This document shows, one piece after another, positions 1 to 64,000 of a stretch of 64,000 nt of DNA. Positions within the stretch are counted from its first letter, which is position 1. Every line of letters starts with the position of its first letter. The DNA is from Farysia itapuensis (lineage: Eukaryota > Basidiomycota > Ustilaginomycetes > Ustilaginales > Ustilaginaceae): NCBI GenBank assembly GCA_023212645.1, contig JALBYC010000006.1, positions 248,001-312,000 on the forward strand, written 5' to 3'. Under the pieces are notes generated by a model that was given only the letters and a program-made list of their open reading frames with translations, ran no database searches and was not told where the DNA came from. Both the position numbers and the translations under genes were made by a program.

Positions 1-132
1 AGGACCGGCGTAATTTTCCGGCACGTTCGACGACGAAGTGCACTGTGCGATTCGCAAGCATCCGATCGAGTCTCCGATGTACACCCTGTGTGAAGTGGCA
101 GGATCCTCCAGGAGGATATCTGCGTCGGTCAT
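1..132 (-). CDS. 5' end of an unidentified gene running off the left edge
   Basis: On the minus strand an ATG at 130-132 opens a frame that stays open for all 44 codons to the window edge. The predicted N-terminus begins MTDADILLEDPATSHRVYIG and continues with a D-S-I-G-C-L-R-I segment. That segment is reminiscent of the first strand of a WD40-type propeller, but this is only an impression. The gene would be divergent from NMT1, with about 160 bp between the two ATGs, a normal spacing for this window. Too little is present to name it, and a chance open frame of this length is possible. Confidence 0.45.
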   Translation of the reverse strand, partial: MTDADILLEDPATSHRVYIGDSIGCLRIAQCTSSSNVPENYAGP

Positions 133-292
133 GATGGCCCTTTTGCAGAGTGTTTTGCGAGAAGAAGAATTCTCTCGCAATTTCAACCAAAAATCAAAAT
201 AAAAAGCCAAAGAAAACCCTCGGAACTCGGTCAACAGCCAGAAGCCTCAAGCCTGGGCATGCCACACCGACAGCTTCCCCTAACCATCAACC

Positions 293-2341
293 ATGGCACA
301 GGCAACAGAACCCGTCGGTAGCAAACCACCAGAAGAAACGCAGGTGGAAAATGTAGTACAGGAGGAAGACGATGGAGCCGAGTCCCCAAATGAGGGTAAC
401 GAGGGGGCAAACGCCAAGCAACGCAAGAAGAAAAAGTCAAAGGCAGCCGCCAAGCTGCGCAAGAAGCTCGGTCTAGGCAGCAATGCCGAGGAGCACCCCG
501 ACGGGAAGCTACTAGCCTCTGGATCTTCTACCGACGGGAAACTCTCGGATGAAGTTGTTTCCGAGGTGCAGAAGGCTGTACAGCAAGAGCACGGCGCAGC
601 AGCTGCTAACGCCGTCACCCGCGCCAACCTGGCCAAGGTAATGGCCATGATGAACATGGAGCGCGATGCTGTACTCAAGTCCCAGGAGGGAAAGCAGAAA
701 GCCGCATCCAAAGCGATCGTCGATCACAAATTCTGGAAGACGCAGCCGGTGATGAAACCCACCGATGCACCCATCACCGCTGCCGACGAGGAAGGAAGTA
801 TACAGCCCAGCGTACCACCATCTCAGGTCCGACAAGATGCTTACCCACTACCCAACGACTTCCAGTGGGTCATGATTGATGTCGATAGCCCATCCGAGCT
901 GAAAGAAGTGTACGACCTGCTCTCGGCCAACTATGTCGAAGATGACGACGCTACCCTCCGATTCAACTACAGTCCAGAGTTTCTGCATTGGGTGCTCAAG
1001 CATCCCGGCTATCAAAAGACATGGCATCTGGGCGTTCGGGTTGTGTCGACCAAAAAGCTGGTTGCTTTCATCTCGGGCATTCCACACGAGCTTCGAGTGC
1101 GCGAGAAATCCTACCAGTCCACCGAGATCAACTTTCTGTGTGTCCACAAGAAGCTGCGTTCGAAACGACTCGCTCCTGTTCTCATCAAGGAAGTGACGCG
1201 CCAGTGCCACTTGACCGGCGTTTTCCACGCTATCTACACTGTTGGTCAGGTCTTACCCACGCCTTTGTCGTGCGCTCGGTACTACCACCGTACTATCAAT
1301 GCCAAGAAGCTCGTCGAGGTTGGATTCAGTGCTGTCCCGCACAACATGTCGATGGAGTCGCACGTTCGTCGATTCGAGCTCCCCGCTCACGCCAACTTGC
1401 CAGGCATGCGGGAGATGGAGACGCGAGACGTTGCCGCTGTCGGTAAACTGCTGCGTCGCTACATGAAACGCTTTGACATGGCACCACGCTTTTCGGACCA
1501 CGAAGTGGAGCATATCCTGCTGAGTGGTCGTGGCAAGGCCGATACATCTGTCGGCGGTGGCAGTACTGGCAGCGCAGCTGGCTCCGGCGAACGCAAGAGA
1601 ACAGGCCAGGTCACCTGGACCTACGTCGTCGAGAACGAGCAAGGCAAAATCACCGACATGTTTTCCTTCTACTCGCTTCCCTCCAGTATCCTGGACAATG
1701 ACAAGCATGACTCACTCAATGCAGCGTACCTGTTCTACTATGCCACTGATGTCGCTTTTGCGGACTCGACAGTGGCGGTCGCGTCGCCTGCAGAGCCCGC
1801 GCCACTCAGTGGTGATCTGGCAGAATCGTCCAGCTCGACCAACCTGTCTGAACGGGCCAGCGCCCTAGCCACTGGTAAAGAAGCCTGGCAGTGCAACGAC
1901 TTGACCAACCTCTCACCCTCGGAACTACTCGACGAACAAAACGTCCCTACCTGGGACACTGAACCGGCCACTGTGAAACACGCGCTCAAAACCCGCCTTA
2001 ACCAGCTGGCAAACACGCTGCTCATCATTGCCAAGCAGCACAACTTTGACGTCGTCAACTGTCTCACCGTCATGGACAATGCGCTCTTCCTCGCCGATCA
2101 GAAGTTTGGACCGGGCGATGGGTTTTTGCGCTTTTACCTGTTCAACTGGCGTACGAAGCCAGTCGCGGGCGGGATGGGTGGACGACCGGGCGAGTCAGAG
2201 CTAGACCCAGTACACGTACACGCCAAATCCATCGCAGCCGCTCAACAATCCACCAACCCAAGCCTCGCTCGCCAACTGGTAGACAGAGCCAGCAAGAACC
2301 CCGCCGATGTCGGAAGCGGAAACGGCGTCGTCATGGTCTAG
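293..2341 (+). CDS. NMT1: Glycylpeptide N-tetradecanoyltransferase (N-myristoyltransferase)
   Basis: This enzyme transfers myristate from myristoyl-CoA to the N-terminal glycine of cytosolic proteins. The 682-residue product has a low-complexity Lys/Glu/Ala-rich N-terminus (about 1-185) with a KQRKKKKSK basic stretch, typical of the ribosome-associating tail of NMTs. The catalytic GNAT-like fold follows. Family landmarks are visible: FQW near 190, the EINFLCVHKKLRSKRLAPVLI acyl-CoA-binding region near 280, and FGPGDGFLRFYLFNWRTKP near the C-terminus. The chain ends in GVVMV, close to the conserved GVVML-type end whose terminal carboxylate is catalytic in this family. The protein is longer than typical fungal NMTs because of a Gly/Ser-rich insertion (about 418-440), an insertion at about 495-560 and a loop of some 40 residues just before the terminal motif. 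The start is the ATG at 293, and the gene is intron-free. It converges on SOG2. Confidence 0.95.
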   Translation: MAQATEPVGSKPPEETQVENVVQEEDDGAESPNEGNEGANAKQRKKKKSKAAAKLRKKLGLGSNAEEHPDGKLLASGSSTDGKLSDEVVSEVQKAVQQEHGAAAANAVTRANLAKVMAMMNMERDAVLKSQEGKQKAASKAIVDHKFWKTQPVMKPTDAPITAADEEGSIQPSVPPSQVRQDAYPLPNDFQWVMIDVDSPSELKEVYDLLSANYVEDDDATLRFNYSPEFLHWVLKHPGYQKTWHLGVRVVSTKKLVAFISGIPHELRVREKSYQSTEINFLCVHKKLRSKRLAPVLIKEVTRQCHLTGVFHAIYTVGQVLPTPLSCARYYHRTINAKKLVEVGFSAVPHNMSMESHVRRFELPAHANLPGMREMETRDVAAVGKLLRRYMKRFDMAPRFSDHEVEHILLSGRGKADTSVGGGSTGSAAGSGERKRTGQVTWTYVVENEQGKITDMFSFYSLPSSILDNDKHDSLNAAYLFYYATDVAFADSTVAVASPAEPAPLSGDLAESSSSTNLSERASALATGKEAWQCNDLTNLSPSELLDEQNVPTWDTEPATVKHALKTRLNQLANTLLIIAKQHNFDVVNCLTVMDNALFLADQKFGPGDGFLRFYLFNWRTKPVAGGMGGRPGESELDPVHVHAKSIAAAQQSTNPSLARQLVDRASKNPADVGSGNGVVMV

Positions 2342-2479
2342 CTCACTTACCTCACGCTTTTACCGTAATCAAAAAATCAGCACGGTAGAAATGCGTAAGT
2401 ACGGTATCGAGAGAGAGAGCAAAGTGTCCTGTAGCGCGGAAAAGGGGGCGGGCAAGTGGAGCTGAGTTATGGAGTGATA

Positions 2480-3251
2480 CTAAGCATGGGAGGGTGGGCT
2501 GAGCCAGAGGAGGTAGACAGTGAGGTTGGAGCAAGCCTGAGCGATCTCACCGAGCGATCTACGCAGCTCACGTGGGAACTCGTGCGTTTCGGAAATTGCC
2601 TTCATCAAGGTCGACGTGCCGACAATGGCACGCACAAACTGGTGCGACTGGTCAAACAGCTTTGCCACCGCTGTCTGCCCACCGTCCGTCTTACCCCCAA
2701 CAGCACCAGCACCAGCAGGTGCGGCGGTAATGGTGGTGGTTGAGTCGGTACCTTGTAGCAGCGCGATGGGTGCTGAAGCGGACCGTTCGTGCAGACCAGC
2801 TGCTGCTCGCTGTTGCTGCTCCTCCTGTCGGACGAGGAGGTAGGTGGAGCGGAGTTGCATTGTGAGTTCGTCCGTGTTGTGCGCCATTTCGCGCAAGTCG
2901 TGCAGTTTGCCGACAGTCGCGTCGGTGTGGATCGTGGCGGGGAGCTGGACGTCTCTGGGCTTGACCGTCGCATCGCCATTCGCAGGTGCTGCAGACTCCT
3001 CCTCGCCCGACCACGGCGGCGCGACACCTGCTTGTTCGGCCTCAACACCAACGCCACTCGACTGCAGGTGAGTAAACAGCATGGACCAAACCTGGCCGGA
3101 CAGCTGCGTGATCTGGTCTATCATGTTGAGCAAGTGGTCATCGACGACCATCTTGCCCTCTGCCGGTGGCAATTGCGAGGCAGTAGAGTGTCCAGGGGCG
3201 GCGTTCGGTAGCGAGGGCCGCGATCGGTGTGCAATGGATGACGTCACTGCA

Positions 3252-3285
<34 letters not shown>

Positions 3286-6016
3286 GGGTGCTTCGTTGTG
3301 TCATGGCATCCATTGCAGTCGAGGAGGCGTTGGACCCTGACCGCATCGGACGAGCAGGCGTGTTTGGTCCGGAAACGCTACTGTACGCCCCACGCGCTTT
3401 CGGCGTGCCGCCACTCACACCAACCGCCGCACCAACTTCGTTGCTGGGCATCGATTCAGATCGGTGGAACCCGTTGGCGCGCTTTGCAGGAGTGGCCTGA
3501 GCAGCGGCGGCCTGCAGACTGCCGAGGTCAAACGGCGGTGGATTGCCCGTGTTGGGCGCCATCGCCGCTCCCTGCGCCAAATCCTGAGCGCTAAAGGACC
3601 CCGCATGTCGTCTCCGACTCGGACCTTTCGCCGCCTGTGAACGCCCTCCGCTCCTCAACGGCGCCGCCGACTCGGCAATACTCGGCAGCGACGGGGTGGA
3701 GGCAGTATTGGAGTTTTTGATCACAACACTACCCAATCTTGTCGTTGGATGCGATGAATTGGCAGTAGACGTAGGGGTAGGTACAGGGGCATCTTGTTGA
3801 GTAAGATAGGGCTGTACAGCTTCGACCAGGGGCGCCATTGCTGTCCAGCTGTTGGATACTTCAGCCATACTGCCGACCAACATGAGAAGCAGGGTGCGTG
3901 CATAGCGCACGTCTGAACTACTCTGCAGCGCTCGAAGTTGCAGCTGAAGCACACTCACGAGCTTGCGAAAGGTGACGACGGATTCCTTGCACGTCGTCAG
4001 CACGCCCCGAATGACACTGGCATCTGGCGTGCCGCGACGGGACAACGTGTCAAAGCGGTCCAGCGAGTTGATGAGGCTGACAATCGACCCATTCGAGACA
4101 TCCAGTACGCGATGAAACTGGCCAGAGATACGCTCGTCAATGACTGGCGTCATGAATTGGCTGATGGCGGCGTGAATTTGGGAAAGCGCGAAGAGCACGC
4201 CGCGGGTGCCGTCGACAAATTTGAGCACAGTGACGGGAGCACTTTTGGCGGCGACCGTGGTAGGTGGAAGGGTGGACAGACGGCGAAAATAGCTGTTTCG
4301 CTCCTGGTCGGCTGGATTGCGACTTCCTGCACTAGTTGGTGACGATGGCCAATTGCCCTCGCCGCGGTCGGAAGGCATTCGGCCATGTCCGTTTTCTAAG
4401 CGCGGTGGCGTGCTGCCGCTTACGTAGTTGGAGCGAGAGGCGAGAGCAGCGGCGGCGGCATCGGCAGCTGCTTGTGTAGCCCCCACTGTTGGCAGACTGA
4501 GTTTGCGTAAGCCACCACCACCGCCGCCGCCGCCTGAGTTGGCACTAAAGGAGGGAGGCATTGCTTGAAAATTGTTCGTGTTGGATCCCAATGTAGTCGT
4601 CAAGCCGAGCTCATCACCTGTCCCTGGCGTAGAGCGCGACTGTTGCATGGCAATGCTGCTTAGTAGTGGACGCGGCGCTCGGCGTGACGTATTGAAGGGG
4701 GGTGGTGTCACAAGTGCTTTTGGCAACACTGGCGGCGTACCAGGCGTCGGTGCATCGACAGGCGAGCTCTCCGACGTACGCTCCTTTGTGTCTTCAGCAA
4801 GGCGAAGATCGGGAAGAGATTGTTTGCTCTTCAATGACTGGATCGAATGTTGCTGTTGCGAATTTGATGAGTCGAGGAGGACTGAGTGTGAGTTGTTGCG
4901 CGCATGTGTTTTCTTTGCATCAGGTGCTGACACTACTTCCATGCTAAGTGGTTGCTCTGACCCAAACGGGCTCGCCAGTGGCAGTGCGTGGATGGGGACA
5001 GATGCCGAGCTCAATGCGCCGCCGGTTGATTCTCCTGAGGAGGACTCGCCAGTCACCATGCTTGCGCCTGCTTCACTGGATGGCGGAGGCACCGGCACCA
5101 ATGGCGGGAGAAGTCTGTCGTCAGGAGGAGAGGATTGGTCTTGCTCACGAATTGCTGCGCTGAGCTCTGGTGGTGTGACTTGCTGGTCGACAGCATTGGC
5201 TGGGTCGTTGATCCAGGATCGAAGCTTTGCGATCCAGACGAGCATCTGTCGATCTTCGAATCGCTTCGTCTTATCACGCTCTGCAACAGCCCCGCTGCCC
5301 GAAGATGTCGGCTTGGGCAGATTGACGACGGGCATCTTGGAAATGTGCAGTGGTGGCCATTGGAGCGGGTTGTTGTCGAGCTTGAGGATTCGCAGCTGTT
5401 TCATCTTAGCTACCCAGTTGGGAAGGCGTGTCAAGCGATTGCCATTAACAGACAGGACGCGGAGCGCAAGCAGACGTCCAGGTTCGAGCGGCAAGACATC
5501 GATATGGTTTCGGCTCAGATCGAGAATCTCGAGGTTGGGCATTTGGCAAACGCATGTGGGAAACTGTGAGATGTTGTTGGCGCGGATGTTGAGGTAGCGT
5601 AACGAGGCGAGGTTGGCAAAATTGTCCGGTAAATGGGTGATGAGATTGTACCCTAACGCCAGACGGACGACATCTTCTCTGATGATGGACGCCAGCTCTT
5701 GTGGCACTGTCTGGATGTACTTGTGACATAGATCAAGCGTGTCGAGCGAGTCAGGGTCAGTGGCAGATGCAGTGGCCCTAATTTGACGAACTAAGGTAAG
5801 CACATCATGTGCACTCGTAGAAATGTCGCTGTTCGTAGACTGCGTATCGGTATGTGGAGCAGAGGTAGCATTCGCGTCTGTATCAGCCGTGTTTCGCTGG
5901 AGGTGAGGATCTGAGTGAATCGAGTTCCATTGGTGAACTGGAAGGGAGCGGGATGCGGCCAGCCCAGCTCCCACGCCCGTCATATTGACCACGTCTGAGC
6001 TACGCACGTCAGTCAT
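2480..6016 (-). CDS. SOG2: Leucine-rich repeat RAM-signalling protein, SOG2-like
   Basis: SOG2 is the leucine-rich-repeat component of the RAM (regulation of Ace2 and morphogenesis) network, which acts with an NDR kinase in polarised growth and cell separation. The 1178-residue product starts at the ATG at 6014-6016; the frame upstream of it has only a GTG. An N-terminal LRR block (about 95-230) shows regular LxxLxLxxN repeats such as LRYLNIRANNISQFP and LEILDLSRNHIDVLP. A long Ser/Pro-rich linker follows, then a helical region containing FVDGTRGVLFALSQIHAAIS, consistent with the fungal SOG2 C-terminal domain. Low-complexity tracts include a polyglycine run near 505 and a polyalanine run of about 11 residues encoded by GCC repeats at about 3252-3290. 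No intron is needed. The gene is convergent with NMT1 and divergent from the G-patch gene. Confidence 0.85.
3252..3290. repeat. GGC/GCC triplet repeat inside SOG2 (polyalanine tract)
   Basis: A run of about eleven GGC units on the plus strand encodes polyalanine in the SOG2 frame. It is nearly pure at the DNA level, so its length is probably variable between strains. Confidence 0.8.
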
Positions 6017-6521
6017 GGTTGGCGACACAAGCAGTGACGAACGAGATTCCAGAGCAGTAGCTACTCTAAGCTACCATTTTGGCCAGACATGCTCGGCAAT
6101 GTGAGACGACACCTTTGGACGGGGTGAGGGAATGCAGTCACGGTCCCAGTGAATGAGTGTGAGTGGTGGTGTTGTTGTTCTGCACAGCCAAAATCTTGTT
6201 TTGTTTTTGGCGAATGAATGTTAGAGTGTCAAATGCTGCCGTTCACGGTGCAAAACGGTGTATACGTTAACGGTACAGCGGTCAACAGCGCCAATGCAAG
6301 TCAAGTAGACCCTTTCGACCTTTCTCTGTGCCGTGCATCATCTGTCTTTGCACCCGCTCACCTGGGCACGGCAGTCTTTCAGAGTCTTCGAGCTGCACCC
6401 TCAGTATGGCGACGGTGAGGGCTACGCTCAAACCTCAGTAAGTCCATGTTGACGACATACAAAGCGGTTTCCACGGTTGGTGAAGTGTGCTCAATGTTGA
6501 CCACGTCCACTCCTCCAGACG
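6017..6521. promoter_or_regulatory. Bidirectional promoter region between SOG2 and the G-patch gene, with a probable 5'UTR intron
   Basis: This 505-bp stretch separates two divergent genes. The right part contains a good intron-like segment with donor GTAAGT at 6438-6443 and acceptor CTCCAG ending at 6518, three bases before the G-patch gene's ATG at 6522. Joining it in frame to the ATG at 6403 runs into a stop, so I read it as a 5'UTR intron of about 81 bp. An open frame at 6218-6418 has no recognisable content. Confidence 0.4.
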
Positions 6522-7613
6522 ATGAGTGGCAACAACCCACACTCTCTCAGCCCAAGCGGTCAAGCTTCTGCGCGACCATATAGAGATCTGGACGATCCAC
6601 GTTTTCGGCAGTCCCGGTCTCGATCCCCACCGCTCTCGAACGTGGCAACGAGAAGGCAGGACCTGTCCCAGTCTAGTTATGGCTACGATTCACACGTTGC
6701 ACAGAAACTCACTTCGGGTCGCGGTAGACCGGCTCCTACCTTTGACAAAGCAGCGTCCGCACCTCGAGCTGACAGCGAGACCAGATCTCAAACACCTACG
6801 CAGAAACCGTCATCGATCAAGGTCTTGCCCAAAGGCGCAGTCACAGCGACGACCAAGAAATTTGTATCCAACATCTCACGATGGAACCAGAAACAGGGTG
6901 AATTGCACCAAGCAATGCTTGACCCGACGAGTGATGTTGTCCCTGTAGAGCATGTCGCGAAAAGTCCCAGTGCCGCTCAATCTAGTCAACCTAATTGCGA
7001 GGAGGGCATTGCAGCAGCAGAAACATCAGCCCCGGTGGACGAGACGGATCTGGAGAAGTTTGATTACACAGACGAGGTTCAAATCGCCTGTCTCTTATGC
7101 CAGCGCAAGTTTAAAAGCATAGATACTCTACATCGACACGTCGACGAATCGCAGCTGCACAAAACGAATCTCGCCAACACCGACACATGTCGAGAAGGTG
7201 TCGAGCGCAAGCTTGCGGCCAGTCCTGCGTCTGCAACAGAGCCCGGGAGCACGTACCTCGATCGTGCTTCAGAGCGTCGAGCGGTCTTTGGTGCCAATAT
7301 TGGTACATCCAAGAAGAATGTACAGAGTTCAGCTGCCGTCAAGACCAAGCCAGCATCAGCGATGATGCAGACATCGCCTTTGCTGTCCGCGGAAGAGAAG
7401 CCGATTGAGGCCGAAAATGTCGGAAGCAAGTTGCTGGCCATGATGGGCTGGAGCCAGGGGCAGGGTTTGGGCACTTCCGGCCAGGGACGAGTTGACATCA
7501 TCGAGACCAAGATCTATCGAGCCGGCGCGGGTCTCGGTAGCTCGAGCACCGAGCCAAGCTCAGACCCAAGACGGGCCGTCGCCTTTTCAGGCTATCGTGC
7601 CAAAGGACAGTAA
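6522..7613 (+). CDS. C2H2 zinc-finger and G-patch RNA-binding protein (RBM5/RBM10-like C-terminal architecture)
   Basis: The 363-residue product carries a single C2H2 finger at about 189-212 (ACLLCQRKFKSIDTLHRH...H) and, near the C-terminus at about 299-340, a G-patch with the diagnostic pattern SKLLAMMGWSQGQGLGTSGQG. This arrangement is found in splicing-associated proteins such as RBM5/RBM10, where the G-patch recruits and stimulates a DEAH helicase. The N-terminal half is Ser/Arg/Pro-rich with RSRS motifs and no RRM, so the protein is shorter than animal RBM5. The likely role is nuclear RNA processing; the exact partner is unknown. The start at 6522 is the first in-frame ATG after a predicted 5'UTR intron. 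The 3' end lies 40 bp from the end of the convergent gene at 7653-9008, so the transcripts probably overlap. Confidence 0.75.
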   Translation: MSGNNPHSLSPSGQASARPYRDLDDPRFRQSRSRSPPLSNVATRRQDLSQSSYGYDSHVAQKLTSGRGRPAPTFDKAASAPRADSETRSQTPTQKPSSIKVLPKGAVTATTKKFVSNISRWNQKQGELHQAMLDPTSDVVPVEHVAKSPSAAQSSQPNCEEGIAAAETSAPVDETDLEKFDYTDEVQIACLLCQRKFKSIDTLHRHVDESQLHKTNLANTDTCREGVERKLAASPASATEPGSTYLDRASERRAVFGANIGTSKKNVQSSAAVKTKPASAMMQTSPLLSAEEKPIEAENVGSKLLAMMGWSQGQGLGTSGQGRVDIIETKIYRAGAGLGSSSTEPSSDPRRAVAFSGYRAKGQ

Positions 7614-7652
7614 AAAGAAGGATCTGATCCCTCGTAGCAGTGTATACCATAC

Positions 7653-9008
7653 TTACGTCGCCTCGGTCTTGAGGGTTTCGGTGTGTTCTTGTGCTTGGGC
7701 TTCGCGCTCCAATTCTTCTTGTACGAGGCGTTCGACATCTTCGGACCATTCTTCTTCGGCTGGACCGTCTGCTTCCAATTTCTGCTCTTTGCGCGTCCAT
7801 TCTTCAAGATCGTGCTCGTGGTCTCGGCGCAGTGCTAAAATCTTATCGTACCACAGTCGGCCCTTTTTACCCCACTCGCCAGATGTCGACGGCCTGAATT
7901 CGGCGTAAAGCTCGTAGCCTCGTGAGTTTAGATACTCTGCGCCGTGCGCGACTGGTGTTTCGCTCTCGGCCTTGACCTCGACAGCAACTGCAGTTGGCTC
8001 CATGAAGCTGTCCGCTAGCAGTGTCAGGGCACCAAAGACGCTGGGCAGCGTTTGTGCCATTGACCGGCGCAGATAGTTGAATGCTTTCTCCGGGCCGATG
8101 ATCTCGCCTCCACTGATTCCTCTGTAGGTGCCATCCTTCATGTGCATGACGGGAATCTTGACTCCCATCAGCTCGAAATGGGGCTGATTGGGTCCGACAA
8201 TGTTGACAGCTTTATCACGCTCTGATGCTGGAATGATGCCGAGACTGATACCACGCATGGTACTCGTGTGATTGACGTAGCAGTGGGCTAGACTGAGTGC
8301 CTCTGTGCGTGTAAATGCAAGTCGTTCGAGCAAGATCACTGCCCAGGCTGTCATGACAGGTGCACGGTTGACAACCGCGTATCTACCCTTGAGCAACGAC
8401 TCTTCCAGTATCTCGTTGAAGGTGTATTCAAACTCGACTGCAGCTGTGCGTGCCGCTTTCTTTTCACTGGGCGCCTGCACGTTGCCGTATTCGCGACTAA
8501 GAGTCTCGTCGTCGTCCGAGATACGCCTTCTCTTGCGATATGCGCCAAAGTCAGGAGCAAGCCCTGCCGGGGTTGCCGTACTTCCAGATACATCGGAAGA
8601 CTTGGGTATGATGCCGGCCGCTTTCTTGCCTTTGAACGCAAGCACAGTCCGTTTGCGATGTTCTTCCGACGTGACGCCGATATCTTGTAACATGATGAGG
8701 CTGATGTGGGAAAGAGCGGCAGGTGTGTTGGCCCTTGCATTGACCAGCTTACCCGCCACGGCCATTGCGTCTCGCATGGTCAGCCCACCTTTGGACGTCA
8801 GTTGTTTGAGCAGGTCCGGCAACGGCATAGCTGCCTCTATCGAGCTGGTGCTCAATTTTGTCGGAGAGGGCGTCAAAGACGTGCGGGATGTGACACCGGC
8901 AGAGGAAGAAGCGGTTGCCTGTGCTCGGGCTTTTGCAAGCAGTGCCGCAGCTCGAGAGGCATGGCTGGCTTCCTTTGTAGGCGAGCCGGTGCCCTTCTTA
9001 GGCGGCAT
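7653..9008 (-). CDS. Conserved protein of unknown function, probably nuclear
   Basis: I do not recognise this 451-residue protein. The start is the ATG at 9006-9008; the extension upstream has only a GTG. The N-terminus is Lys/Ala/Ser-rich (MPPKKGTGSPTK). A helical domain at about 75-140 contains LSHISLIMLQDIGVTSEEHRKRTVLAFKGKKAAG, which resembles a helix-hairpin-helix or SAM-like pattern. A KRRRISDDDE stretch looks like a nuclear localisation signal. A well-ordered C-terminal domain follows, including VEFEYTFNEILEE, TRTEALSLAHCYVNH and GYELYAEFRPSTSGEWGKKG. The extreme C-terminus is Glu-rich. The absence of low complexity in the second half argues for a real conserved fold. The stop codon TAA lies within a perfect donor-like GTAAGTAT, so a further small 3' exon cannot be excluded. 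Confidence 0.75.
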   Translation of the reverse strand: MPPKKGTGSPTKEASHASRAAALLAKARAQATASSSAGVTSRTSLTPSPTKLSTSSIEAAMPLPDLLKQLTSKGGLTMRDAMAVAGKLVNARANTPAALSHISLIMLQDIGVTSEEHRKRTVLAFKGKKAAGIIPKSSDVSGSTATPAGLAPDFGAYRKRRRISDDDETLSREYGNVQAPSEKKAARTAAVEFEYTFNEILEESLLKGRYAVVNRAPVMTAWAVILLERLAFTRTEALSLAHCYVNHTSTMRGISLGIIPASERDKAVNIVGPNQPHFELMGVKIPVMHMKDGTYRGISGGEIIGPEKAFNYLRRSMAQTLPSVFGALTLLADSFMEPTAVAVEVKAESETPVAHGAEYLNSRGYELYAEFRPSTSGEWGKKGRLWYDKILALRRDHEHDLEEWTRKEQKLEADGPAEEEWSEDVERLVQEELEREAQAQEHTETLKTEAT

Positions 9009-9116
9009 TGGTATCTGGTTTGGCGTCAGAAAGCTTCGCACAGTTCGGCATGTGGAGGAAAGAAGTTAAGAAGAAATAAATCGCAGTAGAATGTTAGAAC
9101 GTAATTTTGAGTGTTC

Positions 9117-9148
9117 TTCTGGAATTCTGGAGTTCTGGAATTCTGGAG
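9117..9148. promoter_or_regulatory. Perfect 16-bp tandem repeat resembling a heat-shock element
   Basis: TTCTGGAATTCTGGAG occurs twice without mismatch at 9117-9132 and 9133-9148, between the divergent starts at 9008 (minus) and 9236 (plus, ALG2). Each unit contains TTCnnGAA followed directly by TTC, the nTTCnnGAAn arrangement bound by heat-shock factor. It lies 88-119 bp upstream of the ALG2 ATG. The match to the consensus is seen; function is inference. Confidence 0.5.
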
Positions 9149-9235
9149 GTCTTGAGAGTAGACGCACAGGACACACACGCACGCTTGCTTTGTCTACCGA
9201 CACGCAAGCAGAACAACCCGGTGGCCCTCTTTTGA

Positions 9236-10930
9236 ATGTCTTCGTCGAGACAGAAGCCGGGATCTGCGTCAGCTCCAGCCAAGAAGCTGCGCATTGGATT
9301 CGTCCATCCAGACTTGGGCATCGGTGGGGCGGAGAAGTTAGTGGTGGACGCTGCCGTTTCCCTTCAGAATCTCGGGCATGAAGTCACGATCTTTACCTCA
9401 CATCACGACCCCCGTCACTGCTTCGAGCCAACACGCGATGGCACGCTCAAAGTGCAAGTGATGAGGACTTGTATTCCACGCTCGTTCCATGGTTGGTTCC
9501 ACCTGCCGTGTGCCATCTTGCAGCAGTTCAGTCTTGTCTTCCAGCTCATCCTAGCCATTGCATCCTTCACCTGGCCTCGCACGGTACCCGGGATCCTCAC
9601 ACGCAATTTGAGCTCATCCCCGCCGATTCCAGCTTTTGATCTGTTTTTCTTCGACCAGCTGCCGGCCGGGATACCATGGCTCAAAATCTTGCTTGCAACA
9701 CGGGTGGTGTATTACTGCCACTTTCCAGACAAAGATATCGGCATCTCGCTAGCCGTACAACAAGCCAAAGCTCGCGGAGGCTCGGGTCAATCGATTTTAC
9801 GCAGATTGTACAGACTGCCGTTCAATCTGTTTGAAGAAGTCACCACCGATTATGCGGACAAGATCCTGGTCAACTCCGAGTTCACGTCTGCTCAATTTGT
9901 GCGATCTTTCCCTCGACTGTCACGGCGGCCTAGGGTCGTTTATCCAGGCGTCGAGCTGGCTCAATTCGAAGAGGCAAGAGTGGGCGAAGAAGTGCAGAAG
10001 CTAGGTACACAAGACCCACTCCAAAAGAGCATTACTCGCTTTTGTCAGGATCAAGATCGAACCACGCTGTTGTCAATCAACCGATTCGAGGCCAAGAAGA
10101 ACGTGGCATTAGCACTGGAAGCGTTCGCCGATGCGCAGAAGCAGCGCGCTGCCACTGGCGAGACTGGTCAAAAGATGCGACTGGTGCTCGTGGGAGGATA
10201 CGATAGGCGAGTGAACGACAACATTAACACACTCAAGGCGCTACAAGCACAGGCCAAGCAATTGGGGCTCAATCATCTGACGTTGAGCTACAACAGACAG
10301 ACCTACGAGCCACCAGTGTCGGAGCCATCCGCGCAAGAAGTGTCATCGGCATCGGTCGTCTTTCTCCTCTCGCTGCCTATGCCACTCATCCACACGCTAC
10401 TGCTCAACCCGAGCTCAAAGATGCTGCTCTATACCCCCACGGGAGAGCATTTCGGCATTGTTCCACTTGAGGCAATGGCATGTGGCTTGCCAGTCTTGGC
10501 AACCAACACGGGTGGGCCGGTTGAAACCGTTGTCGATCTCGCATTGGACCAGGACGGCTCGCCTACCACGTCGGGGACAGGTCTGCTGCGTGAACCCAGC
10601 GTATCTGCTTGGTCCTCGGCCATCACTGCTCTACTCCAACTATCGTCTCAAGACCGCACCTCTCTCTCGAAAGCGGCGCGAGATCGGGTCCAGGCCCACT
10701 TTTCGACGCACGTCATGTCGAAAGCGCTAGAGCAAGCGTGTTACGACGCGCTTGCGCTTGGACCGGTGCGCGGTTCTGAAGGTCTCTACCAGTGGAGCGT
10801 GCCCTTGATCATGTGCATCGTGGTGCTTCTGATGGGATTTGTGATTACGGCCTTTGACCCAAACCAGGCGTCGATTGTTGCAGCGGTGGCAGCGCAAATT
10901 AAGGAGAGCGCGCGGAGACCGAAAAGTTGA
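9236..10930 (+). CDS. ALG2: ALG2 mannosyltransferase (GDP-Man:Man1-2GlcNAc2-PP-dolichol)
   Basis: ALG2 adds the second and third mannoses (alpha-1,3 then alpha-1,6) to the dolichol-linked N-glycan precursor on the cytosolic face of the ER. The 564-residue product has the GT4-family layout. The N-terminal LRIGFVHPDLGIGGAEKLV region lies at about 18-36, followed by the ALG2-typical TIFTSHHDPRHCFEPT. A hydrophobic membrane-associating stretch lies at about 98-118. The C-terminal GT-B half has the E-x7-E element at about 403-415 (EHFGIVPLEAMACGLPVLATNTGGP). A C-terminal hydrophobic segment at about 521-541 (WSVPLIMCIVVLLMGFV) would anchor it in the ER membrane. The length is somewhat above the roughly 500 residues of yeast ALG2. 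Intron-free; the ATG at 9236 is the first in frame. Confidence 0.93.
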   Translation: MSSSRQKPGSASAPAKKLRIGFVHPDLGIGGAEKLVVDAAVSLQNLGHEVTIFTSHHDPRHCFEPTRDGTLKVQVMRTCIPRSFHGWFHLPCAILQQFSLVFQLILAIASFTWPRTVPGILTRNLSSSPPIPAFDLFFFDQLPAGIPWLKILLATRVVYYCHFPDKDIGISLAVQQAKARGGSGQSILRRLYRLPFNLFEEVTTDYADKILVNSEFTSAQFVRSFPRLSRRPRVVYPGVELAQFEEARVGEEVQKLGTQDPLQKSITRFCQDQDRTTLLSINRFEAKKNVALALEAFADAQKQRAATGETGQKMRLVLVGGYDRRVNDNINTLKALQAQAKQLGLNHLTLSYNRQTYEPPVSEPSAQEVSSASVVFLLSLPMPLIHTLLLNPSSKMLLYTPTGEHFGIVPLEAMACGLPVLATNTGGPVETVVDLALDQDGSPTTSGTGLLREPSVSAWSSAITALLQLSSQDRTSLSKAARDRVQAHFSTHVMSKALEQACYDALALGPVRGSEGLYQWSVPLIMCIVVLLMGFVITAFDPNQASIVAAVAAQIKESARRPKS

Positions 10931-11084
10931 ATGGCTTTTGGCGGCGAAATAAAATGATTTTCGCATTTGGAACACGAATTGGCGGGCGTGAAAGGGCGAA
11001 AGTGTCGTCAAACGATGCAATCCATGCAGACAACGCTCAGCTCGCTTAGCCGCACATCGCCCAGCCTTCCGCTTCCCCCGCGCC

Positions 11085-11113
11085 CGCCAATCCTAAGCGG
11101 GGCGCCAATCCTA
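11085..11113. promoter_or_regulatory. Paired CCAAT boxes in an 18-bp direct repeat
   Basis: CGCCAATCCTA occurs at 11085-11095 and again at 11103-11113, an exact repeat with 18-bp spacing. It lies about 110-140 bp upstream of the GPI-protein ATG, a usual distance for the HAP/CBF complex. The sequence repeat is certain; binding is inferred. Confidence 0.45.
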
Positions 11114-11222
11114 GTTCTGTAATATCCATCCTCTTTTTCCCTTGGATTGTGTGAAAACCACCATCTCTCTTTTTCTCTCCTCTCTTCACACATATACTTT
11201 ACGACGATCAGATCGACAAAGG

Positions 11223-11789
11223 ATGCAGGGATTGTCAGCGCGTTTGCTTGTATGTTCGCTGGCGGTGGCGTTGTTGGTGGTGGTGCAGAGCGCAAGTGCC
11301 CAGGGCACGGCCGGTGTTCCTTCCCAGCAGAATGCGGGGACGGGAGCGCCAGTTGCCACTTTCCCGACTGGCTTGGGCGGTAGTGGTACCACGGCTGTTT
11401 TCACTCCCGGTGCGGCGGAATCCAACGCGCCAAGCACGTACTACGTTGCGACCAATGCCGAGGAGTCGGCTAGTTTGGCTTCCCTGCTCACCCACTACTC
11501 GCAGGGCATGACGGCAGCCACCCCAACCACAGGGCCTCCCGCTGGTATCAGCACCGGCATTCCAGGCGGATTCACCGGAACAGGCACAAGCAGTGTCCTC
11601 GACGGTCAAGTCACAACCATCCCCAATGCAGCAACCACCTACACTGGCCCAAGGTCAACCTCCTCGGCAGGAAGCAATGCAGCGGCCCAGAACGCAGCAC
11701 TCCATCTCCACCCGGCCAACACTAAGAGTCTCGCCGTCAGCGCCATCGCCCTCTCCATCGCCATGCTCGCCGGCGCATTTATTCTTTAG
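11223..11789 (+). CDS. Small secreted GPI-anchored surface protein
   Basis: The product is 188 residues from the ATG at 11223, which follows a pyrimidine-rich leader; the longer frame starting at 11142 begins with TTG and is not used here. The N-terminus MQGLSARLLVCSLAVALLVV followed by QSASAQ is a textbook signal peptide with cleavage after about residue 27. The C-terminus (SLAVSAIALSIAMLAGAFIL) is a hydrophobic tail, preceded by a spacer rich in Ser, Asn and Ala that offers an omega site. The middle is almost entirely Gly/Thr/Ala/Ser/Pro without cysteines, typical of a heavily O-mannosylated wall protein. No enzymatic domain is visible. Likely location is the cell surface; role unknown. The composition does not separate a structural wall protein from a host-interaction protein. 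Confidence 0.75.
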   Translation: MQGLSARLLVCSLAVALLVVVQSASAQGTAGVPSQQNAGTGAPVATFPTGLGGSGTTAVFTPGAAESNAPSTYYVATNAEESASLASLLTHYSQGMTAATPTTGPPAGISTGIPGGFTGTGTSSVLDGQVTTIPNAATTYTGPRSTSSAGSNAAAQNAALHLHPANTKSLAVSAIALSIAMLAGAFIL

Positions 11790-12046
11790 AGTAACCCCTT
11801 GCCCCCTTCCCCCCCAACACAGGCAATGCTTCCTTTGGCTGCCTGCGATACCCCCCTCTAGGGCCCCTCCGGCTTTCCACCCTCTCTATCGCTCCTTTTG
11901 CTCCTGTTCCGGATCGTACACCCTTACACTCGCTTCACGCTTCACACTTTCCGCCCCAGAGAGTCGTCGTGAATAATGTAACCTTTTTTTTTCTCTCGAG
12001 TAAGAAACCTTGGCCCGGTGATATGCGCTGGTGTGGATTGCTTCTT

Positions 12047-13309
12047 CTAGTTGCTTTTGAGCGAGTGCCGCTTTGCCTCGCGTTGCTTGTCCTTATTCGG
12101 GCGTTTGACGCGCGCAAAGAGACCTGAGTCGGTGCCGAGGATGAACTGGAGCGTGACCATGGGCCAGCTGGTGTGGTGAGGCAGACAGTCGTAGAACTCG
12201 GGTGCCATGGCGCGCAGTGCTGGTAATTTGGTCCATGCCACACTGGGGAAGTCATGATGCTCGTTGTGGTAGCCTACGTTGTAGGCCAGTATGTTGAGTG
12301 GGCCGTAGTAGCTCCATGTTTCTTGCTGGATGCCGCCAAACATGTAGTGCTCGGCGATAAAGTGCGCTGCACAGGGATGCAAGCTTCCGGCGAAGAAACT
12401 GGAAAAAAGCAAGTACAGCAGCGCTGTCCACCCAAAAGCCCGAACAAGAAGCGCATCGGCGGCAAGGATAAAGGCGACATTGAGAGCGTGCCAGATCGTC
12501 GGTCGCTGTGCACGGACAAAGCCAGGCCGCAAGGCGTAGAAGAAGATCTGAAAGGTGGCAAAGAAGGCCTTGCCAAGCACGTTTTTGAGCACAACCTGCT
12601 CGACTTTGGTCGGCAAGTCTGTATCCACGCCTTCCTCGCCAAGATACTTGTGGTGTTCGAGGTGATAAGGCTTGAAAGCCATTGCGTAGGGCACGCCGAT
12701 GGCAGCATTGACCACGATTGCCCAGACCTTGTTGGCGCGAATGCCTTTGAAAGCGAGGTTGTGCGTGATTTCGTGGATTGCGAGGAACGTGTTCTGGTTG
12801 GCCGTGCCACCTACGACGTATGCCAACGTGAGAAACTGCCATGAGAGCGGGTGCCATCCCAACCGCGACACTAACACTGCTAGCGAGAGTTGCAGCAATG
12901 TCACTGCACCGGACACATACTTGGTCAGCGGCTCGTAGCCCATCAGTCGACGCACCTCTGGGTGAGCCTTGAGGATGGCCATCCTGCGCGACCGGTGGGG
13001 CTCCTCGGTATGCATCCAGAGGAAATCCGTATCGTCTGGCGCTGCAATTCTGGGCAGCCACGGCTTTCCATCTTTCGCCGCAGCCAATGACACTTCCTGC
13101 TCGCTCTCATCCTCTGTGAAAGACGTTGTCGAGTCCTCTTCCGCCGAGAATGCTGGTAAGATGCGGCTAGAGGAAGATGAGGACGAAGCTGCAGGCGAGA
13201 CGCTGCGCGACTTGCCACTCGACGACGGCGCCGTCGTGCGTTCTGCTCCACCGTACAGAGACCAGTCTACCTTTATTGTAGACGCCACATCTGAGCTGAA
13301 ACCCAACAT
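12047..13309 (-). CDS. DES1: Sphingolipid (dihydroceramide) delta-4 desaturase
   Basis: The enzyme introduces the 4,5-trans double bond into the long-chain base of ceramide in the ER, on the route to fungal glucosylceramide. The 420-residue product (ATG at 13307-13309; the frame upstream has only a TTG) has three histidine clusters of the membrane desaturase family at about 179-183 (HEITH), 216-220 (HLEHH) and 348-352 (HNEHH), which bind the di-iron centre. The N-terminal DES motif FLWMHTEEPHRSRRMAILKAHPEV at about 96-119 is diagnostic for the delta-4 subfamily. Four or more hydrophobic segments separate the clusters. It carries an N-terminal extension of about 90 residues, Ser- and acid-rich, compared with animal DES1. 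A basic C-terminal tail ends the protein. Intron-free. Confidence 0.92.
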   Translation of the reverse strand: MLGFSSDVASTIKVDWSLYGGAERTTAPSSSGKSRSVSPAASSSSSSSRILPAFSAEEDSTTSFTEDESEQEVSLAAAKDGKPWLPRIAAPDDTDFLWMHTEEPHRSRRMAILKAHPEVRRLMGYEPLTKYVSGAVTLLQLSLAVLVSRLGWHPLSWQFLTLAYVVGGTANQNTFLAIHEITHNLAFKGIRANKVWAIVVNAAIGVPYAMAFKPYHLEHHKYLGEEGVDTDLPTKVEQVVLKNVLGKAFFATFQIFFYALRPGFVRAQRPTIWHALNVAFILAADALLVRAFGWTALLYLLFSSFFAGSLHPCAAHFIAEHYMFGGIQQETWSYYGPLNILAYNVGYHNEHHDFPSVAWTKLPALRAMAPEFYDCLPHHTSWPMVTLQFILGTDSGLFARVKRPNKDKQREAKRHSLKSN

Positions 13310-13518
13310 AGTAGCGGCGAGTAAGGGTGGTGGTGGTGGTGGCGAGGGATACGAGCTGGCATGTACCAACGCATTGACATTCGCTCGAACGTTTGACAAT
13401 TGACAGCGAACTTTAACTTTTGCAAATTGAATTTTAATATCGTTGTTAGGGCAAGTAGCAACACGTGTCTGGCCGGCTGGCCGATCTCGCCCGATCTCAC
13501 TCTAGAGGCCCTAGTGGC

Positions 13519-14696
13519 CTACGCATCTGGTGGCTGCTCAGGCAGCCAGAAGGCAACTTCTGCGCCAGCACTGGCAAACTCTGCGGTACAAGAACGACAG
13601 TAGAGATAGTTCAGCAAGAGCATCTAGGTTTTGGGGAAGACACGTTCCACTTACGGGCAAAGCGAGGGTTGAAGGCGAGTGCACGGCAAGCACCATCGTG
13701 ACCTTGTTGCTTGTACTTTGGTCGTAGATTGCGGAATTCGTTGCGCGAGGCTTCCTCGGAATCAATGAGCCAGTAGCATACAGACCCGTCGCCTGAGCCT
13801 GCGATGACCCACTTGCCATCGGGTGTCCAGCTGAACTCCTGCCCACTGATGCCAGCTTCTGCGACCATGCCCATGCGTGTGCCGGACGCACGTTCCAACC
13901 CTTGATGACCTACAAGTCTCGCTTCGGCCTGACCCTGGTACTCGAACGTGTCAATGATATAGTGCACATCGCTCGATGTCCCGATCAGTAACATTCGCCC
14001 GTTTTCCGCCGGGCTAAACTTGAGTGAGGTGATAATTGGCGTGCGGGGCGGCATTGAGATCTTGGACAGTGCTTCAGAATCATCGAGTTCAATGACGAGG
14101 AAGGGCGCCTGATCGATCTTGCGTATGTCGTAGAGCAGAACTGCTGAACGCTCGTTGATGGCCATGGCAAACACTTTGCCGGCAGCATCGTACGATACAA
14201 CCGGATGGCCGGCGAGGTGGACGCTGCCAATGGTCTTGGGTGTGCGCAGATCCCACATCTGCACCGTCTCATTAACGCTCGCCGACAAGAAGGTATCGTC
14301 AACAGGACTCATTTCGAGGGCAACGACCTTGTTCTTGTGCCCTTCAAAGTAGCGGATGAACATCTTGGTCTTTAAGCTGAGGTAGCGGATGGCGTTGTTT
14401 TCCAATGTGCTTGCGTGGATGATGGAGTCCTTGTCGTGTGTAAAGCGGGCCAGATGAACGCCATACTTGAGCGACGGTAGCTTCTGCGCATGTGTGCCTC
14501 GCCGTGCGTCATAGACGTGCACATAGTTGTCTTCCCCCGCGGTAACGCAGTACGAGCCAGTGTCGTCAAAGGATAAGGACGAGACAGTGGTTCCCTTTGT
14601 CACTTCTGCTGTAAACACCTTGGCGGGCCGAAAGGAAGACAGCAAATCTCCGGTTAGCGGTAGCTTCTTGGCATCGGACGAAGCATCGGTCGTCAT
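13519..14696 (-). CDS. SWD2: WD40 protein SWD2/WDR82 (COMPASS and cleavage/polyadenylation factor subunit)
   Basis: SWD2 is shared between the Set1/COMPASS H3K4 methyltransferase and the mRNA cleavage and polyadenylation factor. The gene has two exons: 13655-14696 and 13519-13580, with an intron of 74 bp (donor GTAAGT at the 13654 side, acceptor CCGCAG). Splicing replaces a meaningless tail with QFASAGAEVAFWLPEQ, matching the conserved ASA...FWLP end of the family, which strongly supports the model. The 367-residue product shows seven WD repeats without extra domains, for example EGHKNKVVALEMSPVDDTFL and MWDLRT. The start is the ATG at 14694-14696; the codons upstream contain only TTG. It is divergent from the Zn2Cys6 factor, with about 155 bp between ATGs. 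Confidence 0.93.
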
Positions 14697-14851
14697 TGGT
14701 GCGACGTCGTAGGAAGCCAAGATGGTTGTTGCTGGGTGCCCGCCTTTGGACTTTCTTCGGTGCTACAATTGACCGACGCGAAGATTTAGCGATCCGAAAG
14801 TGTCAAAAGGACCCTTTTGGGCTTGCTCCTCCTCTCCACGACTATCCAGCA

Positions 14852-17392
14852 ATGTCAGCCCAGGATCCCTACTACGATGCGCTGTACCAGCTGGCACACA
14901 CTGCTGCCGAATCATCTGCATCGCCTCGATCAACGTCTGGTCAGCGTGCCGCTTCCTCCAGTCCAGCGCTGGTGGCTTCGAGTGGAGCAGCGGCCGCAGC
15001 CGTCGACAAGAAGATCTCGTGCATGGAGTGTCGCGCATCCAAGGTTAAGTGTTCTGGCGGTAATGTATGTTCACGTTGTCGGCGCTTGGGCAAAGAATGC
15101 TTCTACAAGAGCCACAAGCGGGGTCGCAAATCCGACAGCTCCAAGATTCAGAAGCTGGAGCAGACCGTCGAGTCGCTTAGCCACGCACTCGAGCAGTTCT
15201 CAAGACACAGCACGACCACCACCGAGCATCCATCCGCTCCTCGAACTTCAGCGCCACAAGAAAGTAGCTGGCGTAAAGCGTCACTTTCATCACGCTCGGA
15301 ACAGCAAAGATCGCCTTGGCTTCCTTCTCCATCGACGCACGCTACAGCTCCTACCCCAGACGACCCGGATGAACCAGACAACCTTGGCCTTCCTACATTG
15401 TCGAACCCGCTCAAGCTTCTTGCACACGCCAGTGATTCCGCCCGTGATCGCGATCTGGAGTCCATGTCGGCCATAGATCCTGCGCTTTCAGCACCACGGC
15501 CAGCTGCAAATTCAATCTCTTCCCCAACTTCAGATCGGCAAATAGCTCGAGACTCTGCGTCTACCTCTCGCTTCGGGCCTGCACGAGGGAAAGCGTTCTT
15601 CAGCGTTGGGCTGTTCGCTCCTCGTCCCGACAACTTGCCTGACTTTGACCCTATCCGGTGCCAGATTGTCACTCTGGTCGAAGCAGAATCCCTCTTTGCG
15701 GTCTACATGCAATACATCAACCCTCCGCTCACGCTGCTGGATGAGCACCTGCACACCTTTGGGTACGTTCGATCCTCTTCTTCGTTTTTACTCTGTGCAG
15801 CTTGCTGGATAGCGGCAAAGTATCGCATCGAAGGCGGTCAAACAGCTGCAGATCTCGAAGCACACATTCGTAACACCTTGCTGCCCGCCATCTTGCTCGA
15901 TGGGTATCGATCTGCCGAGATTGCGCAAGCCTTTATCATCTTGGCTGCTTATCATCCCCCGACCACCACTTTGGCAGAGGACCGATCGTGGTCGTACGTT
16001 GGCTATGCTATTCGCATTGCATCCGAACTTGACATGAACAGCAAAATCGCCAGCAAGTCGACCAATTCTACGCAAGCCGAGCTTGTTCGACGCTTGCGCA
16101 ACCGTGAAAGGACCTGGCTCAATCTATGGCTGTTCGAAACGAGTCTGAGTCAACATATGGGCCGCCGTCCTACACTCGCCAGCGATCCCGTCGTAATGGG
16201 CTGTGCGAGATGGCATCTCGACCGCTTTGCCAATCCCCAGGACACCGCCATGGTCGCCGTCGTTCAGCTCCGTCTGCTCATGACACGCAACATTGAGCTC
16301 TTTGAGAACTTTGTTGACGTCTCGTCCACCCACTACGGCGAAAGTTTGGGAATGCAGGTCGAGCTCTTCCGCAGGACATGTGCTACGGATCTCGACACTT
16401 GGCTCGCTACCTGGGTCACGCAGTCCAATTCTCTTGCGACGCCTGACTCGCTTGAACGCTCCAACTCACACTCACAGCCGCCGCAACGGCTGCAAAAGGC
16501 TAAGCTGTACTACTGGTATGCACGGCTGATTCTCGACACTATAGCGCTCAAATGCTCGCATTTGGGACTCGAAGCCTTGCGACCGATTTACAAGGACGCA
16601 TATGCTTCCGCTATGGCTTACTTGGGGCTGTTTGTGGCGACAATGGTGCCCAATGGACTGCTGTGGGGTCACAATTCCACAGTGGTCACACCAGCTTATT
16701 GCGCCATCTTTGCGCTGAGGATCACCGGACTCGTGTCGTCCGGCAAAGCTGTCATTACGCCACCTTCGACCGGCAGTTCTGCGGAGAGAGATACGAGCTT
16801 ACGCATTGACATTGATGCGGAGTACACGTTCGAAATGGTGGACAAGGTGATCAAGGTGTTTGAAGAGGCTGGTAATGTCACCGCGCATCGGCAAGGTGCA
16901 GCGGGTAGCTATGCGCCCTTTTTAGCTGCAGTCTTGATCAAAGCTAAACTGGCTTGGAAGGACAAGCAGAACGAGTCTGACGGTGTGGGATCAGGGCGCA
17001 GTAAGAGACAGAAGCGAGCGCATGTCGGCAGCACCGGCACTGGTCGTGGGGCTCAGCAAGCTGGTCGTGAAGCGAATAACGGAACTGCACGGCCACACAC
17101 GCCCACCTTTACGACAGCGACGAGTACGCCGAGCGACGCCGACTTGCAAGCACGCTTGGCCGACGACCACTTCTTCCGCCAAATGATGCAATTTCAAGCT
17201 GGTCCTAGCGGAGTGCAGGCCATACCTGGGCAGAACCAAGCCATACCATCTCACGCCGCCGACACTGACAACTTCAACTGGGATCTCGGCACGCTGGACG
17301 GCTTCCTCGGCGAATCTCTGTTCAGTGACATGAGCTTCATCTCGGGCGAGCCCATCTTCGCACCCACACCTTTGCCAACCACACAACCATAA
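14852..17392 (+). CDS. Zn2Cys6 fungal transcription factor
   Basis: The 846-residue product starts at the ATG at 14852 (upstream codons use TTG). A binuclear zinc cluster at about 57-83 reads C-x2-C-x6-C-x5-C-x2-C-x6-C within CMECRASKVKCSGGNVCSRC. It is followed by a basic linker and a short coiled coil (IQKLEQTVESLSHALEQF) for dimerisation. The middle region (about 270-600) carries the fungal-specific transcription-factor domain, including SSSFLLCAACWIAAKYR and WSYVGYAIRIASELDMN. The C-terminus is acidic and aromatic (NFNWDLGTLDGFLGESLFSDM), a likely activation domain. Regulated genes cannot be deduced; its neighbours are housekeeping genes and no metabolic cluster surrounds it. Confidence 0.9.
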   Translation: MSAQDPYYDALYQLAHTAAESSASPRSTSGQRAASSSPALVASSGAAAAAVDKKISCMECRASKVKCSGGNVCSRCRRLGKECFYKSHKRGRKSDSSKIQKLEQTVESLSHALEQFSRHSTTTTEHPSAPRTSAPQESSWRKASLSSRSEQQRSPWLPSPSTHATAPTPDDPDEPDNLGLPTLSNPLKLLAHASDSARDRDLESMSAIDPALSAPRPAANSISSPTSDRQIARDSASTSRFGPARGKAFFSVGLFAPRPDNLPDFDPIRCQIVTLVEAESLFAVYMQYINPPLTLLDEHLHTFGYVRSSSSFLLCAACWIAAKYRIEGGQTAADLEAHIRNTLLPAILLDGYRSAEIAQAFIILAAYHPPTTTLAEDRSWSYVGYAIRIASELDMNSKIASKSTNSTQAELVRRLRNRERTWLNLWLFETSLSQHMGRRPTLASDPVVMGCARWHLDRFANPQDTAMVAVVQLRLLMTRNIELFENFVDVSSTHYGESLGMQVELFRRTCATDLDTWLATWVTQSNSLATPDSLERSNSHSQPPQRLQKAKLYYWYARLILDTIALKCSHLGLEALRPIYKDAYASAMAYLGLFVATMVPNGLLWGHNSTVVTPAYCAIFALRITGLVSSGKAVITPPSTGSSAERDTSLRIDIDAEYTFEMVDKVIKVFEEAGNVTAHRQGAAGSYAPFLAAVLIKAKLAWKDKQNESDGVGSGRSKRQKRAHVGSTGTGRGAQQAGREANNGTARPHTPTFTTATSTPSDADLQARLADDHFFRQMMQFQAGPSGVQAIPGQNQAIPSHAADTDNFNWDLGTLDGFLGESLFSDMSFISGEPIFAPTPLPTTQP

Positions 17393-17419
17393 TTCCCCTG
17401 CAATGGATGGCATTCCTGT

Positions 17420-18412
17420 CTAATCGGCGTGTAGACTCTTTGCAACAAGGCGACCGAACTCGTTAAGCTGAGCATCTATGCGTGTGCCGTGCTCCGTCGC
17501 CTTCTGCTCGCCAAGAAACTGGTAGAGGGCGGCGATACTTTCCCAGACTGCGCCGACCTCGTGGGTCTGCGTGGTCGACTGGGACAGGCTGGCGATTTCG
17601 TGCATTTCGCCGACAAAGCGCGTCGACTTTGGCATGACGTTTTGCATCTGTTTGGCGATGAATGTTGCAAAGCCGGGCAGGGATTCTGTGAGCTCGGTTG
17701 CGAGTGCGGTTGATACGGCGGGGGAGGTATTTGCTGCTGTGAGGGCTGCGGTGGTTGCAAGGGCCATGACGCCCTTTGCGATGGAGGCGTAGCAAAGTTT
17801 GAGCGATTTCGCCGCTGTAGCTGTGTCATCGTGTGTGCTTGCAGTGGTGCTCAGGTCGGGGTCGATTGTGCGGACTTTCCAGCCGGAGGTGCGTAAGAGT
17901 GTTTGTGCGGCGAGGAGCTGGGTTCGTGCGTGCGGGGTTGACGAGAGGTAGACGCATGGATTGTGCACAAGCGTGTTCAACGACGCACACTGTGCATCCT
18001 CAAACACGGGCGGCATGCCAATGATGGAGCCATTGACGTAGATGCACGACTCTGGTAGCACGGCCGAGATCTGCCCAGCTGTCTCTGGCGATACAGCATT
18101 CAGGTCGATAAACGTCCGCGTCGTCCTCCCCCCCGCATCGTCGACGGGCAGGTACTTTGCCACTTCACATGCGAAAGCATGCGCTTCCGAGGGGGGTAGG
18201 ATGGAGAGAATCAGCTCGATTTGAGCTCCTTGCGTGTTCCACAGCTGTTGGTGCGTGAGAGGCAAGGCATCTATGCCTGCCGCTTTGGCGCGGTCGAGGG
18301 TGGCTTGACTCCGACCAACGGCTGGGAACAGCACTCGGTGACCCCCTAGCACCAACAGCTGTCCCAGAGCAGCACCCATAGCCCCACATGAGACCAACAA
18401 TACCACAGTCAT
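17420..18412 (-). CDS. 6-phosphogluconate-dehydrogenase-like NAD(P)-binding protein (DUF1932 type)
   Basis: The 330-residue product begins at the ATG at 18410-18412 (MTVVLLVSCGAMGAALGQLL). A Rossmann nucleotide-binding motif sits at the very N-terminus (CGAMGAALG), and ILSILPPSEAHAFACEVAKYL is the next strand-helix. DLNAVSPETAGQI corresponds to the substrate-loop region of beta-hydroxyacid dehydrogenases. The C-terminal helical domain (SLKLCYASIAKGVMALATTA) fits the DUF1932 phosphogluconate-dehydrogenase-like family rather than true 6PGDH, which is longer. The substrate is unknown. The gene ends 27 bp from the convergent Zn2Cys6 gene and is divergent from DSC3, with about 145 bp between starts. 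Confidence 0.75.
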   Translation of the reverse strand: MTVVLLVSCGAMGAALGQLLVLGGHRVLFPAVGRSQATLDRAKAAGIDALPLTHQQLWNTQGAQIELILSILPPSEAHAFACEVAKYLPVDDAGGRTTRTFIDLNAVSPETAGQISAVLPESCIYVNGSIIGMPPVFEDAQCASLNTLVHNPCVYLSSTPHARTQLLAAQTLLRTSGWKVRTIDPDLSTTASTHDDTATAAKSLKLCYASIAKGVMALATTAALTAANTSPAVSTALATELTESLPGFATFIAKQMQNVMPKSTRFVGEMHEIASLSQSTTQTHEVGAVWESIAALYQFLGEQKATEHGTRIDAQLNEFGRLVAKSLHAD

Positions 18413-18556
18413 GTCGAAATACGCAGTTTCCGAGATGAGTGAGGGAGAGTGAAGTAGCACAAATCGGCGACTTGACCGGGAGAAAGGAGCAGTTACACGT
18501 CAAGCAAAGGGTGGTTCCACCATCTCTTCCTCTTAATTGTTTTCGCCTTTTCGGTG

Positions 18557-19918
18557 ATGTCTAGATCGTCAACGTCGGGTTTGCATGCGACAGTGCGGGT
18601 ACGACCTGTTACAATCCGCTTCACCGAACCTGGCGTATCGGACTTGGCACTCGATGTACAGGCTCTGACTTCAGTCGATGGCGGAGAAAGCTCTTCCTCG
18701 GTTGTCCCCGAACCAGCATTGCTGTTTGACTTTGATGCAGAAGAGGCTCCAGCAGTCACAAACGGCAAGGGCAAGGCCAGAGATGTTGCTACCGATAGCC
18801 TGGTCCAGATACGAGCCGCGCTAGAGTCGGTGCTCGGCGAAGAGACGGTTCGCGAGATCAAGTACCGCATACGACTCCAACGACCGGCGCTACAACGACG
18901 GCGCTTGCGACTCATTCACTCTGGAAGAATTCTGCGGGACGGTATACGACTTGTCTCGTGGCTCGATGGTCTAGACGAACATCGTCGTTTGCAGAGCAAG
19001 ACGCTACAAGACCTTGCCTTTGAAGCGAGCGCCAATGCTCAATCCGATTCGGAAGACGAGACGGACGAGGACGAGGCAGCGGAAGAGAAGGACGAGATTC
19101 GAAGCAAGACGGTGGTGCTCAGCTCCATCCTAGAGCCTCCAGACGACGATCAGGGAGTCGTGCACAAAGGCAAGCAGAAACAGAGACAGCCCGAATGGTA
19201 TGCCAACAGCGTGCTTGTAACTCGACGGATCGCCCCTCGAATCTATCTGCAGTGTTCGGTGGGGGAAATGCTGCAACCAGGAGAAGAAGACAGTGCCATC
19301 CCGTTGGCACCTCTGCCATCATCAGAAGAGCAAGAGACAGGTCAAGAGGTCCCCACCTCGCAGAATGTAGAGCGAGGATTTGATCGACTGGTTGCTGCTG
19401 GACTCTCCCCGCAGGAGATCGAGGAGATGCGCTCACAGTTCCGATCTACTCTACCCATCATTGGCTCGGGCGAGGCGCTGCGTCAGCACGAAGAGCAAGA
19501 ACATCTACTGGCCATGGAAGATCAATGGATGGAGTCGTTCGATCTGCCTTCGGCCACTTCGGCATCCTACCAAACTGTGCTCGAGGGTTTGCTCGCCGGA
19601 TTCTTCCTTCCCCCCATGCTCCCACTCTTCTTCTTCAGCGAGAAGAGCCACCCTTCTTCCTTCCCACGCACCGGCGCGGAGCCAACAACAGGCCCCACTG
19701 GCCAGCCTGAGGAAGACGATCAAGACTTGTACGAACAGGAACAGTCAGACACTGCTGCCAACATCGTCTTCTCCAAAACAATGCAGATCTCCATCATGTT
19801 TGGCATCGCCGCAAAGTGAGTCTTACCAAGTCCAAAGAGGTACGCGCCTTCCGCTCACTGACGGTACAAGTTTTCCCTGCACAGTCTGTTAATGGGCGCG
19901 TTCAGGTGGATATGGTAG
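18557..19918 (+). CDS. DSC3: DSC E3 ubiquitin ligase complex subunit 3
   Basis: DSC3 is a ubiquitin-like membrane subunit of the Golgi/endosomal Dsc ubiquitin ligase, which in fission yeast activates SREBP and elsewhere degrades orphan membrane proteins. There are two exons, 18557-19815 and 19885-19918, separated by a 69-bp intron (donor GTGAGT, acceptor GCACAG). Splicing yields the C-terminus GIAANLLMGAFRWIW, which matches the conserved end of the family and validates the model. The 430-residue product has an N-terminal ubiquitin-like fold (RLRLIHSGRILRDGIRL at about 115-131), an acidic linker, a helical DUF2407-type segment (FDRLVAAGLSPQEIEEMRSQF) and two C-terminal membrane segments. The start is the ATG at 18557, preceded in frame by a GTG. 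It is convergent with the JJJ1-ChaC gene. Confidence 0.88.
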
Positions 19919-19944
19919 CAGCTCTATGATGCGATGCTTGTACT

Positions 19945-22542
19945 CTACATCTTCTTGCCCTTTTTACCTTTCTTCTTGGCACCACTGGTGCCATCCCGTG
20001 CTTCAGCGAGGGCATGACCCGTTTCTCGGATGTGGTTGAAAAGCTTGCTGCGGCTATCAAAGCCCGTTGAACACACATTGCACCGCTCTTTGGCGGCAGC
20101 CTTTTGTCTGCCCCTCTTTTCGGCTTTGCGATCGCTCCGCGTCGCATCCTCGATTCCAGAGTCGGTGTCGCCTCTGGTGGGTGTGTTCGCTGTCGTCGTC
20201 TGTGGCGTGAAATCAAACTCTCGCGGAGCGCCATTTTCTTGTAGCAGCAGGACGCGCTTTTCGAGTTCAAACAGATGATGATCGACAGACTGAGGAGCCA
20301 GTTGACGCACTGCTCGTGCCAAGTTGAGCAGATACTCGTCGTTACGGCCACTCGGGCCTTGACACGAGTATATGCGCGATGCGAGCTGGTCCAGCGACTG
20401 AGGTCCTACGAAGGCCGGATTGTCAGGTAGACCGACATACACCAGCGCATTGTCAAGAATCATCACCTCTTCCTCTACCGAATGTTTCTGCGGCAGTGCT
20501 TCCGCAGCAGGTTGGTCGTTCCCCCGCTCGGTCTGGTCGCTTGATTGGCGATAGCCAAAGACTGGCGCATACATAGCGGTATAGCCATTTTTTTCGCGGA
20601 AGTCAAGGTATTGGCGCACGACTTCGGCGTGATTCGAGTCGATGGTGAATGTGATACCCCAGACGATATCGCCTTCTGGCGAGCTACCTTCCTTTTCAGC
20701 GCCTTTGAGGTTGTACCAATCATCAGCTTTGACCAGCGTCACTACTCGGCCGGGTCTCTGACGTGTGCCGCGATGATCGATCGAATGCTGCGCAAAGCGC
20801 CGCGTAAATCCCTTGATGTAGCCCGGCGTCGCACCGATAACGTAGGGCGGGGGCTTAAAGATCAGGGAACCATAGCCAAACACATCAAAGGAGCCGCTCG
20901 GTCGCGAGCCTGGCGCCAAAGGGCCCGGTATTGTGGGGGAAAAGGCTGAAGGCGGGATGTAAGGATCTTCGAGACCAGCCCATGGGTCAAAATCGCCTTT
21001 TGCGGACTCTTCCGCGCCGACTTCCGGTGCAGCATCGTCGATCTGCTCAGGCTGTGATGGTTTGCTAGGTTTTGTGCTCCGATTGAGGTCTTGCACGACG
21101 AATCCGTCCTCGTCAAGTATAAGTCCGGCAGCTTCTTCCATCTGCCTTCGTTTCTTGTCCTGCTTCTTTTGTTTTTTGCTCTTTCCAGTTTCGCCCGGTG
21201 TGCTCGTGCCGCTTGTTTGTTTCGCGAAAGGTATTGAGAATCCAGCGGAGAAAGGGGATGTATCGGCGAGATCAACTCCGTTAAGGCTGTCGGCAAGATG
21301 ATCGTCGAGGCCGAGCTCGTCCTGCTCTTCTTGCATTTCTCGCTGCAGTTGCACAACGGCTTTTTTATGTTTGGCACTTTTCTCGTGATTGCGAAAAGCT
21401 GCTTCAGACTGGAACATCTTATCGCACGCTACACAGTCCCAGCCTGCTAGCTGCTGCGACTCATCGCCGCTTTGGCCGTTCGAGGATCCTTCACTGTCGT
21501 CTCCGCTCTCGCTATCTTTGTCAGAGTCACCCTCGTCTTCGTCATCCGAGAAACGGTATTCTGCTTGCTGCCAGCTTTGAGCTTGGTAGCTTTGTGCTCT
21601 TGCTTCTCGCTCTAGTCTGAGCTTTTCTGCATCTGCTTTGCGTCTGGCGAGGTCCGTCGCCGAGCCGGGACCTACCTTGTTCACATCCTCTTGAAACTTT
21701 TTGAAGCGAGGGTCTCGCTTTCTCACAAAGGCTGCCAAGGATCGAACGGTGTCGTTGTATTCACGTCGTGCTGCGTCGCGAGATCGTTTGTTTTCCTTCT
21801 CCATTAATCGTTTAACTCTGCGATCTGGTGCTTCGCGCAGATCGTACTTGTCAACCCAGCCAAAGCTCTTTCTTGACTGAAAGTTCATGAAGACCGTGTA
21901 GAAGTGTTTAACTGGAACTTGATGCACCTCGACCTGGGCTGCAGAGTATGGGGTATGGCTGAATCCAAATGGTGGGAACGCATCTGGCGCTGGTATGACG
22001 GATTCTTTTTCTTCCCCGGGGTACGGTGCCGCCACTCGCTCTTCCTGCGCTAAGCGCTCAAACAGTCTCTGGTACGTGGCGAAGAAGCCGCTGTCACTGT
22101 CGCTTAAATCTTTTGCCAGGCTGGGATCAAAGAAGCGGAGCAGTGCTTTGGCAGTCATGCCCTTTGAGGAGCTCGTGGGCTGTGCCACATCTTGGTTGCT
22201 TGCAGACCGGAAAGCCTCAAACACTTCTTCGTCGTCCAGATCCGGACCCTCGCCGTTGATGAGTCTTTCCCGATTCTGGTCGTACCACGCCCGCTCATTG
22301 TCATCCGACAGGATCTCGTACGCCTCCTGCAGTTTGTGAAAAGTCTTGTTTGCCTGTTCGACATTGTCTGGGTTCTTGTCTGGATGATGCTTGAGCGCTA
22401 GTCGACGGTACGCTTTACGAATCTCGTCCGAGGAAGCGGTCTGTTCGACCTGCAGTAGTTCGTAGTAGTCGACAAATACCGGTTCGCCATTGGCGCCACC
22501 ACCGCCCTTGCCTCCACCTTGAGACGATTGCGAGGCGCCCAT
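19945..22542 (-). CDS. JJJ1: JJJ1-type J-domain co-chaperone with an inserted ChaC gamma-glutamylcyclotransferase domain
   Basis: JJJ1 is the cytosolic Hsp70 co-chaperone that removes Arx1 from pre-60S ribosomal particles. The 865-residue product (ATG at 22540-22542) has a J domain at 25-88 with HPD at 53-55, the JJJ1-specific charged region, and a C2H2 finger (C370, C373, H386, H392). A second finger lies near the C-terminus (C821, C824, H837, H843), and a Lys/Gly-rich tail follows. Between the fingers, at about 551-768, is a complete ChaC-like domain: [11 protein letters not shown], then [13 protein letters not shown], and the catalytic glutamate in DFREKNGY (E650). ChaC enzymes split glutathione into 5-oxoproline and Cys-Gly. 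The frame is continuous with no stop, and I found no consensus splice pair that would excise the insert. An upstream in-frame ATG at 22651-22653 would add 37 residues; I prefer the inner start, whose MGASQS is also a myristoylation-type N-terminus. Confidence 0.88.
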
Positions 22543-22748
22543 TCCTTGTTCGAAGTAGCTGAGCTCAAGACGCAAAGCAATAGCCGGAGAACACCAAATT
22601 TTATCTCGGATAGCGGAAGTGGAGTGAGGAGCCAAAGCACAAATTGCGAGCATGCGAACAACAGCTCAAAACCCAGCAATCCTTTCAAAGCCAAACACGC
22701 CTTCCCTCGAACCCCGAGCTCGTCCGAGCACGACTTGTGCCTGCAACA

Positions 22749-23849
22749 ATGGGTCGCAAGGCAGAAGTGCAAAAAATGATGCTGGAGAAGCTCATGGGTC
22801 CCGAGGCCATGGGCATCCCAACCGCCAATCTGCACTTTACTGATCCCAAAGTCTGCCGAAATTTCCTCTGCGGCACCTGTCCACACGATCTCTTTGCCAA
22901 CACAGTAGGTTGTTGTCCTTTGTTGCGCTCACACGGCTTTGTACTAATCATCTGTTGTGTATAACAGAAAGTCGATCTGGGGCCATGTCCGAAATCACAT
23001 GTGCCAAAGTACAAGAACGAGTTTCAGAAAGCTCTCGTTGCCGGTGAACGCTTCCCGACATTCGAGCGAGAACATGAGCACAACATCTTCTCCTTTGTCT
23101 CTGACATTGACCGAAAAGTAGCGTCCAACAAGCGGCGACTAGAGCAGACACCGGAGGAAATCGCAAGATTCGCCAACACGAATCGTGAAATCGCAGAGAT
23201 CGAGACAGCATTAGCGGCTGTCATGGCCGAGGTCGAAGCTCTGGGTGAACAAGGTCAGATTGAAGAATCGCTTGCAGAGCTGCAGAAAGCTGAAGCACTC
23301 AAAGAGGAAAAGGCACAAAAGGAGCAAGAGCTGCACAAGGCACAGGAGAACTCGGGTGCTTCTGGACATCAAAAGTTGCGTGTCTGCGACGTCTGTGGTG
23401 CCTACCTCAGTATCCTGGACTCGGATCGAAGATTGGCTGACCATTTTGGTGGCAAGGTAGGTTGCGAAAGCTAAGAAGATGCACGACGAGCTCTGACTGA
23501 CTTCTTGACCTCGTTTTGCAAACAGATGCATTTGGGATACTTGCGGCTACGCGAGATGATTACCGAGTTTGAGGAAAGAAGACGGACGGCAAACCCAGCA
23601 CCCATGGGTGCACCTGCAGAAATGCTCAACGGACATGCATCTGCCGCACCGTCTTCCACCAACGGTCTCGCAGTCAAAACAGAACGTGAGCGCGATTTCG
23701 ATCAGGAAAGGGAACGTCGAGACCGCGAGCGACGCGAGAGTCGTGAGCACAGAATACTTGTTCCAACACCAGAAGATCCTCGCACGGTATCCAAGCACAA
23801 AGAGGATGAACGAAAGCGCAGCAGGTCACCTATCAACATCTATCAGTAG
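22749..23849 (+). CDS. LUC7: U1 snRNP-associated protein LUC7
   Basis: LUC7 joins the U1 snRNP and helps select 5' splice sites. Three exons: 22749-22904, 22968-23456 and 23526-23849, with introns of 63 and 69 bp using GTAGGT donors. The first intron has a perfect TACTAAT branch point. The joins give an uninterrupted 322-residue protein. The first CCCH finger spans the first intron (CRNFLCGTCPHDLF then DLGPCPKSH). The second is C2H2 (CDVCGAYLSILDSD...H), split after GGK by the second intron and continuing MHLGYLRLREM. Between them is a long coiled coil (about 85-165). The C-terminus is Arg/Glu/Ser-rich and ends in RSRSPINIYQ. The phase and motif continuity at both joins make the model secure. 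It is divergent from JJJ1. Confidence 0.95.
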
Positions 23850-24207
23850 TACCATTGTATGCAGCCGTCTTGCCTCGCAGTAACAAAGATTGTAATCTAG
23901 CGACCATCGAGTGAGAGAGACCTGCAATAGCTGTACATTTGTACTCCACGCACTTCTGTACTTAGCTGTCCCAGCTGTAGCGCTGTACTGCTGTACTGAT
24001 CTGTACTTCTGCCGTTCTGCGCTTCTGCGAGATTCGTGGTGTTAGGGCGTAATTTATCCGGGTCAGAAGGCCAGAAGGTGGTATTTTTGGTGAAAGCTCC
24101 ACTTCGTGTTTATTAGCTCCTGTTGGTGTACCTGTCGAGCGAGCCTGCCCTCAACGTGCACAAAGTAGTCAACCTGCTGTGGGCTTGAGCAGCCGAGGAA
24201 GAGGTAG
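23850..24207. other. LUC7 3' region with a cluster of CTGTAC repeats
   Basis: This 358-bp gap between LUC7 and DIB1 contains CTGTAC at 23931, 23956, 23983, 23991 and 24001, plus TGTAC at 23940. If transcribed as LUC7 3'UTR these give several UGUA motifs, the core bound by PUF proteins and by cleavage factor I. The remainder should hold the DIB1 promoter; no TATA box stands out. Confidence 0.35.
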
Positions 24208-24853
24208 ATGTCGTACCTGCTTCCACATCTGCCTACTGGCTGGCATGTAGATCAGGCCATCCTCTCGGAAGAGGATCGTGTGGTCATTATCCGCTTCGGA
24301 CATGACAGCGATGCCGTGTGCATGGAGATGGACGAGACTCTGTACAAGGTTTCGGTCGCCGTTCAGAACTTTGCCGTCGTCTACCTAGTGGATATCACGC
24401 AAGTCCCTGACTTCAATAAGGTACGTTTGGACGGGCTCTCTTTTTGCACGATCGGTGACGACTGACGCTCATGGCTGTTCTACAACTTGCTAGATGTACG
24501 AGCTGTACGATCCTTGTTCAGTCATGTTTTTCTACCGAAACAAGCATATTATGATCGACCTCGGTACCGGTAATAACAACAAGATGTGAGCTCCAGCCAT
24601 CGCCAGTCCATACCCAGCAAGGCTTTACTAACGCCTCATATGTATACCTCTTTCACAGCAATTGGGCAATCACAGAGAGACAAGAGTTAATAGACATCAT
24701 CGAGGTCGTATACCGAGGCGCCAGTAAAGGACGTGGTCTAGTCGTCAGTCCGAGAGGTAAGTTTCCACATGCGTACTGGTCCTATCACGCGGGACACGCT
24801 CACTGACAGCGTACTCTCCTTCGCTAGATTACTCGACAAGGCAAAAGTACTAA
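24208..24853 (+). CDS. DIB1: U5 snRNP 15-kDa thioredoxin-fold protein DIB1/DIM1
   Basis: DIB1 is an essential component of the U4/U6.U5 tri-snRNP that leaves before spliceosome activation. Four exons: 24208-24420, 24494-24585, 24659-24756 and 24828-24853, with introns of 73, 73 and 71 bp and donors GTACGT, GTGAGC and GTAAGT. The spliced product is exactly 142 residues, the standard length of the family. It runs MSYLLPHLPTGWHVDQAILS, then VVIIRFGHDSDAVCMEMDE, YLVDITQVPDFNK, MYELYDPCSVMFFYRNKHIM, and ends DYSTRQKY. No catalytic CxxC is present, as expected. It is the most intron-rich gene in the window relative to its length. Confidence 0.97.
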
Positions 24854-25218
24854 GCAGAGCAGCATCGCGCACCATTCACAGTACTTTGCCGTACCGTCCT
24901 GGTCACTAAGCACATCTTGCCTCTTGTCAAGACATACCATTGGTGCAGCGTGCGATAGTAGAAATGGCGTTTGTACTCTGACACGTTTGGAATAGCACGC
25001 AGATAATGAGAATTGAGTTGAAAATTTTGGAAGGCGGCGGCGGGGGAGGAAGCAGACCATGCTTATTCGCTCTCCCGCCAGATTGTGACGTGCGTTGTTG
25101 CAAAGGCAGATTCCGGGCCCGACACGAGCTTGGATCGTGCAGCGCGACCAGACCCCTTTTCCACGCCGCCACCACCACGCCGTCTCCCTCCTTTCTTGCC
25201 CTCGTTACGCCAGTCACT
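24854..25218. other. Intergenic region, nothing distinctive
   Basis: This 365-bp stretch holds the DIB1 3' end and the leader of the next gene. An in-frame ATG at 25006 would add a Gly/Cys/Arg-rich extension to that gene, but it looks non-coding. A G-rich stretch lies near 25035-25052. Confidence 0.3.
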
Positions 25219-26652
25219 ATGAAGGTCAAGCTTCGTGTGCCGTCCTTTGCAGGACATGTGCGAGAAACCTCCTCGCCATTGGCCAACCCGATCCGAAATG
25301 CACCCGACTACTCTGACGAGGACGAGGCTGTAGCTCACACTGCTGGCGCAAACGGCGATGAGGAAGACATGGAAGAGGACGAAGCCGAGGAAGAAGAAGA
25401 GGCCGACGAGCTGGATGAAATGGACGAGCTGGAAGACGAGCCGGAAGCTACAGCAGCACTCACAGCAGCCTCTTCCTCGACACCCAAACGCAAAAGCATC
25501 ACGCTCAAGTCACGGTCATCTCGCGGCAACGGCGCTCCCGGTGCGGATACGATTTCGCCCTCGCCATCGACGTCAATGGGTGATGGCTCCATGAGCCCAA
25601 CGTCGGCCGAAGCCCAGTCTCGTTTGCAAGCAGCTAGAAAAGCCGGCACAGCACCACGATCTTCCACAGCAAAGTCAATGACGGTGGAGGAACTCGATGC
25701 CTTACCCGCCGCCAAGCGTCGCAAGTCGGCCAAAGCAAGAGGAGCCGCTGGCCCAGGTCGTGGCTGGCGTAAAGGTCTGACCAAAGGTCAAAAGCCTGTC
25801 TACGAGCTGCCACCACACGAACGCACGCCGGCAACCTTTGGCAACACCAACGCCTCAGCTGTCCCCGCATCTCCCGGTGACGCAGCAGCAAAAGCATCGA
25901 CAAACAGCATACGAGCGTCCCCAGCTGTAGCGTCCGCCAAGACAAAGGCTGGGCCAGCATCGGCAAAGCAGACAGGTGCAGCAGCAGGCTCTTCGTCCGT
26001 CAAGATCATGTCTGGACCAGGTGGTCAGTCCTTTGTTGGCGATCTCTCTGCCCGGGTGGGTACGGCCAAAAATCCAGGCTTCCGGTATCCGCCCTTGGCC
26101 TCCTCACGTGGCGGACCACCTGTCCAGCCTCTTGCAAGAATCCCAACCGCGTTCCAAGCTGCTATTCCGCTCGAAAAGAATCAACGAGAGCCACGTCGAT
26201 GGGTCAAGGCAGCGCGAGAAGTACTCAGTATGGGAGGTAGACCGTGGTACGTGTCTGTCTACTACGGAGGCGAAGACCGAGGATACGACAAGCATGCCGA
26301 AAATGCCGCTCCCCTCAATTCGGCGGCCGATGCTACCAAGATTGGTGGAGCCGCCACCCCAGCAGCTGCCAGTCATGAAGGCGCTGCCACACCCACCCGC
26401 AAAGCACAAAGTAACACTACAGACCACCACCCTCTTGCAGCATATCAAGGCGCAGGTGCCTCAAGGCATCAAGCATCGCACCACGCAGCATCGTCACCAA
26501 CAGAACCGCTGTCTCGCTCAGGCTCTGCGTCCAGTCTAGCCACCAGGGGCTACCAGACGATTCTACCCGCACCCAAACATCTCAGCGGCCTGCGAGAACC
26601 AGAGGCTAATTGGAGGGGCCAGTCCCCTGCCTACCTCTTTGGCAGCCGCTAA
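25219..26652 (+). CDS. Acidic/basic nuclear protein, possibly INO80 subunit Ies4-like
   Basis: The 477-residue product starts at the ATG at 25219, giving MKVKLRVPSFAGHV. It has a strongly acidic run at about 35-80 (repeated Glu/Asp) and Ser/Thr-rich spacers. A basic motif region at about 160-190 contains KRRKSAKARGAAGPGRGWRK. A C-terminal block has EPRRWVKAAREVLSMGGRPW. The combination of an acidic N-terminal region and a PGRGWRKG-type motif followed by a Pro-poor basic block is reminiscent of the fungal INO80 complex subunit Ies4, a chromatin-remodelling accessory protein. I recall the resemblance only loosely, so treat the name as a hypothesis. What is clear is a largely disordered, presumably nuclear protein without introns. 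Confidence 0.45.
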   Translation: MKVKLRVPSFAGHVRETSSPLANPIRNAPDYSDEDEAVAHTAGANGDEEDMEEDEAEEEEEADELDEMDELEDEPEATAALTAASSSTPKRKSITLKSRSSRGNGAPGADTISPSPSTSMGDGSMSPTSAEAQSRLQAARKAGTAPRSSTAKSMTVEELDALPAAKRRKSAKARGAAGPGRGWRKGLTKGQKPVYELPPHERTPATFGNTNASAVPASPGDAAAKASTNSIRASPAVASAKTKAGPASAKQTGAAAGSSSVKIMSGPGGQSFVGDLSARVGTAKNPGFRYPPLASSRGGPPVQPLARIPTAFQAAIPLEKNQREPRRWVKAAREVLSMGGRPWYVSVYYGGEDRGYDKHAENAAPLNSAADATKIGGAATPAAASHEGAATPTRKAQSNTTDHHPLAAYQGAGASRHQASHHAASSPTEPLSRSGSASSLATRGYQTILPAPKHLSGLREPEANWRGQSPAYLFGSR

Positions 26653-27101
26653 AACAATCTATAACACGGCGTTTGCCTGACTGCAATACAGGGCGATCAA
26701 GTCGCATCCTCATCTGGGCTTGAGTGTGATCTGCAGCCTCCTTCGCTCTAGAATGAGAGCTCAGTCTCTCTCGCAAGCTAGCATGATTGAGGTCGCTTAC
26801 GGTGTCAGATTTGCGGCCTTGGACGCGCAGATCATTTTTTACGACCCGCGGCACGGATGACCGGATTTACGCTGATTATGACCGAAGTCGGAAGAAAAAG
26901 AATCACGAAAATCACGTCGACATCAGTCAAAGATTGCGCACGAAACTAGAAAGTACACAGACATGCTGCTTGCGCTGATTGGGTGACGTATCGATCTCTC
27001 GCCGCACGCCGTGATGCTAGCGCGAATCATGCATATATAAACAACCGCTTTGCCCTCTCGTTCTCGACGAACCTGTATCTTTTTCTCCATCTGCATTCAC
27101 T
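26653..27101 (+). promoter_or_regulatory. Promoter of the nitroreductase gene with TATA box, CCAAT and CRE-like sites
   Basis: TATATAA at 27034-27040 lies about 65 bp before the ATG and is followed by a pyrimidine-rich leader ending TTTTTCTCCAT, the layout of a strong fungal promoter. Upstream, an inverted CCAAT (ATTGG, 26978-26982) sits next to TGACGTA (26984-26990), a bZIP/CRE-type half site. No other gene is visible in this 449-bp gap. Confidence 0.55.
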
Positions 27102-27872
27102 ATGAGCGTATTCAACAAGCTTCTGAACAAGAACAAGAAGGAGCCTACGGCCCAGCAGACGCCTCCGGCAAGCGGAGGCAACACGTCTGCCCCTAACCCC
27201 AAGCCCGAGACTCAGGCGCAGCCCGCCAAGGCTCAGGCCCCCACGGGAAGCGCTTCCCTCGAAAAAGCCCAGAAGTTCCTGGCTGACGTCAAGAGCCGAC
27301 GCACGATCTACGCCATCGGAAAGGACCAGGTGTTGCCCGACAAGGACCTCATTGAGCTGATCCAGGAGGCTGTACGCGAGTCGCCCTCTTCGTTCAACTC
27401 GCAGTCGTCCCGAGTCGTGATCCTGCTGGGTGATGAGCACGACAAGTACTGGGAGGAGACCGTTCTCGGCGCTCTCAAGAAGGTCACTGACGAGGAAGGC
27501 TTCAACCACGCCAAGGGCCGTGTTGACGGCTTCAAGGCCGGCTACGGAACTGTGCTCTTCTATGAAGACGAGGAGACCATCAAGGGTATGCAGGAGAAAT
27601 TCGCAGCCTACGCTGACAACTTCCCCCACTGGTCCGGCCACGCTAGCGGCATGGCCCAGATCCACACCTGGACCGCTCTCGAACTCGCTTCGTACGGCGC
27701 CAGCTTGCAGCACTACGGTAATCTGACTTCGGGCGACCTTGCAACCAAGTACAGCATCCCTTCTTCCTGGAAGCTCCACGCCGAGCTCGTCTTTGGCTCC
27801 GTCAAGGCCCCCGCCGGCGACAAGACCTACATGAGCAACGACGACCGATTCAAGGTCTTTGGCTCCAAGTAA
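27102..27872 (+). CDS. Fungal nitroreductase-family oxidoreductase (FRM2/HBN1-like)
   Basis: The 256-residue product belongs to the small fungal nitroreductase family related to yeast FRM2 and HBN1, FMN-dependent proteins linked to oxidative stress and lipid signalling. Recognisable segments are VKSRRTIYAIGKDQVLPDKD, ESPSSFNSQSSRVVILLGDE, YWEETVLGALKKV, GYGTVLFYEDEETIKGMQEK and ELASYGASLQHY. Residues 1-50 form an added Pro/Gln/Ala-rich extension starting MSVFNKLLNKNKK, absent from the short yeast proteins; its charge could serve targeting or membrane contact. Codon use is strongly C-ending in two-fold codons compared with neighbours, suggesting high expression, in line with a clear TATA box. 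Physiological substrate unknown. Confidence 0.88.
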   Translation: MSVFNKLLNKNKKEPTAQQTPPASGGNTSAPNPKPETQAQPAKAQAPTGSASLEKAQKFLADVKSRRTIYAIGKDQVLPDKDLIELIQEAVRESPSSFNSQSSRVVILLGDEHDKYWEETVLGALKKVTDEEGFNHAKGRVDGFKAGYGTVLFYEDEETIKGMQEKFAAYADNFPHWSGHASGMAQIHTWTALELASYGASLQHYGNLTSGDLATKYSIPSSWKLHAELVFGSVKAPAGDKTYMSNDDRFKVFGSK

Positions 27873-28154
27873 AAACACTACGAAGATTAGATCCGCTATC
27901 TTATACCATGGCAATGATAATAGACCTCCCTCACTCTGTGTCTTTGTGACCAATTCTGCGAGCTGCTTTGAGCAACCTGAGCTTTTCCAAAGGACAGACC
28001 ACGTGCTTCCGTCGTGGCGGTCCGCTGTTTGAGAGTCAGTGTATCTCAAAGCAGTACGACGCGAGTTGACAGCAATGTCGATCCTGTTGGAAGGTGGATG
28101 AAATTCTTGTCAAATTGATTGGAGTATAGACGATGAAGGGTTCCCAGACAGACA

Positions 28155-28619
28155 TTAAGGCTCTAGCGAAGCGGGGAAGTTGTTGTTGTCACGTTGGTCA
28201 TCCCACTTTGCGATCTGTAAGAGGCAGGCCGGTGACGAGTCAGTCTTTTTGCAATCAAAACGGAGATTGGCTTCCTGCCAGTGCTGTGAAACTTTGTCTC
28301 GCGATGCACGCAACCGGATCAGATTGCGGACGAATCGGTGGAACTTACCCATTCATTGGGGCACAAAGAGTGGTATGCGCGGAAGAATTGCTTGCAGGGT
28401 ACGAAGTCTTCACCCTTTGCGTTGACACAGCGGAAGTAGTCAACGTAGCTATAGCAGACACAGGGGACAGATGGTCAGCAAGAGCTTCTAAGTGTGTGTC
28501 ACCAGTTGCAGAAGTCATACGTACTTTTGCCAGCAGTGCTTGGTCTGGTTCTGGTTAGGGAATCGGGCATCGAAAGAGGCCGTCTGAAGGGTGAAGGACT
28601 TTGACTCCGAGTCAGACAT
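28155..28619 (-). CDS. COX12: Cytochrome c oxidase subunit 6b (Cox12)
   Basis: A three-exon gene on the minus strand, too fragmented to appear as a long frame: 28525-28619, 28349-28448 and 28155-28214. Introns are 76 bp (donor GTACGT, acceptor CTATAG) and 134 bp (donor GTAAGT, acceptor TTACAG). The spliced product has 84 residues, the family's usual size, and is read as MSDSESKSFTLQTASFDARF, then NQTKHCWQNYVDYFRC, then VNAKGEDFVPC, KQFFRAYHSLC and IAKWDDQR. The C-x9-C and C-x10-C pairs form the coiled-coil-helix-coiled-coil-helix fold imported through Mia40 into the intermembrane space, where the subunit bridges the complex IV dimer. Frame is preserved at both joins. It lies between the nitroreductase and PRP18 and is divergent from PRP18. 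Confidence 0.94.
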
Positions 28620-28833
28620 GATTGGGCGATCGTAATAGGTAGAGTTGATAGCGACGATGGCGAGAAGATCCTATTATGTCAATAATATGGCAAATGCGTT
28701 GCGGTCGAAATCGGGCCAAGTCTCCAAATCGCTCGGTTCCGAGCTCCGAGAACGGTGCGAGATTGAGTCTAACAGGTTTTGCGCATTTCATGTACCCCCC
28801 TTCTGCCTATTCTACTGCAACCTGAGTCCAAGC

Positions 28834-29967
28834 ATGGACTTTCTCAAGGCGGAGATTGCCAGCAAGCGCAAAGCGGCCTCACCCGCCACTGGCGAGGGCG
28901 CCAGCGCGTCTCCAGAACCGCAGAGCAAATACATGAGAAGAGGTGACCGCGAGAAGTGGGAACAACAGCAACGTCAAATGCCCAAAGCGTCTGCTCCGTC
29001 AAGCTCGAGCGCACAAGAACGCACATGTAGTCCACAAGCTACACCAGCCTCCCTACCTCTCTCTCCTATACCAGCAGCAAAGCTCGTCGCGGAGACGGAA
29101 AAGTTCAACGTCTCGAATGACGAAGCCGTTCGTCGGCTTAGAGTCAAGGGAGAGCCAATACGACTGTTTGGCGAGTCGGACAAAGAACGGCGCTTGCGCT
29201 TACGTGCCCTTGAGCTAATTGAAGAGAAAGGAGGCGGATCTCTGGGTCAGAACGATTTCCGTAGCGCTTTGCAAAGTGCCGAAAGCAAAACAGCCCTGGA
29301 GCTGCTGGAAAAACGCGATGCTGCCAACAAAGGCTCTGCGGAAGTAGACAACAAGCAAGCGAAACGGGACAATGCAGAAGCCGAAGAAGATGAAGAGAAC
29401 GGCAAAGACGAAGCAGGCAGCTCCAAAAGGGAGAGAGAAGGTGTCGGGATGGACAGCGTCCTTGACCTCAATTTGATCAAGACCGACATCGACCGCGTAT
29501 ACCCAATCATCTACTACACTCTTAAAGGCCTATTGCAGGATTGGGCCGACTCCCTTGCTGCGAGACAAGATGAGGTCAAGCACACCATGCAGGGCAGAAT
29601 GGCAGCTGCTACCCAAGTCCAGTCGGGTGAATATCTCAAGCCACTCTTCAAGAAGCTGCGTAAACGGGCGCTCTCGCCCGACGTGCTGATGCGCATTGCC
29701 GAGATTGTTCATTACGTGCAGAAGCGAGAGTATCGCCATGCCAACGATTCGTATCTGCAGCTGTCCATCGGCAATGCACCTTGGCCTATCGGTGTAACCA
29801 TGGTCGGCATCCACGAACGTTCAGGCCGGGAAAAGATTTTTTCCAGCAATGTCGCCCACGTACTTAACGACGAGGTCTCGCGAAAGTACATCCAGAGTCT
29901 CAAGAGGCTCATGACCTTTGCGCAGACCCTCTACCCTCCCAAAGACATCAGCATGATGATGGGCTGA
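28834..29967 (+). CDS. PRP18: Pre-mRNA splicing factor PRP18
   Basis: PRP18 stabilises the second catalytic step of splicing together with Slu7 and the U5 snRNP. The product is 377 residues from the ATG at 28834 (MDFLKAEIASKRKA). The frame is open further upstream, but that part is unlike the family and overlaps the COX12 promoter. A PRP4-like splicing-factor motif lies at about 100-130 (NDEAVRRLRVKGEPIRLFGE). The conserved C-terminal five-helix PRP18 domain occupies about 210-375, including LLQDWADSLAAR, KPLFKKLRKRALSPDVLMRIAEIVH, the loop YLQLSIGNAPWPIGVTMVGIHERSGREKI and ALNDEVSRKYIQSLKRL-type helices. The middle linker is Glu/Lys-rich. Intron-free. Confidence 0.95.
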   Translation: MDFLKAEIASKRKAASPATGEGASASPEPQSKYMRRGDREKWEQQQRQMPKASAPSSSSAQERTCSPQATPASLPLSPIPAAKLVAETEKFNVSNDEAVRRLRVKGEPIRLFGESDKERRLRLRALELIEEKGGGSLGQNDFRSALQSAESKTALELLEKRDAANKGSAEVDNKQAKRDNAEAEEDEENGKDEAGSSKREREGVGMDSVLDLNLIKTDIDRVYPIIYYTLKGLLQDWADSLAARQDEVKHTMQGRMAAATQVQSGEYLKPLFKKLRKRALSPDVLMRIAEIVHYVQKREYRHANDSYLQLSIGNAPWPIGVTMVGIHERSGREKIFSSNVAHVLNDEVSRKYIQSLKRLMTFAQTLYPPKDISMMMG

Positions 29968-30182
29968 CCCTTCTCCTTACGCATCATTGTACTTTGTATC
30001 CCATGTATTTCAGCATACCAGCATCTGTAATTCTATCAGCATTCGAGACAAATTGTTTTGGCAATTTTGACGCAATTTGGAGTCTTGGACTCGGCTTCTT
30101 TTTGACGTCGTCAACCGGTTGACTTTCAACTCCCTCCTCTGTCAGCCCCTGTTTTTATAACAACACGTCTGTCGTGCTGACA

Positions 30183-31647
30183 ATGGCGGACGATGCGGGT
30201 CCATCAAGGATACCTTGGTCTCCGGAGGCTGCTGACTCAGTTGACCACGGGTCTGAACCGCACCAACCACAACAGCGTTTCTCGTTCCCGCCAGCTGCGC
30301 AGCCAGAGATTGTGCGTGCGTTTCAGAAAGACGTTTACTACCGCGACTTGTTCACCTCACAGCTGCAAGATGTGATTCGCTCGCTATTTGGGACGAGAAC
30401 GCTGCATAGTAACATTGAATCGGTGACGCTGCTTGGCTCGTTGGCGTACTACTTGCTGTCCACCTCGTCACTGAGTCTGCCATCCGTTGGCGGTCAAAAT
30501 CGGCGAGATCGCGGGCGGGGAGGGCAGACGCTTGGTGAAGAGTACGTCAACACCATCCCAATCAGCTCGGCGTCCGGACGAGTGGTGACGACAACGCGTC
30601 GACTTGCATTCGTCCTGTTGCACGTATTGAGTCCGTGGATGCTGACCCGGCTCTATGCGTCGCTCCGGCGGTATGCCATTGCTCATACCCAGCGAGCAGC
30701 GCAGCAGGACCAGAGAGCAGCTGCTCGCGCTCGAGCGCTCGACCAGACTACCCAAGCGACAGCTCCAGGTGTACAGCGGAGAGTCTTAGCCTGGCTAGCT
30801 CGCAATCTCCCGGCGCTCGAAGTGCTCAAAAGCACCGACGGATGGATGGCCTACCTGACCGCATCGCATCTCATGCTCTTCTATCTCGGCGGTACCTTTT
30901 ATTCCTTCGCTCAGCGACTGACTGGCATTCGCTACATCAGCACAATACCCAAACGACCCGGGTATCAACCTCCGAGTTACGAAGTGCTTGGTATTCTGCT
31001 CGGCGTTCAACTGGCTTTCAAATTAGGCTTCGCTGTCCAAGGCTACCGCAACAAGCAATCCACCTCTGACGATGTAGCTAGCAGCAGCGATGACAAGGTA
31101 TACACGCACAGTGGCTCTAATGACGGGAATGTTGCAAGTACAGTGGTGATAGACGACAAGATCTACTCGCACGCCTCGCAACCAGCGCAATTGGTCAGCA
31201 CCATCTCTGCCGATGCCGACGCTTGCAAGGACATTGATTTGCTCTACCCACATCTGCCAGAGGACGACGATAGTGGTGGGAACGGAAAGGCAGTGGTGAG
31301 CGGGTACAGCGTTGAGCCGGATAGCGACTCGGTCGCGATTGCCAAGCTCAACACGTCAGCCGCTCAGCAGACGTCGCAGGCAACATTGCAGTGCACGCTG
31401 TGCATGGACACGCGCAAGCCACACAAGGCTGGCAAAGGCGGTTCAGCCGTCACCGAATGCGGTCACTGCTTCGACTGGGACTGCATCACCGCTTGGGCTC
31501 GCGAAAAGGTGCGTCTTCCCTTCCCACCCCCTACCCTGTATGCCCAGATGATGATACTGACCTGCATCTCCCGCTTCCCAGCCCGAATGTCCTCTCTGCA
31601 GACAACAGCTTCTCTTGCACCGCATCCTGCCCATCTACAACTTCTGA
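30183..31647 (+). CDS. PEX10: Peroxisomal RING E3 ubiquitin ligase PEX10
   Basis: PEX10 forms, with PEX2 and PEX12, the membrane ligase that ubiquitinates the import receptor PEX5. Exons 30183-31508 and 31582-31647 flank a 73-bp intron (donor GTGCGT, acceptor TTCCCAG). The join restores the C-terminal half of the RING: CTLCMDTRKPHK...CGHCFDWDCITAWAREK, then PECPLCRQQLLLHRILPIYNF. The product has 463 residues. The N-terminal part shows IVRAFQKDVYYRDLFTSQLQDVIRSLFGTR and several hydrophobic helices of the PEX2-10-12 transmembrane domain (about 90-290). Insertions rich in Ser/Asp lie at about 290-400. Without splicing the frame would continue to 31691 with an unrelated tail. The ATG at 30183 is preceded in frame only by a GTG. 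Confidence 0.93.
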
Positions 31648-32239
31648 TTTCGGGAACTCAAAGTATACTTCCCACGCTTTGCACGGTCTAATAAAAGTAA
31701 AAGAGCGTATGATATTCGATACCACTAGGAAAGAAGGGGGTGAGGGGGAGAACATAGACCTTAGCATAGGAGGGGCAGAGGCATGGGGAACGGGGAAACA
31801 GAACTTCGAGGCTTCTACGGGCTACAGTTTGGGAACAGAAGAGTGGGAAAGAGCACGGGTGACAGAGCAGGTGCGCAAAGAAGCGAAGGAGAGAGAGAGA
31901 GAGGAGTGGGCACGAGAACGAGGGGGCCGAATATCGAGACATGCCACCAAGATCCGAGCAAGTCAGTGGAAGAAAGACCAAAACGGGGGAGAATCGCAAA
32001 GACAATGGTCGAAGAGGCTAACGAAGCCCATCCTGCACTAGAAGAGGGATGGGCCGCAGGCCTGCAAGCAACCGTCAAATTTTGCGTCCGTGTTGTCTTC
32101 CACTTGACTCGGGCAGACAGTGGTGGGGAGGGAGGGGGAAAACAAGGCTGGGAAGAGGAAGATCGAGACATGAAAGTGTTCATGTTTGGCAGATAGAGAT
32201 ACGAGTTTTGAGAACGATGACGACGACGGATTCTTTGCA
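31648..32239. other. Convergent 3' region, strongly purine-rich on the plus strand
   Basis: This 592-bp stretch separates the ends of PEX10 and the SH3 gene. From about 31720 to 32180 the plus strand is dominated by A and G, with GAGAGAGAGAGAGAG near 31890. Two plus-strand frames (to 32041 and to 32196) are open here and read as Glu/Lys/Arg-rich peptides, which purine bias alone can produce. I see no convincing gene. Confidence 0.4.
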
Positions 32240-34005
32240 CTAACGACGGTTGGCAGCATCTGATGAGAAGCCACCTTCTTCCGCCGTGACGGCACCGTCT
32301 GCAGATGATGTGACGTTACCCTCTACACCGCTGTTGGAGCCAACGCCTTCGCCAGAGCCGGATGTGCCGCCTTTCGTCGAAGTGACGCAAACCAAGGGGA
32401 AGGCACCTTCGACACCAGCTTCAGTTCGACCGAGCGCCCATCCGTCATCGTACAGGCGCTGAACAGTGACAACGTCGTCGGGTTGCAAGGTAATTTCGTC
32501 GTTCAGCGTCGCGTTGTATGGGTAGATGGCAACCACTGTCTCGCCGGGGCAAATGTCGTGCGACGAGTATTGGTCCTTGACGGCAGGAATCGAGGTACCA
32601 CGGCCGTCGGTGCCAGTGTCGCCGCTCATGGCGCTGTTTGGTCGTTCCTCGGATGTTTTACCAGCAGCCATGGCAGCGGCGCCGATAGCTCCAGCACCGG
32701 CACCTGCAGCGGCAGCACCAGCAAACTTGGACTGGTTGAGCTCGGGCGATTTGATCATTGCCTCCTCGCTCTGAACCCATGGTCGTTCGACGTGACTTTC
32801 GTTACCGGCATTGCCATACACTGTGTTGCGCTCCGTGTCGTTCTTGTTGCCGCGCTTGCGGAAGAGGCAGAAGGCAAGAAGAGCACCTAGAATGGCGGCA
32901 CCTACGATGCATCCAACAATGATTCCAGCAAGCTGTCCCTTGGAGAAGACCTCTGCATCGTCGTTGATGAGTCGCTGACCTTCTGGAGTCATGCCCTCAG
33001 CTCCGTAAGCAGCAGAGGAAGTGGCAGTAGAGGCACCGCGAGAGTTGGTAGCGCGCGAAGGAGCTCCAGTGATGGTGGCCGAGCCAGAAGCACCAGTAGC
33101 CGAGCCAGAAGCAGCACCGTCAGTAGCGGAAGCAGCGCCACTGGCAAGAGCGCCGACGTTGGTGGCGATAGTAGCAGTGGGCTGGATGGTGGTAGCAAGT
33201 GGATGACCCCACTCTTGGCATTGGGAGAGGTCGGTCTTGGAGTCAGTGCAGCAAGAGGGGACAGTGACACCGCCTGAAGGATCGCAGTGTGCACACATCT
33301 GGTCGATAGAGTACCCGAAACCACAGCTGCCTTCGTTCTGAATACCGAGAACACAGGTTGCGTTGTTAGCAGTGGCTGTGGAGCCGTAATCGGTGCAGGT
33401 GTAGTAGTCGTTGGACAGTGTATCAGATCGGACGCTTCGCTGGAAGGCGTCCAGCTCGTTCGTGTTTCGGCAATAGGCAGTATTGTCAACAATGTCGTTT
33501 TCTGAGGCAGAGTAGTAGCCGCAAGTCTCCTGGCAGACCAAGGCTGGCGCGTCGCCGGAATCGGCAGTGCAGCCAGATTCGAAAGAGGCTTCAGAGAATT
33601 GCGAGCAGAAGACGGTCTGCTGCCATTGAACGGTGACGTTCTGTGCCAAGGTGGTGTTGCATTGCAGACCTTGCTCAATCTTGTCCGTGTAGTACTGATT
33701 TCGCCTGTGGAAGATTGATGAAGGAGTTCAGCTATGAGAACGCACGTGCTGTTATGCAGCATATCCACTTACGACAAAAGGTAGTGTTGGAAGAGGGTGT
33801 CGAAAGACGCAACGTCGGTCACGGCTTGGAAGAAGTCGTAGTTGTCTGACAAGTTGCTTGGTCGGACAAAGTTCTGCTGGAACGACGGGCACATGGAACT
33901 GCCTTGCAAGCTAATGCAGGTGTCGGAAGCCGCGCTGGTCATGGTCGCAGCGAGCAGAAGAGGTGCAGCGACGGCAGCTGCTTGGAGAAGAGATGATGAA
34001 CGCAT
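32240..34005 (-). CDS. Secretory type I membrane protein with Cys-rich ectodomain and cytosolic SH3 domain
   Basis: Two exons, 33773-34005 and 32240-33704, with a 68-bp intron (donor GTAAGT, acceptor TCCACAG), give 565 residues. The N-terminus MRSSSLLQAAAVAAPLLLAA is a signal peptide. The ectodomain (about 27-245) contains more than 15 cysteines, several in pairs (VCQETCGYY, CAHCDPSG, SCCTDSKTDLSQC), plus N-glycosylation sequons. An Ala/Ser/Thr-rich stalk follows, then one transmembrane helix at about 334-359 (GIIVGCIVGAAILGALLAFCLF) with a basic stop-transfer. Near the C-terminus is an SH3 domain (about 463-521): VVAIYPYNATLNDEITLQPDD and YDDGWALGRTEAGVEGAFPLVCV. This single-span topology differs from the four-span Sho1 and fits Fus1/SH3-type fungal surface proteins. 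A role as a surface sensor or polarity scaffold is inferred. Confidence 0.85.
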
Positions 34006-35951
34006 GGTAAGGTGATAGCGTTGGACAGAGAGGGGTGAGAATGAGTTGGGGCGATAGGTGTTTGACGTTGATAGGAGACGCGAAAGTTTCAAAGAGAGTG
34101 TGTGGGGTGCAGATACGCTTCTAGCCGTCGTCGTCGTCGTCGCTGTCGATATCAAACACAAGAACTGGGAAAAGGGGGGGAGAGTAGGGGAGAAGGGTGG
34201 TGGTTAGGGGACAGGTGCTGATTGGGAGGAAGGGGGGGGGAACGGGATCTATGGGAAGAGCTAGGCGCGTCTGCAGCATTCAAGCGAGATGGTAAAAAAA
34301 GGGGACAACCAGGGCCAGCTCGCCAAGCAACACTCGCCGCCAAAGCCAGCGAATGTCAAAGTCATGGAATTGAGCAATTACCGTGGCTGATTACAATCAA
34401 GGCGGCGCCACATGTCGAAATGCTAGAGCGCCGAATGCCACGATTACAAACGACGGGCAAGTCTGCATCAAACCCGAGTGTCATAAAGGTAGCGACGCGT
34501 CCCACGGCTTCTCGGACACTGATTTCCCGCCAAACTGGCAACAGGATCGCGCGTGGGAAGGGCGGAGACGTGCTGCCGCCCGGACGCAGCGCGGGCATCA
34601 ACTCCGCACATCTGACAGCTCCACCCTTAGCAGCCCACTTCTCCCTACCGCTTCCCTCTCCTCCCAACACATGTCAATCCAAGTCCTCGAACCTAGAAAC
34701 GCAAACAAGACATGCTTTTGTGCGAGCTTGAACCTCAGGTCATTGTCACACCAGATGTTGTGGCACAGCAAAAGCTTTAGCTTGAGCTTGAGATTGGCCC
34801 AGACATTCCAGTCTAGTGCTTGTCACGCGCACGTATCTGACTCGGTGTTGGTCTTACATTTTAATTTGGGATCTCGGCCTGGAACAGATTTGAATAGCGT
34901 CCGACGCGCCGAACCAATTCATATCCTAAATTAGTACAGATAAACTTTCGCTGCTCGCTGGCAAATCGTTGATTCCAGCCGCGTGCTGGTGCTGGACATC
35001 GCCGTCAATCACAGTGACGCTGTTCAGGAGCGGCATGCTCCTATGCAAGATGCGTGTTGTCGATCAGCCATGGAAGCCGCGTTCGTCTGGAACTGTCTAA
35101 AAGGTACATACTGGGTCCGGCCATGATTTCTAGCCCGACCGGCGACCGCTGTGACTTGTTGCTGCAATCGGGTAGTGAAGGGCTTGGGGTTGGCAGCCTG
35201 GCAGAGACATGGTGCAGCATCGCTAGATACCTTGGCCCGGCTGTGCGGGCAACCTTTCGTTGTTTCCATGCCAAAGCGTGCATAGACTTTTGCTGTTCTT
35301 CGCCGCTCGATTTAATCGTCTCAATTTTTGTGCCTTTTTTTCGAGTTGAATTTAAATTGCACGCCTGACGGCCTGATGGACACACAAAGTCGCGCTTCAT
35401 TTATCTGTCATGTTCTGCAATACCTTCTGCGCGTACAGAGTTGACAAAGCGACTATCTCGAGTCCATACCAGCACTCTGGAGTCGACAGGTTCTGCTTGA
35501 GCCAGAAAATCACGTGGGATGATGACATAAGCATGACAGCGACAGATCGATCACTAAGCAAGAAAAGCAACGTGCGAAATTGAGCAGCATTTGTTAGGTC
35601 AGGAAATGCAAATTTGTGCTGATTGTGCGCGCTTTGTGCTGCTCAGTTCAATCTGAGTGGTCGGTGCCCAGCCAAAGTGAGTCGAATCCGTTTTTTGCGT
35701 TTCAACCATCGTCGTCAGCACTGACCATCCCTTCCTTCCTCGACCGTTTTTCCTATCCGTACATCCGTTCTCTGCCTGCCTGGCCAGCTCAGGCACTTTG
35801 CGAAAGACTCAGACTGCCTCAGGCTCCGCTCTGCTTCGTAATCAACTCGACAGCTGCGGTTCTAGAAGCCGGCCGTTTCCGCCCAAATCAGCACTGTCAC
35901 CGCTTAGCAGACTCTGCAACACTCATCACTTCGCACAAATAGACAGGCGCA
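34006..35951. other. Gene-poor 1.9-kb intergenic region with G-rich tracts
   Basis: No convincing gene is visible. Nearest the SH3 gene are a CGT triplet run (about 34124-34143) and a G-rich stretch at 34173-34210 with four runs of three or more Gs, capable of forming a quadruplex, followed by another run near 34232. A minus-strand frame at 35041-35400 starts with ATG and encodes 119 residues with no recognisable motif; I give it little weight. An AT-rich patch lies at about 35300-35360. The right end should contain the promoter and leader of the deubiquitinase gene. Confidence 0.35.
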
Positions 35952-38900
35952 ATGGACCCCCATGTCGACTCCTCGGTCGCCATGGCCAACCTCGACAAGA
36001 ACTCGACCCCAATGGAGCTAGATGACCCCGTCTCAGTCCGCGACCCGAAAGCATTTGCTGAAAAGCATCTGGCGGACCTTGGTCAGGAGGAGGAGGCCTT
36101 TGCTGTATGCACGTGGAACGTCAAAGATTGGCGCAAGCTCGACAAGAGACTGACTGGCCCCGAATTCGAATGTGGTGGACACCGCTGGCGCATTCTTCTC
36201 TTTCCCTTTGGCAACTCCAATGGGCAACCGAATGACATGGTCTCAGTGTACCTAGACTATGCCGATCCAAAAGGCAGTCCCGAAGGATGGCACGTCTGCG
36301 CCCAATTTGCCTTGGTCATTTCAAATCCGCACGACCCTACCATCTTTTCAACAAGTCAAGCACATCACCGCTTCACCGCCGAAGAGATGGACTGGGGCTT
36401 CACCCGCTTCAATGAGCTTCGCAAGCTTGCCGTACCGACCGATGGTCGAAGTCGAGCTATCATCGAAGACGACAGCGCCGACGTCACTGCCTACGTCCGT
36501 GTTCTCAAAGACCCTACCGGCGTGTTGTGGCATAATTTTATCAACTACGACTCAAAGAAAGAGACTGGCTACGTTGGTCTCAAGAACCAAGGTGCAACGT
36601 GCTACATGAATTCCCTGCTTCAATCTCTATACTGCACACAATACTTCCGTAAGGCTGTTTATCAAATACCCACCGAAGGCGACATCCCCTCCGAGAGCGT
36701 CGCACTTGCCTTGCAGAGAGTCTTCTACCTTCTTCAAACGTCCGATCAGCCAGTCGGCACCAACGAACTGACCAAGTCTTTTGGCTGGAAATCGCTCGAC
36801 AGCTTCTTGCAACACGATGTGCAAGAATTCAACAGAGTATTGCAGGAGAAACTCGAGACGAAGATGAAAGGAACAGCTGCAGATGGTGCCATCACACGCC
36901 TATTCGTCGGTAAGATGAAATCTTATCTGCGCTGTGTCAATGTCGACTACGAGTCCTCGCGTTCCGAAGATTTTTATGATATTCAGCTCAACGTCAAGGG
37001 CATGAACAATCTCGCAGATTCGTTCCGCGACTACATTCAGACCGAAATGCTCGAGGGTGACAACAAATACCACGCTGAAGGGTACGGATTACAAGACGCA
37101 AAGAAGGGTGTCATTTTTGAAGACTTCCCGCCAGTATTGCATCTGCAGCTCAAGCGATTCGAATACGACATTGAGAAAGATTCCATGGTCAAGATCAATG
37201 ACCGTCACGAGTTCCCACTCGATATAGATCTCGCTGCATACCTCGATCAGGAGTCACCAGCGGCCAAAGAGCAGTGGAAGTACCGATTGCATGGTGTTCT
37301 CGTCCATTCCGGAGATCTTCACGGCGGTCACTACTTTGCCCTACTGAAGCCGGAAAAGGACGGCAAATGGTTCAAGTTCGACGATGATCGTGTCACACCT
37401 GTGACAGAAAAGGAGGTGTTGGAGGACAATTACGGTGGAGAGATCCCAAACGGAAACATTGCAGGTCAGCTTGGCGCGCGCGCTCCTGTTCGCGCTATGA
37501 AACGTTTCACCAATGCCTACATGCTTGTCTACGTCCGGGAACGTGACATTGACGAGGTACTCAAGCCGATGGCGGTCGAAGACACGCCCCCACATTTGCG
37601 TCAGAGACTGGAAGACGAAAGGCTACAGATGGAGGCACGAAAGCGCGAACGCGAGGAGCAGCACCTCTATCTTACAGTCAAGGTGATCACTGAAGACACA
37701 TTCCGAGGGCATCAAGGCTTTGATCTGGCTACGTTCGAAGAGCGAAACTTGCCTGCTACAGAGCTTCCGACTTTCCGTGTGCTCAAGAATGAGCTTTACC
37801 TCAACTTCAAATCGCGGATTGCTGCTCAATACAGCTTGCCGCAAGACAAAATCCGCATGTGGGTTCTCGTCAACCGTCAGAACAAGACCGTTCGCCCTGA
37901 CACTGTGGTGCCAGAGAACGACCCCAATCTGACGCTTGAAACAGTACGCGATCGAATGGCTTCAAGACAGCATGACTTGCGCCTGTTCCTCGAGGTGATC
38001 AACGGCGACATTCCCACAAACGAGGCAAACCCATCTATGATGATTTTCCTCAAGTACTTTGATACCTCAAGACAGACTCTTCTTGGTGTATCGCGTGTCT
38101 ATGTCCAACGAAACATGAAGGTTGGAGATTTGGTGCCGACCATCAACGAATTGATGCGATGGCCACCAACAACGCAAGTCAAGCTGTTTGAAGAGATCAA
38201 GCCGGGCATGATCGAGCAGATGAAGCCCAAGACCACTTTCAACCAGAGTGAGATTCAGGATGGTGACGTGATCTGCTTCCAGATCGAGCTTTCGGACAAG
38301 GACGCGCATGACTACGAATCACAGTCGCTCTACTCAAATCCGATTCAGTACTACGACTTCTTGCAAAACCAGATCAAGGTGCTCTTCAAGCCACGTTACG
38401 ACGACGTAGAATACAAGGCCGAGTTTGAGCTCACACTGAGCAAGAAGATGACCTACGATCCCATGGCTGGCAAGGTTGGTGAGCGGCTCAAGCACGATCC
38501 TTTCAAGCTTCGATTCACCACTGGAAATGGACCCAACGGGACACCCAAGACAGTGTTGAAACGCTCAGCCAATCAGACGGTCAACGAGATTGTCTCGCCT
38601 AGTTACATCCAAGGTCAGGCGTCGCTGCTGTACTACGAGCTACTTGACGTCAGCCTGATCGAGCTCGAGACTAAGCGTAGTCTCAAGGTGTTCTGGACCG
38701 GCGCCAACAACAAGGAAGAGTCTGTTCATTCCTTCCTGTTGCCCAAGACAGCAACAATTGTCGAGCTGACAGAGCACTTGGCCAAGCTGGTGAAGCTGAC
38801 GCCCAATGGCAGTCAGAAGATCCGACTGTTTGAGGCTATTCTCAACGGACGACAGCAAAAAGAGTTCAATGGTGTCGAGATGATTGGCAACATTGGCGAG

Positions 38901-39299
38901 AATGCCGAAGTGTTTGCCGAGGAAGTTCCCGTAGAGGAGCTGAGTCTGCACGAGGATGACAAACTCATCAACGTGTTCCACTTTTCCAAAGAGCTGGCGC
39001 GTACTCACGGAGTGCCATTCCGCTTTGTTGTCAAACCGGGCGAGCGGTTCCAGGACACACGCAGACGACTACAAGAACGCCTTGAGATTCCTGAAAAGGA
39101 CTTTGCAAAGTATCGCTTTGCGCTGGTGCAGTCAAGCACGTACAAGCAGCCCTCCTATCTGGAAGACGACGATGTCCTGTGCGACCACAAGTTCCAGCTA
39201 GATGATGCTCTTGGTCTTGACCACCCCGACCGCTCTGGTCGCGCTGGAAGGTTCGGAAACACAGTCGTCCAGGATAAAGGTATTCGCATCCGAAACTGA
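35952..39299 (+). CDS. UBP15: USP7/HAUSP-type ubiquitin carboxyl-terminal hydrolase (UBP15 family)
   Basis: This cysteine protease removes ubiquitin from many substrates; yeast UBP15 and fission yeast UBP21/22 act in cell-cycle and endosomal or peroxisomal functions. The 1115-residue product has the full family architecture. A MATH/TRAF substrate-binding domain lies at about 48-185 (CTWNVKDWRKLDKRL). The USP catalytic domain spans about 205-530, with the Cys box GLKNQGATCYMNSLLQSLY (C217) and the His box HSGDLHGGHYFALL (H460). The C-terminal ubiquitin-like region spans about 620-1110, with the ICP0-binding-type segment (ITEDTFRGHQGFDLATFEE) and USP7_C2 regions. Length and order match human USP7. 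Intron-free; the start at 35952 gives a short acidic N-terminus. Confidence 0.95.
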   Translation: MDPHVDSSVAMANLDKNSTPMELDDPVSVRDPKAFAEKHLADLGQEEEAFAVCTWNVKDWRKLDKRLTGPEFECGGHRWRILLFPFGNSNGQPNDMVSVYLDYADPKGSPEGWHVCAQFALVISNPHDPTIFSTSQAHHRFTAEEMDWGFTRFNELRKLAVPTDGRSRAIIEDDSADVTAYVRVLKDPTGVLWHNFINYDSKKETGYVGLKNQGATCYMNSLLQSLYCTQYFRKAVYQIPTEGDIPSESVALALQRVFYLLQTSDQPVGTNELTKSFGWKSLDSFLQHDVQEFNRVLQEKLETKMKGTAADGAITRLFVGKMKSYLRCVNVDYESSRSEDFYDIQLNVKGMNNLADSFRDYIQTEMLEGDNKYHAEGYGLQDAKKGVIFEDFPPVLHLQLKRFEYDIEKDSMVKINDRHEFPLDIDLAAYLDQESPAAKEQWKYRLHGVLVHSGDLHGGHYFALLKPEKDGKWFKFDDDRVTPVTEKEVLEDNYGGEIPNGNIAGQLGARAPVRAMKRFTNAYMLVYVRERDIDEVLKPMAVEDTPPHLRQRLEDERLQMEARKREREEQHLYLTVKVITEDTFRGHQGFDLATFEERNLPATELPTFRVLKNELYLNFKSRIAAQYSLPQDKIRMWVLVNRQNKTVRPDTVVPENDPNLTLETVRDRMASRQHDLRLFLEVINGDIPTNEANPSMMIFLKYFDTSRQTLLGVSRVYVQRNMKVGDLVPTINELMRWPPTTQVKLFEEIKPGMIEQMKPKTTFNQSEIQDGDVICFQIELSDKDAHDYESQSLYSNPIQYYDFLQNQIKVLFKPRYDDVEYKAEFELTLSKKMTYDPMAGKVGERLKHDPFKLRFTTGNGPNGTPKTVLKRSANQTVNEIVSPSYIQGQASLLYYELLDVSLIELETKRSLKVFWTGANNKEESVHSFLLPKTATIVELTEHLAKLVKLTPNGSQKIRLFEAILNGRQQKEFNGVEMIGNIGENAEVFAEEVPVEELSLHEDDKLINVFHFSKELARTHGVPFRFVVKPGERFQDTRRRLQERLEIPEKDFAKYRFALVQSSTYKQPSYLEDDDVLCDHKFQLDDALGLDHPDRSGRAGRFGNTVVQDKGIRIRN

Positions 39300-41382
39300 T
39301 TGTCTCCCTGCAATCGCATTCTCTCTCCCGGCCTACTCGCACATACACACACCCACACACACTCTGACTTTTATTCATGACTCCGGCGGTTCCAGTAGCA
39401 ATGCAAAAAGATTCATATTCGCACGAGCTAATACGGCCCAAGGGGAAAGAAGGGGTGGGGGGGGGGGGGAAAGAGGTAAGAGAGGTATGTGCTCGACCGT
39501 TCGGCGAGAGACTTCAAGCGAGATATGCGCAGTGCCCTCCCTTGGGAAGGGGTTCGCCTCGATAAGTCTTTCTGGGTCAGAAGCTGGTGTTTACTTGCTT
39601 GCTTCTTTCCCGCGTAGGAGAAGAAGATAGGGCGAAAAGTGGGGGTGGAATGAAAAGCTGCGACATCGGAGGGACAACACCACGAAAAGCAGGGTTTCTT
39701 TCTATGGCACGATTCTCCCAATTTCAAGCACGAATGGACGTTTTGCAGAGCCGAAAGAGGCTTCCAGACCAAGAGTAGTCTCGCGTCGAGTTGGCCCTTC
39801 CTCCCCTGCCGCAAAGCACGAAGGGGGAAAAGGGACGCCACCGATTGCACTCAAGCCTTCGCATCCATCTTGACCCGCCATCCCGAAGGACGGCGCGAAA
39901 AGAGAGACGCTGAGCATCCTCCATAACCCCGAACATGTGCTCAGCTGAAAAGCCGACACTGTCAGTTGTAGTCCCGTGTCTGCTGTTAGCAAGACATGGA
40001 CTCAAATCCGATCTACTTTGGCGACCCAATTCCATTCTCTTCGACCATCCACGGTGACTGCGACATCCCGTTGCCTGACTCTTTTCGCACCAGAAGCTGA
40101 CAAGCACCTGACCGAGAGACCTGTCCTTCCACTGACGCTGATTCACTAAAGACAAAGGCAGAGGAAGGTGTGCAAAGCTCGAAAGAAGCCACACTGACTG
40201 TCGAAACAGCCAGGGTGCCCAAAGAGCGTCAACACCGGTCGCATGAAGAGCACAGAGACGGGTAGCAGTGACCATAGCCAGCCCTCTTCCTTGCCCAAAT
40301 CTACATTTCGTAGAGGGTGGTGTCTTGGGGCTGGGCAAGGGAAACTGAAGAACCCGCACTGGCTAAGCATGATCCAGCATTGCTGGGGCCTTGCCACCTC
40401 TAAGCTTTGCATCATACCTCTGCCATTGTGCCAAAGTGAAAAAGCCGTAGTCTTTGATACTCGGGGAACCAAATGCTCGCCGACTCTGGCAAGCGATCGT
40501 CATCACCAGGCAAGAGGAAGGAACCAGCCCAGGGGAGGTGTTTTGCGAGATAACGACATACGTCAATTCTGATGAGGGTACTTTAGGAGCCAGCGCCTTT
40601 GAGCTTCAACTCGCCCAGCTAGAGCAGATGGTAGAAAGACACCCGAGCTCGTCTCTGGCCCACCTACCTCGTAAAAGGCAAAGTGGCGTCGACGAACTCG
40701 GTGCTTTCCGAGATCGGAAACCAACCTCGACACGTAGGCCGAAAAGGTAGGAGGAGTACGCGGACCTTCCCACTCGCATGCGGCAAAAAGCCGGAATAAT
40801 GGCGAGTAACGGTGGCCTTCGGACTGGAAGCCAACGGTGCAAATGTCCAGTCGCGGCCATGGGAGTCGAACCTGCAGATGTTGCTTACCTTGCTATGCGC
40901 GGGGATGATATGGCAGGGACAGACTCGCTGCTCAGAGACAGACCCCGATCCTTTTCGTCTCGCTTTCTATCTTGATTCCGCCCTGCCACATATCACAGAG
41001 TCATACTCCGGAACATGTTGCAGGAACGAAGTCAATGGCATCGTGACAGAGCACGACGGCAAGAGTGCCCTGAAGAGGCTTGGAACGGGAGAATGTCTCT
41101 GACCGAAAGCATGTCTAGAGAGGTGTTGGAAGAGAAGAAAAAGAGGAAAGCTGCTCAGTTTGACACCAAAAAAAGGGCCTCGATCACGATGACATTGTTA
41201 GGCTACTGATTCTGCCACAGAGCGTCGAGCGTCGCTAGCGTCGAGCCGCTCGAGCGCCCCCGGCTAAGCGCTAAGCAGGCAGGGTCTGAAAAAATCAACA
41301 TTTGCCTGTCCCGGCAAACACTTGACCCACCATCTCAAACACTCGACAGCACATTCCTTTGCTCAGCTCAGGCGCCAAGACG
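39300..41382. other. Gene-poor 2.1-kb intergenic region
   Basis: No known gene is recognised between the deubiquitinase and GEM1. A poly-G block at about 39442-39469 has three G runs separated by short spacers, including about 12 consecutive Gs. An ATG at 39995 begins a 34-codon frame, and a plus frame at 40454-40750 encodes a 98-residue peptide with ordinary composition but no motif. A minus frame at 39724-40359 is Trp/Cys/Arg-rich and looks non-coding. Possibilities are a long promoter, a non-coding RNA, or a spliced gene I could not assemble. Confidence 0.35.
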
Positions 41383-43632
41383 ATGCGAAAGGACGTCCGC
41401 ATCGTACTGGCGGGTGACTCCGACGTAGGAAAGTCAACCTTGATCACCTCGCTGGTCAAGGAAGCCTACGTTGCAAAGGTGCAAAAGGTTGTACCCGCCA
41501 TCACCCTTCCACCAGAAGTAGCACCCGAAGCCGTTGTCACCAAAATCGTCGACACCAGCTCCAATACCGAGCATCGCAACAATTTGGAAGCCGAGTTGCG
41601 GCGAGCCAACGTCATTTGCATCGTCTACTCAATCTCGGCACCTTCTTCATTCGATCGCATTCCCACCTATTGGCTGCCCTATATTCGCTCCTTGGGCATC
41701 AATGTACCCGTGATTCTCGTTGGAAACAAGATCGACCTCCGGTCTGGCGATGTGACCAACGCGGCGCTCGAAGATGAACTGGCACCAGTCATGGCAGAGT
41801 TCAAAGAGGTGGAGACGTGCGTCGAGTGCTCTGCAAAGATTCCACTCAACGTAAGCGAAGTCTTTTACTTTGCGCAAAAGGCCGTCCTATATCCTACTGC
41901 TCCCCTCTACGATAGCAGAGAACACGTCCTCAAGCCAGCGTGCATCGACGCGCTCAAGCGCATCTTCCGCCTCTGTGACAACGACAAGGATGGCCTGCTG
42001 ATAGACGCGGAGCTGAATGACTTTCAACGCAAATGCTTTGACGCGCCACTCCAAGCACAGGAGCTCGAAGGCATCAAGGATCTCGTGCTACAAGCGCCAA
42101 TTGCCGGTCTGCGCTACAACCACGAGAATGTCAGCGTAGTAGCGTCGAGCTCGAGCCTCAACGGAGATGCACCTTCCCATCATCCCCATCTGCGCGACGG
42201 AAGCCTCACCATGGCTGGGTTTCTATATCTTCACACCCTTTTCATACAAAGAGGACGGCTCGAAACCACCTGGACGGTTCTCAGGACTTTTGGCTACGGA
42301 GCTGATCTGACGCTGGAAGACTCATTCGTGAAGCCACAATTCGTAGTGCCATCGGAATGTTCAGTTGAATTGTCCCCACACGGCTACCAATTCTTGACAG
42401 ACATCTTTGAAGCACACGACAAGGATCGCGACGGCGCTTTGAGCCCGGAAGAGCTCCATAGTATGTTTACTACTGCTCCCAAAAACAAGCATCCATGGGA
42501 AGGAACGGGGTTCCCATCGTCCACCATTACCGATGAACACGGCGCTGTCACTCTCCAGGGCTGGCTGGCACAGTGGAGTATGACCACGCTACTGGATCAT
42601 CGAACCACGCTCGCCTACCTAGCCTACCTTGGCTACCCATCGTTCCCTATGTCTGGCTCATCCTCTAGTCAGCCATCACCATTACCAGCGCCGCTGACAC
42701 CTACCGGACCCCCAGGCTCACGGCCATCTCGGAACAAAGCCCCAAGTCCACCGCCGACAACCACGGCGCTGAAGCTGACAAGGCCAAGAAAGACGGACAA
42801 GAAGAAAAAAGGGTCCGTTCAGCGCAGCGTCTTTCTCGGCTTCGTGCTCGGCGCTGCAGGAAGTGGCAAAACGGCAATCTTGCGCAACATGGTTGGACAA
42901 CGCTTTGAATCAGGCTACGAGCCAACGCAAAAGATGATGAGCGTTGTGAGTACAGTCGAGCAAGCTGGCGCAGAACGATACCTCGTCTTGCAAGAATTTG
43001 GCTCTCGGTACGAGGCAGAAGTTTTGCGCAATTCGTCCAAACTGTCGGCTGCGGATGTGATTGTGTTTGTCTACGACTCGAGCGACACGAATTCCTTCAG
43101 CTACATTTCCAACTTGCGGCAGCAATATCCGCTGCTACAGTCGATGCCATCGCTCTTTGTGGCAACCAAAGCAGATCTTGATCTCGCACAGCAAAGGCAC
43201 GAAGTTCAACCAGACACCTACTGTCGCAAATTGGGTCTCAAGATTCCTGGCCTGGGTGCGGGGCCGCTCAGCATCAGCATTCGGGATGGGCAGCTGGCAG
43301 ATCTGTATGGGCTCATTTGCGCGATCGCCGTGGACCCCAAAGGCGCCGTACAAGGTGGAGTCGGTCCGAATGCGCTCAGCTTTGGTACAGATCGATGGCA
43401 GTTCTGGGGCTACATTGCTGTCGTTGTGCTTGGAGGAAGTGGTATTGTCTGGGTCTGCGCAAGAATCCTCAAAGTGCCTATCGGTAGTACTCTGGGACTG
43501 GGCAACAGCTCGTCCGCCTGGTGGTCAAGATCACCGCCTTCCGGCTCTGCATCCGGCAGTAGTCAAGAGATCCGCAGCTGGACCGACTGGATCCGCTGGC
43601 AAGGCTCGTCTGCTAGTCGACCAGAGCTATAG
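41383..43632 (+). CDS. GEM1: Mitochondrial Rho GTPase GEM1 (Miro)
   Basis: GEM1 is a tail-anchored outer-membrane GTPase that regulates mitochondrial inheritance and ER-mitochondria contact sites. The 749-residue product (ATG at 41383; upstream frame starts with TTG) has two GTPase domains flanking two EF hands. The first P-loop is GDSDVGKST at 11-19 with NKID at 115-118. EF hands are at 199-210 (DNDKDGLLIDAE) and 346-357 (DKDRDGALSPEE). The second P-loop is GAAGSGKT at 490-497 with TKAD at 595-598. The single membrane span is at about 676-696 (GYIAVVVLGGSGIVWVCARIL). Unusually, about 53 Ser/Trp-rich residues follow the anchor, where other Miro proteins have only a short tail. A Pro/Ser-rich insertion (about 423-470) precedes the second GTPase domain. 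Intron-free. Confidence 0.95.
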   Translation: MRKDVRIVLAGDSDVGKSTLITSLVKEAYVAKVQKVVPAITLPPEVAPEAVVTKIVDTSSNTEHRNNLEAELRRANVICIVYSISAPSSFDRIPTYWLPYIRSLGINVPVILVGNKIDLRSGDVTNAALEDELAPVMAEFKEVETCVECSAKIPLNVSEVFYFAQKAVLYPTAPLYDSREHVLKPACIDALKRIFRLCDNDKDGLLIDAELNDFQRKCFDAPLQAQELEGIKDLVLQAPIAGLRYNHENVSVVASSSSLNGDAPSHHPHLRDGSLTMAGFLYLHTLFIQRGRLETTWTVLRTFGYGADLTLEDSFVKPQFVVPSECSVELSPHGYQFLTDIFEAHDKDRDGALSPEELHSMFTTAPKNKHPWEGTGFPSSTITDEHGAVTLQGWLAQWSMTTLLDHRTTLAYLAYLGYPSFPMSGSSSSQPSPLPAPLTPTGPPGSRPSRNKAPSPPPTTTALKLTRPRKTDKKKKGSVQRSVFLGFVLGAAGSGKTAILRNMVGQRFESGYEPTQKMMSVVSTVEQAGAERYLVLQEFGSRYEAEVLRNSSKLSAADVIVFVYDSSDTNSFSYISNLRQQYPLLQSMPSLFVATKADLDLAQQRHEVQPDTYCRKLGLKIPGLGAGPLSISIRDGQLADLYGLICAIAVDPKGAVQGGVGPNALSFGTDRWQFWGYIAVVVLGGSGIVWVCARILKVPIGSTLGLGNSSSAWWSRSPPSGSASGSSQEIRSWTDWIRWQGSSASRPEL

Positions 43633-44075
43633 CCACGCATCGTATAGTCTTGGGCGCAATTGTATTTTCAACCCACACTAATCTTAGATTTGCAAACTAT
43701 ACAAATCGGTAACTGATTGGATTTAGAAAGTGGAAATTGAAATTGTGTTGCACATGTCGGGTGCGTTCGCCTTTTTGGCAGCTCCTCCGCTAAATGCCCT
43801 TTGCTACTGACGCTTGTCTTCTTGTCGACCTATACCTCGTCTCGTCAAGAGTTCGTCGTTGCTCTCCCCCCGCCTCCTCTCTCCCCCTATCTCACCACTA
43901 CTGCCTCCTTCTGTCTCGAAGCTGGCAGTCTGTTGCGGTGCTCATCCTTGACCAGCTGTTATCGTTGGTGATTGCATGCAAAGGTCGTTGCCTTAGTTAG
44001 CTCCATCTGTTGCTCACACTCGGATCGCCACGCCTGAACTGCGACGTTGAGAACCAGAGCTGGTGACTGATCGTC
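43633..44075 (+). promoter_or_regulatory. Promoter and leader of PBP1 with upstream open reading frames
   Basis: This 443-bp gap contains a long pyrimidine-rich stretch (about 43845-43920), common around fungal transcription starts. An ATG at 43794 opens a 68-codon frame ending at 44000, 75 bp before the PBP1 ATG, and an ATG at 43754 opens an 18-codon frame. Either would act as an upstream ORF only if transcription starts before it, which sequence alone does not show. Confidence 0.35.
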
Positions 44076-47015
44076 ATGGCAGCGCACAACAATCCCGGTC
44101 TCAAAGGCCCAACCAACCGTGGTCCCGTTAATTCAGGACTGCGTGCATCTGCCACTCACAATGGCAATGCAACCAACAAATCTTCACCCTCGCCTGCTCG
44201 TCCAGCTCCCGCTCAAAATTCTCGATGGGGGAATGGGCCTCCTTCTAGCAATGCTTCTTCCTCGGGAGCGACCACACCAAAAGGCGCGCAGGGCAACAAA
44301 CAACCTCAGCCAAAGACAGCCAACCAGCAACACCACCAGCAGCAGCCTGTCGCCGTCAAACCCAACAGCGCTACCCCATCTGCGCCTTCTGTCGGCGTCG
44401 CTCTTTCCCAGGAAGACCTTCAGAAGCGCATGAAGGACCGCATGATGTTTCTGCTGGTCACTCTGGTCGGCAACCCAGTCACGGTCACCGTCAAGGGCGG
44501 AAACAAGTTCTTTGGCATCTTTTCGGCCGCCAACACCGAAGGAGGGGATCTCGGAGTTGCACTCGCTTCTGCTCAACAGATCTTGGCAAAAGAAGGTGCT
44601 GAAGCTGAGCTAGGCGAACTCAAGAGAATGTTGATCATCAACGCCAAAGACCTTGAAAGCATCGAGGCTGCCGAAATTCGAGTTCAGGACCAGGCAAAAG
44701 AAATGCGAGAAGCCAGAGAGAAAGAAGCTTTCCGTACTGACACTGAGATCTCCAAGGCCTTTGATCCCATCGCCAGCGGCCGAGCTCTGCAAAAGTGGTC
44801 CGACGATCCAGGCCTCCCCGAAGTCGGCGCGAGTCCTGCTTGGGCAGGGCCAGCCAACGGCGCTACCGGAGGACTCGAATCCTCCAATGGGAAGCCTTGG
44901 GACCAATTTGCCGCCAACGAGGCACGCTTTGGCATCAAATCAGACTACCAAGAAACTCTCTACACTACCTCTCTTGACAAGTCTGGAAAAGATTTCCGGG
45001 ATCGAGAGAGAGAGGCGGACCGTCTAGCTCGCGAGATCATGGGCCAGGCTTCCTCGAACGCTCATATCGCCGAAGAGAGGGGTCAGGCTGACGATTCTGG
45101 TATCAACGAAGAAGACAAATATGGCGCTGTCGTTCGAAGCCCTAACGCCTATGTACCGCCTGCTCTCCGAAGCAAGCAAGCTGTAACCAACAGCTCAGAG
45201 TCTGTCACCAAGCTGGGGTCCGTTCCAACAAATGCCAAGAGCACGACTGCTACCAACGTCAGTGAAGCCGATGTCAGCTCTGGTCCCGCCAAAATTGCAC
45301 CGGCTCTTCCGACGGTCAATGTAGATGCGGCCAGCCCCGCTCTGCCGCAAGAGCCGCAGACCAAGGAGACCCCTGTCGCCAACAAAAAAGCCACTGTCGA
45401 TGCTGACAACCCGCTGATGGGCGACTTCCGCCAATTCGTGAGCTCCGAACGGGAGCGTCTGGAGAAAAAGAAGGCGGCTCTGGCCAAAAAGGAGAAGGAC
45501 ACTCGACTTGCCGATCTCAAGGCCTGGGGCGGCTCTTTTACCCTCAAAACACCCGTGCCCGCAGATGTTCCTGGCCTGTCGAGCCACGAGAAGACAGATC
45601 TTCAGAAGAGTGCAAGTCCTTCCCCGCAGCTGGTTGGTGCCAAAGTAGCGACTGACAAGGCAGCGACATCTAAGCCATCCTCAAAAGCAGCCTCAAACGT
45701 ACCAAGCCCGTCCGGGGGTACCAAACTCGTCGCAACGGAATTGGCAGATACGAAAGCAATGCTGCAGAAGATGACCATTCCGAAGATTCCACCTTTCAAT
45801 CCTGACAAGCTCAAGGCCCGTCAAAGTGGCGCGCCAACCAATACTAGCTCCGCTGCACCAAAGGCAGAGGGTGAAGCGACGCTCCCTGCCAGTACATCCG
45901 CTTTCAAGCTGAGTGCCAAAGCCAGCTCCTTCAAGCCCTTCAATCCCAACGCCGCTGCCTTTACACCTGGCGGAAGCGCAGCTGCCTCCAATACACTTTC
46001 TCCCGCTCCAGCTCCAGCTGCCGCCATGTCTAGTGCTACTCTTTCAGCCAGATCCGTTGCCAGCTCCTCTGTTTCCCCGATCCCTGCTCCGGCGACTGCA
46101 TCGAATCCATTCTATGGCAATCAGGTGCTGAAAAAACCAGCAGCAGGCTCCGGTCATCTGCACGTCCGCGAGGACTTTAATCCCTTTAAAGTCAGCAAAG
46201 TCCCAGATGCTAAGTCTATTGCACCTATGTGGGCGTTCAGCGGCAAGCCGTATCGACAGCACTTTGTCCTTGCTGGGCCGCCAATGGATGACGGGTCTGG
46301 CATGTTCATTCCTGGCGGAGCTATGCACCCGGCCATGCATCCTGGGGCGCAGACACCGCAATCCATCCCTCAGCAGGTGCATCCAGGACAGATGCCAATG
46401 CCAGGTCCAGGCAATGCTACCCAGCAAGGTCAGCCGTTCGGCATGGGTTATCAGCCGTATGGAGCTAGTGGACCTTATCACTTCTATGGAGGTCAAGCAC
46501 CACCACCGCAGGGTCGACAAGGTGGGATGCCCATGTCACAACCCATGCAGATGGGCCCTGGATCGGTCCAAGGCGGTCCGCCGATGCCATATGGCGGCAT
46601 GCCTCCGCAGTACATGGGACCAGTTCCCTTCTCCCCTGCAATGCATCAACATGGTGCCCCCGTTCCGCCACAAAACATGTACAGTCCGCAGATGGGCATG
46701 CCTCCGTCAGCGTCGCAACAGCACTTTGTGCCTATGCACCCACCACAAGGTGGACCAGGAGGGGGTCCTCGACCTCCTCCCCCGCATCTGCAACATCAAG
46801 GCGCGAAAGGACAGCATCCCAACCAATCTGGTTCGGGGCCAGTGTACTACAACCAGCAACATAATCAGGCAGTACCACCGCCGCACAACCATCAGCAGCA
46901 GCAGCATGGCCCACCACCGCCTCCGCCTCAGCAACAGCCGCCGCAACAAGCGCCGCCACCTCAGCAAGCGCAGCCACCGCAGCAACCAAAAGCAGGCACT
47001 TCGCCTTCGCCCTAA
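44076..47015 (+). CDS. PBP1: Ataxin-2 homologue PBP1 (poly(A)-binding-protein-binding protein)
   Basis: PBP1/ataxin-2 binds poly(A)-binding protein, controls poly(A) tail length and promotes stress-granule formation. The 979-residue product has an Lsm domain (about 112-205: RMMFLLVTLVGNPVTVTVKG, then LKRMLIINAKDLESIEAAEI). An LsmAD region lies at about 285-360, including ARFGIKSDYQETLYTTSLDK and NAYVPPALRS. A PAM2 motif at about 619-633 (KPFNPNAAAFTPGG) is the contact site for the MLLE domain of Pab1. The rest is disordered: Ala/Ser/Thr-rich spacers and a C-terminal Pro/Gln/Met/Gly-rich low-complexity domain (about 740-979) typical of condensate-forming proteins. Intron-free. Confidence 0.94.
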   Translation: MAAHNNPGLKGPTNRGPVNSGLRASATHNGNATNKSSPSPARPAPAQNSRWGNGPPSSNASSSGATTPKGAQGNKQPQPKTANQQHHQQQPVAVKPNSATPSAPSVGVALSQEDLQKRMKDRMMFLLVTLVGNPVTVTVKGGNKFFGIFSAANTEGGDLGVALASAQQILAKEGAEAELGELKRMLIINAKDLESIEAAEIRVQDQAKEMREAREKEAFRTDTEISKAFDPIASGRALQKWSDDPGLPEVGASPAWAGPANGATGGLESSNGKPWDQFAANEARFGIKSDYQETLYTTSLDKSGKDFRDREREADRLAREIMGQASSNAHIAEERGQADDSGINEEDKYGAVVRSPNAYVPPALRSKQAVTNSSESVTKLGSVPTNAKSTTATNVSEADVSSGPAKIAPALPTVNVDAASPALPQEPQTKETPVANKKATVDADNPLMGDFRQFVSSERERLEKKKAALAKKEKDTRLADLKAWGGSFTLKTPVPADVPGLSSHEKTDLQKSASPSPQLVGAKVATDKAATSKPSSKAASNVPSPSGGTKLVATELADTKAMLQKMTIPKIPPFNPDKLKARQSGAPTNTSSAAPKAEGEATLPASTSAFKLSAKASSFKPFNPNAAAFTPGGSAAASNTLSPAPAPAAAMSSATLSARSVASSSVSPIPAPATASNPFYGNQVLKKPAAGSGHLHVREDFNPFKVSKVPDAKSIAPMWAFSGKPYRQHFVLAGPPMDDGSGMFIPGGAMHPAMHPGAQTPQSIPQQVHPGQMPMPGPGNATQQGQPFGMGYQPYGASGPYHFYGGQAPPPQGRQGGMPMSQPMQMGPGSVQGGPPMPYGGMPPQYMGPVPFSPAMHQHGAPVPPQNMYSPQMGMPPSASQQHFVPMHPPQGGPGGGPRPPPPHLQHQGAKGQHPNQSGSGPVYYNQQHNQAVPPPHNHQQQQHGPPPPPPQQQPPQQAPPPQQAQPPQQPKAGTSPSP

Positions 47016-47282
47016 GTCTACGAGCGATGCTTGTCTACACATTGGTCAGGACGCTTCGAACCCAAACCGTCTACATGCCACCATGTGCACCACACAATCG
47101 TTTTCCCACGTGCTCGACACCTGCGAGTTTGCGTTTACCCCATCACTCATCTCCCCCGCCCCCTCTGTCGCACACGTCTTCGCACATGTCTCCTTCCCTC
47201 ACACGTGCAATTCGAGAACAATTCTCCCCACGGTGCTGCACCTTGATGTGAGATTCCTTACGAACGATGTCCCCTACAAGGC

Positions 47283-50200
47283 TTATAGGAAGCCGATGGC
47301 TTTCCAGCGCTGAACGGTCTTGGTGATCAAAGCTTGGTCGACGCCGCCGTGAGATTTCCAGTTGACGAAATGCTCTGGACTTGCAGCGTCTGTTGCTTCG
47401 GTGTTAAAGACCGCAGCAGGAGGCGGTGCTGGTGTGTTCTTTGGCGGCGGAGGAGTGGAGGAGGAGGAGGCGGATGGGAGTGAAGCAAAGTTGCGTTCCC
47501 ATAGTGGCAGGAGTCCTCGATCGTCAAGGTGATGCTCTCGGACTAGACGGGTCCATTCCAAGGGAGTGACGTAGTCGAGCTTGACACCAGAGGCGGGGGA
47601 GGAGGAGGGGGATGTCAGCCAAGTGTGCAGATCTTCCCAGCATGCCGTCTCTGTCGGGGAAGTGGCTGAGGGCAGGGCGATATTGTACACCCCGGCGGTA
47701 CCCAGCTCAGCGTGGGGAGGGGCTTGCACGATGTCGAGCACGGTTCGTGCTGCGACGTCGACAGGTAGCCAGTCGAGTTTCTCTGTGGGTCCGAGACGTG
47801 GAAATCGGCCCAACTTGTGGGAGAGCGAGATGAGAATCGGCCATGCCTCGCTCTCGTTCCACACGCCGTTCCGCGTGTCCGAACAGAGCTGACCTATGCG
47901 CAGGATCGTATAGCGCGAGGCACGTCTGCCGCTGTACGCGGGAGAGTGCTGAGAAGCACGCGAGACGATGTGTTCAGCAACCCACTTGCTCCTCGCATAC
48001 CCCATTGCGACCGCCGCTCGTGGATCCATCGCCACCACCTCATCGTACACTCCTCCACCCCCAGCCTGTCCCAGGACGGCCGCTGTCGACGAACAGAATC
48101 CGAAACAACTTTGCAGCGAATCACGACCGCCAGCGCTGCTGCTGTGGCTTGCATTAGCCATCTTCTCGTGCAAAGTGATCAGATTTCGCAGCCCACTGAT
48201 TTGGGAGTGCTCAAAACTTCTGAGGCCGATGACGAAATTGACAGCCCATGCAGCATGGATGGTTACGACACGACTCCTCTGCGAGGCCAGTAAAGTCAAG
48301 CTGTCGTGGACGGATGGGTTCAGCCCGCAGTCTGATTTGGAGAGATCGGCTGCCAAACACCGTACGTCCCTATCAGGGTGGATGTTGCGCTTTTCTGATG
48401 ATGCTTTAGATAATGCGATCGTGTCGTGTGCTTGCTCGAGGTTTCGTGATGAGAGCGACTGCAAGACCCGATCGAGGGCCTGGCGGTCGGACGTTGCTCG
48501 AACAAACAAGACTACGGTGTCTCTGTCACTGGACGTGTTGAGCAAGAGCTCCGACACGAGCTGAGCACCTAGGCCGCCTGTCACGCCTGTCACAAAATAC
48601 AACACCCCATTTACCTCACTGCTGTCCTGTGCCGACTTGTCTCTTTGGCCTTGCCCGTTCTGGGTCTGAGCACTGCTCTCGAAATTTGGGCTGTACTTGT
48701 CCACCAAAGCTTGCATCAAGGCCAGATCTTGTATGTCCTTGTCCGATGCAGCCAAGTTGTCGCCACTGCCATTGCGAACTTGCTCTATGTGCTCACTGAG
48801 CAGGGCAGGAGTCGGGTAGTCGTAGACCACATTCTTGGCCAGCAACCGATCAGATTTGCCCAAGTCGATGTTTTGATGAATTGCAGCACGAATCCTCGCA
48901 GCCTGGATGGAGTCGACGCCGGCTACGAAGAAATCCGTGTCCGCACCCAGATTTGTAGCGTTGTTCATGCTTTCGACAGTAGTGGTGATCCACTGCACCA
49001 GCTTTGCTCCTGAGAGCGCTTGCTTGGTGGCGAAACCGTCCTGATCCCCATCGTTCGTGTTGAGATGGAGGGACCGTCCTTCTTCGAATTCGGTATAGAC
49101 TTGGTCAATGAGGGAAGCGTATTGGCTGTAAGCACGCCCACGCTGCAGAGTCCCTTTGCTGGCGCGAGGAATCTGCTCCGCTTCTTCAGGGCTCATGAGA
49201 TGGATCATCTCAACGGCGAGCTGCGCGTGAGGCGGTACGGTTTTGTTGATAGCAGCCAAGGTTGGCTGGAGAACTTTGAGCAAGCTGACTTTGGTGGGAG
49301 TGTCCCAACGCCGTTGCTTTCCGTCTTGTCTCATCGCATCCACAGAGACAAACAGGAGTGCTCCGAGAATGGCGCGATTGGCGCCAAAAACGATGGCTTC
49401 GGAGACTTGCGGCAGCTGCTTGAGATTTGATTCTGCAAGTAGTGCCGGGACCTTCTTGCCGTTGATGAGCACAAGAGTGTCGTCGGACCGACTGTCGTAT
49501 CTCCACGTGTCTGGCTTAGTGGGATGAGGCGCGTAGAGGTCGGATGTGGCGTACGAGCCGTCTTTGCGGTTCGAGACGAGCTTGGTCGGCCAGTCTGCTC
49601 CCACGACTAGTTCGTATGTGCCCATGTTTGCGTGAGACGCCTCAGCGGTCGTTGTGGAAGGAGGCGTGCTCTGTTCGAATTGCAACAGCTTCTTACCGAG
49701 CTCGTCAAGCACACGGAGGTGAGACCATTCCTTGTCCGAGACAAAATCCCGCCATGATGACATGAGGAAGCCGCATTCAGAGCTTCCAAGTCTACTGACC
49801 AGTCGTATGTCGTGCCGAACCATGTCGTCTCCCAGATGTTGCGGTAAAGGTGCACCACCCGTACTGACCAGCTGCATGGATTGTAGCATCTTCCGCCCTG
49901 TAGAGTCTGCGTGCAAGAGCTCCAGGATGTAAGGTACCGAGAGAAAGTACGACATGTCCGTAACTGGGCACGACCTTATTGCGGCACAAATAGCTGCAGA
50001 GGATAGCGCTCCTGGATCGGCAGTGGGGTGGAAGAAGATCGTCGAGCCTGCCTGAACTGATCTGAGAAGGTCTGACATCCCGCCGTGAAACAAGGGCGTG
50101 GTTGTGAATGCCGACAGCTCCACACCGGGCGCTGAAGCCATAGAGTTGGACCAAAAGCGATGAAGCTGATAAATGGGTTTAGGCAGACCTGAAGAGCCGC

Positions 50201-50867
50201 TCGTATGCATGACGACAAGAACATCGTCTCCGGAATTCCTTCTCACTGCTGGAGCTTCGAAGTCTGTCTGTTTTGCTTCGGAGAGCTGAGTGATGTCGTC
50301 TATCATCAACACTGTTTTGACCTTGATATCCTCCTTTCCAGTAGCAGCCGCAGTAGCTCCGGACAGAGCTGAGTCATGTTGGCTCTGATGGCATAGGATT
50401 GTCGAAGTAGCAGTCGTCCGAAGCAGGTTCGCGAGTGAGTCTGGTGGGGCGCCTGGAGCAATGCACAGAACGCCATATCCAAGCCGCCAGAGCGCGACGA
50501 TGTGCGCAAAGAGATGGATCCCAGAGGGCGAAAGAACAGCGACAAGCGGGGTCCCGTTCGGGGACAAAGGATTCTCGACTTGCTTTGGCAAGAGTTCTTG
50601 CAGCTGGTGAGCTAGACCAATGCTGATGTGCTTAATCTGAGCATATGTGAGGGTCTTGCAGGACCATCTGGAAGACTCCGACTGGAGCTGCGTGAAGCCA
50701 GCGGCTATGCGGTCCGGCGAGTGCTGGGCTCTGAAATCGAGTAGCGCGTTGACAGATCCATGCTGCCGTGGTTCTGGTTGGGGAGGATCTGGCAGAGACA
50801 ACGCCTGCGTTATGGTCAAAGTCAGATACGGTGGTCTGTCCAGCGACAGCGTCCCGTTTGCCACCAT
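47283..50867 (-). CDS. NRPS-like A-T-R carboxylic acid reductase
   Basis: The 1194-residue product (ATG at 50865-50867; upstream codons begin with TTG) contains three domains. An adenylation domain occupies about 30-580, with the phosphate loop HTSGSSGLPKP near 221-231. A thiolation domain has the phosphopantetheine serine in FFVAGVDSIQ (about S653). A thioester reductase lies at about 755-1190, with the NADP motif TGVTGGLG near 760-767 and a Y-x3-K pair in YARSK near 957-961. Such enzymes activate a carboxylic acid, tether it and release it as an aldehyde or alcohol. There is no condensation domain, and the N-terminus differs from alpha-aminoadipate reductase LYS2, so lysine synthesis is unlikely. 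No tailoring enzyme flanks it, so it appears as an orphan secondary-metabolism gene. The substrate is unknown. Confidence 0.9.
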   Translation of the reverse strand: MVANGTLSLDRPPYLTLTITQALSLPDPPQPEPRQHGSVNALLDFRAQHSPDRIAAGFTQLQSESSRWSCKTLTYAQIKHISIGLAHQLQELLPKQVENPLSPNGTPLVAVLSPSGIHLFAHIVALWRLGYGVLCIAPGAPPDSLANLLRTTATSTILCHQSQHDSALSGATAAATGKEDIKVKTVLMIDDITQLSEAKQTDFEAPAVRRNSGDDVLVVMHTSGSSGLPKPIYQLHRFWSNSMASAPGVELSAFTTTPLFHGGMSDLLRSVQAGSTIFFHPTADPGALSSAAICAAIRSCPVTDMSYFLSVPYILELLHADSTGRKMLQSMQLVSTGGAPLPQHLGDDMVRHDIRLVSRLGSSECGFLMSSWRDFVSDKEWSHLRVLDELGKKLLQFEQSTPPSTTTAEASHANMGTYELVVGADWPTKLVSNRKDGSYATSDLYAPHPTKPDTWRYDSRSDDTLVLINGKKVPALLAESNLKQLPQVSEAIVFGANRAILGALLFVSVDAMRQDGKQRRWDTPTKVSLLKVLQPTLAAINKTVPPHAQLAVEMIHLMSPEEAEQIPRASKGTLQRGRAYSQYASLIDQVYTEFEEGRSLHLNTNDGDQDGFATKQALSGAKLVQWITTTVESMNNATNLGADTDFFVAGVDSIQAARIRAAIHQNIDLGKSDRLLAKNVVYDYPTPALLSEHIEQVRNGSGDNLAASDKDIQDLALMQALVDKYSPNFESSAQTQNGQGQRDKSAQDSSEVNGVLYFVTGVTGGLGAQLVSELLLNTSSDRDTVVLFVRATSDRQALDRVLQSLSSRNLEQAHDTIALSKASSEKRNIHPDRDVRCLAADLSKSDCGLNPSVHDSLTLLASQRSRVVTIHAAWAVNFVIGLRSFEHSQISGLRNLITLHEKMANASHSSSAGGRDSLQSCFGFCSSTAAVLGQAGGGGVYDEVVAMDPRAAVAMGYARSKWVAEHIVSRASQHSPAYSGRRASRYTILRIGQLCSDTRNGVWNESEAWPILISLSHKLGRFPRLGPTEKLDWLPVDVAARTVLDIVQAPPHAELGTAGVYNIALPSATSPTETACWEDLHTWLTSPSSSPASGVKLDYVTPLEWTRLVREHHLDDRGLLPLWERNFASLPSASSSSTPPPPKNTPAPPPAAVFNTEATDAASPEHFVNWKSHGGVDQALITKTVQRWKAIGFL

Positions 50868-51290
50868 ACGTAGCAATCCTGTGTGGTGGTGTCTGGTCAA
50901 CCCAATTGTACGGCCAGCAGGTCACCCATCAATCTCTCGTTCTTGCTTGGCTCATCAACGGTGCAGTGACAGGTTCAGGAAGATCGGGCGTGCATGAGTG
51001 GAGGCATGCTCGGCGTCTCAGGGTCCAGGTTTGCTAAATTGGAGACTCACACGCGGCAAACAAACTTGGTCCGGGGCTTGCGAGCAAGCAAGCCTTCTTT
51101 TTGTATTGACGGTGCTATAAAAGTCTACAGCTTTGTAGTTGTGTGATAAAGATTGGAGATGGAAGGGCGGCAGCAATTTAATGCCGAAGAGGAGTACTTT
51201 CCTTTACATTGACAGCGACAGTCCCGCGTGCTATAACACGGACAGCCACTGTCTGGTTCCGGATCTCGACTAGGGCATGTCGAGAGGTGC
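50868..51290. other. Upstream region of the A-T-R gene and 3' end of IRC22
   Basis: This 423-bp stretch should contain the A-T-R promoter. I looked for an extra upstream exon on the minus strand; every ATG found soon meets a stop without a good donor. A TATAAAA at 51116-51122 is on the plus strand and has no downstream partner gene. Nothing else stands out. Confidence 0.3.
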
Positions 51291-52193
51291 TTACTTGCGG
51301 CCCTTGCCTCGTCGTTTGGGAGTTGAGGGCTCGTCGTCACCGCTGCTCAAAGCACCTGCAGACTTGGGTTTGGATTGACGGGATCGAAGGTGGTGTTCGG
51401 GCTGCAAGAAGCAAGGGAAAGTGTTAGCAATGCTCACAGATACTAGGCACGCGAGACCGGCACTTACGATCCACTCGTCCTGGACACCAGTCTGTTGCAC
51501 AACAGGAGCGGCAGGCTTGTCAAACTTCTTCTTGGCGCCAGACACGTCCTTAACCTCGGGCTTGAGGTAGACAGAGTAGCCGATATAGCCGAGACCGGCA
51601 ATGGTCGCGAGACTGATCAAGTAGACCGAGATCAGCTGCAGATCAAACCAGTTCTTGGGAGGCTCAATGACCTGGACCTGTCCTCGGTAGGCATGGATGC
51701 GGTGCTTCTTGCCCGTCTGCTCATCGTTGATCAGCAGGCTAAATTCGACACTCAGCTCTTGAGGCTTGAATTCAGGAACAAAGTTGTACGGAATCTGTAC
51801 TGGTCGACCGCCCACGCTTCGCAGCGGGCGAGATTTGAAGGCAGACGTGGTCATGTTGCGCAGAACGCGTCCTCGTTGGCCATCCGTCTTTTTGGGATTG
51901 AGGAAAGCACCGGTGACAGACTGAAGCGTCAGCAGTCGGTCTTCCTTCAAAGGATTGGTAATTGAAAAGACGACTGTGTTTGCTTGACCATTTTTCACGA
52001 CTGCAGATGAAGGCAAAGGTCAGAAGGATATCGTGTGATGACAACATTGGGTCTGCGACTTACTCGAGAACGGGTTGTTGGGGAACGTGGTCACGATGCT
52101 GAGTTCTGGAGTGTCATGTGCCTGGGCGCTGACCAGGATGGCAGCTGAAAGCAGCGCCGACAAGGCCGAAGCTGCTAGTGTCAAGAACCTCAT
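51291..52193 (-). CDS. IRC22: TRAP-alpha/IRC22 family ER membrane protein
   Basis: The family is related to the translocon-associated protein alpha subunit (SSR1), which assists Sec61-dependent translocation. Three exons: 52064-52193, 51468-52000 and 51291-51401, with introns of 63 and 66 bp (donors GTAAGT, acceptors CTGCAG and TTGCAG). The product is 257 residues. An N-terminal signal peptide (MRFLTLAASALSALLSAAIL) precedes a luminal beta-rich domain (about 30-165: FSIVKNGQANTVVFSITNPL, and NFVPEFKPQELSVEFSLLIND). One membrane span lies at about 175-197 (LISVYLISLATIAGLGYIGYSV). A basic cytosolic tail ends PKRRGKGRK. Joins preserve frame and family motifs. Confidence 0.9.
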
Positions 52194-52558
52194 GCTGCTG
52201 AACAAGTTGAAGTTACAAGCGTACAGATGAGGAGGAAAACTCGGATGTTCCTGATTGGCCGGATGGTGCACGGACATGTGGTGTTCAGTGGTGCGATCGG
52301 GGAGTAGATCTTTCCCGATTGCTACGGCAATGTACGGCTAGAGATCGGCGCGAGTTGGCGTCAAAGGCCGCCTTGTGCCGGGCGCGGTCTCCACATTACG
52401 CACTGTTCAGGCAAGTCTGTTGGCCCACCCCCCGGGATCTTCTCAGCCCCGCTGGTCGTCCTCGTGAAACGTTCATGCCCTTATCATCCCATCTATCAAC
52501 TACCGCAAAGAGCAGAATAACCCAAGTCACACAGCACATATCTGACACAGTGCCCGCC
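52194..52558 (+). promoter_or_regulatory. Divergent promoter between IRC22 and AGX1, containing an alternative AGX1 start
   Basis: This 365-bp stretch lies between two divergent genes. The AGX1 frame is open from 52319, and an in-frame ATG at 52475 precedes the conserved start by 28 codons. The extra segment is rich in Ser, Thr and basic residues with one acidic residue, as in mitochondrial presequences. No TATA box is obvious. Confidence 0.4.
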
Positions 52559-53734
52559 ATGTCTACGCAAAGCTTTAAACAGGCCCCCCACAAACTGCTC
52601 GTCATCCCCGGTCCTATCGAGGTTGCCGACGATGTGTTGTTTGCCAATGCTCATCCGGCCATGTCCCACGTCTCGCCCGACTTTGTCCCAGTGCTGGGAG
52701 ACTGCATTCGGATGCTTCGAGAGGTTCTATACGCGCCCAACAGTCAGCCCGTTCTTACCGCCGGCTCCGGTACCCTTGGCTGGGACCATGTTGCTGCCAA
52801 TGTCCTTCAGCCAGGCGAAGATGCCCTTGTTCTCAACTCGGGCTACTTTGGAGACAGTTTCGCCGAATGTCTGGAAACATACGGGGCCAAAGTCACGCAA
52901 ATCAAAGCTCCCATTGGATCAAAGCCTACCTTGTCGGAAGTGGAAGAGGCGCTGAAGAAAAAGCACTACAAAGTTCTGACGTTTACTCATGTTGACACTT
53001 CTACCGGTGTGCTCAGCGACGCCAAAGGCCTCGGAGAGCTCGTCAAGCGTGTCAGCCCCGAGACCATCCTGGTCCTGGACGGCGTTTGCAGCGTGGGAAG
53101 TGAAGAGATTCGCATGGAGGATTGGGGAATCGATGTCGTGCTCACTGCTACCCAAAAGGGTCTCGGATGCCCGCCCGGTATGATGGTGCTTGCTGCTGGC
53201 AAGAAGGCCATTGCCGCTTTCGAGAAGCGCAGTGTCCCTCCCAACAGCTACTTTGCCTCGTGGGCCAAGTGGCTCCCTGTGATGAAGGCATATGAGGCTG
53301 GAACCGGCGCCTACTTTGCGACTCCCCCCACCAACCTGGTGTATGCGCTCCACACCAGTCTTGCTACCATCACCAAAGGTTCCGTCTCCTTGGATCAGCG
53401 CTTCAAGATGCACGTGGCTGCCTCGGATCGCGTCAAGAATTTTGTCACAAAGGATCTCAGCCTGGACCAATTGGTTAGTGATGGCATCAAGGATGGCGCA
53501 CACGGCATGACTGCCGTGCGTTACCCCAAGGGCATCAAGGCCAGCGACCTGCTACCCAAGCTCGTCGCCAAGAACATTGTCGTGGCAGCTGGTTTGCACA
53601 AAGAGGTCAAAGATGAGTACTTCCGCATCGGACACATGGGCGTTACTGTCATCAACGACAAAGAGCGCGGAGATCTCGATCACCTCCTGACCAGCATCAA
53701 GGAAGCTTTGGCAGAGGCTGGCTACAAGCCTTGA
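52559..53734 (+). CDS. AGX1: Alanine/serine-glyoxylate aminotransferase (class V, PLP)
   Basis: The enzyme converts glyoxylate to glycine using alanine or serine as amino donor. The product is 391 residues from the ATG at 52559 (MSTQSFKQAPHKLLVIPGPI). Class V aminotransferase landmarks are SGTLGWDHVAANVL (phosphate-binding region, about 70-83), VDTSTGVLSDAKGL, LVLDGVCSVGSEEI and the PLP lysine K200 in TATQKGLGCPPG. The C-terminal IGHMG motif is near 363. There is no C-terminal peroxisome signal (ends GYKP). An upstream in-frame ATG at 52475 would add MPLSSHLSTTAKSRITQV and 10 more residues with presequence-like composition, so mitochondrial or dual targeting is possible. Intron-free and divergent from IRC22. 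Confidence 0.94.
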   Translation: MSTQSFKQAPHKLLVIPGPIEVADDVLFANAHPAMSHVSPDFVPVLGDCIRMLREVLYAPNSQPVLTAGSGTLGWDHVAANVLQPGEDALVLNSGYFGDSFAECLETYGAKVTQIKAPIGSKPTLSEVEEALKKKHYKVLTFTHVDTSTGVLSDAKGLGELVKRVSPETILVLDGVCSVGSEEIRMEDWGIDVVLTATQKGLGCPPGMMVLAAGKKAIAAFEKRSVPPNSYFASWAKWLPVMKAYEAGTGAYFATPPTNLVYALHTSLATITKGSVSLDQRFKMHVAASDRVKNFVTKDLSLDQLVSDGIKDGAHGMTAVRYPKGIKASDLLPKLVAKNIVVAAGLHKEVKDEYFRIGHMGVTVINDKERGDLDHLLTSIKEALAEAGYKP

Positions 53735-54133
53735 TCATCTTCGTTAGATAGCCATCATCCCGTCTCAATACACTCTGACACTTGAGTATGAACCTGACAG
53801 CATGTGCACCAGCTGAAATCGAGTGTACCAAATTTGTTTCTTTTTTGAGGTCGGTCCGTTGGGTAGAGCTTCCTCCACTCTGTAACTCTTGCTGCGCTCT
53901 CGCGTTTCAGATCGGGATCCAAACGGTTCTGCACGTTGCTTAACCGTCCAAGTCTACCGCTCAACCACCTACACGATCAGCCCACCTAACCAGTTTGTCC
54001 AGAGGGCGGACAATTCGCGCTCTTGCTCTGCGAGTTGCTTCATCTTCACGGGTCTGCACCAGATTGCTGAAATCACAGGATTCGCTGTGGTTGTTGCCAG
54101 CAAAAAGATCAACCTCTGACCTGTTTATCGTAC
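53735..54133. other. Intergenic region, nothing distinctive
   Basis: This 399-bp stretch separates AGX1 from the RING-protein gene. I see no TATA box, repeat or coding segment. A tRNA-like A-box resemblance on the minus strand near 53950-53970 lacks a matching B-box and was dropped. Confidence 0.3.
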
Positions 54134-56797
54134 ATGAGCACCCTGCGACTCGACGCACTTTCTATGACTGACAATGGGAACGATAAAGTAGACATCGACT
54201 TCTCTCAGCCTGCCTCGAATGGTCGCCACGGCTCGCGCAGCGCCCGCGACGCGGCGGCAGCGAAGCGCGGCGGGCAAAACGTTAACCATCTCCTCTCCTT
54301 CACATTGCCGCCACGCAGTCGACCTCCGCTGGCTGGCCCCGCTCGCCGCTCGCGCAGAGCCGGCGGAGGAGCACCGTTTAACAAGGAACGCTACGTCAAC
54401 GCACAGTACCGCTTTTTGGTCAAACCGACTGGAGATTACACCGCCTACTTTGCTGACCCTGACATCTATCTGAACTGGGCAGACATCCTTCAAGTCATCA
54501 TCCCCACGACATCGGCTCTTTCCGGCGTCGGTTCTTCTGCCCCTATCACCGATCAACCGCGAGAACCGGCGCATGAAGGCGCCGCTTGTCCTATATGTCT
54601 TTCACCACCCACTGCACCGCGCATGACAAAGTGCGGACATGTGTATTGTTATCCATGCATCTTGCACTACCTCACACTGACAGATGGCAACACGCCAAGT
54701 ACGTCGACAAGTCTCCCACCGCCTAGTCAAAAGTGGCGACGCTGTCCGATTTGTTGGGACGCCGTGTATGCACGAGACCTGAAAGCTGTTCGCTGGTGGG
54801 ATCCCCGCGCTGCCTCGCAAGAACACGAAACAAAGTTACGAGAAGATCTCGAGCTTGAAGAAGCCAAGTGCCAAGCAGAAGCCAAGCGCCTCAGCGAAGG
54901 AGATGAAGCTGACGCTGCAATGCAGACTGCGTTGGCGAAGACGCCTCTGCGAGGACCTGATACGCTCTCACTTCGACTCATTGAACGCCCACATGTCACG
55001 ACGCTTGCTCTACCGCAATCATCCACCTGGCCTGCATCGCATTTGGACCAGCCCTTGATAGCTGCACACTCGGCACCCTGGCATTTCCAGCCGGACGTGA
55101 TGAGCTTTGCTAAATTCATGCTCGCCAGTCCGGAGATGTTGATCGAGTCCTTGACACAAGACCTGGACGAGCTGAGAGAGGAGATCAACGTGCTCAAAAG
55201 CTTCGGTACCGACGACAGCGGCTTACACTTTGTCAAGATAGCACAGATGAAAGTGTCTGAGCAGGTCGAGAAGGTTCAGAACGAGCTTGACCTGCCGGTG
55301 GTCCGGAGCATCATTGGCCAAGCGAAGAACGATCTCAAAGAACATCAAGCTGCTCATGCCGGCGAGCTCCTGCGATCTGATCTCAGCCGAAGACAACGAA
55401 AAAAAATGGACCGTGCAGGTGGCGAGAGCGACACTACATCGGCAGCTGCGCCGGTATCAATAGAGAGTGACAAGCCGGAAGCATCCTTGGGAACAGAAGA
55501 ATTCTTGGCATTGCGGGCCAAGAGTCAGGGAGGAGCCTACTCTGTGGAGTCGATAGCGCACACCGAGAACAAGACGGTAAGCGATGCCCCAGCTGCGCAC
55601 ACAAACCGAAATGCCAAGGTGCGAAAGAACGTCAATCCCCCCCTTCCGGGCTCGTCGTCCTATGTCTTTTACCAAGCCGCATCGGGCCAGAGCATCTTTC
55701 TGCATCCTCTCGACATCAAGATTCTACTTTCGCACTTCGGTGCCTACGCCAACCTTCCCGCCAATCTTGCTGTTAAGGTTGGTGGAGCGGACGAGGGGAG
55801 CATGAACGAGGATCTGCGACGTCGGTGCAAGTATCTCAATCACATCCCGATGGCTGCCGACGTTGTGTTTATTGAAGTGGACTGGGAAGGAATGGACCTG
55901 ATCAGCAAAGCCACATTGAAGCCTTACGAACAGGCGCTGCGACAACGCAAGAACAAGAGACGCGACAAGGAACGAAGAGAGGATCGCGCCAAGACGCGAG
56001 CGGAAGAAGCTGAATCGATCTCGAGTCAAGGCGGTCCAGCTGCTGCCGCCGCCTATCGCAGGAGACAAGAAGAGCTCGCGGCTTTTACAAGCGAGTCCAA
56101 CTTCCCATCCGACGGTCTGTCGCGGAGCTACGACAGCCATCGAGGTGGCGGACATTTAACGGACGATGCGAGAATGTCGGAAATGTCTACTAGTCCACGC
56201 GGAGGTAGCAGTGGCTTCTCGCCCTCTTTCCGGGAGTCCGCGTTGATTGGAGCGGAGCGTGACTACCCTATCCACCCTGGAGCAGGAGCTACGGAAGATT
56301 TTCCAGACTCTCTCAGTGGACATAGAGCCGACACGAGTCACGAGGATACACATGCGGACACTCGGCGCCCGACTCCTGCAATGCCGGTCAAGAAGACGGT
56401 GTGGGGCACGCCGTCATCCAAGTCCAGCTTCGCTAGCGCGATTCAAGGCAAGTCAAATGATGCTCACGGCATCTGGGATGATCAGATGGAGGACGCATGG
56501 CACGAGCTCGAGGAAGACTACATCATTGGCTCGACCGGCTCAGGCCGACGACCGACGGCTGCGATGAAGGAAGGACGCGGTCTGAACAAGCAGCGCGGGG
56601 GTAATGCCTGGAGCTCAACTCAGCGGAACAGCGCTGTGTCCAGTGGAGCTCAAACACCTAAACAGTCAGACACACCAGCCGACGCCAGCGACGAAAGTCA
56701 AAGTGTCGCCACGGGCCCCAACAGTGCAGCCAAATCCAAGAAGGTCAAGAAGAAGCTTATCCTCACGGGCGGCGGAGGCGGCCGTGGTAGTCGCTAG
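54134..56797 (+). CDS. RING finger protein, RNF10/MAG2-like
   Basis: The 887-residue product resembles the RNF10/yeast Mag2 family of RING proteins, linked to ubiquitination of ribosomal 40S proteins during ribosome quality control. The N-terminal region has the family motif FNKERYVNAQYRFLVKPTGD, then LNWADILQVIIP. The RING lies at about 152-202 (CPICLSPPTAPRMTKCGHVYCYPCILHYL, then RRCPICWDAV), separated by a Ser/Thr/Pro loop and followed by DLKAVRWW. Further on, SYVFYQAASGQSIFLHPLDIKILLSHFG (about 512-539) and FIEVDWEGMDL are conserved C-terminal blocks of the family, followed by a basic KNKRRDKERREDRAK segment. The last third is disordered and Gly/Ser-rich. Intron-free; ATG at 54134. Confidence 0.85.
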   Translation: MSTLRLDALSMTDNGNDKVDIDFSQPASNGRHGSRSARDAAAAKRGGQNVNHLLSFTLPPRSRPPLAGPARRSRRAGGGAPFNKERYVNAQYRFLVKPTGDYTAYFADPDIYLNWADILQVIIPTTSALSGVGSSAPITDQPREPAHEGAACPICLSPPTAPRMTKCGHVYCYPCILHYLTLTDGNTPSTSTSLPPPSQKWRRCPICWDAVYARDLKAVRWWDPRAASQEHETKLREDLELEEAKCQAEAKRLSEGDEADAAMQTALAKTPLRGPDTLSLRLIERPHVTTLALPQSSTWPASHLDQPLIAAHSAPWHFQPDVMSFAKFMLASPEMLIESLTQDLDELREEINVLKSFGTDDSGLHFVKIAQMKVSEQVEKVQNELDLPVVRSIIGQAKNDLKEHQAAHAGELLRSDLSRRQRKKMDRAGGESDTTSAAAPVSIESDKPEASLGTEEFLALRAKSQGGAYSVESIAHTENKTVSDAPAAHTNRNAKVRKNVNPPLPGSSSYVFYQAASGQSIFLHPLDIKILLSHFGAYANLPANLAVKVGGADEGSMNEDLRRRCKYLNHIPMAADVVFIEVDWEGMDLISKATLKPYEQALRQRKNKRRDKERREDRAKTRAEEAESISSQGGPAAAAAYRRRQEELAAFTSESNFPSDGLSRSYDSHRGGGHLTDDARMSEMSTSPRGGSSGFSPSFRESALIGAERDYPIHPGAGATEDFPDSLSGHRADTSHEDTHADTRRPTPAMPVKKTVWGTPSSKSSFASAIQGKSNDAHGIWDDQMEDAWHELEEDYIIGSTGSGRRPTAAMKEGRGLNKQRGGNAWSSTQRNSAVSSGAQTPKQSDTPADASDESQSVATGPNSAAKSKKVKKKLILTGGGGGRGSR

Positions 56798-57405
56798 TCA
56801 CAGTATGGTCAGTCGAGTGAATACATACGCTCAGCAGACAAACATCCGGTGCGACCGGACCACCGAAATGACCATGAATGAGAGCATGCAGTATTCGGAG
56901 GTGCCGGTGCTGGTGTGCTATTGTCTGGCGGAACACCGCGTTTCGCCTTTTGCCTCCGGAATTGCGGATGGGAAGCCTCGTATTAATGACAGGTCCCGAC
57001 AGCGTGTCGCATTTTAATTCAGTGAGCCTTACTTTGTATTGCAGTTAGCAAAGGGTAAAGAGAAACGTGTTGGACTCTGATTCAAAATTGATAGACTCGG
57101 TTTGAGCTTTGGGCTCGACTGCCAGGCTGGCTATGCTGGTCAAATGACCTAGCTCAACACTTCTTTCCTCCCTCCCATTCGAGACTAGACATCAGTCGGA
57201 CGCTGTCAACACTCCGTTACGATCATACACACACGTCGTACGTCGCACTGTCGGATCACAAGCTGCTTTTGACCGCGTGACTTCGATGCAGCGATAGCCA
57301 GAGATCGCCTTTCTTTCTCGCCCAGAGGATTCGGTGCGACCGACCTCCAACTTCACACATAGACGTTCAGCTTGAAGGGTGCTCTCGGGAGCGTTTCCAA
57401 CCATC
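56798..57405. other. Intergenic region upstream of the GT32 gene
   Basis: This 608-bp stretch shows no convincing gene. A plus-strand frame at 56604-57017 is the continuation of an alternative frame of the RING gene. The part before the GT32 start is pyrimidine-rich and probably holds its promoter; I see no clear TATA box. Confidence 0.3.
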
Positions 57406-58923
57406 ATGTTCAATCTGCTCGATGCCATTAAGAGCAGGCTTCCAGCGCAGCAACCTCGCTTCTTTCCCAGCTACGACTTGAAAGTTGGACCGTTCAGTAC
57501 CGCCAGCTCCAGTAGTACGCCTTCGTCGGACTGCGCCTACTCGGCCTTGCCCGAATCCCAAGACGCTGCCTACGATGTACCCCTCTCGGACAGTCCCTCG
57601 ACCAGGCGGCATTCTTTCGCTACGCTTGAGGAGCTAGAGGCGTCCTTTTCTTCTCCACCTCGCGGCTTTGCCGGGTTCCTAGCTTCTGCCCGCACAAAGG
57701 GTCGAGACTCGAGCCGCAGATGCCGCTTCATTACAGCCGCATGCTTGGTCCTGCTGCTAGCCTACATATTCTGCTACACAGCCTTCCGTCCACCTAATTA
57801 CATCATCCTCCCACCAGAACAGTATGTCGACACTTTAAACGCAACGCTCAACACATGCATCGTCAAACCCGAGAGCCGCCAAGCGTTGCTCAGCAGCTTG
57901 CAGCAGCTGCCCAGCAGCGTCTCGGGACGTCCTTCAGATAGTCCACTGCCATCGGCCGTGTCATCAAATGCCTCTTCGATACCCGCCTATATCTGGTCCT
58001 CTGACAAGAAGCCACCGCCAAGCTCATGGGCGGCCAAATGGAAGGAGATGGGCTTTGATCCCAAGTTCCTAGACGATGCTGCAGCCGAAGCCTGGGTGGA
58101 GGACAACTGGGCTGGCACTCCCATCAAGCAGATGTGGAACTCTATGCCACGATTCATTCTCAAAGTAGACCTGCTTCGCTACTTGCTCATACTGCTCGAA
58201 GGCGGGACCTGGAGCGATATGGACACAGTCCCTCTTATGCATCGCCAAGACTGGACAAGCAACGCTGTGCCGTTAGCTTCCCTCACCGGCGCCAACTTAG
58301 GCAGCAACGCAACCGAACCAGTACGCATGGTCATCGGCATCGAGAATGATCCAAACGAGACCTATTACTTCCGCAACTGGCTTGAGCGATGGCGAATCCT
58401 TCCCTTGAATCGACATCGTTCGTTACAGCTCGTGCAGTGGTCTCTTCATGGTGCACCTCATCACCCCATCCTTCTGGATGTCGTTCGACGAGTTTTGCAA
58501 GCGACCGACGTCTATCAAGCACATGTCATCGAGTGGCAGCGAGAGGCTCTAGCTGAGGGCTGGGGCTGGATGGAAGACGCCGAGAGTCACCGACAGGCCC
58601 AAGTAAGTGCACACGAACATCGAATCTCTGGCCCATGGGAGCACGCAAAGTACACCTGGAAATGGCAGGCTGGCAAGTGGAGACTAGGGTGGAAGACGTT
58701 GTCCGTAGAAGAATGGACTGGGCCCGCCGTGTTCACGGATGCAACCTTTAGCTATCTATTCGCCGCCGCTGGCGTCCGGCCTGGAGACTTAACGCTGCTC
58801 AAGCAACCAGTCCAGATCCGAGACGTGATTATCTTACCGTCTCTGGGCTTCAACCCACGCAGAAACCAGGTCAAAGGCCTCAGTCGTCTCGTCCACCTCT
58901 TCCGAGGCTCTTGGAAAGGATGA
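57406..58923 (+). CDS. GT32 glycosyltransferase with DXD motif (OCH1/HOC1-like), Golgi type II membrane protein
   Basis: The 505-residue product (ATG at 57406; upstream codons start with GTG) has an N-terminal cytosolic region of about 105 residues and one membrane anchor at about 108-130 (FITAACLVLLLAYIFCYTAF). The luminal catalytic domain shows the GT32 pattern: IPAYIWSSDKKPPPSSWAAKW, then FILKVDLLRYLLILLEGGTW and the metal-binding D-x-D in SDMDTVPL at about 270-276. WSLHGAPHHPILLDVVRRV is the conserved downstream block. The family includes OCH1-type alpha-1,6-mannosyltransferases and inositol-phosphoceramide mannosyltransferases; the general architecture favours an OCH1/HOC1-like Golgi enzyme. 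Exact linkage cannot be assigned. A long cytosolic tail is unusual for the family. Confidence 0.85.
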   Translation: MFNLLDAIKSRLPAQQPRFFPSYDLKVGPFSTASSSSTPSSDCAYSALPESQDAAYDVPLSDSPSTRRHSFATLEELEASFSSPPRGFAGFLASARTKGRDSSRRCRFITAACLVLLLAYIFCYTAFRPPNYIILPPEQYVDTLNATLNTCIVKPESRQALLSSLQQLPSSVSGRPSDSPLPSAVSSNASSIPAYIWSSDKKPPPSSWAAKWKEMGFDPKFLDDAAAEAWVEDNWAGTPIKQMWNSMPRFILKVDLLRYLLILLEGGTWSDMDTVPLMHRQDWTSNAVPLASLTGANLGSNATEPVRMVIGIENDPNETYYFRNWLERWRILPLNRHRSLQLVQWSLHGAPHHPILLDVVRRVLQATDVYQAHVIEWQREALAEGWGWMEDAESHRQAQVSAHEHRISGPWEHAKYTWKWQAGKWRLGWKTLSVEEWTGPAVFTDATFSYLFAAAGVRPGDLTLLKQPVQIRDVIILPSLGFNPRRNQVKGLSRLVHLFRGSWKG

Positions 58924-58999
58924 ACAGCAAAGAACAATCTAGAAGTTTCGCATATCTATCTGTAGTGTGTACTGCGTGGATGAGAAGGGGACTTGATGT

Positions 59000-61129
59000 T
59001 TAGGCAATGTGATGCACCAGATGCGACAAGCCTTCCGACGGTGAGGGCGCAGTACTTTTGTCTGTCAACGATGTCTGTGATGCACCTGAGCTGGGCGAAG
59101 ACCCTTCCAAGCCCGTACGAAGGGGCGATTGATGCTTCCTGCTTCCTTTGGCGCCAAAGTGCTGGGACCAGAACTTGTCGAGAATCACCTTGGCCACAGG
59201 CAGTCCCTGGACCAAGGGGAAAATCCCAACGCCGATAAATCCAAGCACTGCCCAGATGAAACTAACCACCACCCAGCCGACGAAGAAGGTGCGGGTGAAA
59301 ATGTAGTCACGATACAGTGAGAAGGGGAAAATGATGGTAATCACTGCAAAGCACGTCAACCCGGTCGCGAGGGCCAGCTTAAAGGTCCGGTTGAGTTTGG
59401 TCTGGTCGTATTGCGGGTCCAGCTGAAACTCGGTCGAAGTCGGTGTCTTGCCGGTCGATGTATCGGTGGTGCTCGTGCTGTGAGCTGCAGTGTGGGTCTT
59501 TTCAGCTACCGGAGCCGGATGGCGTTGCTGTTCCTGCTCGAGCCTGTTGGTAATTTCAGACCATTCGATAGTCTTTGGGAAGAAAAGCACCGAGACGAGC
59601 GAGAGAACAAGACCAACGCCAATACCTGTCGCACAACCCGACAAGCACGCAGTAACACCACCGATGGAAGCAATGTTAATCACGCCTGCTTCGTGGTACG
59701 ACACCGACAGCCAGACAGCGACTGAGGCAGCAAAATTGATCCAGACTCCAGGAAATACGACGAGCGGGTGCAAGCGCGTGCCGAACAGGGTAAAGATCAG
59801 CGGCGAGAGACCTGCGCCTGTAAAGATGCCTGTAAAGTTGTACACGAAGCCAAGGTCGAGACCGACGCCGTGAAGAAGCGAGGCGAACGAGGCGGTGAAG
59901 AGACCGAATCCTACGACGACATACTGGTTCACACGAAGCAGGCTTTGCGGCGACAGACTGGGGCGCAGGTACGTCTTGACAACATCGTACGATAGGATTG
60001 TTGATACACCCACCATCTGGGCCGAGATAGCCGACGTGCACGACATAAACATCAGTAGAAGTACAGCAGCTGAACCTCCTTTGCCCAGCAGCGCCTGTGC
60101 TGCATAAGGTAGCACCAAACCTGCCGATACATCTGCGGTCGGAACACGGTTGGGGTATGTAGGGAAACCGGGGTATGTAATTTCGAGAGCAAGAGCGACC
60201 AATCCTGCAGTCGTTGCCAGGCAAAAGGGGATCGAGAACCACGCCAAGCCACCAATCAAGTAGCCGGGGAACGCCGCCTCAGGTGTCGCAGCTACACCCT
60301 TCTGGTAGTACGACACGTCGAGGAACACAACAGCGGTATACTCCATAAACGACAGCCAGGCAAATTGCTGACCACCGGAGGTCTTGAGTGTAAGGATACT
60401 ACCGCCATAATTGCCAGCCACCGATCCGTTGGCTGCAGCCGAGACCAGCTTGTTGTACATAGCTGCTGGACTGCCAATCTCTGGGAACGTGGTGTAAGCT
60501 CGCAGCCAAAAGGTGAACAAGATGACAAAGATAATGACCGTGTGCAGGTAGTCTGCCAAAATCGTGCTCCGCAGACCACCTCGAAGCGTGTATGCAATGA
60601 CAGTAACGGGTAGGAGAAATAGTGACGCGTAGATGTTGACTCCCGTGATGGAGTTGATGGCAGCTGCGCCACCGAGTAGCACGGAGCTACAAACCAGAAT
60701 ATTGGTGGCCAGAGCAAAGAACATGTACGTCAAATGGTGCAGGACGCCGTATTTGACACGAACAAGCTCGAGGTAGGAGTGAACTTGAGGAGCACGACGT
60801 TTTAGCTGCAAGGCAAGGGTCGAGAAGAGAATAATCTGCGTGCAGTTTCCTGAGGCGTACAGAGCAGCGCCAGCGACGCCATAATTGTAAGCGGTGGACA
60901 CGGACGAAAGTAACGTCGTTGACCAGGTCCAACTCGATATCACAGCGGCAGCCGTCAGACCAGTGCCCAGAGAGCGGCGAGCTACCGAGAATTCCTCAGC
61001 ATCCTTAGAGATCCCGGCATACCTGACCAAAGAGCGAGATATTCCAACGACAACGATAGCGAAGAGAGCGCCTAAGCCGACTACGACGCCATAACCGGCT
61101 CCTTGCGATAAAGGCGGACCTTGCGACAT
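59000..61129 (-). CDS. DUR3: Urea active transporter DUR3 (sodium:solute symporter family)
   Basis: DUR3 imports urea (and in yeasts also polyamines) across the plasma membrane. The 709-residue product has about 15 hydrophobic segments and family motifs: GYGVVVGLGALFAIVVVGIS at the N-terminus, EEFSVARRSLGTGLTAAAVI, SSWTWSTTLLSSVSTAYNYG, then TYMFFALATNILVCSSVLLG, RGGLRSTILADYLHTVIIF and AISAQMVGVSTILSYDVV. A hydrophilic loop near 530-575 precedes the last two spans. The length matches fungal DUR3 proteins. The start is the ATG at 61127-61129. The gene ends 76 bp from the convergent GT32 gene. Its promoter has a TATA box and GATA motifs, consistent with nitrogen-catabolite control. Confidence 0.95.
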   Translation of the reverse strand: MSQGPPLSQGAGYGVVVGLGALFAIVVVGISRSLVRYAGISKDAEEFSVARRSLGTGLTAAAVISSWTWSTTLLSSVSTAYNYGVAGAALYASGNCTQIILFSTLALQLKRRAPQVHSYLELVRVKYGVLHHLTYMFFALATNILVCSSVLLGGAAAINSITGVNIYASLFLLPVTVIAYTLRGGLRSTILADYLHTVIIFVILFTFWLRAYTTFPEIGSPAAMYNKLVSAAANGSVAGNYGGSILTLKTSGGQQFAWLSFMEYTAVVFLDVSYYQKGVAATPEAAFPGYLIGGLAWFSIPFCLATTAGLVALALEITYPGFPTYPNRVPTADVSAGLVLPYAAQALLGKGGSAAVLLLMFMSCTSAISAQMVGVSTILSYDVVKTYLRPSLSPQSLLRVNQYVVVGFGLFTASFASLLHGVGLDLGFVYNFTGIFTGAGLSPLIFTLFGTRLHPLVVFPGVWINFAASVAVWLSVSYHEAGVINIASIGGVTACLSGCATGIGVGLVLSLVSVLFFPKTIEWSEITNRLEQEQQRHPAPVAEKTHTAAHSTSTTDTSTGKTPTSTEFQLDPQYDQTKLNRTFKLALATGLTCFAVITIIFPFSLYRDYIFTRTFFVGWVVVSFIWAVLGFIGVGIFPLVQGLPVAKVILDKFWSQHFGAKGSRKHQSPLRTGLEGSSPSSGASQTSLTDKSTAPSPSEGLSHLVHHIA

Positions 61130-61781
61130 TGGCTTACGAGGACGTCAAACAGACTGGACAGACCGAGAAGATGAGAAAACTGTTCATTTGCAGGCACCTG
61201 AGTGTCCGCTTTATATCAGAGGAGATACGCTTGGCCTACATGACAGCGGCATTCGTCTGTCGCGGCGCTATGTCGCCATTCCCGGGTGGAGTAGTTGCTG
61301 TTTGGTGCCTGATTCTGTCCCTGGGGCCTGGGGACACCATTGCGCTGGGAATGCTACAAGAGAATCTGTGCATTATCAGCACGGGAAGCGAACGCTTTCA
61401 AAACGCGAGCGTTCATTTGACGATGTCAAGCTTCCATATGACACCATCATCGGCGGCGCACCTGTCAAATAGAGCCAAAATCGAAAATTGCTTGCTCGGT
61501 GCAAGCAGCACGCAAAATCACGCGATCCGCGCTAATCCACTAAACACAGCTGTCGCTATCATCGTCAGGTTTGCGAAAAGCTTGCACTCGCTTTGTTGAT
61601 GCCACTCGAGTCGCAAGTGATGCAAGTCATGCTTTTCCACATGTGCGTCTGCTTTCAGATTAGTCCACACATCATCTCGCTGTCGTATCGCGCAGGCTCC
61701 GGAGTGTGAATCGATTATGCAATGAACGAAACAGTGTTAAAATAGTACAAGGGGGAGCGCCAGATGGAAGAGGGAAGCAAT
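61130..61781 (-). promoter_or_regulatory. DUR3 promoter with TATA box and GATA-factor motifs
   Basis: Reading on the minus strand, TATAAAG (61209-61215) lies about 80 bp before the DUR3 ATG. GATA cores are at 61214-61217 (minus), 61224-61227 (plus), 61373-61379 as CTGATAA (minus) and 61557-61560 (minus). The close pair near 61214-61227 is the arrangement favoured by fungal Nit2/AreA-type factors. This 652-bp gap also includes the ISWI 3' end; no other gene is seen. Confidence 0.5.
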
Positions 61782-64000
61782 CTATTTCTTTTTCTTCTTG
61801 GATGCCTGTGTTGGCGTCCCAGCTCTACTGTTGGTGCCGTTGGACAGAGTGTCAATTGGACGCTTTTTGTTGGATCCGCCTTTGCCGACGTTCAATTCTT
61901 CCTCTTCCTTGAGCACCAAGAGCAGCAGAGTGGTGCAGCGACGCGAAAGTTCAATCGGCGTGCGACTCTTGATGTACCAGTCGAAGCGGAAGCCAGGGTG
62001 CACGGCAATGTCCTTCTTGATGCGCTCGTATACGTCTCCCTCGCCGACACCGTAGTCCGCTAGTTTCACCAGCAAGAAGCGGTCCTCCTCTTCCGAGTAT
62101 GACTTTCCCTTGTTCTGGCCATAGTAGACCTTAAGCTGCGTAAGAGGGTTTCGATATTGTGACACCTTGCGCTTCAGGACGGACTCCTGGTGTTGCTGCT
62201 TGGCCAACTTGCTCTCGCCCTCTTCGACTCGGCTGATAAGCTTCTGGTAGTCGGCCAGCTCCTCGACACGGGCCCAAAAGACCTTGCTGTATTCGCGCAC
62301 CTCTTTCTCCGTCTTAGACTGGTCCGGCATCTCGGAAGTAATCAGCGCAAACGACTTTCGTCCATGTCTTTCGCAGCCACGCACGAAAGTCTGGAAGTCT
62401 CGACGGTTCCATGTCGAGAAGCCCTCCTGCGCCAACGCCTCCTTTTCTTCCGCTTCCTCTTCGGTCAATGCCTCGGCCGTGTCGATGAAGTCTTGCTCTT
62501 TCTGTCTCTCTGCCTCAACATCAGCCGCAGTCTCGTCAGCGCTAGGCTCCCGTAGAGGGACGCGATATCCAATGGAGCGCTGGTAGGCCGCGGTTTCACG
62601 GTCTTGAAGCTCGGAAAGACGAGGTGGGTAAAACTGGAAGTCATTGACGTTGATCTGCTTGGGCGCTCGTGGCGCCTTCGGCTGCGCTGGTTTGGGGCCA
62701 ACACGCATAGCGTCTCGATAGTAGTTGTCAATGCTATAGTTGGCCTTTCGCTCCCGCTTGCTAGGCTCGATCCACAATTGGCCAATGGGCTTGCGCTCCG
62801 AGAAGTCGTTGCCCTCCCAATTGTAGACTGTATCTGACTTGAAGTTGTTGAGGTCGTCCAAGTTGAGACCTTGGTACTTTGCCTGGATGGCCTGTGTGCG
62901 CTCTTCGCCCTTGGAGATGATGGCGTCAATGTCCTCGTTGATAAGCATGTCGGCTTTGTCGCCAATGATCTTTTCGGCGCCGTGCTGGATCATGTCCACA
63001 AGGTCCTCCTTGTTCTGAGCAACCTTCGCAGCTTGCTGCGCCCGACCTTGTTGAATAACCAGCTGGTCTAGTCTCAGCTTCTGAGCGGCACGATCCAGGA
63101 TGCGCTCTTCGATTGCGTGCTCTGTGACGAATCGGAACACATACACCTGCTTGGTCTGACCGATTCGGTGAGCTCGGTCCATGGCCTGCAGATCAGCCTG
63201 CGGATTCCAGTCGGAGTCGAAGAGTACCACAACGTCGGCCGATGTCAAATTGATACCAAGTCCTCCCGCTCGTGTGGTGAGTAGGAACACAAACTTTTCC
63301 GACCCAGGCTTGTTGTACTCGTCGATCGAGCCAATCCGGTCTTCATGAGCAGTCGAACCATCAATGCGGCAGTAGCCATATTCTCGGAAAAGACAGTAGT
63401 CTTCCAGAATATCAAGCATTCGGCTCATCTGCGAAAAGATAAGAACGCGGGAGCCTTTCTCCTTCATCTTTGCGAGGAGTCGATCGAGAATGACCATTTT
63501 GCCTGCATTGTCGACTAAATGCTCGTCGGTCGTGAAGGGTGGTCCAGGCTCGGCACCGTCAAAGAGATATGGGTGGTTGCAGCACTTTCGAAGCTGCATG
63601 ACAATGTTGAGTAGTCGAGTTTTGCCTTCTTTCTTGCCAACACTGCCATTGACTGCATCGATATCCTTCTCAAGAATACTTTTATACCACTTTCGCTGCA
63701 TGTCAGTAAGGCCAACAAAGATGTTGATCTCTTTCTTGGGCAGTAAGCTTTTCTCGACGTCTGCCTTAACTCGTCGAAGAAGGAAAGGCCGCAACACTTT
63801 GTGAAGTTGTTGGACGACCTGATCTTGGTTTTCGTCGCCTTTGCCCTTGAACCAGGACTCAAAGTCTTCGGAGTTACTGAAGACGTCCGGCAGAAGGAAG
63901 TTGAGTAGCGACCAGAGCTCCATCAGATTGTTCTGCAGTGGCGTGCCTGTGATCAAGAGTCTTGATCGCGAGTTGAAAGCTCGAACAATCTGTGACAGCA
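61782..64000 (-). CDS. ISWI-type chromatin remodelling ATPase, C-terminal part (gene continues past the right edge)
   Basis: ISWI enzymes slide and space nucleosomes. The window holds the C-terminal approximately 740 residues; the frame runs open to the last base, where LSQIVRAFNSRSRLLITGTP extends the reading past the first ATG. SNF2 motifs present include ITGTPLQNNLMELWSLLNFL, the second RecA lobe with RVLIFSQMSRMLDILEDY, TRAGGLGINLTSADVVVLFD and DRAHRIGQTKQVYVFRFV. The AutoC/NegC region follows, then HAND (about QINVNDFQFYPPRL), SANT (STWNRRDFQTFVRGCERHGR) and SLIDE domains near the C-terminus. The protein ends in a basic SKKKKK tail. HAND-SANT-SLIDE identifies the ISWI class; whether it is ISW1 or ISW2 cannot be told from this part. 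Confidence 0.95.
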   Translation of the reverse strand, partial: LSQIVRAFNSRSRLLITGTPLQNNLMELWSLLNFLLPDVFSNSEDFESWFKGKGDENQDQVVQQLHKVLRPFLLRRVKADVEKSLLPKKEINIFVGLTDMQRKWYKSILEKDIDAVNGSVGKKEGKTRLLNIVMQLRKCCNHPYLFDGAEPGPPFTTDEHLVDNAGKMVILDRLLAKMKEKGSRVLIFSQMSRMLDILEDYCLFREYGYCRIDGSTAHEDRIGSIDEYNKPGSEKFVFLLTTRAGGLGINLTSADVVVLFDSDWNPQADLQAMDRAHRIGQTKQVYVFRFVTEHAIEERILDRAAQKLRLDQLVIQQGRAQQAAKVAQNKEDLVDMIQHGAEKIIGDKADMLINEDIDAIISKGEERTQAIQAKYQGLNLDDLNNFKSDTVYNWEGNDFSERKPIGQLWIEPSKRERKANYSIDNYYRDAMRVGPKPAQPKAPRAPKQINVNDFQFYPPRLSELQDRETAAYQRSIGYRVPLREPSADETAADVEAERQKEQDFIDTAEALTEEEAEEKEALAQEGFSTWNRRDFQTFVRGCERHGRKSFALITSEMPDQSKTEKEVREYSKVFWARVEELADYQKLISRVEEGESKLAKQQHQESVLKRKVSQYRNPLTQLKVYYGQNKGKSYSEEEDRFLLVKLADYGVGEGDVYERIKKDIAVHPGFRFDWYIKSRTPIELSRRCTTLLLLVLKEEEELNVGKGGSNKKRPIDTLSNGTNSRAGTPTQASKKKKK

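Follow-up and report, generated by a model that had tools for sequence, protein, structure and literature searches.

In Farysia itapuensis, a complete ChaC gamma-glutamylcyclotransferase domain is nested between the two C2H2 zinc fingers of the co-chaperone JJJ1, within one open reading frame at 19945..22542 on the reverse strand of the window (i.e., the whole 64,000-nucleotide stretch of DNA analysed here). This architecture is conserved among relatives, the catalytic residues of the enzyme are conserved with it, and the gene holds the sole ChaC copy found in this assembly. We propose that it encodes a single bifunctional cytosolic protein, JJJ1 and ChaC in one chain, whose two activities would be largely autonomous and whose insertion would have a single origin; we assign this reading a probability of roughly 0.7. 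Enzymatic activity, JJJ1 function, module autonomy and single origin are the components of this reading that we infer from sequence.

The coding sequence begins with an ATG at 22542 and ends with a stop at 19945; it encodes 865 amino acids plus the stop and needs no intron, in line with the unbroken frame of 865 codons claimed in the initial annotation; an in-frame ATG upstream would extend the product to 902 amino acids. Pfam searches combined with a pattern check give the domain order J, zuotin-homology, C2H2 finger, ChaC, C2H2 finger. Specifically, the J domain (residues 25-88; 22279..22470, reverse strand as are all features of this gene) matches Pfam DnaJ with an E-value of 9.1e-26 and carries its HPD at residues 53-55, and the zuotin-homology domain (residues 209-281; 21700..21918) matches ZUO1-like_ZHD with an E-value of 5.1e-13. 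The first finger (residues 368-393; 21364..21441; zf-C2H2_jaz, E-value 3.8e-10) has C370, C373, H386 and H392 in place. It is followed by linker B (residues 406-550; 20893..21327), which is partly disordered and contains a basic motif with a counterpart in ChaC-free JJJ1 of Exobasidiales. The ChaC domain (residues 554-764; 20251..20883; Pfam ChaC, E-value 5.8e-51) scores 173.5 bits against a cut-off of 21 and covers profile positions 3-173 of 176. After linker C (residues 769-815; 20098..20238), which is disordered in the structure model, comes the second finger (C821, C824, H837 and H843; 20014..20082). Its Pfam match at 820-840 falls under the cut-offs, and its C-x2-C-x12-H-x5-H pattern at 821-843 is complete and conserved. 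The predicted structure (pTM 0.41) shows a folded ChaC domain, with structure matches to ChaC2 and Gcg1, and disordered linkers at 326-365, 419-454, 479-525 and 781-815.

The protein thus resembles JJJ1/DNAJC21 in its J domain with HPD, its zuotin-homology region and its two C2H2 fingers, but differs from it by a ChaC domain of ~210 residues in the inter-finger linker. It likewise differs from Gcg1 and ChaC2, which are small free enzymes with chains of 180-240 residues, in that its ChaC is embedded in another protein. Database sources name some relatives "related to JJJ1" or "Jjj1p"; the JJJ1 assignment made here is by domains. Ustilaginomycotina proteins labelled either as JJJ1-related or as glutathione-specific gamma-glutamylcyclotransferase have the same architecture and are orthologues, each name covering one half of the protein.

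To determine how far the architecture extends, we took the best 120 of 219 matches from a full-length protein search together with the window protein (121 rows), built five part profiles and checked the order of the parts across all rows. The first finger and ChaC co-occur in 71 rows (the fused rows below), 49 rows have no ChaC, and one (P0113) is ChaC alone. The finger-ChaC-finger order is found in 58 of the 71 fused rows, and 52 of these 58 also have the J and zuotin-homology domains; the J-C2H2-ChaC-C2H2 order for which a search of other proteomes had been suggested is therefore present, with both of these domains included, in 52 of 121 rows. A J domain is matched in 62 of the 71 fused rows, all of which contain HPD, and the other nine have no J match. 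The fused genera are Testicularia, Ustilago, Sporisorium, Pseudozyma, Kalmanozyma, Melanopsichium, Thecaphora, Violaceomyces, Sympodiomycopsis, Parajaminaea, Microstroma, Jaminaea, Tilletiaria, Malassezia and Tilletia, which represent Ustilaginales, Violaceomyces, Microstromatales, Tilletiaria, Tilletia and Malassezia; NCBI lineages were checked for Testicularia, Tilletiaria and Sympodiomycopsis. Testicularia cyperi (Ustilaginales), at 65% identity, is the closest named relative among the matches listed. Altogether, the fusion noticed in the window is real, but it is not peculiar to F. itapuensis, since most of the Ustilaginomycotina orders sampled have it.

We also searched proteins of comparable length with the ChaC region and obtained 81 matches, 70 of them with JJJ1 domains. 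The other 11 comprise two Malassezia partial duplicates and nine proteins with no listed JJJ1 domain (from Panaeolus, Rhodotorula, Zopfochytrium, Nowakowskiella and a sturgeon, plus four RCC1-repeat proteins). Among the named proteins in these 81 matches, no JJJ1-ChaC fusion lies outside Ustilaginomycotina.

The second finger is undetected in 13 of the 71 fused rows. Five of these are of Tilletia type (P0058, P0059, P0060, P0061 and P0063, with P0060 63-64% identical to named Tilletia rows), two are Tilletiaria-like with ordinary-looking tails (P0066 and P0069), and six are partial or apparently misread gene models with ends that resemble intron read-through (P0028, P0030, P0031, P0051, P0065 and P0081). 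Because the finger is undetected in these 13 rows and its pattern is damaged in a further two of the 58 (P0016 and P0057), the sequences indicate that it is not indispensable in every lineage.

A composite protein of this kind could also arise as an artefact, either through an assembly error joining two neighbouring genes or through splicing that removes the insert from the transcript. We scanned 19600-23000 (reverse strand) for splice signals with strict patterns (a GTRNGT donor, and a CTRAY branch before YAG) and found five donors. No strict-pattern donor/acceptor pair in this interval flanks the ChaC insert, in agreement with the earlier statement that no consensus pair would remove it. All pairs deleting at least 150 ChaC residues start at residue 290, span 1.27-1.97 kb and would lose the first finger too; of the four short pairs, two fall at residues 290-350 and two inside ChaC (701-720), the latter of 43 and 55 nt and both out of frame. 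GC3 is uniform along the gene (0.48-0.62, with 0.58 in the ChaC part). An internal start producing free ChaC was also considered, and the Met residues closest ahead of the domain are M403 and M468, neither of which adjoins it. Splicing-out was rejected since no strict-pattern pair takes the insert out cleanly and the architecture recurs in relatives, and assembly error or chance was ruled out by the identical domain order across many species and genomes. Given this recurrence, the artefact explanation is untenable, and we consider its probability practically negligible.

The position of ChaC within JJJ1 can be read from relatives that have no ChaC. In Meira and Exobasidium, the ChaC-free JJJ1 proteins measure 104-108 residues from finger to finger, and their linker has a LSKKARQKLKKRMK-like motif early and a K(K/S)xRRxKKD motif ahead of the second finger. 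Both kinds of motif are kept in the fused proteins, the window protein included (e.g., GKSKKAKKKAKQRMK and KKSRRAKKDK in Sympodiomycopsis), with ChaC between them. In 48 ChaC-free rows the two fingers lie 96-262 residues apart (median 127), versus 286-494 (median 378) in 58 fused rows. Because ChaC sits between two linker motifs that are retained in Exobasidiales JJJ1, the alignments indicate an insertion into the JJJ1 linker and not a terminal addition, as the initial annotation had argued against an end-to-end fusion.

The inserted domain appears to be equipped as an enzyme. The catalytic Glu and the glycine loop named earlier are both present: the YGSL loop occupies residues 557-560 (20863..20874, by alignment), and E650 (20593..20595) occupies, in an alignment to solved ChaC proteins, the position of E83 in human ChaC2 and of the corresponding Glu in yeast Gcg1. 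Residues Tyr6, Gly7, Ser8, His39, Glu83, Tyr87, Tyr109 and Tyr144 of human ChaC2 are described as conserved in the family in passages of PMC7022552. In the alignment, they correspond to Y557, G558, S559, H590, E650, Y654, Y702 and Y737 of the window protein. The residues S559, H590, R591, E650, Y654, Y702 and Y737 show no variation across the 71 fused rows. Glu74, the alternative Glu of ChaC2, corresponds to V641 as read off the alignment, and this position is E in 44 and V in 18 of the 71 fused rows. Between the window protein and Tilletiaria, identity is 70% in ChaC, 70% in the zuotin-homology domain and 58% in the J domain, which suggests that ChaC is strongly conserved, to the same degree as the zuotin-homology domain. 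These observations bear on the alternative that the domain is inactive or altered and serves as a spacer or a ligand-binding sensor. In its favour, 13 of the 71 fused rows have F in place of Y557 (those with names being Microstroma, Jaminaea, Sympodiomycopsis and Parajaminaea), and L705, A710 and L739 differ from the majority of free basidiomycete ChaC. However, the other catalytic positions checked are invariant, the domain is strongly conserved, the window protein itself retains Y557, and no other ChaC was found that could supply the activity. We thus regard a loss or change of activity as improbable and retain an active ChaC domain in our reading.

Next, we considered the history of the fusion, using a ChaC tree built from 74 of 192 rows and trees of the JJJ1 body. 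All sampled Ustilaginomycotina ChaC, free or fused, group in a single clade apart from other basidiomycete ChaC (100/99). In Exobasidiales, the two proteins are separate: JJJ1 is ChaC-free and has both fingers (P0073 from Meira and P0078 from Exobasidium), and ChaC is free (P0125 from Acaromyces), the free JJJ1 and the free ChaC thus coming from different named genera. Two histories can account for this distribution. Either the fusion occurred once, early, and was later undone in Exobasidiales, or it postdates the Exobasidiales split and Exobasidiales keep the ancestral separate genes. The JJJ1-body trees group Exobasidiales together with fused rows of Tilletia and Tilletiaria (97/94; 96/86; 96/89 with the composite concatenation), and such a placement among fused lineages would mean that the fusion came first and was later undone. 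In addition, the ChaC tree gives the fused row P0068 free ChaC of Exobasidiales type as its sister (99/93), and in the NCBI taxonomy Exobasidiales share their class with the fused Tilletiaria and Sympodiomycopsis.

The late-fusion history, on the other hand, draws on two observations. First, forcing the fused rows into one clade is not clearly rejected: the AU p-value is 0.027, rising to 0.059 when five rows (four of them long-branched) are removed; it is 0.137 when ChaC is analysed by itself and 0.127 with the composite concatenation, i.e., the constraint is rejected in one of four tests. Second, a PxGSFD lead precedes ChaC in 65 of 71 fused rows and in four of 121 other ChaC rows, all Malassezia-type, whereas free Exobasidiales-type ChaC starts at the VFGYGSL strand. 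We looked for this lead in the latter as a relic of fusion and did not find it, which counts against re-separation. Weighing the trees against these observations, we lean towards one early fusion followed by separation in Exobasidiales, and consider a late fusion the less probable course, though one with a substantial claim. Two metagenomic rows deserve mention here: P0068 is fused and has a long branch in the body tree, and P0082 is without ChaC yet falls outside the Exobasidiales group. From their placement, both may serve as markers of the lineage where the separation happened.

In Malassezia, the direction of change is clearer than in Exobasidiales, and the extra free ChaC copies of some species derive from the fused gene. 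The lead of the fused proteins persists in P0121, a free ChaC from M. sympodialis, in two relatives (P0122 and P0123), and in the ChaC-containing models P0113 (M. equina) and P0241 (M. caprae); in the ChaC tree, P0121, P0122, P0123 and P0113 nest within the fused Malassezia clade. In P0122 the second finger is still present, and over 286 residues this protein shares 92.7% identity with the fused protein of M. equina. The catalytic residues are intact in P0041 and P0044, the fused proteins found in M. equina and M. caprae. In these two species, a few gene numbers separate the extra copies from the parent (MEQU1_000725 versus 000731 in M. equina; MCAP1_000026 versus 000019 in M. caprae), and the models of the copies continue into a second, unrelated stretch of ~350-400 residues.

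The initial annotation had suggested looking for a separate ChaC gene elsewhere in the genome. A six-frame search of the species' own assembly (13.7 Mb in 53 contigs, which may be incomplete, such that a second ChaC could be missing) found one ChaC, the JJJ1-ChaC gene itself. Among the best 120 of 1686 matches in a ChaC-domain search against proteins of free-standing size, which go down to 45% identity and of which a good many are nameless, none is by name a free ChaC from Ustilaginales. The assembly also encodes a separate Zuo1-type protein, whose zuotin-homology domain scores 150.8 bits versus 56 bits in JJJ1-ChaC, and a Rei1-like protein of 488 amino acids; in both respects, the gene complement agrees with that expected for JJJ1/DNAJC21. 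On the glutathione side, it contains a Hydantoinase_B gene, probably of 5-oxoprolinase type, and three gamma-glutamyltranspeptidase genes. Because the latter exist, ChaC is not the sole route of glutathione cleavage here. By these matches, partner genes for the JJJ1 half and for the ChaC half are both encoded. Elsewhere in the window, 47283-50867 (reverse strand) encodes an NRPS-like reductase of 1194 amino acids in a single open frame, with AMP-binding, carrier and NAD-binding reductase domains.

The N-terminus MGASQS (22525..22542) matches MGxxx[ST] and fits the N-myristoylation consensus, as had been noticed earlier, but it shows no tie to the insert. A J-domain match is present in 111 of the 121 rows, of which 100 were usable for counting; the 11 left out (P0021, P0024, P0025, P0027, P0029, P0030, P0071, P0073, P0074, P0082 and P0107) have a J domain starting before residue 15 or after residue 60, or a first residue other than Met. 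The motif is found in 96 of the 100 usable N-termini (53 of 56 fused and 43 of 44 unfused) and in rows named Ustilaginomycotina, Amanita, Wallemia, Naganishia and Rhodotorula. An MG start is found in none of the 11 rows left out, some of which may simply be without the extension, which gives 96 of 111 overall. Since the motif is equally frequent in JJJ1 without ChaC, it is unrelated to the insert and, judging from these rows, appears to be a trait of Basidiomycota JJJ1. A lineage-wide myristoylated J protein in basidiomycetes is thus possible. To our knowledge, yeast and human JJJ1 are without this extension, and a literature search joining Jjj1, J-domain and myristoyl found no paper. An N-myristoyltransferase gene (NMT and NMT_C) lies at 293-2341 (forward strand), ~20 kb from JJJ1-ChaC, a nearness that is probably due to chance.

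How the two halves might work can be framed by the yeast proteins. Jjj1 together with Rei1 stimulates the Ssa Hsp70 to free Arx1 from pre-60S particles in the cytoplasm (passages of PMC6968927 and PMC6710477), and Gcg1 is a ChaC2-type enzyme that can cleave the gamma-glutamyl bond of glutathione (a passage of PMC7617739). We propose that the JJJ1 part would work as in yeast, stimulating Hsp70 (Ssa) with Rei1 to take Arx1 off late pre-60S, and that ChaC, held in the flexible inter-finger linker, would break glutathione down into 5-oxoproline and Cys-Gly. Most likely, the domain was inserted once in Ustilaginomycotina and replaced a free-standing ChaC (Gcg1) in its role. Joined by disordered tethers, the two activities would be independent for the most part; the tether would ensure co-production and put some glutathione turnover at JJJ1 locations.

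A stronger proposal is functional coupling, in which tethered ChaC would match the supply of glutathione/cysteine, locally or globally, to Hsp70 activity and the late maturation of 60S, or the state of glutathione would gate Arx1 release. The initial annotation had likewise proposed glutathione turnover, or a redox sensor, on a factor of pre-60S particles; among the results obtained here, none favours a redox sensor. The fusion is kept over several orders of Ustilaginomycotina with intact catalytic residues, which suggests that separation is hard or not advantageous; moreover, ChaC lies between the two fingers and not at a terminus, and the fused copy is the sole ChaC found in the assembly. 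However, the proteins are unlinked in the sampled Exobasidiales, Malassezia relatives have extra free ChaC, and the linkers are variable and disordered, with linker C 28% identical to P0001, 28% to Testicularia and 8% to Sporisorium. These three observations together suggest that the linkage is not essential, and we hold functional coupling to be unlikely. Its most specific form, in which the Arx1-recycling factor carries ChaC glutathione turnover coupled in cis to the last 60S steps in most Ustilaginomycotina, possibly near membranes via the myristoylation signal, is more doubtful still. We therefore retain the reading of a single protein whose two activities would be largely independent.

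JJJ1 and ChaC each belong to a well-known family. Their combination can be seen in the domain listings of databases but is apparently undescribed in the open-access literature, where a search mainly of titles and abstracts found no account of it. In the parts of the three papers that matched JJJ1 and ChaC as words, ChaC occurred only inside the author name Chacon-Flores, and the matching text of PMC9917257 and PMC7766764 was the gene ChAcs2 and the author Chacko, respectively. The text of a ChaC review (PMC12756093) contains neither "fusion" nor "ribosom".

Our findings mean that, in much of a fungal subphylum, two housekeeping proteins familiar from textbooks are joined in a single chain, and that a folded enzyme is tolerated within the linker of a co-chaperone. 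Annotations that cover one half (JJJ1 or ChaC) can accordingly mislead functional studies in smuts and Malassezia. The fused protein offers a natural test of a link between sulfur/redox metabolism and ribosome maturation, for which the sampled Exobasidiales, with their unlinked proteins, provide a natural control.
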